The position numbers and the translations under genes were made by a program. 64,000 bases of DNA, from positions 23,679,979-23,743,978 of the forward strand of contig OZ035998.1 of the NCBI GenBank assembly GCA_964035015.1, in the 5' to 3' direction. Below are positions 1-64,000 of this stretch, one piece after another (positions within the stretch are counted from its first letter, which is position 1; each line of letters begins with the position of its first letter). The notes under the pieces are model-generated. The model ran no database searches. It saw only the letters and a list, made by a program, of their open reading frames with translations, and had not been told where the DNA came from. Origin of the DNA: Corallium rubrum. Taxonomy: Eukaryota; Cnidaria; Anthozoa; Scleralcyonacea; Coralliidae.

Positions 1-2
1 GG

Positions 3-3000
3 AGGGTTTGTGGAACTCGTCCCTCAACCGGTAGTGATGAGGGAAATACGACATTAACTGTCCCTCTTGAAACAAGGGATTTCGAGGTGAGCATGTAATT
101 ATATATAATAGTATAACAAGTTTAAAAACCAGTTGTAACGTTAACTTCTCAATCGATCGACTCTGGTGCAGAAGTTGAGGGTTCTTGTTTTTTTGCAGTG
201 ATTTTGGAGGGCTTTCTTCAGGGATTAAAGATGAAGTCAGTTGTGTTTACAGATTGTTAGACTACTCTACTACCCAAGGTTCTCGTGTTTCGTGTTTTTC
301 TACCTTTGGTAATCTTATGGCGGTTGGAAGCGATGCTGGAGTGGTGTACATATTTCATTATAGGAATGATTGGTCAGAAAAGGTAAGATCTTAATTGTTT
401 TTATAATTATATGATCAAGTCCGTTTTCTTTGATGTACGGCGGTTTATATAGAACCTTTTCTATTGAATTCTTTAGAAAACCTCCTTGATCATGTTATTT
501 TCACCCTTAGTTTATTAGTTAAGGTTTGCAGGGTCATTGTAAAGCGCTCTCTATTCGTCAGAATTTATGCCACAAAAATAAAATAGATATTGTTAGAAAG
601 CTATTAATTTGTGGAATACAATGTTGTGTTGTATTTGATTTTGCGATAAACAAACCAATAATATAGTTGTGAATTTTTAAATTAAAACCGGAGGGTTTCA
701 CTCGGGGCGACTCAAGAAAAAGCGTTTTATTTTGTTCAAAATATTTTTTTGAAGTTTAATTCCGAGATAAATTTCCAGCAAACGGTGTCAGCGTTTTTTG
801 ATATGTCGAGTTTTGCTGATTTGATTGACGACCAAAGTTGAAAATGCTGTTTTTCGACGAACATTCAGACAAAAAGTCATAAAATCGCAACCAGGCAATA
901 AATAAATAAAAACGCTGACACCGTGTTGCTGGAAATTTATCTCGGAATCGAACTGCGAAAACATTTTTTGAACAAAATGAAAGGCTTTGTTCTTAAATTG
1001 TTCCGAGTGAAGCCCTCTGGATTTACAAAAACAAATCACATATCAAATACCACAAATAATACAAAATCAAATACAGCATTGTATTCTACAACTTAATAGT
1101 TTTCTAACGATATCTATTTTGTTTTTGTGGCACTGATAAATTCTGACGAATTGAGAGCGCTTTACCAAAATGACACTGCAAACCTTAATGAAGACTTTAA
1201 CCGACACTTATTTCTACGACTCACATGGGACGCGTTCAAGCTAGGCTGGCATTTTTTCACTTGTGATGGCGCTTTTGAGCTAAATCCAAGTTTTTCTATG
1301 TTAGTATGGTGTTTTCAGCTTGAAGTTGGTTAAGTTTTTTCGTTTGTTTTTGCTGTACAAGCTGTCGTAAGGTAAACTCAGAGATAAATTCTGAGCTCCA
1401 GACGGGACTCGAACCCACAACCTTCCGAATGGCCAGCCGGACGCTCTCACCATGGAGCCACTGGAACTCAGATGGTAGACCGACAGGGGCGCAACTAGAA
1501 AATTTCGAGGGCAGGGGTTGAAGGCAAAAAAGGGCAAAGTCGTTCAGTATTCTAAACAATTTGGGATACTAGATATCCTCGTTATGCTTCTTCGAGAACA
1601 CTCAACAACCACAACCACACCAACAATCCGTGCCGTAGCAAGGTGTCAAAAAAGGGAGGCAGTAGTGGCAATTAGTGACCGCATTTGTAGGGGATCCGGG
1701 GGTCCTCCCCCGGAAATTTTTGAAATCTAGAACGTCGGAAACACCATTTGCAGCAATTTGAGCGAACTTTTTCCATCTAATTCTACAGCGAGTATAGTTG
1801 AAATTTTACTGTAAAAACGAAGAAATTATCACACCAACATACCCTACAGGGTGCCAAATTCTAGCTCTAGCTCTATCTCTATGATTGGTTCATTTTCACC
1901 ATGAGATTAGCATATTACAAACTGATACAAAATTGAAGCCGCGAACTAGAAGCCTCTGAGTCTCGCCAGTTGCGTACTACAACAGACGATTAATTATTTG
2001 TTTATCTAATGTCTAACCTAGTATTAGTATAATTTCATAGTGGAAAAGAGGCTTTCCAGCTTCCTGATTGGTCCGCTCAGCGGTGAACCTGAGGTACTAG
2101 TCACCGCTTTGCGCGGTGACTATTGCATCACAAGAAATTGTTCTTCAAAAGTAGTTTTGGAAAAGAGACTGGTACTTATTCAACACTGCACTGACTTTAC
2201 TCGTTTCAGTCTCCCCCTCGGAGTTGTCATTTTGAAGTATGAGATTTTAGAATTTGTTGATTCATTGAACTGTTGATTTTTTTTTCAAAATGGGGTCTGT
2301 AGTTTTTGAGACAAACAAAAGAGCATAATACTGAAAACATTTATCACTGAGATGTTGTACATATCAAATATCGTAAAAACAAAACTTTATAAAGGTAAGG
2401 AAGTATATTTTCTACAATTCTTCGTATTTTTTGTATGTTTTGGCCAGGTTTTGGTCGTAGCGATGTTTTCGAAAACTTCGTCATGAGTGAAGAACATATT
2501 GAACATGAATTAAGTGCAAAAAAACCGTATCACAGGACCCAAAACATCAGAATAAAAGTCTTTAGCATATATTTGAATAAGTTCAGTGCCAAAGTAGGAT
2601 GTTGTTTACTCTTTTTTTGAAATTATTTACTAACAAAGACTGTGGCTTGCTAACATCGTCTGTGAATAAATAGAATCGCCACTGCTAAAATAAAAGCAGT
2701 TGTTTAAAAGTTTTTGTTTCAACGTTATTGGGTTTTTTAGCAACCTCTGAAATTATACTAAAACAATTAGTCACCTCAGTCTCGGTGACTATCGGTGTAT
2801 TTACTGCGCCGCTCGCCACCTCGACTTCGGTGACTAATTGTTAATTAGAGGTCTCACAAAGAGGCCAGGGGCTAAAAAGGGCAGGGGTTGCAGCCCCCCC
2901 AACCCCTCCCCTATAGTTGCGCCCCTGGACCGAGGTCGTTTTCGATATTTATCGGCCTGGAAACTAGTCAAACCGTACGTCGGTCTACCATCTGAGCTCA

Positions 3001-4134
3001 ATGTGGGTTCGCGTCCCGTTTGGAGCTTAGAGTTTTTCTCTACAGAGTTTAACTTACGACAGCTTGTACAGCCAAAACAAACGAAAAACCTTTAAATCTA
3101 AGTTGCTATAAATTTATCTTCTGATGATTATAAAATTGGCTCGTCGTCGTATTTTTGTAGTGATCCCCCGACGAATTTTGTCGTAACGCTCTTGACGTTT
3201 GAGTCCTCTTGATTTACATAAACTTTAGCTTTGATTTTCTCGGCTTGGGCAACGTCGTTTTTCAAAAATTACCACGCCAAAGTGACGTCATTAAAATGAG
3301 TTATCGAGAGAGAAGAGGACTAGGGCCTAGTCTGATTTATTATATGCATAGTTTGAGTTTAAAATCTGGGCCATTTTAGTTTTGATTTGTCCCATGTAGA
3401 CATATTTTACCTTTTCAAACCGTCGGCCTGGTACAAACTGTGTCTTACTATAATTTTATCGGGCATGTGGTGTATTTTGCGGGCTAAAATGGAGAATTCA
3501 GCGGCGATATTTAGGCCGCTGATCTGAGGCTATCAGTTTTAACAGTACTAAATCACTATTGGTTTGTTGTTTACGGAATTGTATACTTCTCTTGTTAATA
3601 CTTTCGAGCAAAATTGTTTTGATGACAAATGTTGCGTTTTTCTGCCAAGTTAAATGTTTGTTGCAATGAAATACACGCCACGCCAAGGTTGGCACTGTTT
3701 AAGATACCGTTTTTGATTTTCTCCTAAATGCTCACTAAAATTAGTATAATAGTAATACAGTTGATGTTCTTGGGCATAAATATGTTTTTGGCGCTTCTCA
3801 GAGCTAATTTTATTCTTAACCCTCGCCTTCGCCTCGGGCTAAAATGAGCCTGAGTCGGACCAAAAACATTTATGCCCGCAAACATCAACTCTATTGTTAT
3901 ATTACCATTGTAGGTGTTATAGGTGTGGGAACGTTTCAGACTTATTGAAATTGAAGTTCTGTTGCGGTTAATCACTGCATGTTTTTAATTGGATTTATTC
4001 ATTGTTGTTTTAACTTATTATTAATTACAATAGTTCTTTTTCATTAACATTATTTTATTTAATTGGTCACTGGCCTGGATTGGGGCTTCGCTCTGTTGCC
4101 AGTCGCCTCAATGTGCCTTTAATTTAATTTTAAT

Positions 4135-4216
<82 letters not shown>

Positions 4217-4407
4217 AAATACTCATTAATAATTCATGAAGAAAACACAAAAGAAATCATGACCGTGAAGGAGGTTGTATATCTGATACAAACCACACGT
4301 GTCTCCGCTCTAAAACATTGAAATTGAGCTTTTTCTGAATTACTCATATTAACATCAAAGACTCGAGTATTTTAAGCTATTTACAATATTCGTGTCCGTG
4401 TTGTATT

Positions 4408-4460
<53 letters not shown>

Positions 4461-4978
4461 AAATACTCATTAATAATTCATGAAGAAAACACAAAAGAAA
4501 TCATGACCGTGAAGGAGGTTGTATATCTGATACAAACCACACGTGTCTCCGCTCTAAAACATTGAAATTGACCTTTTTCTGAATTAATCCGAACAAATAT
4601 TACTCGTATTAACATCAAAGACTCGAGTATTTTAAGCTATTTACAATATTCGTGTCCGTGTTGTATTGGATATACAAGCTCTCGCCTTCGGCTCGAGCTT
4701 GTATATCCAATACAACACGGTCACTCATATTGTAAATACTACGCATAGTAATTTAGCACATTGGAAATTTATTAAATTAAAAAATATATATAAATAAATA
4801 AATGAGTTATATACAATGTCTTTTATAGCTTTCCAAACTTCATTGTAAAGTGCGTACTGGTCATTGCGGTTTATGTTGTGTCAATTTATCAAATGATGGC
4901 GAAGGTCCTGTCTTAGCTGCAGGTTTCCACGATGGAGTTGTGAAGATATTTCGTTGGTTCTCGCCAACTCTTGATTGA
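3..4978 (+). CDS. WD40-repeat protein, C-terminal part (three exons, 5' truncated by window)
   Basis: Three exons are proposed: 3-94, 199-382 and 4829-4978 (TGA stop). The 199-382 exon has a clean acceptor (TTTTTTTGCAG) and donor (AAG/GTAAGA). It encodes a WD-type blade with the phrases VSCFSTFGNLMAVGSDAG and VVYIFHY. The last exon follows TTTTATAG and encodes a second blade-like segment (LAAGFHDGVVKIFRW) ending ..SPTLD. Exons two and three join in phase 0. The first exon is less certain. Its reading frame is open, but the strong donor at 87 (GAG/GTGAGC) gives the wrong phase for the next exon, whereas a weaker donor at 95 (AT/GTAATT) restores it. An AATAAA at 5118-5123 is a plausible polyadenylation signal. 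WD40 proteins are scaffolding propellers. I cannot say which family member this is, and the pair of closing blades fits many. The 4.4-kb final intron is filled with repeats. Confidence 0.7.
519..1188. repeat. Long inverted repeat (foldback), about 670 bp
   Basis: The left arm starting TTAAGGTTTGCA at 519 is matched in reverse complement by the right arm ending at 1188. Shared blocks include the AAAGCGCTCT, GACGAATT and TTTATCTCGGAAT segments and the GCTGACACCGT block near the centre (about 785-805 and 912-930). Arms are about 300 bp and imperfect. It lies in the last intron of the WD40 gene. No ORF of note. Confidence 0.75.
1303..1482 (-). repeat. tRNA-derived SINE, family B, copy 1
   Basis: On the - strand a tRNA-like head (1397-1464) has box A-like GTGGCTCCATGGTGAGAGC and box B-like GTGGGTTCGAGTCCC. 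The body that follows contains CTCAGA.., ACAGCTTGTACAGC and CAACTTCAAGCTGAAA blocks. The same layout recurs at 63475-63690, in degenerate form at 2930-3100, and as fragments near 12970 and 46840, so this is a dispersed SINE and not a functional tRNA gene. Confidence 0.7.
2930..3100 (+). repeat. tRNA-derived SINE, family B, degenerate copy
   Basis: This copy keeps the upstream block (GTCGTTTTCGATATTTAT .. CTAGTCAAACCGTACG) that also flanks the copy near 63650-63695. It retains GTGGGTTCGCGTCCCG and then the ACAGCTTGTACAGCC tail. The D-arm half of the tRNA-like head is missing. Confidence 0.55.
3748..3902. repeat. Palindromic element around a CCTCGCCTTCGCC core
   Basis: GTTGATGTT..GGGCATAAATATGTTTTTGG on the left is mirrored by CCAAAAACATTTATGCCC..AACATCAAC on the right, with a short GC-rich centre. 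It has the character of a non-autonomous hairpin element. Confidence 0.65.
4137..4722. repeat. Duplicated (TA)n-linked segment plus terminal hairpin
   Basis: Two (TA)n tracts (4137-4213 and about 4409-4456) are each followed by almost the same sequence of about 190 bp, beginning TTTAAAATACTCATTAATAA and running to the GTGTTGTATTGGATAT block. This is a direct duplication with the tract as one edge. The second copy ends in a hairpin (about 4651-4722): GTGTTGTATTGGATATACAA, a CTCGCCTTCGGCTCGAG centre, then the reverse complement. Confidence 0.75.
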
Positions 4979-5529
4979 AATAATTTGATTGCGTGCTTGT
5001 TGAAGTACCGTGTATGTGGTTTGGAATTTACGATGCAGTGGCGGACATTTTCAGCAAATATTTTAACTGTACATAAATATGGGCAATTGATTGCCAGTTT
5101 TGTTGGAAGTAATAACGAATAAAGTGGAATTGATTAGCCATGGCTCAGTAATAGTTATTAGTATACAATACTGATACAATCTTGACTGGCTAAAAACCTA
5201 CAGATAATTCTTGATGTCTTGCCAGTTACAAAATATCAAAAATTATCTGTAGCTATGACGCGTTGGCCAGCGGTTGTGGCGGCCGTCCTTAGGAGTGAAG
5301 ATCAGAAGCGGATTAATCCGGCGGATTTGGCACGTTTTCTTGACGCTAAAACCACCAAGAAAAAACAAGCGAGCTACACATACAGCTGTTAGAGTTTAAA
5401 GGAGTGTTTAAAAGAGAAAATTGTATTTGAAAGCGAAAAAAGTTAGCGAACCTCGAACTGAATTGAAGACGGTATGAATATTTACTATTGTTACCTAACT
5501 TTGTAAAAAACTTTCTAAAGGCTTCCACA

Positions 5530-5705
5530 TTTATAATTGTATAATAAAACAATTATTGAATTCGGTTATCGCATGATATCAAGAATTATCAAGGCCTCCG
5601 TTTGTGTTATCCGCCTTAGCCTTCGGCTTCGGCAGATAACACAAACCTCGGCCTTGATAATTCTTGATATCATGCTCAACCTCATCCAATAATTGTATAT
5701 TATCA
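5530..5705. repeat. Palindromic element, first of a pair
   Basis: CATGATATCAAGAATTATCAA and TTGATAATTCTTGATATCATG form the inner stem, with GTTTGTGTTATC/GATAACACAAAC and a CTTCGGCTTCGGC loop. The outer ends read ACAATTATTG and CAATAATTGT. It is related to the element at 6062-6230. Confidence 0.7.
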
Positions 5706-5837
5706 TTCATTTCGTCTCTATCCCGCATTCTGATTGGTTAATTCACCTGCAAATAATTGGGTGCAGATAAGGTTCTGCAGATAATTTGCGGGGCATGCGC
5801 ACTAGCGATATATCTGCGGCAAATAATTTTCGTAAAC

Positions 5838-5996
5838 ATGGCGGCTAGTTTTCCTCAGCTGTCCGAGGAAGGAATCGAGAGTATTTGGAAGCAAGGGCAA
5901 GAATCTACTTCAGAAAAGAAATATCTAAAAGGAAGATTTAGTGAGATAAAAAGCAAGACTCGCGTCAACAAAAAGTACGTTTTACGAAGATTTTAG
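5838..5996 (+). CDS. Doubtful 52-codon ORF, possible first exon
   Basis: The ATG sits in AAACATGGCGG, a good eukaryotic context. The peptide begins MAASFPQLSEEGIESIW and is rich in charged residues (KYLKGRFSEIKSKTR). A donor-like AAA/GTACGT at 5974-5976 would let it continue to another exon, but no downstream partner is visible. The start resembles N-termini seen in cnidarian DUF3504/ZMYM-like and other transposon-derived proteins, but I cannot confirm that. It lies between two related palindromes, so it may be cargo or a relic. Confidence 0.25.
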   Translation: MAASFPQLSEEGIESIWKQGQESTSEKKYLKGRFSEIKSKTRVNKKYVLRRF

Positions 5997-6061
5997 TATG
6001 CCGAAGACAGAGAATAATGGCGATCTGATGTCTAACTTCAGGCATTTCAAATTTTTAACTA

Positions 6062-6230
6062 TTTTATGAATGATAAAACAATTATTGAACTTGTCTATCG
6101 CACAATATCATGATTTGTAAGTGTCTCGCTACCAGTTATTTTTTTCTGCCTTCGGCATCGACAAATAACTGGTAGCTCGCCACTGACAAATCGTGATATT
6201 TTGCTCAGCCTCGTCCAATAAGTGATAAAT
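6062..6230. repeat. Palindromic element, second of a pair
   Basis: The stem pairs ATATCATGATTTGT with ACAAATCGTGATAT and CTACCAGTTATTT with AAATAACTGGTAG, around a CTGCCTTCGGCATCG loop. The outer parts (ACAATTATTGAAC, TCGTCCAATAA) match the element at 5530-5705. The pair brackets the 52-codon ORF. Confidence 0.7.
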
Positions 6231-6822
6231 ATTTAATTTTCGTTCGCTGGTGTATTTTGTGAGTTTTGATTGGGTGATTTGTACACGTAACACCTTGTTA
6301 TGTCTTGGCAACGCTCAGCCATACTTTAATCTTTAATTTCATGAAAGCGTGTTATGAATAATAGAGCACGGTTGCTGAGTTTTTGTGTCACGGGCTGGGG
6401 ACTTTTGTGGCACCTGTCACAGACGAACAGAATACGGAAAGCGACGAAAGTTTGCCGAAAGGTCGCCATTTAACTTTCTCAAAACGGTGCTGAAAAGGAA
6501 CGTTTGATGCAAGTTTTTTTTGCACGATAAGTACTGCTTGTTTATTTTTTATTGGCGCTATTGTGTTGACACTGACCAGTTCGGTCAGGCGCTATACTCA
6601 TTGTATTTGCACTGACCAACACTTAAATTATACACTTCGGTCAGGCCGCGCACAAATCAGAAACAAGCTATTGTGTCTCTACGGAGCTTTATAGATCTTT
6701 GTATAGATCTAGAATTGCCTTCCAATAAACTTCTTGAAAGCAAGAGAAGCTTCGTGTTATCGAAGTAAATTCCGGAATAAATGCTATTTGTGTTTTGTTT
6801 ATGTTTACCGGGTTATTACTTA

Positions 6823-7242
6823 TTAGGGGTGTTTAGTGGTGGCGAGCCAGCCATGCAGGGTACCCTGGGTTACCCACTTTGCAAAGATCTCGCTTATGCT
6901 ATTATTTCTTGTTAATTTTCATCTTGTGTTTATGAGAGTCGAACTGGCCCACCCAGTCGAGATGTCACTTTGTATGACCGCGGGTTCTCGCGGTTACCCA
7001 GGCTGGAATTTCCCCATGTAAACACGGTTGACTGGGCTGACATATTAACAATTCACAAGTTCTGCTTGTTCATGTACAGTTCAAATTTAAAACAATGAAA
7101 TTTCGTGTCTTGCTATAACTGATAAATTACGCAATTAGCACAAGCAAGCACGCCAGCTAGCTGGCTTATGTAAACACGAATGAAAATCATCTCAGCAAAG
7201 CGGGCTAGCTTGGCTACCTGGCCTCTGTCTAAACACCCTCTT
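6823..7242. mobile_element. TIR element, family C (GGGTGTTTA..GGCGAGCCAGCC ends)
   Basis: The left end reads AGGGGTGTTTAGTGGTGGCG and the right end GGCCTCTGTCTAAACACCCTC, with TTA at both outer borders. The interior has repeated CCCGGGTACCC-like and GAGATCTCG-like blocks shared with the better preserved element at 61258-61717. Non-autonomous; no transposase ORF. Confidence 0.6.
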
Positions 7243-7346
7243 AGACATGTGTTGATAAGGGGAGATAAGTTGTTACAATTTTAAAATAATTTTCTGACTT
7301 GAACTTAAGGTGGCTCCACACAGTTTCTTGAAAAAATGGAAAATAA

Positions 7347-7946
7347 AAGTTTGAGAGTCCAAAACACGCGCATAAACAATTCGGGAAAAGAATAAAACTA
7401 AATGTTATGCATCGTTAAACAGTCTGACAATCAAAAACTGTTACCAAATAAATAGCAACAGTTGTTGCTATGGCAACAATGACGTTTCAAAATGGCTTCC
7501 AATTACCCTTCAAACTAATTTAATTCGAAAAAAACTTTGGTGACCCCCGATTTTTTTTCATTAAAACTTTTCTTGAAGTATGAGTAATCAATAGGCCGTT
7601 TAAAAAAAATTCTGTAGAACGAATACATTTTTCCCGGAAAAATCATATTTGTTAATTTTTTAAAAATGCCATTCTACAGAATTTTTTTCAAATCGTCCTA
7701 TCGATTACTCTTACTACAAGAAAAGTTTTAATGAAAAAAAAATTGGGGGTCACCAATGTTTTTTTCCGAATTAAACTAGTTTGAAAGGTAACTGGCAGCC
7801 ATTTCGAAACGTCATCGTTGCCATAGCAACAACTGTTGCTATTTATTTGGTAACAGTTTTTGATTGTCAGTCTGTTTAACTATGCATAACATTTAGTTTT
7901 ATTCTTTTTCCGAATTGTTTAGTCACGTGTTTTTGGACTCTAACTT
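7347..7946. repeat. 600-bp foldback palindrome
   Basis: Arms of nearly 300 bp are matched, including the AGCAACAGTTGTTGCTATGG block (left near 7446, right near 7825), AACAGTTTTTGATTGTCAG, and the central AATTCTGTAGAA/TTCTACAGAATT near 7608 and 7670. The loop is only some tens of bases. If transcribed it would give a long imperfect dsRNA hairpin. No protein evidence. Confidence 0.8.
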
Positions 7947-8391
7947 GTGACAAAACCACTGTGACAAATGTGCAATATGGATTATAATATATCAAAGTGA
8001 ATATATCAAAGTGAACTATAATTAGATATCTATACAATTATATATTAATGCCTGGGTGAGTGAAAATCACTAATAATAGACTTGATTTTTACTATGAAGC
8101 AACTATTGATAGTAATTTTAGAAGTATTGAGGAAGACGTTTTGCATAAGCACATTTACAGTTACTCTTAAAACACTCAAGTTTTATGATTAAACACATTA
8201 AGTACTGGTACATCACTGCATGTAAGCCATGCCAATATATGGCTGTAAAAATTGGGCCATTTTTCTTGTTTGTTGCACTAAACATTTTATGTTGAGCAAT
8301 CATAGAGGTGTAAGTGATTTTGTAATGTATGAAAATACTGTACCCTGCTCCCGACGTCAGAGATAATCTAATTTACATATCAAACAAACTA

Positions 8392-9764
8392 ATAAAAGCA
8401 AAAAAAAACGTTCACTGACCAGAATAATTTATTGAAACGAGCTTTCGGCTACCACTGTAGCCTTCAACGGGTATGAGATTAATGGAAACAATTTAACATA
8501 TATATTTACAATCGGAAGCTATAATTAGTTATGACGTGTGTGTGGTATGTTTGCGAAGAGCGGCGTTTCAGGCGGTGTGCGCACTGGGATCGCAAAGCAT
8601 GACAGTTATTTTAGCAGATACGACCATAGCGCGTCCGACCGTCGTCGAGAGAAGAGCTCCCTGAAGTTATCTTTGAAAGATTCTGGACAAAATATAAAGT
8701 CTGGAGATGTTTAATATCGATAATTTGTCTTCTTGTAAACTTGTTTCTAATAATAAGTGCTCCAAGCGTGTTTTATCGTCTAAATGAAAAACGATAAAGT
8801 CATAGAGCCAGTCGGTTTATCGGTGCGACGATGCCTCACAGCTCATTAGGATTACTGATCATGAACCGAATTCAGAGAAGAGAAATGCCGCAAATCGACC
8901 GAGAAACTTAGTTGCCTCTAAGTCCTGTAAATTAGAAAAGCTGCTTGTTGGTTCAAGAAGGAAACTGCGGCTTTTGTCGTTATTTTTAATTGTTCTGTTG
9001 GCTAGCCATCGACAGACTGCAATATTAACATATTATATATTAAATACGTATATATACGAGAAGAATGTGCTTCATTTTTTAAAAACCGCCAACCCAAGCG
9101 CATTGCCTTGTTTATGTTTCCAAGCGCATTTAATCAAACTCTATAGCTTACTCTGAAACGTATTTGCTACGAATCTCCAGCTGTCAGTGCAATATTATAT
9201 CTTTGTATTAACTCATCAGTCGCGCTCGACGCGCTGTCGTCGCTGTAAAAATGTATATTTTCAAGTTGTAAATAGAAGGTGATCCCAAGGAGAGCGTTGG
9301 AGAGCGATCACATTTTTAAATAGCTTAGGGTCTATATAATACATCCAAATAGTCAAAACTAAGTTTTCTTCGGTAGTTTAAAATATATTTGCCAAAAATC
9401 TAACCGTAGTCAAATTACATCTTCGATCACGTAAAATAACAACTCAAATTCACCAGCCCTAAATTCCGATCAGAAACTAGTTTTCTTCCAACTTGAGATG
9501 TAAATACCCGCTTTTATATGCAAATTTCACAATTATGTAAAAATAATTGACAAATATTAACAACTATTTCAAAAAATAAAGCCTAAACGCACTGCTGTTT
9601 GAGTGTTAGTTTGCCATGTTGGTCACTGCGAAGCGATAATTACCAACAACAATGCATTACGATGCCAGTGCGCACACCGCCCGACGGCGTTTATTTCTTC
9701 GCGGGAAGAATGGCGTATTGCCCAATAAATTATTCTGGTCAGTGAACGTTTTATTTGCTTTTAT
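8392..9764. mobile_element. 1.37-kb element with about 43-bp terminal inverted repeats
   Basis: The left TIR 8392-8434 (ATAAAAGC..CGTTCACTGACCAGAATAA) is repeated inverted at 9722-9764. A second inverted pair lies inside: GGCGGTGTGCGCACTGG near 8573 and its complement near 9668. Only a small uninformative ORF occurs inside, so it is non-autonomous. Its superfamily is not determinable by eye. Confidence 0.7.
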
Positions 9765-10960
9765 CCCCGAGCCGGGCGTAAGGCCCGGAGCCCGGTGAGG
9801 GTGCTAATCTCGACATGCGTGGAGTCCACTTTACACGCGTGTTAAAATGCGAATCAGTTTGAGCGATCTGAATATTTGTATATATATATATGTGTGGACG
9901 GACCACGCGCGGTGAAGATTGTAGGGCACTGGAAACAATATAGTTCTTGACAAAAAATATTTGAAGTAATATATTCTTGACAAAAAGACTTGAGAAAGGA
10001 GTTTTGGGGATACGTACATTCATTTCAAAAGAACAGAAACAAATCAACGTCTTGACTAAAGGAAGCCCGTCAAACCGAAACTCGAAAGAGGGAAAAAGAT
10101 ATAGAAAACCAACGATGATAAAGGCCGAAAAGTTTAAGCTATGGTAAAAATATAGAGCAGTCGCTCTCAGTAATCACGAACACTTAATAGTAAAACTGTT
10201 CGAGTTTCCCTGTTTACATGTAGACTGTTAATTTTGTTTTATATTATGACATTTTGTGTGACCTTGAAGTCCGTTTTAAACGTATCATATCCATTGCATG
10301 TTTTTTCTTGCCAATGCCCGTTGTATTTTTTACCTGTGGCTGCCGTCTTATCTTCTTTTAAATAGTTTTCTTTTTGTAAAACTACTTAATATGACTTAGA
10401 GGTTGTTTATAATTTAGCATAACAAATGGAAAAGGAACATTTTTTTAAAACGTACAAATGTTGTTGAAATATTTATTAAGGCCATTAACATGTATGTGAA
10501 AACATTTTCAGCAATTCAGATTTCGAAATGAAAAACTGTTTTTGTTATATTTGTTTAAATAAATTTAAAATATAATAAATGAATACATACCTACCAAGTC
10601 CCACGCCTTGCGCGTGTGACACATGCCTCAGCATTAATTCTCACGCTCACACGCGGGACATAAGTGATCTCGCGCCTCAGTTTTGTTTGTAGAGCTCCGT
10701 GCTGGTATTTAATACTTAACGCTTGAAATCTTGCTAAAAGCGAATTAAATGTTATTTGTAATCCCCAAAAGTGTACAATCTCTTGGGAAAATTAAAATTT
10801 AAATGTGACCGCAGGTTTTCCGAGTCAATGAGTCGCGCGTACGAGGCAGAGGCTTGCTGCAGTCTGGGGACAAGGCTTTCATGCACGAGGTGGCCATAAA
10901 GAACGGGGGCTCAGCTCTGCATGAGATTTACACAAAAAAATATGGCTGACATGGACTCGG
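9765..10960. other. Intergenic, nothing recognised
   Basis: AT-rich sequence without coding signal. A short CG-rich patch near 10600-10680 contains imperfect CGCGTGTGA/TCACACGCG-type complementarity. Confidence 0.5.
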
Positions 10961-10961
10961 A

Positions 10962-11205
10962 GGAATGCGCTATTAAAATCATGTTTTTTAAAATTCTTCA
11001 CAAATATGCTGTCAGAATACGGGAAGTGCCGTTTCAGAGATCCAAATTTCATGCAGTATAGGACAAAATGCGCTATTAAAATCACGTTTTAAAACTTTTA
11101 AAATTCTTCACAAATGAGCTGTCAGAATACGGGAAATGCCGTTTCAGAGATACAAATTCCAAAAATTTTCCGGGGGGGCATGCCCCCGGACCCCTCTAGA
11201 TAGAT
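10962..11205. repeat. Tandem duplication ending in GGGGGGGCATGCCCCC
   Basis: AATGCGCTATTAAAATCA..AAATTCTTCACAAAT..GCTGTCAGAATACGGGAA..GCCGTTTCAGAGATCC appears twice (about 10965-11050 and 11067-11150). The second copy runs into CCGGGGGGGCATGCCCCCGG. A reverse-oriented relative lies at about 28180-28300, and a shorter relative near 1690-1760 (CCTCCCCCGGAAATTTTTGAA). Confidence 0.6.
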
Positions 11206-11371
11206 ATGCGGTCACACGCCTGGGTATTACTCAAACTTGGCAGCTATGGAGCCAGGCAGTTTGAGTAGTTTTCAAAATGCAAATATTTTTAGATACCAAG
11301 CAATGGTCTTTGTAAACATGGGAGAAAGAACTGTAAAATATAACCCTAATATTTTGATAAAATTATGACGC

Positions 11372-11448
11372 CTGCTTCAGTAGTGTGGTGGTAACATCGT
11401 CGGCTTGCACGCGAACGTGATCGAGTTCGAAACCTGGTATGCGACATG
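11372..11448 (+). repeat. tRNA-like sequence (pseudogene or SINE head)
   Basis: TAGTGTGGTGGTAACATC resembles a box A of the tRNA-Val type, and GATCGAGTTCGAAACC resembles a box B. The anticodon arm is poorly paired and a T-rich tract follows, so I treat it as a tRNA-derived relic. Confidence 0.4.
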
Positions 11449-12730
11449 CAATTTTTTTCATCTCAATATATTTTACGAAATATCATCCTTAAATTTTTCT
11501 TTGTTTTTTTGTTGCATTTTTCTTAAAAAAAACGAGTTTTTGTTTTTTATTTCAAATATTCTACCAGAATTAAAACTATATTTTCATTCCAACAGGAGTA
11601 GCTATTTCCAGGCCTCCAATAAAAAAAGAGCGCAAGGGGGGTTGCTGTAAAAGCGGGCGAAGGGTTATTGCATTTATGTATTTCTAGTTATGAATCATCC
11701 TGACCGCGTTTCTTCCATTTTTTTCGATCAAACAAACTGTTGAGAAAACTGTGATTTGAACAGTATACTTTGGGGTGCCTGTGGCATTCGATGCCTGAGT
11801 TGCTAGGATATCGAAGAAAATTCATGGGAGGTATTCTTCACGTTGCTTTTTTGTTGACTGTAGTTCGACATGTTGTACTTGAGAATAAAGAGCGTTTAAA
11901 ATGTTTATTGTGCGAAATATTTTAAAAACGAAGAAAGATACAAAAAAGTTGTAAAAGATCTTCTATTACAATTTTACGAGTTCTTTCAAATTTGACAAAC
12001 TTCATTTTTATTGCCTAAGTCCATTCGCTATCGATGTCTAAACATTCTCTCTGCATGAAATATTCAATTCCACATGAACAAGTCAAAGCAACTGCGACAG
12101 CTCACCAGGTTTTACGTGTTTTGTTACTTAATTATGTATGCGGCAAAACGAGTAAAAGAAAAAGAGTGCGGACGGAAAATCGGGTGGGAAAAAGCTCAAA
12201 AAAAAAATAATCAAGGAGTCAGACTTGGAGCAAGTCTACCCGAAGAAGGAAAAATAAAATGGCCAAGAAGCAAATACAACCTCTTCGCGAAATTCTGATT
12301 ATTTATAGTAATATTCAGCAGTCGTGTCAAAATACCGAAAAGCACAGTGGAATTCAGTTCGGTTTTATTTTTAAACAAGTCTTCGTTTGCAAAACGAAAA
12401 TCCTCTATTCTTTCTTGTCGTTAAATAAAAATAATCTATACAATTTTTCTTCATTCAATAAATGAACAAATCATCTCGAATGCATACAATAAACTTATAT
12501 CCCAACTCTTATAATTGTAAAGTCAAATCCTTGGTCACAATCTTGTGACAAAATTTGTTTGTTTGTTTTTTCAGCACGGTCTTTAAAAACGCACGCTCCT
12601 CTCTTCTCAATAGCAACAAGTTTTAGTTCAACGTCTAACAAAATAGTACTTATATATATTTTTTGATTACTGCGATAAGAAAAACAAAACCAAATATTTC
12701 CGTTGACTAATTTTTCGTGTCTCAACCACG

Positions 12731-30564
<17,834 letters not shown>

Positions 30565-30799
30565 TTTGTAAATTCTTGTTGGCGAGATTTACAACGTTCT
30601 CGTGTGTTCGGGAATGAAGTATTCTTAAAAGAAACAACACAGATAATACGTCAGTCATCCCAAGACTTGTCCTAAAGCAAAACAGAAATCTCCACGTGTT
30701 AAAATTACTGTTAAAAAGACTTCAACCTACCTCCTCTACTCTCTCAGGTGAACTCAACGCAGCCGCAGGTCGGCAAGTACGGCGTGCTTGAAGTCTCGA

Positions 30800-32280
30800 T
30801 CATTCTTATTGGCCAATCACCCTCACGTGGTGCGCGAAAACTTTAAATGTCACCTGCAGTCGCGGGATACTGGCGCTCAAATCATGCCGAATTTGTCATT
30901 TTGGCGGATCCGGCTTCACGCGAATTAAAACAACGGAAACATTGTTATTTTCTTTGGAAAATATGGAAAATTAATGCTGAGCAAATTACGAAAACTTACG
31001 AAAACTTCAGCTAAAGACGAGAACATTTTGACGCTATTCACGCAAACAACATTTTGACAGGGTGATACTTTATTATGCATAGTCATAGCGGGTGACTGGT
31101 GAATCACCGCGGTGACGAGCCGTCTGCGGCGCAGGTTTAATAAGCTGTCTTATTTTTCAGTCGTCAGACTCGTGGGTCACAGGCCGCCATTCCACCAATA
31201 TGTTTTGTGAGGATCATTTAGATTCGTTTTAATATTATAGGCTTATATTCGTTTGTTTAACATTTTTGGCAAAATGGAAACCCGTAGCTTCAACACTGAA
31301 TAATTCATAAACAGTCGTGGCTCGAAAGTTTTCAGTCGAGTTTATCCGTCAAGAACAGTAATTACTAACACATTTTCTGACAAAGAACTTGCACAAGTCA
31401 GCAGACAAGATTTGTCCGACATCATCAGTGATCAGTAGAACACTGAACACTAAACGCTTTCATGAAATTTGATCATTGTTTTCTCACTCTCAAAAGACCT
31501 TGACAAAAGTAGGAAGTTCTCTTTAGTTAATTTTCTGACACTATCAAGTCAAAGACAAATCTCGACTCGTATAAACGGTTTTTTCGTGCGAATTCAGGAT
31601 TTTGTTCGTAAGTGCTCCTAATTACTCGGGCTACCTGTGGTAGAACGAGTCTAGGTTTCGGTCTGGTTTTTTTTTCTGTCGCGATATGGCCCCAACAGGC
31701 TTTGCGAAACTGTGCGGCATGTGACACTTCTGACGTCACAGTTCAAATGCTGATGTTCATGGCGGATTTTCATACCAGGAATGGCGAGTTTTTTCTTCTC
31801 CTGACGCCTTTCGTTGTGTTGTTCGAAACTTGTGAATTTGTGTTTTAATGATAAACAGGCTCGCAATGCTTTTATACTATAGTAGACCTGGGTTGGTCCG
31901 CGATCTCGATAACCGTACGCTGAAAGTGTGTTACTCGATCAATGACAATGTGTTCTCCATCAATTTTATACATGTGTTATTAATTAAATTGTACTAATAA
32001 ATGTTGCTGTAAATCAAAGAAAGTTGATAAAGCCAACTTGCAAGTGAAAGGTAAACATGCTGTGTTTTACATCTTCTTTACATCATATGTCTTACACCGA
32101 ACTGACTTGTGTCTGTGAATGCTGTATGTAAATGTATTGAGGTTTAAACTGTATTAATATTTGTGGTTTGCTTCAGTTTTGCTTGTATTGTTTATTATTG
32201 ATTTATTGTACTGATGTCTTGCAAATAAAAGTCGATGCTATTCAACAGTTTATACATTACTTTCATCAAGTGTGTATTAT
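30800..32280. other. Intergenic between Vasa and the minisatellite
   Basis: No coding exon recognised. A dispersed repeat near 31615-31700 (ACTCGGGCTACCTGTGGTAG, then GTCGCGATATGG..CAGGCTTTGCG) recurs near 45374 and in part near 33985-34060. Confidence 0.45.
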
Positions 32281-32287
32281 TGTTTGG

Positions 32288-33012
32288 GTACACCAGTATG
32301 GCCACCATTTCAATGTTTAGTTTTAATACACCAGTATGGCTGCCATTTCATTGTTTTGGTACACCAATATGGCTACTATTTCATTGTTTTTGTACACCAA
32401 TATGGCCACTATTTCATTGTTTTGGTACACCTGTATGGCCACACTATTTCATTGTTTTGGTACACCAATATGGCCGCCATTTCATTGTTTTGGTACACCT
32501 GTATGGCCACACTATTTCATTGTTTTGGTACACCAATATGCCCACTATTTCATTGTTTTGGTACACCGGTATGGCCACATTTCATTGTTTTGGTACACCA
32601 ATATGGACACTATTTCATTGTTTTGATACACCAGTATTGCCACTATTTCATTGTTTTGGTACACCAGTATGGCCACTATTTAATTGTTTTGGTACACCAG
32701 TATGGCCACTATGTCATTGTTTTGGTACACCAGTATAGCCACTATTTCATTGTTTTGGTACACCAATATGGCCAAATGGCCACTATTTCATTGTTTTGGT
32801 GCACCAGTATGGCCACTATTTCATTGTTTTGGTGCACCAGTATGGCCACTATTTCATTGTTTTGGTTACACCAGTATGGCCACTATTTCATTGTTTTGGT
32901 ACACCAGTATGGCCACCATTTAGATGTTTTGGTACACCAGTAATGGTTACCATTTCAATGTTTTGGCAGACCAGTATGGCTGCCAAATCAATGTTTTGGT
33001 ACACCAGTATAC
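32288..33012. repeat. 33-bp minisatellite, about 22 copies
   Basis: The unit is a TTTCATTGTTTTGGTACACC block plus AGTATGGCCACTA, with scattered substitutions and a few 1-3 bp indels. Because 33 is a multiple of three, all three forward frames stay open for 80-220 codons; the apparent histidine/tryptophan-rich proteins are artefacts. Two adjoining units of the same sequence occur, inverted, inside the MITE at 40644-40814. Confidence 0.9.
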
Positions 33013-33440
33013 CCACCATGATTTTCTCTATGATGAATATTCCACTACTACAGTCAATTGACTGAAAGTTGCATCAAATTCAACCATTAACTCCAAACAG
33101 CACTGCTGCTGTTCTATTGTTTTGCAAGGCGCCAGCCCACAGTAGCCCGAGTTCACGCCTAGCGGGCGTCTTGTTCTAAAGGAAACTAGAACGTGACAGA
33201 TGGACATATTATTCTGTGACTTTACCATAATTATTACATGTGACACACATTACCCACGCATTTGATTTCTCATGACACTTCAGACTCCAGCGGTTGATTA
33301 GTAATCAATACAGTTGCCCTACACACGTAAAAATGCGCAAGCTGTTACAGACCTGCAAGCTAGCTACAAGGCTGTTCAACAGCGTATAATTAAATTAACT
33401 AATTACCAAATTAGGTTGTCTGACCGACTCTCGAGTCGAC

Positions 33441-34917
33441 CCGGTGTCCCAGGAAAATATCGCCCCCCCCCCCGGGGAGGCGAATTTCCTAGGAATATCG
33501 CCCCCCTTTAGGAATTTCGCCCTCCCCCTTTTAGTCGCAAAACATAACATTTATATTGCCAACAACACATGCATTCTGGAAGCCAGTCGAGATAAAACTA
33601 CTACGGCAACGTGTTTGAACACTAGAATTTTATGTCATATACAAAGAACGTTTGCAAACGACATCGTTCCCAAGAGTAATTTTCACGCCGTCGTGACCGT
33701 TGACAACGTGAAAAAGCATTTTCACGTTGCATAGACAACGCGGAACCTGAGTCACTACAGAAGCCTTGGGAAAGTTTAACCTTACTTTCGCGACTAACAT
33801 AGGTTGAACAAGTGTTTTTCCTAAAGAATTTAAGAACAGAATGAGTCCGTGCGATTATGAATGTATAAATACAACACTATTTAATACCACTCTTAAACTT
33901 CCTGCCGTACCCGTAGTCCGTTGTCAGGATCTTAAAGTCCCTTCAGAATCGGAAGCACTTCTATCTTTCATAAGAGTACCCTGGTTCGGGGCTTCCAGAG
34001 GTAGAACTGTTATTTTTTGCGTCGCGGTATTGACCAGACAGGCTTTGCGATATGTCCGATCGATCTGTTTAACGCCGTGACTTTAGCTGCTAGTTCGCCG
34101 CTGTACCAGCTTTTCCAACTTTCTATTGTCTATAACTTCACGGGGTTGAACGGGATTGTCTGACGGTTCCTTGAATCTGCCGAATCTAGCACTGCAGGTT
34201 ATTTTGTACGTTTTAGCAAAGCTTAAAATCATTGCACACTGTTGTGCTGTTTCGTACATAAGCTATGCTAAGCTGCATTACTAGCAGTACTGCCCGACAG
34301 AGGACAGGGATGCGATAGGCGAACATCTTGTAATGTTTCTCATTCACCGCCTTCCGAAGCGCGCGCTGGATGGTCTGATTAAAACGTTCATCTAGTCCAT
34401 TACTTTGAGGATGGTAAGCAGTTGTTACCCGATGCTCTGTCCCCACTTAAATTGGAGTTGTAAATAAATTATCTCTAATTTGTCTGTCTATCTGTTTTCC
34501 CTGAACAAATTATTCTGGAATCGTGTAATTTAATCGTGGGTTTTTTTCAGAAAAAAAAATCGATTGATAAACTAGAAACGATTAAAATGTTATCGATCGA
34601 CGCTGGAAAAAAAAAAAAAACACGACTAAAATTTCTCGCATAGTCCACTCGTATATCTCGAATGCTTTTGCGGGTCGAAATGACGCGCCATATATGAGAA
34701 GGGGGGGGGGCGAAATTCCTAAGGGGGGGGGCGAAATTCCTAAGGGGGGGGGCGAAATTCCTAAGGGGGGGGGGCGAAATTCCTAAGGGGGGGGGCGAAA
34801 TTCCTAAGGGGGGGGGGGCGAAATTCCTAAGGGGGGGGCGAAATTCCTAAGGGGGGCGAAATTCCTAAGGGGGGGGCGAAATTCCTAAGGGGGGGGGCGA
34901 ATTTCCTGTGACACCGG
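33441..34917. mobile_element. G-run TIR element 1 (CCGGTGTCCCAGGAAA..TTTCCTGTGACACCGG)
   Basis: The ends are CCGGTGTCCCAGGAAAATAT followed by C-runs, and G-runs followed by GCGAATTTCCTGTGACACCGG. Near the right end an array (about 34698-34905) repeats G(6-12)CGAAATTCCTAA about ten times. The left end carries CCCCCTTTTAGTCGCAAAACA, shared with the element at 47174-48201. It encloses an integrase fragment. Confidence 0.65.
34213..34446 (-). pseudogene. Retrotransposon integrase core fragment (Ty3/gypsy-like)
   Basis: About 35 residues read like the end of an integrase catalytic core: HRVTTAYHPQSNGLDERFNQ, then TIQRALRKAVNE. The second half of the frame is not family-like. No protease, RT or LTR is seen around it. 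It is a relic. Confidence 0.65.
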
Positions 34918-35287
34918 TCCTAATTCTTCCTTCTCCTTTTTTAAAATCTTATTCCTCAATTGAAACTTAAAAAACAAAATTTTCTATATTTTTGTAAACT
35001 CCGAAAAGTAGCATCTTGTAAAAACTCAACATTTGAGGAAATAAACAAGACGAGACAGTAATCGAGGTAATATTTCGAATCTATTACAGAATCATTGTCA
35101 AACCTAACTATTTACAAGCAAGCTCATGAGGATGACATCATCAATTGAAAGTGTCAGAAACACACACGAGTTCACAGTTCCGAGTTAATGATCCATGCAT
35201 TGGGTTATATATCGGTGAATAAATTAGGGGAAAAGTGTCAGCTCAGGCTTTTCTCGCTTAGTTCAGGCCGGTTAAACTTTATATGTT

Positions 35288-35716
35288 ATGGATTCTAATA
35301 ATAATAGCAAGTTAGGATTGTTATTTTTACAAGAATATAGTATTTTCAGTAAAATTTCTAAGTATGAGATTATAAAAAAAGACGGAAGAGTTAGAAGAAG
35401 GAGCGGGAGAGTCACTGAGATTATCAAAGAGGTTGCTCAGGTCAGAGAGACGTTGATTTGGTCACAATTCACGAAATGGTTGGCCACTGCGCTATCTTTA
35501 AAATCCGCAGAATGTTCGCAAAAGCGCAGAAGCGTTGAAATAGACCTCGGTTTTCGGGTCTGGCATACTCTGAAAAAGGCACTATTTTGGCACAGGTTTT
35601 TCTCCGGAGCACTATTTCAAAACCAGAAAAACAAATACATTAATCATTGTCGACCACGATTAACATTTCCTGATGGCGCTTTGGAAGACATTTCAACGTC
35701 TATCGAACGCCTATAA
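35288..35716 (+). CDS. Unrecognised 142-codon ORF
   Basis: ATG start MDSNNNSKLG and a continuous frame to TAG. The protein is basic in its middle (KKDGRVRRRSGRVTEIIKE) and has a WHTLKKALFWHRFF stretch. I do not recognise a domain. It sits among G-run repeat elements, so a transposon-derived or chance ORF is as likely as a gene. Confidence 0.25.
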   Translation: MDSNNNSKLGLLFLQEYSIFSKISKYEIIKKDGRVRRRSGRVTEIIKEVAQVRETLIWSQFTKWLATALSLKSAECSQKRRSVEIDLGFRVWHTLKKALFWHRFFSGALFQNQKNKYINHCRPRLTFPDGALEDISTSIERL

Positions 35717-35795
35717 CCATCTAAGAGTTTTATTGTTAGTTTCAAAACAAGTCTCAGTACATTTCGAACTTGGTTTAAGAAGTATTTTAAAGGAT

Positions 35796-35935
35796 TTCAC
35801 AAGGGGGGCATCTGGTCCTGAAGGGGGGCAACTGGTCCTAGCACCAGATGCCCGGGGAGGCATCTGGTCCTAGTACCAGATGCCCCGGGGGGCATTCTGA
35901 AGGGGGGGGGGGCATCTGGTCCTGTTACACCGGCG
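35796..35935. repeat. GGGGGGCATCTGGTCCT array with internal hairpins
   Basis: Four to five copies of GGGGGGCATCTGGTCCTG or its inverse (CTAGCACCAGATGCCC) end in CTGTTACACCGGCG, which resembles the CCTGTGACACCGG terminus of the G-run elements. Confidence 0.7.
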
Positions 35936-36149
35936 CATTTTCTTTATGCAAGTTTTAACCAAACGTTCACCTTGTTGACCTAAATATGGAATACGATGCA
36001 AAATCTTTGGCAGTAAATCATCATTTTCTTCGGGATTATGTTGTATTTCTTTTTAAGTTTGTAAATATAATCGATTGTCGTACGCTAGGAGGAAAACCGT
36101 TCCAGGACATAAATGAAGTGATTTGGGAAATTTAGTTTTTGAGTTGGGT

Positions 36150-37470
36150 CACTACAAATTTTTACCGCTCGATGAAATGTGATATGATCCAGGCTGTTTT
36201 GCGCCCCCAAGATTCAAAGCTGAGTGGTTTTGCGAAAAATACTATACCGGAGTCCGTAATATTTAAGTCTAAAAAATAAATATGTCCATCTTCGAAACTG
36301 TCAACGGTAAACTTGATATTTTTATCAAAGCTGTTAAATTTTTCTAAAACCAGTGGGATGTCGGAAGGTTTCTTTAACACAAGTGTGTCATCAACGTAAC
36401 GGCGGCAAAATTTTAGAATTCCAGAGTCTAATAAATCAGTAATCACGTTTTTCTCAAATTCAGTTAGAATAATGTTGGCCATGCAAGACTGGCCCTAAAG
36501 AAGAACCCATAGAAACACCATCCGTTTATTTATATAGAACATTATTGTCGACTAAAATGGTGTTTTAGTGCAGGAATCAGTTATAAGCTTCTCATAGTGA
36601 AGGTACGCTTAGTAATAGTGGTGTCTAAAATACTGTGAAAACGCGTTTAAGTACTATATCGATCGTTCGTTTAAGTGGTACGTTAGTAAATAGAGATTCT
36701 ACATCAAGAGACAAAACGATAACCATCGGCAAAAAGGATTTTTGGAATGGAATTAATGGCCGAAACAGCGTCAAAAGAGTCAGTTAATACAAAGTCGTTG
36801 TGAGTTAGAGGATTCAAAAGTGACGATAGAAACATACCAACGTTACAAATGAGGAGTATTAATCGTGTCGATTATTGGTCGAAACTTTGGAATTGATCGA
36901 TGTAAATGATTTATGCGTTTTAGGAAGACCATGAGCTCTACCGAAACGGCTGGCAGCTTTAGGACGTACAAATTTGTATTCAGTTTCGGAAATTTCACTG
37001 CGTTTAAAGAGAGAACGAAGATAGTTTTGAAGAGAGGAGAGTATTGTAAAAGTGGGATCAAAAGAAAGTTTGTTTTATTTAGTAGAATTGGCAAAGAGCG
37101 ACTTAACAGAGCTGATATAGTCACTCAGAGCGTTTCATTACAACCACACCGTTTCCTTTATCAGGTTTAAGAATAGAAAATGTTTCTGTTATCGTTTTGA
37201 GAATGCGGATTTTCTTTCGATCGGTAAAATATTGCTCAAGATCTAAATCTAAGTAACTAAAAGTAAAAGAGCGTAAAGTGTTCTTAGCCTTCTCTTTGGT
37301 AAAAAATCCTTCCTTCCATTCGCGTTCAATCGATTGATTTGGTCCCAGATATATCTTCAGAAATAGCCATCATTTCAAGGGTGTTTGGTCTCGTAGCCAA
37401 ACCATGCCGTAAGCCAAGTTTCAAAACATCTATTTGTTCTTCACTCAGTTCGTGTCCGGATAAATTCACT
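36150..37470 (-). pseudogene. Decayed Penelope-like retroelement (reverse transcriptase)
   Basis: On the - strand, a KPDKGNGVVVMKR phrase (about 37135-37170) is a signature near the start of Penelope-type RTs. Downstream, 36482-36162 reads MANIILTEFEKNVI.. then FCRRYVDDTLVL, the catalytic YxDD motif, then a FLDLNI phrase. Pieces between these (such as LPKTHKS-like and KVSTNNR-like wording in shifted frames) are broken by frameshifts and stops. A GIY-YIG endonuclease part is not seen. Confidence 0.75.
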
Positions 37471-37656
37471 ATGATCTCATGGGATTAGTTTCTAATTGAT
37501 CTAACTGGCCAGAAATGAACTGTTGAACAACTTCGTGCTTTGAATACTATTTCTTCTTAGTTGTTCAGAAATCACAAACCAACCAAATTCAAAACAGAAA
37601 GTTTAATTCCAACAACTTTCATGAAATAAATTTGTCAGATCATGGGCAGACTCAGG

Positions 37657-38134
<478 letters not shown>

Positions 38135-38267
38135 GAGTCGTGCAGGAACTGAACGGCAACCAGATACAGTTAATTAAGTGCCAAAGAGCGGCGCCATTCT
38201 GCCTTAAAACGTTGCGTCAAAAACGTCGCTTAACGAAGAAAATCAAAGCCAAGCAAAACAAAACAAT

Positions 38268-39000
38268 AATTTAATATCAACGTTTTGTTGTTTATACACG
38301 CAACATCATCAGAGAATGCATGATAAATACAAGAGTGACATTACGGTAGTTATGTTTCAAGATATTTTTAGAATCAATTTATTGGCGTGTGTGGGAGGCA
38401 TGCAAGGATGCAGACAAAAGACACAGACAGTGGCAGAAAAAGTGAAGAATAAAACTAAAATATATAACTAAAGTGGAAAAGAGCCCATGCATATGCTTGC
38501 ATTAAGCGATGGATTGAGTTTGCGTATTAAGACTTTCTCTAATAAGAAGTTCAGAGTTAGACTGTTAGAAGAATAAGTTAAAATTAATCATGTGAAACAG
38601 CATGCATGTCCGGTGTCACAATGACGTGACAGCATGATGGTGCATGGGTGAAGGATTGAGACACTCCCTGCCAGTAAGGGCAGGGCAGAGAAACCCAAAT
38701 GATCTGAGAGCTGTGTGTGAATAAGCCGGCAAGTCTGGCCGATATACAACGAACTACGGGATCTCAGAGCTTTGTGTGCTGCCAGTCGAAGAGGACGAAA
38801 GACAAAACGAAGGTTCTTATCAGAGAAAGTCTTTTAATACTATACGCTAACTCAACCGTCGCTTAATTCAAACATGCATGGGCTCTTTTTCACTGTTTTA
38901 AAACTTATTTTAGTTTCTTAAGCTCAAGCTTTGTCACCTTGTATTTATCATTCATTCTCTGATGATGTTGCGTGGAGCAACGAAATGTTAGATATTTTAT
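38268..39000. repeat. Foldback element, about 730 bp
   Basis: AACGTTTTGTTG..ACGCAACATCATCAGAGAAT at the left is mirrored by ATTCTCTGATGATGTTGCGT near 38952. An inner pair is GAAAAGAGCCCATGCAT (about 38477) and GCATGGGCTCTTTTTC (about 38876). Confidence 0.65.
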
Positions 39001-39519
39001 TACTTAAATTATTATTGAAAATCACGCCTACGTTTTCCGCCAGCGTAAAACTCTTCGGTCGCGGATCGAATCAAAACGGTTGGGCGCATGAAACTTGGTA
39101 TAATCTGGTGATCATGTCCATATATATATAACCGGTCATAACGTCAAACTGGTCAGTTTGAAAACGAAAGTGCTAATGTATATATGTTCGTGAGTTCGTC
39201 TAGAATATATTGTTTACAGGGCAGTTTAGCACATTCCATTTTAAATGAATAATGTTTATGGTTTTCACAGACATTTGGTTACAAAAATAGACATGCCAAT
39301 AATGCCATGCTGCATTGCATGCATGTGACAGTGTGCACTGTTATACATTCGCTCATTGCCTTGAAATTCTTGAAAACCCAATTATGTCCAGAATCACATG
39401 GAAACCGAAGTTATCTGAGTTACATGCAAAGCCAAATTTTCTTCGAACATAAGACCATATTTCTCGAATTTCCGAGTGATGACGTTGCCAAGCAAGTAAC
39501 ACGCTATAGCTTACGGGTC

Positions 39520-39815
39520 AGGGTAAAACCGTTGTCAAACGTTTTGCGCCTGCGCGACGTCCGAGGCCCGAGAGGCCCACACAAAGGCAAAATTATAAGC
39601 ATACCACAAAACATTAAGGTAGGTAATTTGTGCATGGCTTCTTTGTCAATATTGTAACATATTCTGGGTAACATATTGTAAAAATGCCTCTTTTTGCAAT
39701 TAAGAAAGTCATGAATATTTGGCTCTGCATGGCTCAGTGTTCTCTGACTTTCTTACAGTGCTTACTCTTGCAAACTCACGCAGGCACAAACGTTTGGGCA
39801 GCGGCAGTTGGTCAG
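39520..39815. mobile_element. MITE related to 23293-23578
   Basis: The CAAACGTTTTGCGCCTGCGCGACGTC end and the CACAAACGTTTGGGCAGCGGC end correspond to the TIRs of the 23.3-kb element, with a similar TAGGTAATTTGTGC interior. More diverged than that copy. Confidence 0.5.
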
Positions 39816-40259
39816 GGTTGGGAAAAAGGTTTATATGCAGAAATTGTTAATTTTATTTCTTATATATACGATCCCCTGTAATACCATTTCTTATCAAATT
39901 TCAGCGGGGAGCATGAGCCTGCCTCACCTTAAATATGGACCTAAATAAAAATATAACCAACACATCAATAGGTATTAATTATATATATTACATTACACTA
40001 CATTACAGAGTATATTACAGTATAAAATAATTCTGGTAAAATGCAATAATTTGAAAAGAAAGCAAAACAAGACTTAATCAGTAATTGCATTGGATAAAAG
40101 CGCTAGTTATCCCCAAACCAGTACAATTTCCTTCACAGTTGTTTCAAGACGTTTCAAATCAAATCCATGCGTGTTCTTTAGATTAGACATATAGTCCTTA
40201 GAATATAATTCAAAGCACTATGGATTAGACAAGCCTGACAAGACGATCAAGTTAGGGAG

Positions 40260-40380
40260 GTGGACCAAAATGTGGAAATATAAAACCTGATATTAAAAGG
40301 GATGCACTGGAATCAAGTTTTTTCAAGTCCCGGCTTAGAAAACACTCTTTTGTTTTAAATTTTACTTTCATTTTTTCAAT
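40260..40380 (+). pseudogene. Possible LINE 3' end fragment
   Basis: One frame reads DALESSFFKSRLRKHSF, resembling the closing residues of many non-LTR retrotransposon ORF2 proteins (..FKSRLKxxLF). There is no other supporting domain. Confidence 0.25.
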
Positions 40381-40643
40381 CTTGAAGATTGTCGAAAAAC
40401 TTTGAATAAACTGCAGACAATCGTCGATATATGATATTTCTTAAAATTCTTATAAAGGTAATAAGTTATGTTATGTAGATGATTTCCTATTCTTATTAAA
40501 ACGAAGGTCCTACGCAACTTTATTTCAAAAATTTCTTTATTTCAAAAATGTTAACCAGGTCGGCGGCCGGAACGCGGAAACTTATAAAAATCTGAGTTCT
40601 GGCCAGAACTAGCCGGAACCAAGTTCCGTAATTGTGCGCTTCG

Positions 40644-40814
40644 CTATAGAGCGTTTTCATCTTACGTCACGGCGGCCATATTGGTGTACCAAAACAATGA
40701 AATGGCGGCCATATTGGTGTACGGTATGGGAATTAGCTCTTTCTTATTCAAATATTTCGTATTGTTTCACCACCCCAATGGGCCACCGATCACGTGAGTG
40801 AAAACGCTCTATAG
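40644..40814. mobile_element. 171-bp MITE carrying minisatellite monomers
   Basis: The TIRs are CTATAGAGCGTTTTCA and TGAAAACGCTCTATAG, extended by TTACGTCACG/ATCACGTGA. Inside, GGCGGCCATATTGGTGTACC..AAAACAATGAAATGGCGG..CCATATTGGTGTAC is the exact reverse complement of the unit of the 32288-33012 array, in slightly more than one copy. Confidence 0.8.
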
Positions 40815-42600
40815 TAACTTGGGATTTTTCGATACAAGACACTATCAGTGTTGGTAATTTTTCTGCCACACAACGTGCATGATCAAACAAAGCGAGAGAA
40901 CACCCCAACAAAAATTTCGCATGCCACTTCGCAACTAAATCAGGTTTTCATATTTCCAACGACTAATATCATATGGAAAACGAAAACATATCTGAAATGA
41001 ATTTTGATTTTTTTAATATATTTTAATAAACGCTATTTTATTACACCTCACACAAACGTCGTATTTAATTTATAAATTTAATTCGTACTTTTCCATTTCA
41101 ATTTAAACAATTTTTATTTCAAAATTTGCGACGAATCTTGGATCAGTAGTGTAAATAAAAAAAAAACAATTTCGGCTACTTAAATTGTCTATTAATTAAG
41201 TCAATGTTTGCCGTCACAACGTGAAATGCGCGACAATTATAACTTTACATTAAAATAGCATATATTATAGTTCACAAAATACCATTCTGAACTAAAGTGT
41301 GTTGTATATGTCGATTGTCGAATATCAAAAGTGATTTTTATTTTCTATTTCGACCAACGCCTATTGTGAAGCTCAAAAATATCCCTAAATCCGAATATAT
41401 TAAATTGAACTATGCGACCTTTTAAAGGGTAATGGAAATAAAATTTTAAAGTCATGACGTTCTACTTACTAATGTAATTCAGTATGAACGATTCTTGGGA
41501 ACAACATTACCGCCAATTTCAACAAAAAAAACAATCTTGTCATCCGCCATCTTGGACAATTTTTCGAATATGCATCTGACGTCACAAGCTGGGTAAAACA
41601 AAATCTTTACTTAGTTATAACGATATGTATTAGTGTGGCATGCACTGTCATGAAAACAGCTCCGTAGGATTTTCGTGCTAAAGTTGATTTTTTTTTCTTT
41701 TTGTCAAACTATCAGAAAATGATGGGGTTCAAATTTTCGACCTCTCGATATACAGGGGGGGTTGAGAGCCCGGAAGAACTACATTTTCTGATAGTTTGAC
41801 GCCTAGTCAACTCAGAAAAACTGAAAAAAGAAACAAAAATCAACTTCAGCATGCAAATCCTACGAAAGCGTTTTGATGACACTTCATACCACACTATATA
41901 TAGGCTAGAATCAGGAAAGGTCTTCGAGTCACCCCTATTAGCCATATCTCCGACCCCTCGATCCCCCTGTATATCGAAAGGTCAAAAAATTTAACCCTAT
42001 CATTTTCTGATAGTCTGACATCTAGTCAAGTGAAAAAAGAAACAATTGTGAAATCAAGTTTAGCACGAAAATCCTACGCGATTACACTTTATATCCCACT
42101 ATAATGTATATGCATGTCTGAAGTTCGTTCTTAGTGAATGTCGGTTTCACATCATTGCGCTACTCAACACTTTCGAAAGAATGGGAAGCACTCTGCTGTC
42201 AGCAATCTGTCATTTTACAATATTTATCCAGCTTGTGACGTCACTAACTTCCATGCACGTTAATTTGGCACAGTATTGAAACAAGATGGCGGATGGTAGG
42301 CTTGTGTTTTGCCAGAATTAGTAATGTTGTCATAAAAAAATTGTTCTAGTTACTTATTACTTTAATAACTAAGTAGGTTAATTATCAGAACGTCATATAT
42401 CGAAAATTGTGATTTTTTGTTACCTTCATGTGATCCTGATATAGTTTACACATTACAATGTGAAATGACATGTGAAATTTTTCTTACGGTGTCTCCCATC
42501 AGACCGGCTTTTATGATCATTAAATATTTTTCTTCTCATCAATTCAATAAAATTTGCTTAAAAAAACCTTATTAAAATCTTCAGCATCATGCAGATACAT
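40815..42600. other. Intergenic with a threefold repeated block
   Basis: Between about 41640 and 42120 the block CTATCAGAAAATGATGGGGT (or its inverse ATTTTCTGATAGTTTGAC), with TATACAGGGGG and a TTTCGTGCTAAAGTTGA/ATCCTACG block, recurs three times in alternating orientation. No coding exon recognised. Confidence 0.5.
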
Positions 42601-42603
42601 CCA

Positions 42604-45600
42604 TCAGTCGGTCCATTCTGTTTCAACTGAACCCAAAACGACATAATCTTCGGCGGGCCCATCACCAAGCGCCAGATTCTCACCACCTACTTCTTGCACC
42701 AAGTACTTTTCTCCATTCCTGTAAACATCCTTGCTTGATTCTGGAAATTCTGACTTTGAATTACTGTGGCTCTCCGAAAAGGATAGGGAAGAGACGAGAT
42801 TGTCGGAAGTTGGCATTACTTTACTGCAATTTCCAGAAGCAACAATAAACATTGGATAACTTCCTTTTTGCATCGGAGGCTTTACAACCTGAGGTGATAC
42901 AAAACTTTAAGTTAATTTATTTAATCACGATATGTATAATTAACGATTATATAGGGGGTGATTACATGGACCGGTTAGCCATCCCCATCCCCCCCCCCCC
43001 ACCCCCACCCCAAGCGCCGCTACGCAGGCTAGGCCAGCTCGGTAAACCAGGGTTATAGCCTGCGTCCTATATAAATTGTATGTTTTTTCAACGTTTCGAT
43101 TACATGGCAACCAGGCTAGCCCAGTTAGCTGGGATGAAACTGTCCATGTAATCGTTCCGTCCCGGCAAACCGGGCTGAAAAACTGTTGAACTCGCTTCGA
43201 TACGCGTTCGCCCATACCTGACTGTGTGAACAAATAGTGCTGAAAGGAACTGAAATAGAACAACAAAACGTTGTTCGTGTGTTTCGTAAAGACTTAATAA
43301 ATTAATTTATCTTCGTTAAGACTATAACAATCTTTGATTTTAACGATGGGCTTACAAAAGATTGCATCCACATAAATGATAGACCAATTAGTGTAAAACT
43401 GAAGTAAAACGTACGATATGCACTACATGTATACGTAAACGTACCACATGCACTACATGTATACCCAAACGTACCACATGCACTAGATGTATACCCAAAC
43501 GTACCATATGCACTAGATGTATACCCAAACGTACCACATGCACTACATGTATACCCAAACGTACCACATGCACTACTGTACATGTATACGTAAACGTACC
43601 ACATGCACTACATGTATACGCAAACGTACCACATGCACTAGATGTATACCCAAACGTACCATATGCACTAGATGTATACGGAAACGTACCACATGCACTA
43701 CTGTACATGTATACGTAAACGTACCATATGCACTAGATGTATACGGAAACGTACCACATGCACTACTGTACATGTATACGTAAACGTACCATATGCACTA
43801 GATGTATACGCAAACGTACCACATGCACTAGATGTATACCCAAACGTACCACATGCACTAGATGTATACGCAAACGTACCACATGCACTACATGTATACC
43901 CAAACGTACCATGCACTACTGTACATGTATACGTAAACGTACCACATGCACTACATGTATACCCAAACGTACCACACGCACTACATGTATACGCAAACGT
44001 ACCACATGCACTACTGTACATGTATATGTAAACGTACCACATGCACTACTGTACATGTATATGTAAACGTACCACATGCACTACTGTACATGTATACGTA
44101 AACGTACCACATGCACTACATGTATACCCAAACGTACCACACGCACTACATGTATACGCAAACGTACCACATGCACTACTGTACATGTATACGTAAACGT
44201 ACCACATGCACTACTGTACATGTATATGTAAACGTACCACATGCACTACATGTATACGTAAACGTACCACATGCACTACTGTACATGTATACGTAAACGT
44301 ACCACATACACTAGATGTATACGCAAACGTACCACATGCACTACATGTATACCCAAACGTACCACATGCACTAGATGTATACGCAAACGTACCACATGCA
44401 CTACATGTATACCCAAACGTACCACATGCACTACTGTACATGTATACGTAAACGTACCACATGCACTACATGTATACGCAAACGTACCACATGCACTAGA
44501 TGTATACCCAAACGTACCACATGCACTAGATGTATACGGAAACGTACCACATGCACTACTGTACATGTATACGTAAACGTACCATTTGCACTAGATGTAT
44601 ACGCAAACGTACCACATGCACTACTGTACATGTATACGCAAACGTACCACATGCACTACTGTACATGTATACGCAAACGTACCACATGCACTAGATGTAT
44701 ACCCAAACGTACCACATGCACTAGATGTATACGCAAACGTACCACATGCACTATATGCATGTATACGTACAACTCATCAGGTAACGCAACTTTGTCTACT
44801 TTGTCCTTATTTACTTGATAATTGCGAATTTCGGCCTGAAATCATCCACGCCAATCCAAAACTCATCCCGCCTTTACTGGGCTAGCCCGCTCCATGCACT
44901 CGCAATTAATAAAATTCATCCGGGCTAGCTCGGTTAACCGGGCCAGCCCGGTTCATCTAATCACCCCCTTAATCTATTAAGATTATCTAATCACTGCAGC
45001 AAACGCCGACGGAGTCGTGAGATGTAAGTATTGACTTTGCTGTGGGAGGAAAACTGGAGCACCCGGTGAAAAACCATCAAGCACAGAAGAGAATCAACAA
45101 CTCTACTCACATCAAGCTAAAGAGGTCAACCATCCAAGTACTAACCCCATCGGGCTTAAATTCACCAGTGAGAGGCAGCGCGCGAACAGTTTGTGCCACC
45201 CATGCCTCCCTCAAGCGCGTAACGATGGGGAGTCGGGGACCAGACCCCTTGATTTGTGCCGTCACCTTGTGCTAAAAAAGACCCCTTTTTAAAAAATCCT
45301 AGTTGAGCCCTTGGCCTCCCATAGGGGACATCAAGATAGGTTTACCTCTCACCATTCTATTCCTTTTGTTATTACTCGGGCTACCTGTGGTAGGCCGAGT
45401 CTAAGTTTTCGGCTCGGTATTTCCCCTCCTTTTTTTTTGGGGGGGGGGGGGGGGGGGGGGGGGGGGTCACGATTTTGCATTTTCTCACTTTTTACTCCCG
45501 CTACTATTCATACTTCCCGTGAGTGGTTAGCTGTGTGACGGAGTGAGACCGTGAGGCATGTTGTAAGTTCTTTGCTCCTTTCGCTTTTGCAGTTGGACAA

Positions 45601-48600
45601 AAAGTTGAACAGCTTTGCCTTTTGATCAAGGTGTTCTTGCACGTTGTTGGTAGATTTCGAAACTGACTGACTGACTTTGTAGTTTATTTAACAGTCATGA
45701 TGTGGCTGACAACTCTCTTGATCGTAATGTTTGAAATATGCACCACATTTCCCCTTCGACTCAGGCCCCGCGCCTGAATCGAAGGTTTGCTCCATGTCAA
45801 AGAGTTGTTCCTTCATCGAAAGGTGTGGGTAATCTTCGGAATCATCGTCGTGAACTTGCGCCAAGTGCATAGAGCCTGAACGAAGGGTGAATATGGTGCA
45901 TACTTCACACAAGTGAACCTGACTTGCCAGTACGTAGGCGTCTTGTTTAATTTACAATTATATTCATGGCTCTTCTCCTAATTTCTCTTACTTATATAAA
46001 AGGTATTGATTACCTCTGTAGCTTTTTGGCAAAATTTCTCGAAGTCCATTTTAGTTGCGCAATAAAATCCGATTGTGCATGACGGATCCATCTTTTTGAG
46101 AGGCATCTTGCGTGGAGAATCACAATGGAAACTCTAAACATTTCATAACAAGAAACAAACAAAAACCCATTTCATTAGTTTCTCTAGTAATTCTAGAGAT
46201 AACTAGTTACATAAACACGAACCTTCAGCTTATACGCATGCATATATCACACGCGGCGACGTAGTAAACAAAAAGCGCCTGGGTACGAGGCGGGGGCAAG
46301 GTGATGTTGAGGGGCACAATTTCAAAAGGGCATTTTGAGTTTCAAAAGGGCATTTTGATTTTCAAAAGGGGGATTAGGGCTTCAAAAGGACACTCGAGGC
46401 ACATGTTTTATTATACAAAGTACAATTTTCTGCTGCAAAAGGGCACTTTACAACAAAGTTAAAAAGCACAAGCCCACTCTGTCCCCGGTTCCTAACGCCT
46501 CTGTAAGACAGGAATTTCAAAATCGCGTGGCCAAGAGCTTTAATTGATCAAAGCGTTTCCCAAGCCGATTCATAAAAAACTTATTATTCGACAGCAAATA
46601 CTGCCATCAAACTCTATAGCGAGTCTTAACATTTTCCCGGTTTGGTCTTAAAATGTATATATTCTACACTCGAATTTTCCTTCACCCCAAATCCTTAGAT
46701 TTTTCTTTGGAATATGTTTTATTCTATTCCAAGGTTGTTTACGATATTTATACCTAGGAACGAGTCAAACTGTACGCGTGCCACAAGTATTTCGGCAACA
46801 AGTCGCATTAACATTGTGTCAATTCCCATTCAAATGTTTCTCTACGTATAGTACATGGTGCTTTCAGCTGGAAGTTGGTAATGTTTCAGTTGTTTTTGCT
46901 GTACAACTGAGCTGGTTTTTTTGCGTATTGTTGAAGCTCGAAGACTACCAACGACAGCTTGAACAATGTACAGCAAAAACAACTGAAACGTTAACAACTT
47001 CAAGCCATACTTACGAAACTCAAATTTTGTCTCAATGCCTTTTTATTCTGTTGAAGTTGGTTTACTATTCACAGGAAATAACGTCAAAACACGCGGAAAA
47101 CGCAAGAGTTTGCGGAGTCGGAATCAATCGTGAAAGTTTGGGAAGTATTAAGTTAGGGGGTGTTTACATGAGGCCGGTGTCACAGGAAATCCCCCCCCCC
47201 CCCACGACGAAATTCTCCCCCCCTCCCCCTGGGGGGCGAATTTCCTAGGATATTCGCCCCCTCTAGGAAATTGGCCCCCTCTCGATTTCGATTTAAAATC
47301 AAAACATGTCAAGAACATTGTTTAGTAAATTTAATATGTTACAAAAATTATACTAGTCGACTAGTTCAGGGGGTTAGTTAGTCTTTTTAGCAGGTCTGCG
47401 TAGAATGGCATTGCACACATTTTAAGTGGAACAATTCCCCCCGCAAAGATCACATGAAACCATATCGTCATACTCTTCTGGAAGCTTGCATGTGCAGAGG
47501 GTATCAACTGTGGCGCTGTTGTGGTGTCTTTGCTGAACCATGGGACGACGTGTGTATGGGAAATGAGTCAGCTCGCCATTTTCGCCAAAAATCACCGTCG
47601 ATTGTCAATTTTATATACAAAGTATTATTATGCAACCATTTATTTTGGCCTACCTTGAACATCAAGCCGAAGAATTTTCTAAACAGCAAAAGCGTGATTT
47701 GAGAAAAAGGGCCACCGATTTTACTTTTATCGTTACGGCTTTTTTGTAAATTATTTGTTGGGCAATTATCTTTCTGACATTAAGACTATACGCATTCCGC
47801 CTGGTATCAATAGCAATAAATAATATCACTTTGAAAATTGTTAACGTTATCCGAGTATAATCGCTAATAATTATGAGAGATAAATGTGCTTCCTATTCAG
47901 ACGTAGCCTCCCTTCTTAAAATAATGGTTTAGTCGCGGTGACAAAATTAAATATTGCTTCGGAAATCGCAGTGGAAATAGTTTTATCTCGAATGGCTACC
48001 AGAAGGCATATGTTGTTGCCACGTATTGAAGGCAATGTTTGTCAATTTGGTCAATTTATGTTTTGCGACTAAAGGGGAGGGCGAAATTCCTAAAGGGGGG
48101 CGATATTCCTAGGAAATTTGTCCCCCGGGAGGGCGGATTTCCTAGTAATATCGCCTCCAGGGGGGCGATATTACGGCGGGACGAATTTCCTGGGACACCT
48201 GCCCGAAGTCAGGCCGGACTGATTTCGGGTCGGTTGTAGTGTTTTTACTATAGATCGTTTTCATGAATCCGACCTGAGATTCAGTTCATTTTCGATAGAC
48301 ACTTTAATAAAGCTAGAAAACCCCGCGAATTATAGGACTGGCAATGACCATTGAACAATTCAAGTGAATTACCTCAGTCGGGAAGTCTTCTGTGCTCATA
48401 TCCACCGAAGGTTGACAAAAATGTGGATCAAGGTGAATTAGGTTGTCCTCTGCATGAAATAGAAATAGTAAAATAAATAAACCACGCGAGAGCATAAATC
48501 CTATAAATGTAGCAAATGTGGTAGCAAGGAATTTCGCTCTTCTTTTGCTGTCGTGGCAATAGACTCGTTCTGTAAAATATTGTTGCAAATTACTCGTCAA

Positions 48601-51600
48601 GTTGAACAATTCATTTGATAAGATTCGTTGACAACTTCCTATCTTGAATTCTGTTTTGAATTTGATTGGCAAATAATCCTGTTTCTTATTGGTTGTTTAA
48701 AAACCAGAAACCATTCAAATTCAAAACAGGAAGTTAGCAATAATTTTCATCAAATTAATTGGTCAACTTGAGGAATATATTGCAACGATATTTTAGGAAC
48801 GCTATTGCAACTACAGTAATTTCATTTCTCCAAAAGAAAATTTTTTAAATATTTGAATACATTCTTGCAAGCAAAAAAGTACAGGAGTATTGCAAAAATA
48901 GCATATAGAATACACTCCATTAAATTAAGGTACGCCTATTAAATTAAGATCACTTAAAAAACACGAACCTTGAAGACCAACGAAGTAGAGAGAATGCTTA
49001 GGACGACCACCAATAATTCCAATGCAACAGTCTAGTGTTAAAAGAGCCTAAAATAACAAAAATCAATTGACCGTACCGAAAAAGATGGCGCCTTGTACAT
49101 TTGACCAAAATCCTTTGCGCGCAGTAAATATTGTTTGTTGCGGAATTCTTGGAAGATATGATTTTAAAACGATCAACTTTGGTGCCGTAGGAATAATGTT
49201 CTTGCTATTGATCCATTTGAGCTAATTTGAGGTAGCAAAGCATTGTGGTTAAATGTACCGTCGCCATCTTTTTCGGTAATTGAAGTTCAAGATAATGCAA
49301 CAAAAATCTAGCCTGCATTTTCATATAGCCATCAAAAATCTAGCCTGCATCACATTACAGTCGTTTGCACCTTAAGCGAAAACACCGCCCCTCAAAACAT
49401 GTTCTAATGTCAGTGTCAAACATAAAATGTTTCCCTTGGAAACATATTAAGTTTCCCTTCGATACGTACATGTTTGTGTCCTCTGCCAATCACGTCTTGC
49501 CAACGATTGTATAACGAGTACGTTTCATCTTGCAACGCAACGATACAGTCCTTGGGGCCTATGCGTGTACATCGCTCGTCAAAACATGTTTTATGTCAAC
49601 GTCAAAGTTAAATGTTTACCTTGGAAACGTATTAGGTTTTCATTCGATACATTCAAACCAATACATTATGGTCACATGAAAATGCCCTTAGCCAATCACG
49701 TCTCGCCAATCCCACGGTATTGCTTTCAAAACGGTTAACTTTGGTTTACATTTAGAACATGTTTTGACGGGCGGTGTACACACTTAGGTGACAACGACTG
49801 TATTTTAAGGTGTACGTTTCGAGAAAAATCACCTCGTGAATGCCGGAAAACTCCTAGTTTGTAATATAGTTACATTTCATCCCTTCAGACAACTTGTATA
49901 CATCAGAAATCCTAGAGCAACTAACAATAGCTTGTTCAGAAACAACTGTGTTGCAAGTTGCAAGAAAACTTGCCTTGTGTAACAACGCATTAACTGCGCA
50001 TCTCATTATATTCTATATACCGGGGCCATTAGGGTTAGAAAGCGGAGTTAGAGAAGCGGTTGAGGTGGAGGAAAGTTTAGTTTCAAGTGTAGTATAATAC
50101 AAACGGTCATACCTTTACGCAGGGTTTGTAAATTGGATTCAAGTTTTCGCCACCAAGTCGAACTGGAACTAAAATTATTAATGACCTCCAGTGGTCTTCA
50201 GAACATTGTTTATTGCAGCTTCCGCATTTCTTACACAGACGAGCAACATCATCCTTGTAAACTGAGAAAGTAAAAGAAGCAAACAAAATGAACAAACCAA
50301 CCAACCAACCAACCAACAAACCAACCAACAAACAAACAAACAAACAAACAAACAAACAAACAAACAAACAAACAAACAAACAAACAAACAAACAAACAAA
50401 CAAACAAACAAACAAACAAACAAAACGAATGAAAGAGCGGACAAACAACTCTCGAAAAGTCAACTTTTCGTAATTTCATTTAATTGCGATTGCATGGAGC
50501 GGGTTTGTCCGGTAAGCCGGTGTCACAGGGAATTCCACCCCCCCCCCCCCCCCCCAGAAAATCTCCCCCCCGGGCCATGCTTCACTTTATCTTATAACGT
50601 ACGCTCAGAAACCAAGAAGCTATTTCTGAAACCTGCTGAAACCCGAGTTTCTAAAACTTTCTGTTAGTATTTACAACTTGAAATTGAATAGAAAGTTCAG
50701 GTTATCTTTGGGAAGGAAGCATAATAAAGAAGATGGATTTTGCTTTGTTAACACTTTGGTATGTCTTTAATAATGCATATACCTACTATAGACCTTATTC
50801 AAAAATGGTCGCCAAGTTATCCGGTGAACAGACTCGGCACGTTATTGTGCCGAAGTAAATGCGATCTGTTGTTATTTTATAATTATGCCGTACGATACAA
50901 CCAATCACCACGCTCTATTCTATTAATTTACTTCCGAAACGATTTCGAACTCCGTTCACACTGGAGCTAAAACGGCACAAAAACCTATCCGATAAAAGAT
51001 GTACCTCTTTCGCGATCGGAGTGGCGCAGCGGCGCTCCGACACAGAAATTGTGCCGGAACAGGCGTTTTGTGTGTGTACAGAAGGGCTATCCGGTATGCT
51101 TTTCGTGCCAGCACAAAAGCCATCCAGTATAGTGTGAACGCCTCTTTCCTCCCGCGTTTCCGCTCTCCCAGTACAATTTGAAAACGGAACAAAATCATGC
51201 CCTTTAGGCCTTGCGTTTACACGATACTGGCACAAAAATGACATGAAAACGGCATAAAATGAAGACGGGTTCCTTGACGGCATGAAATGAAAAGGCAACA
51301 CAAACCGGTATCGTGTAAACGCACATGCCGTAACAGTTTGATGACGGTAATCACGATATATACGACCACAGTAGTCGGGTCAGCAGTATTCACAAAGTCT
51401 TCTCAATTCTGCGTTGGAAGAGAATAGTCACGTGCTAATCCGTCATTATATTATACCGGCACCGTGTAAACGCAAGACGTTTTGGCCTGTATTTACATAC
51501 CGGCATGATAAACGGGGTCTAAAGGTAATAATGCATACCGTACTAATTAAGGCCCCGGCATCGTGTAAATGGGGTCTTAACAATGTATGCCAAAGTGTCA

Positions 51601-52169
51601 ACAAAGCAAAAACGATTTTCTTCATTATGCCCTCCCAAAGATAACCTGAACTTTCTATTCTATTCCAGTTCTAAATACTGACAGAAAGTTTTAGAAACTT
51701 TCAGAAGTAACTTATCGGTTTCTGAGCGTTGCGTACGTTAGAAGATAAAAGTAAAGCGTGTTTGGGAGGGGGGGGGGGAGGGGCGGGGGAGAGACAAATT
51801 TCCTGTGACACCAGTTGCCATGTAATCGAAACTATACGATTTATATAGGACGCGGACTAGGCCGGTTTACCGAGCTGGCCCGGCTAACTGTGCTGGCCCG
51901 GTCCATGTAATCAGGCTCTAATTCTAGTAAGGAATTCTATTGTCCAGCTGATTGCTTTAAACATCAAGAAAATATTCACTAATACAGATAGTCAAAAACA
52001 GCTTCACTTACATGTGGGGGCACTGACCTATACATAATAAAAGTAGCGTGCTGCGTAGGCAGTGTAGAAACAACAATGGAAATATAGCAAGGTTAGATAT
52101 ACTGCCGAAACAGAGAACATAGGAGTCTAAAGCTCGAGCGAAGCCTTGGTCAGAGGGGCCTATATATAC

Positions 52170-52254
<85 letters not shown>

Positions 52255-52357
52255 TATGCAATTTTAATTACGAAATATAGTAAGGTTAGATATACTGCCG
52301 AAACAGAGAACGTAGGAGTCTAACGTTTCGAGCGAAGGCCCTTCGTCAGAGAGAAAC

Positions 52358-52417
<60 letters not shown>

Positions 52418-55400
52418 GTTTCTCTCTGACGAAGGGCCTTCGCTCGAAACGTTAGACTCCTACGTTCTCTGTTTCGGCAGTATATCTAACCTTACTATAT
52501 TTCGTAATTAAAATTGCATATTTTAGACAAGAAACTCGTCGTTAGTCCGGTTAGGAGAACTCGGCTACGCCTCGCTTCTTTACGATTTTCTCGTGTTCTT
52601 CATCGCTTGCCCTTCTTTATAGAGCTGGCGACCTCATTACATAAAACAAAATGTTTGTAGAACTTCCATATATTAATTGTTTAGTAATTATGTTTGAAAA
52701 TGTCCCGGGCCGCTCAGCCACAAACGTAAACTGATAGTGTTTATGCAAACTCGAAATCATGTTCTACTGCTTCTAAGATTGTCACCGTGCTGAGATTGTA
52801 TATCGATTTTGTGTTATCAAATGTTTGACGTTCAAAACATTCAAACTTTTTGCCTTCAAATGGTTTATAGTTTGTGGGTTATGGTTTGTTAATCTTCTAA
52901 ACTCTGGATATATTTAATAATTCAATGGAATGATCGATACACGACATCTTAATCAGTTATAGTTAACGTCCGAAACTTTCGTCATGCATGCATTCTAGTA
53001 CACGAGCGGATATAATACTGATTTTATCATTAAAACTGTGGTTATTCATCTCAAATATTCGATTTTATTCAGGCAGTGTTCGATGGCATTTTTTGTTACA
53101 AGCAGGCAACCATGGTAAATCGTAACGGATAGTGTATACTTTGAAGGTGAGGGGTGTTGGCAGCCGTATAATTATTGATTTATATACTAAAATTTAGAGC
53201 TTTTTGCATGTAAAGTAATAAAAATCGCCTTGCATTTACATAAATATCAAAAACAATATTAACGAAGTTGTGATAAATACAAGTCAGTGGTCGCTACCTT
53301 AGCAGAAGGACCTATAAATAGGAGCAGGGAAGAGCAGGGAATAAATGCCAAGAGCAAAGAGCCTCTCTCCCCCGCAGAGGTTCTTTCGAAGATCGGATAT
53401 TTCGGGGATCGTCGGAGATGCGTCGAAATGGACCAGGTTCGCCCGCACTGCTTATGTCCAGCTGACGCCTCCGATCATCTCCGACGACCCCCGAAACCTC
53501 CAATCTCCGAAATTTAACCTCTGCGCTCCTCTGCGGAGAGAGGCAAAGAGCAGGGAAATTTGTTACCACTATTGAGGAATACAGCATGCTCATTGAGTTA
53601 TGTGGCTATTTACATCGTATATTTGAAAATGTAAAGAAGACATAAACACCAAGATGTTTGTAACATTTACTAACTATCTGTCGGTTAACCAGAGATTTAA
53701 CATATGTCAATAATTTCCTGGCAACACGGACTTTGTTCTGAGATTTGAAAGGAGATATTTCAAGTGGCAGGTTATCAGATAAATATTGGAAGATGAAATG
53801 GCGGTATGAGAAACCACATTAGAGCCAAATCGGTGGGGGTTGACTGATCGACTATATCATAAAATTTACCTTTTGCTCCAAAATTTAATTACCGGTTCAT
53901 GTTTATCCAAGTTCTGCTCTTGATATCTGAAGGGTATTTAGTAATGGGAAAATTGCCGTTGGTAAGTAAATTATGTATTCATTCCTTTCATCCGACGACT
54001 TGTTTACTAGTTAATGCTTTCTGTGAAACGAACTTAGATTCTGTCTTATGTCGAGCAAGACCTTTTAACTGCCATAATGTTGTGCCAAATTTATGTACAA
54101 TTCCGTGCGTACATAGAAATATATAAACAGCAATAAAATAAACAAGCGATGAAGAACACGAGAGAATCGTTAAGAAACATGGCGTAGTCGAGTTCTCCTT
54201 AGAGTGTCTTTATCGATTCCCCGACTCCCCATTCCCCCTTTTAAAGCTATAGCCAAAAATAGACAGACACTGACTGAGATGGAAACGACGAGTTTCTTCA
54301 GTGTAATCTTGTCTAAATTTTTTTTAAATTAAACACCTGTGTCAACAGTCCGGTCCTTAGGTATCGGTCAGGGACCATTACCATAACATTAGCATTCAAG
54401 CCAATGACTTCCTTACTTTCCACACAGTTTTCCTTTTGCTCAAGTCTGGAGCTGTCGTATTTTCATTGAACACATCATAACCATTACTATCATATTACCT
54501 TAAAGGGTATTGGCAACAAAAATTAAATTTGACCCATTTGAAATAACTCGTCACATGGTATAAGAAGACCTTTTATAATTTTTCTGTATCTTTCTTGTGT
54601 TTTGAAATATTTCGACCAAAGACAGCGTGCTGTCCGCCATCTTGTTGTAATATTGGGTCTGATTAACTAGGAAATCGGTGACATCACAAGCAGGAACTTC
54701 TCCATGGGTAACCAAATTTCCACGGAAGGCTTTTTAAATGTTGTGGGTCAATTTAAAATGGAAATAGCGCAACAAAATCGTGTTTCTAGCTCAATGTCAT
54801 AAGGTCGGCCAGAAAAAAATTTCACTTTATGCTTATATGTCGTCACATGCATAATTTTGCATATCGAAAATAATTCCAAGATGGCGGACAGCACGCTGTC
54901 ACAGAATAAGGATCAACCAGAAGTCCAACTCGCGGAAAAAAGTGTCCCATTTTTTTTATGCGCATGCGCCAGTCGGCCATTTTGAAAGTAAGTGCCCCGG
55001 GAAATTATCCCTCTCGTCCTTACGACCCTCGGGCTCCTGTAGTCAATTACTCTTGGCCTTCTTGTGGCCTTTTAATTAACTTTATATTGCTATCTGTACA
55101 TGTACAAATAATATTTAGTTAAGTAATAAGTAATTTACTTTAGAAAACGTTTCGTTGGAGATGAAATTCTTTGACCACGATGTTATTAAAACTTCAGTAC
55201 GTGGATACTACGGGTAAAAGTCCGTGGCAAAAAAGTCCTGTACTCACGAAGCTGAGTTTTACATTTCTCGATGATGCCGACACACTTGTTTACAGAGAAA
55301 GATGGCTAAAAATTTCGGAACTACGCATTGTTGAAATATATCGAGTACGTATGTTGTTAGAAATTTTATAAGCTTTCATTCGGTGTATAGTTCAAACTTT

Positions 55401-58400
55401 AGTGTTACCTGTAACTTTTTAAAATGTTCAAAATGTTCTCACCATTGACCGTATTAAAAAGTTTTATTATCTTTTCATATGTTCAAAAGGTATGAATCCG
55501 ATGACTACTAATTTGCACCAAAAACGTTTTTCTACTTCAACTAGAAATCTGCAAACTTTTCCACTCCTTTCATATTTGAATTAGCTTCTGTTTAAGAAAT
55601 ATCTGAGGTTCATACCAGAAGTCTTTCTGAACTGTAAACACCAAAAGTAAACAGCAAAAGGAAAAACAAACTTAAGAAATACATAAATTTCAGACGGTCC
55701 AGACCAAAATAATGATATTTTTTTCATATTTTAAAATACTTCCCAGCAAGAAAATTAAAAGTTCTGACATGAATAGCACTTGACAGTTTCCTCTGTTTCA
55801 AATATGCAGTTCAGGGTTGTGCGTTTAGTATTTAAAAACAAAATCCAAAATTCTATAACACTTGTGAGGAGTCCATTTCCATTACATAATTCTTATTTTA
55901 CGAACAATGGTGAGAACATTTTGAACATTTTAAAAAGTTACAGGTAACACTAAAATTTGAATTATATACCAAATGAAAGCTTATAAAATTTCTAACAACA
56001 TACGTACCCGATGTATTTCAGCAATGCGTAGTTCCGAAATTGTTAGCAATCTTTTTCTATAAACAAATTTGTCGGCACAATCGAGAAATGTAAAACCCGG
56101 CTTTGCGAGTGCAGGACTTTTTTGCCACGGACTTTTACCCGTAGTATCCATTCACTGAAGTTTTAGTAAGCTCGTGGACCGTGGTCAAAGAATTCTATCT
56201 CCAAAGAATCGTTTTCTAAAGTAAATTACTTGTTTATTTAACTAAATATTATTTATACAGATAGATAACAATATAAAGTTAATTAAGAGGTCACACCGAG
56301 GCCAAGAGTAATTGAATACAGGAGCTCGAGGGTCGCAAGGACGAGAGGGCTAATTTCCCGGGGGCACTTACTTTCAAAATGGCGTGGACTTCTGGTTGAT
56401 CCTTATTCTGTGACGCTGTCTTTGGTCGAAATATTTCCAAAACCAAAACAGATACGGAAAAATTGTAAAAGGTCTTCTTATACCATTTAATGAGTTCTTT
56501 CAAATGAGATAAACTTAATTTTTTTTGCCAATACCCTTTAATCAGGGTGTCGTGTTGCTAATTTTAGTTTGGTGTAGGTTTAGCTTTTAGCCGCAAGTTC
56601 TGCATGCATGTATGTATACGGTCACCTTTATACCACTCATTAATACGACCAGCCTTATGCACCCTGTTGGCTGTTACTACGATCATTCCGTTATTACGAC
56701 CAGCCATCAAAATTACTATGCTTAAAACTGGACATGTTTATTCAATCGATTTATAGCCGTGTGGTCTCAGCAGCGTTTTAGTTTAAACCAAATTAAAAAA
56801 TGACCTTCTGCTAAAATGTAATCATCGAAATAAACACAGGAACATTCCCCTTATATCCCCTTGAGCACAAATTTCAATAATTTTTATGGACTAACTGTAT
56901 TATAAATGGTATCATTAAGCCATTTGTGAGAACCTATAACACTCAGCTCCCTAACCAAACTATATAGAAATTAAAATAGTATAGTCAAATCAATGTTGTT
57001 ATTATTCGCATTTATCGCGGAAACCGTTTAGGACCGTTTTAGGGCGTTTCAGCTCACCAAATGCCAATATTTTTATCTAGGGATACTTTTCACTGGAAGT
57101 TGCTGTATCTGGCGTGACGTCCGCTTTCTGAGCTTACACAGTTCGTGGAAGCACTCCACCGTTTCAGCTGAATATTGATATATCTATTTAGGGCTATACA
57201 GTGTGTATAAAAAAAATTCGAACCCTTAGAAAATGAATTAGCATTCTTTTCAAACAACCTATTGTAGTAGTTTGAAAGCCATAAACACTTCTCAGCCACG
57301 GATGCGTAAAAAAACACGGTCTTATACACTTTCAAACTAGTACAATAGGTTGTTTGAAAAGAATGCTAATTCATTTTCTAAGGGTTCGAACTTTTTTGAT
57401 ACACACTGTATATAGTGCTATTTTAAAGCTGTATCTGGCGTGACTTCCGTTTTCTGGGCTTTCAGGACCGTTTCAGCAATGAACGCCAAAATATTTACTT
57501 AGTGTTATGTTCAAGGATTTAAATCTGGCGTGAGTTCCGCTATCTGCATGAGCTTCACAATCGTTTCAGCATTGTATGATATATATTCTGAGTCAGTTTT
57601 CTAAATCCGCACACTTAAACGCGTATAGTGACCAACTAACCACACAAGTTTCAAAGTAAAAAACTCCAAGGCAACGACATCAGTAAAATGAACTCCCAAC
57701 TGCACATTCTATCTTTCATCCTGGTTGTCCTTGTGTTGAAAGTTAGCAACGTTTCAGCAATGAACAACAAGGTAATAACTAACAATATATTATTAACTAT
57801 TCTGTATTAGATAACGCAGTAACAGTCATTCAAATACTGTAAAACTCGCGTGTATTAAAGATAATCTTTGTAAAATTTGGAAAACGGACTGTATCATTAT
57901 TCTGTGGTAAATAAATCAGGATAAATAAAGCATATTTACGGGTCCTTCAAATTGTAATTCGATGTTTGAAACCAAACAAACTAAACCCAGACAAACTAAA
58001 CCAAACTTAGAAGTAATATTGGGCATTTCACTCGATTACATAGAATGTTCTAGGGATTTATGGTGAAGGAAAATTCGAGTGTAGAATATATACATTATGA
58101 GACCAAACCGGGACCAGTTGCGAAAAATGCAACTACACAGGCCTTCCGGCAGGAATTGAACCCACGACCTTGCGATTCTAGCGCAATGCTCTGACCACTG
58201 AGCCACGGAGGCCGTTGCCGAGAGCTTGATCGCGAGTTCTGTAGTGAAATGCCCAATATTACTTATAAGTAATAACATGACTTGAGGGAAATTAGCGATT
58301 AAATTGCCCGCCGCCGAGGGAAGATTTGTGAAAGTCCGAGGGCGAAGCCCGAGGACTTTTACAAATCTTCCCGAGGCGAAGGGCAATTTAATCGCTAATT

Positions 58401-60100
58401 TCCCGACAAGTCATGTTATCAGTTTGTAATATTATGATCGCCGAGGAAAACTCCGAGAAGTATGCTGAGATCAGGGTTGCCAGATTGCTGAATAAATAAG
58501 CCAAACATTGTTATAAGCGGCCCTTTGATTTCTTTGTTTCCAACAAAGAAAACAAAAGGTTATTATAATAATATTTGGCTTATTTATTCAGCAATCTACC
58601 AACCCTGGCTGAGATAAGTTTAGGTGTTTGTTTTTCTATGGTTCAGTGAAGTTGTTTACGAGTTTTACTATTGATTGAAGTAATTATACCTTTGGGACAT
58701 GCTTTGTGTTTGTAGAATAGATGTCTGTTAATAAAAATGTTGTGAGTGTTCTAGGACCGCCTGTTTGCATAATACAGGGTGTATCAAAAAAAAGGCTACC
58801 CTTAGAAAATATAATTAACATTCTTTTCAAATAACCTATTGTATATTGACAGCCCTGGACACCTCTGAAGTCACGGATGCGTAAAAAACCAATGGTCGTA
58901 TACACCTGGGAAATTACGATAACTTCTAAACGTATGAAGGAGCATAACTGAAATAAAAATGTTAATTATATTCATATCAGTTCGATTAAAAATGGTTCAA
59001 CTGACCACAGGGCTGTCAATATACAATAGGTTATTTGAAAAGAATGTTAATTATATTTTCTAAGGGTAGCCTTTTTTTTGATACACCCTGTAGATACGCA
59101 AGCGGGAAATTTAGTAAAAGACAAAGGATTTCTTTGTCTACCAATTTCCCCCTGCATGCTTGATGAGGGAAAATTAGTAGACAAAGAAATCTTTTGTTTT
59201 CTACTAAATTTCCTGGGGAAATTTAGAAGACAAAGGCGTATGCATGGGTAATGAGGAAAATACGGGATTTACATTCCCTTTGAGAACAATGAAAACCGAG
59301 GTGATCATGATATTATTCTAATAAACCCAATTCTCTCCTGACATTACCACCTTAATATATACAGAACTCGCGATCAAGCTCTCGGCAACGGCCTCCGTGG
59401 CTCAGTGGTCAGAGCATTGCGCTAGAATCGCAAGGTCGTGGGTTCAATTCCTGCCGGAAGGCCTGTGCAGTTGCATTTTTCGCAACTGGTCCCGGTTTGG
59501 TCTCATAATGTATATATTCTACACTCGAATTTTCCTTCACCATAAATCCCTAGAACATTCTATGTAATCGAGTGAAATGCCCAATATTACTTCTAATAAA
59601 CCCAATTCTCTCCTGGCATTACCACCTTAATGTATACAGAACTCGCGATCAAGCTCTCGGCAACGGCCTCGGTGGCTCAGTGGTCAGAGCATTGCGCTAG
59701 AATCGCAAGGTCGTGGGTTCAATTCCTGCTGGAAGGCCTGTGTAGTTGCATTTTTCGCAACTGGTCCCGGTTTGGTCTCATAATGTATATATTCTACACT
59801 CGAATTTTCCTTCACCATAAATCCCTAAACCAAACTTAGTCTTGTAGTACTAAGGGGGTTGTTCTAATGTGAAGCCGGCTGGCCCGGTTACCAAGCTGAT
59901 TTTATGTCACGACAACCTTTCTTTAACTAAAGAAAAAATATAAAATCCCGTGAGCTGCAGAAAAACAAACTCACTTTTGCTTTGTTATGTCATTTTGCAA
60001 GCCCACCTCATTTGAACGGCCCCTAATCATGTATTTGATCCACGCATTATAAATCCGACGTTTTAGAACAGTCCATGTGCTATTTATCCATGTACTATTT

Positions 60101-60150
<50 letters not shown>

Positions 60151-62269
60151 ACCTAAATAATTTGTATTTTTGTTGATAGCACGTGTATAAAAGTAAACAA
60201 GTTAATCCAAAAAGCTGCGTGGATTACTTGAGAAATGGCTATAAATCAAACGGCTATTACCAGATCAACGCGCCAAATGCTGCTGGAAGTAGCACAATCA
60301 CGGTTTACTGTGACATGAATTCTGAAGCCGGAGCAGCCTGGACACTAGTCATGTCGTTCACACTGGAGAATATAAAGATGCACCAATTTAAGAAAAGCCC
60401 CTTGCAGATAAACGCACCAGTGAACGAGAACTCGCCGAACTGGAATTTATATCGAATGTCTTTGTCTCAGATGACGCATCTCAAGTCCCAATCCACTCAC
60501 TGGAGAGCAACGTGCAGTTTCCCAACTTATGGTGTAGACTACATAGATTACGTCAGAGCGAACTTTGCACAGTTTGATATCATGACCTTTTTGGGATACG
60601 GTATTTGCAAGAAAGTTGAGTACATTGATGTCCGTGGACATCGCTGTGCTTATTGTACTTCGAGGTGGTGGCAACAGATCAATGCTCGTAATCCACATCT
60701 CGTCAGTTCGTATACTGGTTGCGAGTTTATTGCAAGGCAAGGCGCTGTCTCAGGTGAAGATAATTTCGGCTTATATAGCGACTACAACAAGAAGTTCCGT
60801 TGCTCTTCTGGTGCTCAATCGACAACCAACTGGTGGTTTGGCGGATATCAGTAAAAAAAAAACCAACACTCGGAACGGCTAACATTTTATTTTACTATGT
60901 TTTTATAAACGAGTTGTATTTTTAAAATACTCAGTACATGATTATTGGAATAGTTGACTAGGATTAGGCTTACTGTTGTGATTAAGATCTGAATTAGGAT
61001 TAAAACTAGAAGTTACTATCGCAAGTGAAGTGCTGGCTCAAATGGGATGAAAACCTTTAGCCTACTCCGCAGGCGACTTTGTGCAGTCTGTGCATGGCCA
61101 ACGTAACCCCCTCCCCCACCCCCCACCCCCACCCCGCACTACATCCGAATTTGCCCACTTAACCCACGTTTTTCCCACTCCACCCGAGTTTACCCAATCC
61201 ACCCGAGTTTACCCAATCCATCAAAGTTTGCCCAATCCACCCAAGTCAGCCCACTAAGAGGGTGTTTATATGGAGGCGAGCCAGTCCGGGTACCCGAACT
61301 AGCCCGCTTTGCCGAGATGATTTTTATTGTGTTTACATGAGAAGGGCTGGCTGACTGACTGGTTTGTTGTGCTAATTGCGTAAAATATTCTGGTAAGAAC
61401 TTGTGAATTGTGAATATGTCGAAAAAAGTTGCTAAAAACAAATTTTGTCGCGTGTACGAAGCTTTTAGTGCCAGCCCGGGTAGGCGAGCCAGACCGGTCA
61501 ATCGTGTTTACATGCCACATGGGGAAAAACCACCAGCCCGGGTAACCGAAATCTCGGTCTCACAAAGCGAGATCTCGGCCAGGCGGGCTGGCTCGGCTCT
61601 CATATAAACACAAGATGAAAATTCACAAGAAATAATAGCACAAGCACGATCTCGGCAAAGCGCGCTAGCCCGGGTACCCGGGCCGGGCCGGCTCGCCTCC
61701 ATATATAAACGCCCCCTAAGTTTTAAAATTTTGGGGTACTTATATGAAACTTTAGCCAGACTTTCAGAAGTATTCACGAAGCAACTGGTTATAGTAGAAC
61801 CACACTGACACTGTTTGATTGTACAATTATAGTAGCAGGGGTAACATTTATAATTCTCGATTTGGCGTATAAAATTACAAAAGTCCGGTACGTACGTACT
61901 CTAGTAAAACTAGCATAAATGCATAAATTTTTGACGAATCGAATCTACGCCTATATGGTGTTGACTGCGTTGTATAAACTACAACGGTGTTTACATCAGC
62001 AAACGCTTCGTGACAATCCATGCATAGCAAACAGTTTATATATTTTCAATTATTCGGTGCTTATTATTATGCTTGCGTTTTGTAGTTGTTAGACTAAAGG
62101 ATGAGTGTCCAGCTAAGGCATTGCGCGCTGTGTTTTTGTTTTCATACGGGAAACTGGCATCTAACTGCCGCAATATATTAAGTTTCTCATTGTTTGGTTC
62201 TCTGCCGATTATATTATAAGCTTCCAAAAGTTGTTTGAATCGATTTGTAGCAATGTCTGACTCATGCAG

Positions 62270-62341
<72 letters not shown>

Positions 62342-62376
62342 GTATATATATGTATATGTATATATATGTATATATG

Positions 62377-62445
<69 letters not shown>

Positions 62446-63264
62446 TACATCTTGGGAAATGAATTACTGGCAGCTGTATATTCGAAACGAGTTCGCGGTA
62501 ACCCCAACCTCCAACTTTTTTATTTTATTTTACTATAAACATATCATAAACTTTAATACTGGGAGTTTAGCAATTTTTCACTTCTGGGAGAATTACTGAG
62601 GAATTACCTTAAGTACTTTAGTTCTTCCGAATCTGATAAAAAAGCAAAACTGAACCTTTTTAGTGAGAAACAAAACTTTATCACGTAACTCACGAGGTCG
62701 GCGTGAGAACTGCCACTAAATTTATACCTAATATGCATGTATACCTAATATATATGATTAAATAGATTCCTGTAGGCAAATCAGATCGCAGCATTTGTAA
62801 TACACATTTGTACAAGAACGCATCTACTAAAGAGCGACAAAGTTCAGATGACTGAATCTACATTAATAAAGCTGCATTACACTCCCGTCGGCGCATGTTC
62901 GAAACTAATGTTTACATCTCTATTTAAAAAATAATACTGATACCTCATTCATGATTGTAAGCTTTTCGAAGAAATCCGAAGAGATATCCTCGTCGAATCA
63001 CTAGGTTTTCTGCCATGTTGCTCCGAACGGTTTACACTGAACTGAGTACTTCATGTAATTATCTACGAATGTCTTGTTTGTGAGGCTCACAAAAACAAGA
63101 TGGCGGATCATGCGCAGACGGGAGTGTAATGCACCTTTAAGATTTAGGAACATGCAGCTTCAATGTTTGCAAAAATAAACTTACTTGTGCAATCTTGAGA
63201 AACATAAACGCAAAGACCCTGATTGTTTTGTAAGAGTGGATGAGGGGAATTTTCCAGTGCTTTT
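42604..63264 (-). CDS. ATG4: ATG4 cysteine protease (C/D-like), last six coding exons; 5' part outside window
   Basis: The exons are 63264-63185, 50261-50113, 49047-48969, 48449-48373, 46133-46014 and 42888-42604 (TGA). All splice sites are GT-AG with matching phases, giving 262 residues. Motifs in order are [56 protein letters not shown] (the catalytic Asp and His of the LDPH signature), [20 protein letters not shown] and YPMFIV. ATG4 trims and delipidates ATG8/LC3 family proteins in the cytosol during autophagy. The nucleophilic Cys lies in an upstream exon beyond 64000. Motif wording and the extended C-terminus point to the ATG4C/D branch. The C-terminus has an acidic EDYVVL segment ending ..ETEWTD. 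A 12.9-kb intron (50262-63184) contains an entire oppositely oriented gene, and a 3.1-kb intron (42889-46013) contains a minisatellite. Confidence 0.92.
42954..44968. mobile_element. Family C TIR element containing a large minisatellite
   Basis: The left end is GGGGGTGATTACATGGACCG..GTTAGCC. The right end, read inverted, is GGGGGTGATTAGATGAACCG..GGCTGGCC. Subterminal CTAGCCCAGTTAGCTGGG-like words are typical of the family (compare 6823-7242 and 61258-61717). Most of the 2 kb between the ends is the 30-bp array. Confidence 0.65.
43413..44775. repeat. 30/35-bp minisatellite, over 40 copies
   Basis: The unit is CACTACATGTATACCCAAAC plus GTACCACATG, with alternative CTAGATG and a 5-bp longer CTACTGTACATG form; CCC alternates with CGC, CGT and CGG at one site. 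The array is open in several frames on both strands because the main unit is a multiple of three; the Cys/Thr-rich ORFs are artefacts. It lies in the last ATG4 intron. Confidence 0.93.
45033..45212 (-). repeat. 5S rRNA-derived SINE, copy 2 (degenerate)
   Basis: It shares GGTTAGTACTTGGATGGTTG, the TTAAGCCCGATGGG block and the GGTTTTTCACCGGGTGCTCC..GTTTTCCTCC body with the copy at 18250-18461, but lacks the GACCGC..GGGAATGAC segment. Confidence 0.65.
45374..45468. repeat. Dispersed repeat followed by a poly-G tract
   Basis: ACTCGGGCTACCTGTGGTAG links this to the repeat near 31620. It is followed by TTTTTTTT and roughly 36 G residues. Confidence 0.6.
46318..46390. repeat. Short tandem repeat, about 21 bp x 4
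   Basis: TTTCAAAAGGGCATTTTGAG recurs with variation four times. Confidence 0.7.
46622..46698 (+). repeat. Tail fragment of SINE family A
   Basis: CCCGGTTTGGTCTTAAAATG.. TATATTCTACACTCGAATTT matches the 3' half of the SINEs at 58050, 59357 and 59638. The tRNA-like head is absent. A family B fragment follows at about 46735-46920. Confidence 0.65.
47174..48201. mobile_element. G-run TIR element 2
   Basis: CCGGTGTCACAGGAAATC plus C-runs at the left, and GGACGAATTTCCTGGGACACC at the right, with AATTTCCTAGGA/TCCTAGGAAATT words near both ends. It abuts the family C-like word AGGGGGTGTTTACATGAGGC at about 47155. Confidence 0.6.
49069..49815. repeat. MITE-like and duplicated blocks between ATG4 exons
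   Basis: 49069-49275 has opposed ends ACCGAAAAAGATGGCG and CGCCATCTTTTTCGGT; a related piece lies at about 17640-17765. From 49380 to 49705, AAAACATGTT..AATGTTT.CCTTGGAAAC..CCAATCACGTCT.GCCAA occurs twice as a direct repeat, and AGAACATGTTTTGACGGGCG near 49757 is an inverted end. Confidence 0.6.
50284..50424. repeat. (CAAA)n / (CCAA)n microsatellite
   Basis: Tetranucleotide array directly beside ATG4 exon 50113-50261. The poly-(Leu/Phe/Val/Cys) frames over it are artefacts. Confidence 0.95.
50517..51814. mobile_element. G-run foldback element 3, about 1.3 kb
   Basis: The ends are CCGGTGTCACAGGGAATT and AAATTTCCTGTGACACCAG, next to long C- and G-runs. Arms of about 240 bp are mirrored, for example AGAAAGTTCAGGTTATCTTT (about 50690) with its complement near 51640, and AGAAACCAAGAAGC-like/GTTTCTGAGCG blocks. 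Family C-type words (GTCCGGTAAGCCGG at left, GCTGGCCCGGTCCATGTAATC at right to 51912) flank it, suggesting insertion into an older element. Confidence 0.7.
52030..52160. repeat. Partial arm of the foldback family
   Basis: AGTAGCGTGCTGCGTAGGCAGTG and ATACTGCCGAAACAGAGAAC..TAGGAGTCTAA match one arm of 19434-19602 and 52250-52525. Confidence 0.65.
52172..52249. repeat. (TA)n microsatellite
   Basis: An uninterrupted TA tract just outside the long palindrome. Confidence 0.95.
52250..52525. repeat. Near-perfect palindrome with a (TA)n centre
   Basis: Left arm TAAAATATGCAATTTTAATT..CGAAATATAGTAAGGTTAGA..GAGAGAAACG and right arm are exact reverse complements over about 110 bp as far as I can read, with (TA)n at about 52359-52416 as loop. 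Confidence 0.9.
52540..54195. mobile_element. 1.65-kb element with about 60-bp TIRs
   Basis: AGGAGAACTCGGCTACGCC..CTCGTGTTCTTCATCGCTTG at the left is inverted near 54145-54205. It encloses a separate palindrome at 53330-53555 (AGAGCCTCTCTCCC.CGCAGAG against CTCTGCGGAGAGAGGCA). No transposase recognised. Confidence 0.6.
54504..56537. mobile_element. 2-kb foldback element flanked by TTAA
   Basis: The ends are AGGGTATTGGCAACAAAAAT and TTTTTTTTGCCAATACCCT, with TTAA on both sides (54500-54503 and 56538-56541). Arms are about 900 bp and imperfect: for example AAGTCCGTGGCAAAAAAGTCC (about 55218) pairs with GGACTTTTTTGCCACGGAC (about 56115), and TTACCTGTAACTTTTTAAAA with its complement near 55935. 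The loop is about 55450-55905. TTAA duplication is the hallmark of piggyBac-type mobilisation. Confidence 0.8.
57030..57600 (+). repeat. Degenerate tandem repeat of about 100 bp upstream of the fibrinogen-related gene
   Basis: The words CGTTTCAGC, ATATTT.TATCTAGGG, AAGTTGCTGTATCTGGCGTG, ACTTCCGCTTTCTGAGCTT recur in that order about four times. One unit contains CGTTTCAGCAATGAAC, which is also found in coding exon 1 (57751-57766). A MITE interrupts the second unit. Confidence 0.65.
57199..57408. mobile_element. 210-bp Tc1/mariner-type MITE
   Basis: CAGTGTGTATAAAAAAAATTCG and ..TTTTTTGATACACACTG ends with TA on both sides. Interior arms TCTTTTCAAACAACCTATTG and complement. Related to 58775-59090. 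Confidence 0.8.
57688..60854 (+). CDS. Secreted fibrinogen-related protein, two exons, 252 aa
   Basis: Exon 1 (57688-57771) encodes a 28-residue start, [20 protein letters not shown] then NVSA, a clear signal peptide. Exon 2 (60180-60854) follows TTGATAG in phase 0 and encodes 224 residues ending WWFGGYQ. Early motifs [19 protein letters not shown] and [19 protein letters not shown] match the opening of fibrinogen C-terminal / FReD-like domains (C..YL..G...G.Y.I, then YCDM...GGWT). Later parts are Cys- and Trp-rich ([26 protein letters not shown]) and fit the anthozoan short FReD-like proteins rather than classical fibrinogen, since the Ca-binding and ligand pocket wording is not seen. Likely extracellular; carbohydrate binding or matrix roles are inference. 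The gene lies inside an ATG4 intron on the other strand. ATTAAA at 60999-61004 is a possible poly(A) signal. Confidence 0.85.
58050..58262 (-). repeat. tRNA-derived SINE, family A, copy 1
   Basis: tRNA-like head at 58140-58213 (- strand): GGCCTCCGTGGCTCAGTGG.. with box B GGGTTCAATTCC and a stem-paired anticodon arm TTGCG/CGCAA whose loop CTAGAAT would read AGA. A constant body follows (CGCAACTGGTCCCGGTTTGG.., CTACACTCGAATTTTCCTTC). It lacks the long variable arm expected of a serine tRNA, so it is a SINE head. Confidence 0.75.
58272..58419. repeat. 148-bp palindrome around GGGCGAAGCCC
   Basis: ATAACATGACTTG..GCGATTAAATTGCCC at the left is mirrored by GGGCAATTTAATCGC..CAAGTCATGTTAT at the right. 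It ends almost exactly where SINE copy 1 begins. Confidence 0.8.
58475..58610. repeat. Palindrome with AGATTGCTGAATAAATAAGC arms
   Basis: AGATTGCTGAATAAATAAGC and GCTTATTTATTCAGCAATCT form the outer arms; AAAG/CTTTGT words pair near the centre. The start GGTTGCCAG mirrors the end CCAACCCTG loosely. Confidence 0.7.
58775..59090. mobile_element. 316-bp Tc1/mariner-type MITE
   Basis: CAGGGTGTATCAAAAAAAAG and CTTTTTTTTGATACACCCTG ends with TA on both sides (58773-58774 and 59091-59092). Subterminal CCCTTAGAAAAT and TCTTTTCAAATAACCTATTG are shared with 57199-57408. Confidence 0.85.
59106..59216. repeat. Short palindrome with AAATTTAGTA arms
   Basis: GGGAAATTTAGTAAAAGACAAA on the left is mirrored by TTTTGTTTTCTACTAAATTTCC on the right. 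Confidence 0.6.
59314..59826 (+). repeat. Tandemly duplicated SINE family A (copies 2 and 3)
   Basis: Two direct copies (about 59314-59588 and 59590-59826) each begin TCTAATAAACCCAATTCTCT and carry a tRNA-like head (59390-59463 and 59665-59738) and the same body. A few substitutions separate them (CCTCCGTGG against CCTCGGTGG, CCGG against CTGG). The arrangement fits segmental duplication more than two independent insertions. Confidence 0.8.
60098..60150. repeat. (CTGC)n microsatellite
   Basis: About 12 units just before the exon 2 acceptor of the fibrinogen-related gene. Confidence 0.95.
61100..61255. repeat. C-rich stretch and 17-18-bp tandem repeat
   Basis: CCACCCGAGTTTACCCAAT recurs about six times with changes, after a poly-C-rich lead. 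Confidence 0.75.
61258..61717. mobile_element. Family C TIR element, best preserved copy
   Basis: GAGGGTGTTTATATGGAGGC..GAGCC at the left and GGCTCGCCTCCATATATAAAC..GCCCCC at the right. Inner GGGTACCCG, GCCCGCTTTGCCGAGAT and AAGCGAGATCTCGGCCAGGC blocks occur in both orientations. No ORF of its own. Confidence 0.75.
62268..62445. repeat. (TA)n / (TATG)n microsatellite
   Basis: TA tract interrupted in the middle by TATATG variants; Tyr-Ile ORFs on both strands are artefacts. Confidence 0.95.
62872..63141. mobile_element. 270-bp MITE with about 27-bp TIRs, next to an ATG4 exon
   Basis: GCATTACACTCCCGTCGGCG at the left and CGCAGACGGGAGTGTAATGC at the right, followed by ACCTTTAA. An ATG on the - strand (about 63016, [20 protein letters not shown]) opens a short frame within it that I do not assign. 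Confidence 0.7.
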
Positions 63265-63474
63265 CTTTAAAACAAAATAACAAATATTATTATACGTTCA
63301 AACTTCACTCTCGTTTCTTATTCGTCAACAAACTCAGGTTAATTCTCAATGTCCAGCAGCTGCTACGTCACTTACGCTGAATACCGTAAATTATTGGATG
63401 CTCAGATGACGCCTACTTCAAAGCGCGTGAAAATTACAAAATTGCAGCTTGCAGTAGATTTGCCTTTGTATGTT

Positions 63475-63695
63475 ATTAGTACTTTCAGCTTGAGGTTGGT
63501 AAAGTTTTTTCGTATGTTTTTGCTGTACAAGCTGTCGTAAGTTAAACTCAGAGAAAAACTCTGAGCGCCAGACGGGACTCGAACCCACAACCTTCCGAAT
63601 GCCAGCGGACACTCTCACCATGGAGCCACTGGAACTCAGAGGTAGACTGAGGTTGTTTTCGATATTTATACCTGGGAACTAGTCAAACCGTACGT
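63475..63695 (-). repeat. tRNA-derived SINE, family B, copy 2
   Basis: tRNA-like head at 63568-63632 (GTGGCTCCATGGTGAGAG .. GTGGGTTCGAGTCCCG) and the body with ACAGCTTGTACAGC. Upstream of the head the block GTTTGACTAGTTCCCAGGTA is shared with 2930-3000. Confidence 0.75.
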
Positions 63696-63704
63696 GTGTG
63701 GAGC

Positions 63705-63856
63705 TCGGAGAAGGAGAAGGAGAAGGAGAAGGAGAAGGAGAAGGAGAAGGAGAAGGAGAAGGAGAAGGAGAAGGAGAAGAAACAAAAAAAAAAAAAAGAA
63801 GAAGAAGAAGAAGAAGAAGAAGAAGAAGAAGAAGAAGAAGAAGAAGAAGAAGAAAA
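63705..63856. repeat. Purine tract (GGAGAA)n then (GAA)n
   Basis: A pure purine run of about 150 bases, which favours triplex formation and slippage. The Arg/Lys and Ser/Phe ORFs are artefacts. A small hairpin (ATGCCCTCT/AGAGGGCAT) follows at about 63880-63912. Confidence 0.95.
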
Positions 63857-64000
63857 CTTGCAGGCCATTAAAAATGACGCAATGCCCTCTCATAGTGCCG
63901 AGAGGGCATTACGGCTTTTTCCGGACCTCCCAGCAACCAATCAGCGTGCGCCATTTGGCATAATAACCCGAAAACAAGCTCAGCCATATAATAAATTAGA

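Follow-up and report, generated by a model that had tools for sequence, protein, structure and literature searches.

One 33-bp monomer in a MITE family and a HINE-like element of Corallium rubrum

Within a stretch of 64,000 nucleotides of the Corallium rubrum genome (contig OZ035998.1 of assembly GCA_964035015.1, positions 23,679,979 to 23,743,978 of the forward strand), here called the window, a short MITE and a minisatellite array stand 7.6 kb apart and have a 33-bp sequence in common. How two repeats of such different form came by one monomer, and whether either of them gave rise to the other at this place, is the question that the locus raises. A preliminary description of the same DNA proposed a local answer, in which the MITE seeded the array or captured units from it. 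Comparison of copies across the genome shows instead that the monomer is common to what appear to be two unrelated young transposon families, the MITE and a HINE-like element of which the array is the central part, and the question becomes one of the direction in which the monomer passed between them. The features on which the argument rests are collected in Table 1.

Table 1. Features of the MITE and of the array-bearing HINE-like element, in window coordinates
Feature	Position	Strand	Detail
MITE, young family	40644..40814	+	perfect ends; 0/171 mismatches to 44-copy consensus; TIR match counts
MITE element proper, if the target is TA	40647-40811		TAGAGCGTTTTCA...TGAAAACGCTCTA; TA at 40645-40646 and 40812-40813
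33-bp unit 1, inner left arm of MITE	40671..40703	+
MITE partial unit 2	40704..40722	+	19/33 nt
Right-arm segment at unit-1 offset, putative diverged inverted unit copy	40754..40787	-	global alignment score 13
HINE-like element (non-autonomous Helentron anatomy) with minisatellite	31623..33174	+	length 1,552; T at 31622 and 33175
HINE 5' subterminal inverted repeat	31624..31634	+	ACTCGGGCTAC
HINE imperfect inverted repeat	31639..31650	+	GGTAGAACGAGT; 2/12 mismatches; complementary to 5' subterminal repeat region
HINE 3' subterminal inverted repeat	33142..33152	+	GTAGCCCGAGT
HINE 3' palindrome	33155..33169	+	ACGCC-TAGCG-GGCGT, from sequence
33-bp minisatellite, HINE central array, about 22 units	32279..33010	-	tandem repeat detection, unit parse
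Array unit identical to MITE unit 1	32446..32478	-	33/33; parse of 22 array units

The MITE family and the unit in its arms

The window MITE is 171 bp long and is bounded by CTATAGAGCGTTTTCA and TGAAAACGCTCTATAG, perfect inverted repeats over 16/16 nt; in its shortness, its terminal inverted repeats (TIRs) and its lack of space for a transposase it fits the MITE class. Among 18 left ends of the family that do not read CTATAG the target letters are TA in 11, AA in six and unclear in one, and the 27 such right ends give TA in 15 cases and other letters in 12; a TA target, as in Tc1/mariner-like elements, is suggested. The 474,352,983-bp assembly that contains the window (312 contigs, 474 Mb) holds 1,832 forward and 1,880 reverse matches to the TIR pattern at two mismatches or fewer, against 96 and 95 for a reversed control. 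Eighty regions were fetched around listed TIR matches, and since the listing was one of exact matches on contigs C1 and C8, young copies are over-represented among the sampled loci. In the first 60 regions, the window copy included, 35 of 52 short paired elements measure 170-172 bp. Forty-four copies of 160-176 bp give a consensus identical to the window copy at every one of its 171 positions, and these sampled copies diverge from it by 3.0% on average (median 2.3%). The sampled family can accordingly be described as young and high-copy, and the identity of the window MITE with the consensus makes it look like a recent insertion at this locus.

Some members and relatives of the family deserve mention in their own right. 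One MITE of 183 bp (L061, positions 968-1150) has 12 additional bp behind unit 2 and by eye belongs to an older subfamily. Four others (L068, L071, L106 and L115) have the right flank ACAGGGTGTAT in common, probably because they entered another repeat at a single site or because one composite was copied. The window also contains a different MITE-like palindrome at 26336-26532, whose arms measure about 87 nt; its ends read TATAGACCTTATTCAAAAATGGCCGCC, and their outermost 15 nt are similar to the ends of the MITE studied here; a single end of this palindrome type lies at 50786, and at 48248 there is a single end with one mismatch to the 15-nt end of the studied MITE. A 15-mer of the MITE TIR returned 40 single matches from public viral contigs.

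The MITE contains the minisatellite monomer, as the preliminary description stated, in the form of one full unit and 19/33 of a second. The left arm (positions 1-60) can be aligned to the right arm, and when unit 1 is compared globally with the right-arm segment at the same offset the score of 13 is reached by none of 20,000 shuffles and by none of 41,778 34-mers from the window. Free local alignment of unit 1 to the right arm is weaker, equal scores being given by 6 of 2,000 shuffles and by 7 of 4,874 random window segments. A strand of the MITE is predicted to fold into a single long hairpin in which unit 1 is paired with the right arm, at -35.7 kcal/mol against a mean of -16.5 for shuffles (sd 2.9, z -6.7), a difference to which the perfect ends contribute. 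The hairpin energy is not decisive as proof for unit 1, 30 of 300 shuffles of unit 1 only being equally stable. Because the other arm has a diverged copy of the unit at the same offset, the alignment suggests that the 33-bp unit is native to the MITE. Two copies of 138 bp (L074 and L077) are without one unit and without the AAACAAT...GAAAT stretch, and as the right arm keeps that stretch they are read as deletions.

The array and the element that carries it

The array comprises 21.6 copies of the 33-bp unit, on the strand opposite to the MITE. The best alignment between the two covers 49 bp at 95.9% identity (E 1.4e-15), and a 20-nt probe from the unit, allowed three mismatches, finds 12 matches in the window, two of them within the MITE, and none in 100 shuffles. 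The preliminary description called the MITE segment the exact inverse of the minisatellite unit, which is true of the strand and of one array unit, identical at 33/33 positions (Table 1), but not of the array consensus, which differs from the MITE unit at 3/33. A second seeming 33/33 unit near 32781 proved an alignment artefact, the parse having a 5-nt insertion there. Array units lie at a mean distance of 11% from the MITE unit; this figure could be taken for a mark of an old array, but unit divergence was rejected as a means of dating the array relative to the MITE, since the array is copied in one piece with the HINE. A polarity from CpG decay (GGCGGCC to GGTGGCC or GGCAGCC) was likewise weakened by the CpG observed/expected ratio of 0.99 in the window. 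In public collections a 21-mer of the unit has no match, and a 19-mer has none among viral contigs and one among genome contigs, in what looks by eye like bacterial coding sequence.

The sequence on either side of the array has the anatomy of a HINE. Subterminal inverted repeats of at least 11 bp are looked for in such elements, and those at 31624 and 33142 agree at 11/11 positions; a palindrome follows the 3' repeat, and an inverted repeat complementary to the 5' one, of the type known from DINE-1 and Cg_HINE, is present in imperfect form. A 25-nt motif of the 3' end matches once in the window and never in 100 shuffles, and the HINE end sequence has no match in public collections. When the genome was searched with the left flank of the element, 40 of 1,677 candidates were scored, and among these 40 there are three copies besides that of the window, on contigs C30 and C1, that are 100% identical. 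The comparison set consists of 20 of the 40 scored loci, five more diverged copies and one further copy (L094/L130); divergence among HINE copies reaches about 10-20%. At the 20 loci the flanks differ outside the bounding T residues, and a T stands before the 5' end in 16/16 and after the 3' end in 17/17 of the recognised ends, the 5' end being unrecognised at 4/20 loci and the 3' end at 3/20. One locus (L144), with 29 units and a HINE 3' end, contributes nothing to this tally. The ends are as expected of insertion between T and T with no target duplication.

Tandem repeats of variable number occupy the centre of these elements, as they do in HINEs. The array measures 22-38 units in the 15 young loci in which both ends are recognised (22 in the window); in the five diverged copies its length is 15-40 units, and in L094/L130 it is about 10. 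A unit identical to that of the MITE at 33/33 positions occurs, once or twice, in the arrays of 16/20 young loci, the window included, and in 2/5 of the more diverged copies (L152 and L155).

The preliminary description had asked whether arrays of the unit are flanked by MITE halves. For the window array this is rejected: its flanks score like chance against the MITE and belong to the HINE. The HINE flanks give no recognisable MITE sequence against the non-unit parts of the MITE (best E 0.23), the scores of the 60-nt array flanks are equalled by 25% and 8% of 17,890 window segments, and in none of the HINE arrays examined is a MITE end recognisable. The window array is thus to be described, on its sequence, as the central array of a HINE-like element, bounded by HINE ends.

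Several neighbouring observations concern the HINEs themselves. A second array, in L094, has about 1 kb of flank in common with the window array, at 82% identity, and a MITE with a further insert of its own lies inside that HINE copy near its array (L094 988-1391; C1:53343887-53344290). The right flank beside the array is of at least two types, L155 and the L094/L130 copy differing from the other HINEs read, so that the junction between array and flank would have arisen or been exchanged more than once. Another HINE's 5' end, with the same subterminal repeat and a different interior, occupies 45373-45470 of the window; the inverted repeat of this related end, at 45374, is the better one, with 1 mismatch, and the window gave no second match to the HINE 3' end motif.

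Other repeats and a gene-like region lie nearby. An array of 10 copies of a 21-bp unit, GGGCGAAATTCCTAA, occupies 34702-34907, and two to three copies of the unit, partly inverted, occur in dispersed relatives at 33441-33600, 47174-47294 and 47978-48198, which have in common an edge like GACACCGG; the pattern is similar to that of the 33-bp unit. A 30-bp minisatellite of about 43 copies lies at 43407-44757. On the minus strand, 16558-30600 holds exons that by eye, in the list of open reading frames, resemble a DEAD-box helicase of vasa type whose start is glycine-rich, and the array-bearing HINE begins about 1 kb upstream of the putative start codon.

Graded unit numbers among MITE copies

A size series of MITE copies, which the preliminary description had named as a check, does exist: two units are the norm, and copies with 1, 3, 5 and 8 units occur beside them. 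Units are tallied here by their starts, so that the usual count of two means one full and one partial unit. A scan of the 80 loci and the window gave 98 matches, of which 74 are full-span elements and 24 partial, both HINE arrays being counted among the latter. Two units are present in 62/74 full-span elements, one in 10, none in one and three in one. Copies with one unit include the two 138-bp elements already described, and three units were found in L115, L091, L157, L159, L161, L162, L165 and L166 (in L161 the right arm is altered). A pattern for two full units matches at 106 + 117 places genome-wide and nowhere in the control; the 223 places include overlaps within one array, and ten loci and three further stretches from them were examined.

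Beyond three units the series continues with elements whose ends are preserved to different degrees. One (L160) has a MITE left end and four units followed by unrelated DNA, and another (L168) combines a left end with five unit starts and what looks by eye like the middle sequence of the MITE; in both, as in L169, the match to the right arm is not significant. Eight units lie between two MITE ends in L167, the left one weak (E 0.002) and the right one strong (E 2e-22). In L158 an array of about 46 units precedes a remnant of the MITE right arm (45 bp, 91%, E 1.6e-10), from which an insert with 81-nt inverted arms separates it, and no MITE left end is recognisable there. Arrays flanked by MITE sequence are therefore found at L167, with both ends, and at L158, with the right arm, while the window array has HINE ends. 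Composites of element and array of graded size, of the kind described for Xstir and Tetris, are present in L167, L168 and L158. The idea that a satellite could be seen emerging from a transposon thus holds for the MITE size series and for the 46 units beside a MITE right arm, and fails for the HINE array as a product of local seeding.

Passage of the monomer between the two families

The reading that we consider probable is that the monomer was born in a MITE arm, grew into an array there, and was captured and spread by the HINE; its direction is inferred from sequence comparison. The monomer would have come about in the MITE when a segment of the inner arm was duplicated in direct orientation. 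Unit number would then have changed through slippage during replication or through unequal exchange between the two copies, and a multi-unit MITE array would have been taken into a HINE ancestor and copied along with it. This order is favoured because the unit is present in both MITE arms, because its expansion in the MITE is graded and because an intermediate monomer exists: in the L158 array the prevailing unit (20/47 parsed units) differs by a single substitution each from the MITE unit and from the most frequent HINE unit, which itself accounts for 74/592 parsed units. The MITE that lies within the HINE copy of L094 and the hairpin pairing of unit 1 with the right arm also speak for it. 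On the other side stand the lack of recognisable MITE ends in the HINE arrays examined, the presence of the exact MITE unit in most of those arrays, the weaker local alignment of unit 1 to the right arm, the shuffles of unit 1 that leave the hairpin about as stable, and the missing or weak MITE ends of L158, L160, L167, L168 and L169. Whether the whole course was that the arm-segment monomer grew through 1, 2, 3, 5, 8 and 46 units in the MITE and then crossed to the HINE as its main amplifier and disperser is a more exacting claim, for and against which the balance is about level.

Transfer in the other direction, with the HINE array as the source and a MITE founder that took 1.6 HINE units into one arm and expanded them later, is the strongest competitor, and we regard it as unlikely. 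The exact MITE unit is found in most HINE arrays, young and older (L152 and L155 among the latter), which fits such a transfer too, and HINEs typically have tandem repeats at their centre (PMC7492417, in the parts covered). The divergence among HINEs (about 10-20%) also exceeds the MITE mean of 3%, in a MITE sample that favours young copies. Against it, the right MITE arm carries at the same offset a far more diverged copy of the unit, so that the MITE probably had the unit already when the two lineages came to share it, and the 183-bp MITE L061, of older type by eye, carries both units.

Less probable again is that a pre-existing free satellite gave its monomer separately to MITE and HINE, on the model of miDNA4, which is proposed to have captured an existing repeat (PMC12628747, PMC9659126, in the parts covered). 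It would suit the differences in monomer variants among carriers and the position of the 46-unit array of L158 outside HINE ends; that same array, however, adjoins a MITE right arm (E 1.6e-10), and the small part of the 223 two-unit places that was examined showed no array free of both elements.

The local model, by which the window MITE gave rise to the array at a distance of 8 kb or acquired units of it, has proximity and identical sequence on its side and is very improbable: the HINE in which the array lies is dispersed, other contigs bear near-identical copies of it, and the window MITE equals the family consensus. As a general alternative, capture of array units by the MITE is less probable than a unit native to it, because the other MITE arm has a diverged unit copy at the same offset. 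From the TIR counts a density of about one MITE per 260 kb is estimated, at which about 6% of sites would be expected to have a MITE within 8 kb, and the proximity of MITE and array needs no special cause. The two elements probably stand 7.6 kb apart since both families are common, and they are independent insertions.

To return to growth in the MITE followed by capture in the HINE, its separate parts have precedents. Satellites from MITE-internal repeats are known in Xstir and miDNA4 of Xenopus (PMC12628747, PMC9659126) and satellites from terminal inverted repeats in Tetris of Drosophila virilis (PMC4079207), as described in the parts of those papers covered. The Tetris foldback element and its TIR-220 satellite resemble the present case in having tandem repeats within terminal inverted repeats, in a copy number that varies within the element and in long arrays that outgrow it, and ends common to Tetris and a MITE, DAIBAM, may be counted as a further likeness; Tetris differs in its 220-bp unit and foldback structure, and the parts covered describe no monomer-bearing rolling-circle element (PMC4079207). 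The Xenopus MITEs, Xstir/Xmix and miDNA4, likewise show MITE, tandem array and composites together, and range from a single monomer to a variable array, in families different from the present one, as far as the parts covered describe them (PMC12628747, PMC9659126). Coral CMITEs are also small animal MITEs able to form tandem arrays, but in the parts of the source covered they have TTAA targets and mostly CCCTTT-type ends, and whole elements are arrayed (PMC2872659); membership of the window MITE among them was rejected, the conserved 60-bp CMITE core giving a best window E of 0.36, which is not significant. The HINE side corresponds to Cg_HINE of oyster and to DINE-1/HINE in subterminal inverted repeats, inverted repeat, 3' palindrome, T-T insertion and a central array of a kind already known, and differs in that its central monomer is also a MITE arm segment (PMC7492417, PMC4067079, in the parts covered). 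No report was found of the present MITE family, or of any one monomer followed from MITE copies of graded size to a HINE, and six sequence strings had no match in the literature searched, which does not prove absence. Satellites of transposon origin have been described before; to follow a single monomer through two classes of transposon is less usual.

The beginnings of satellites are mostly inferred from their end products, and here graded steps are kept within one MITE family while the same monomer is now spread array-wise by a second kind of element. A monomer common to two neighbouring repeats need not imply local seeding. Copy counts in sister species and in long reads would make it possible to test in what order the events took place and how often the 19-bp duplicates slip. 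If the proposed course is true, it would represent the transfer of a satellite between transposon classes in one genome, in which donor, intermediates and recipient can still be read.
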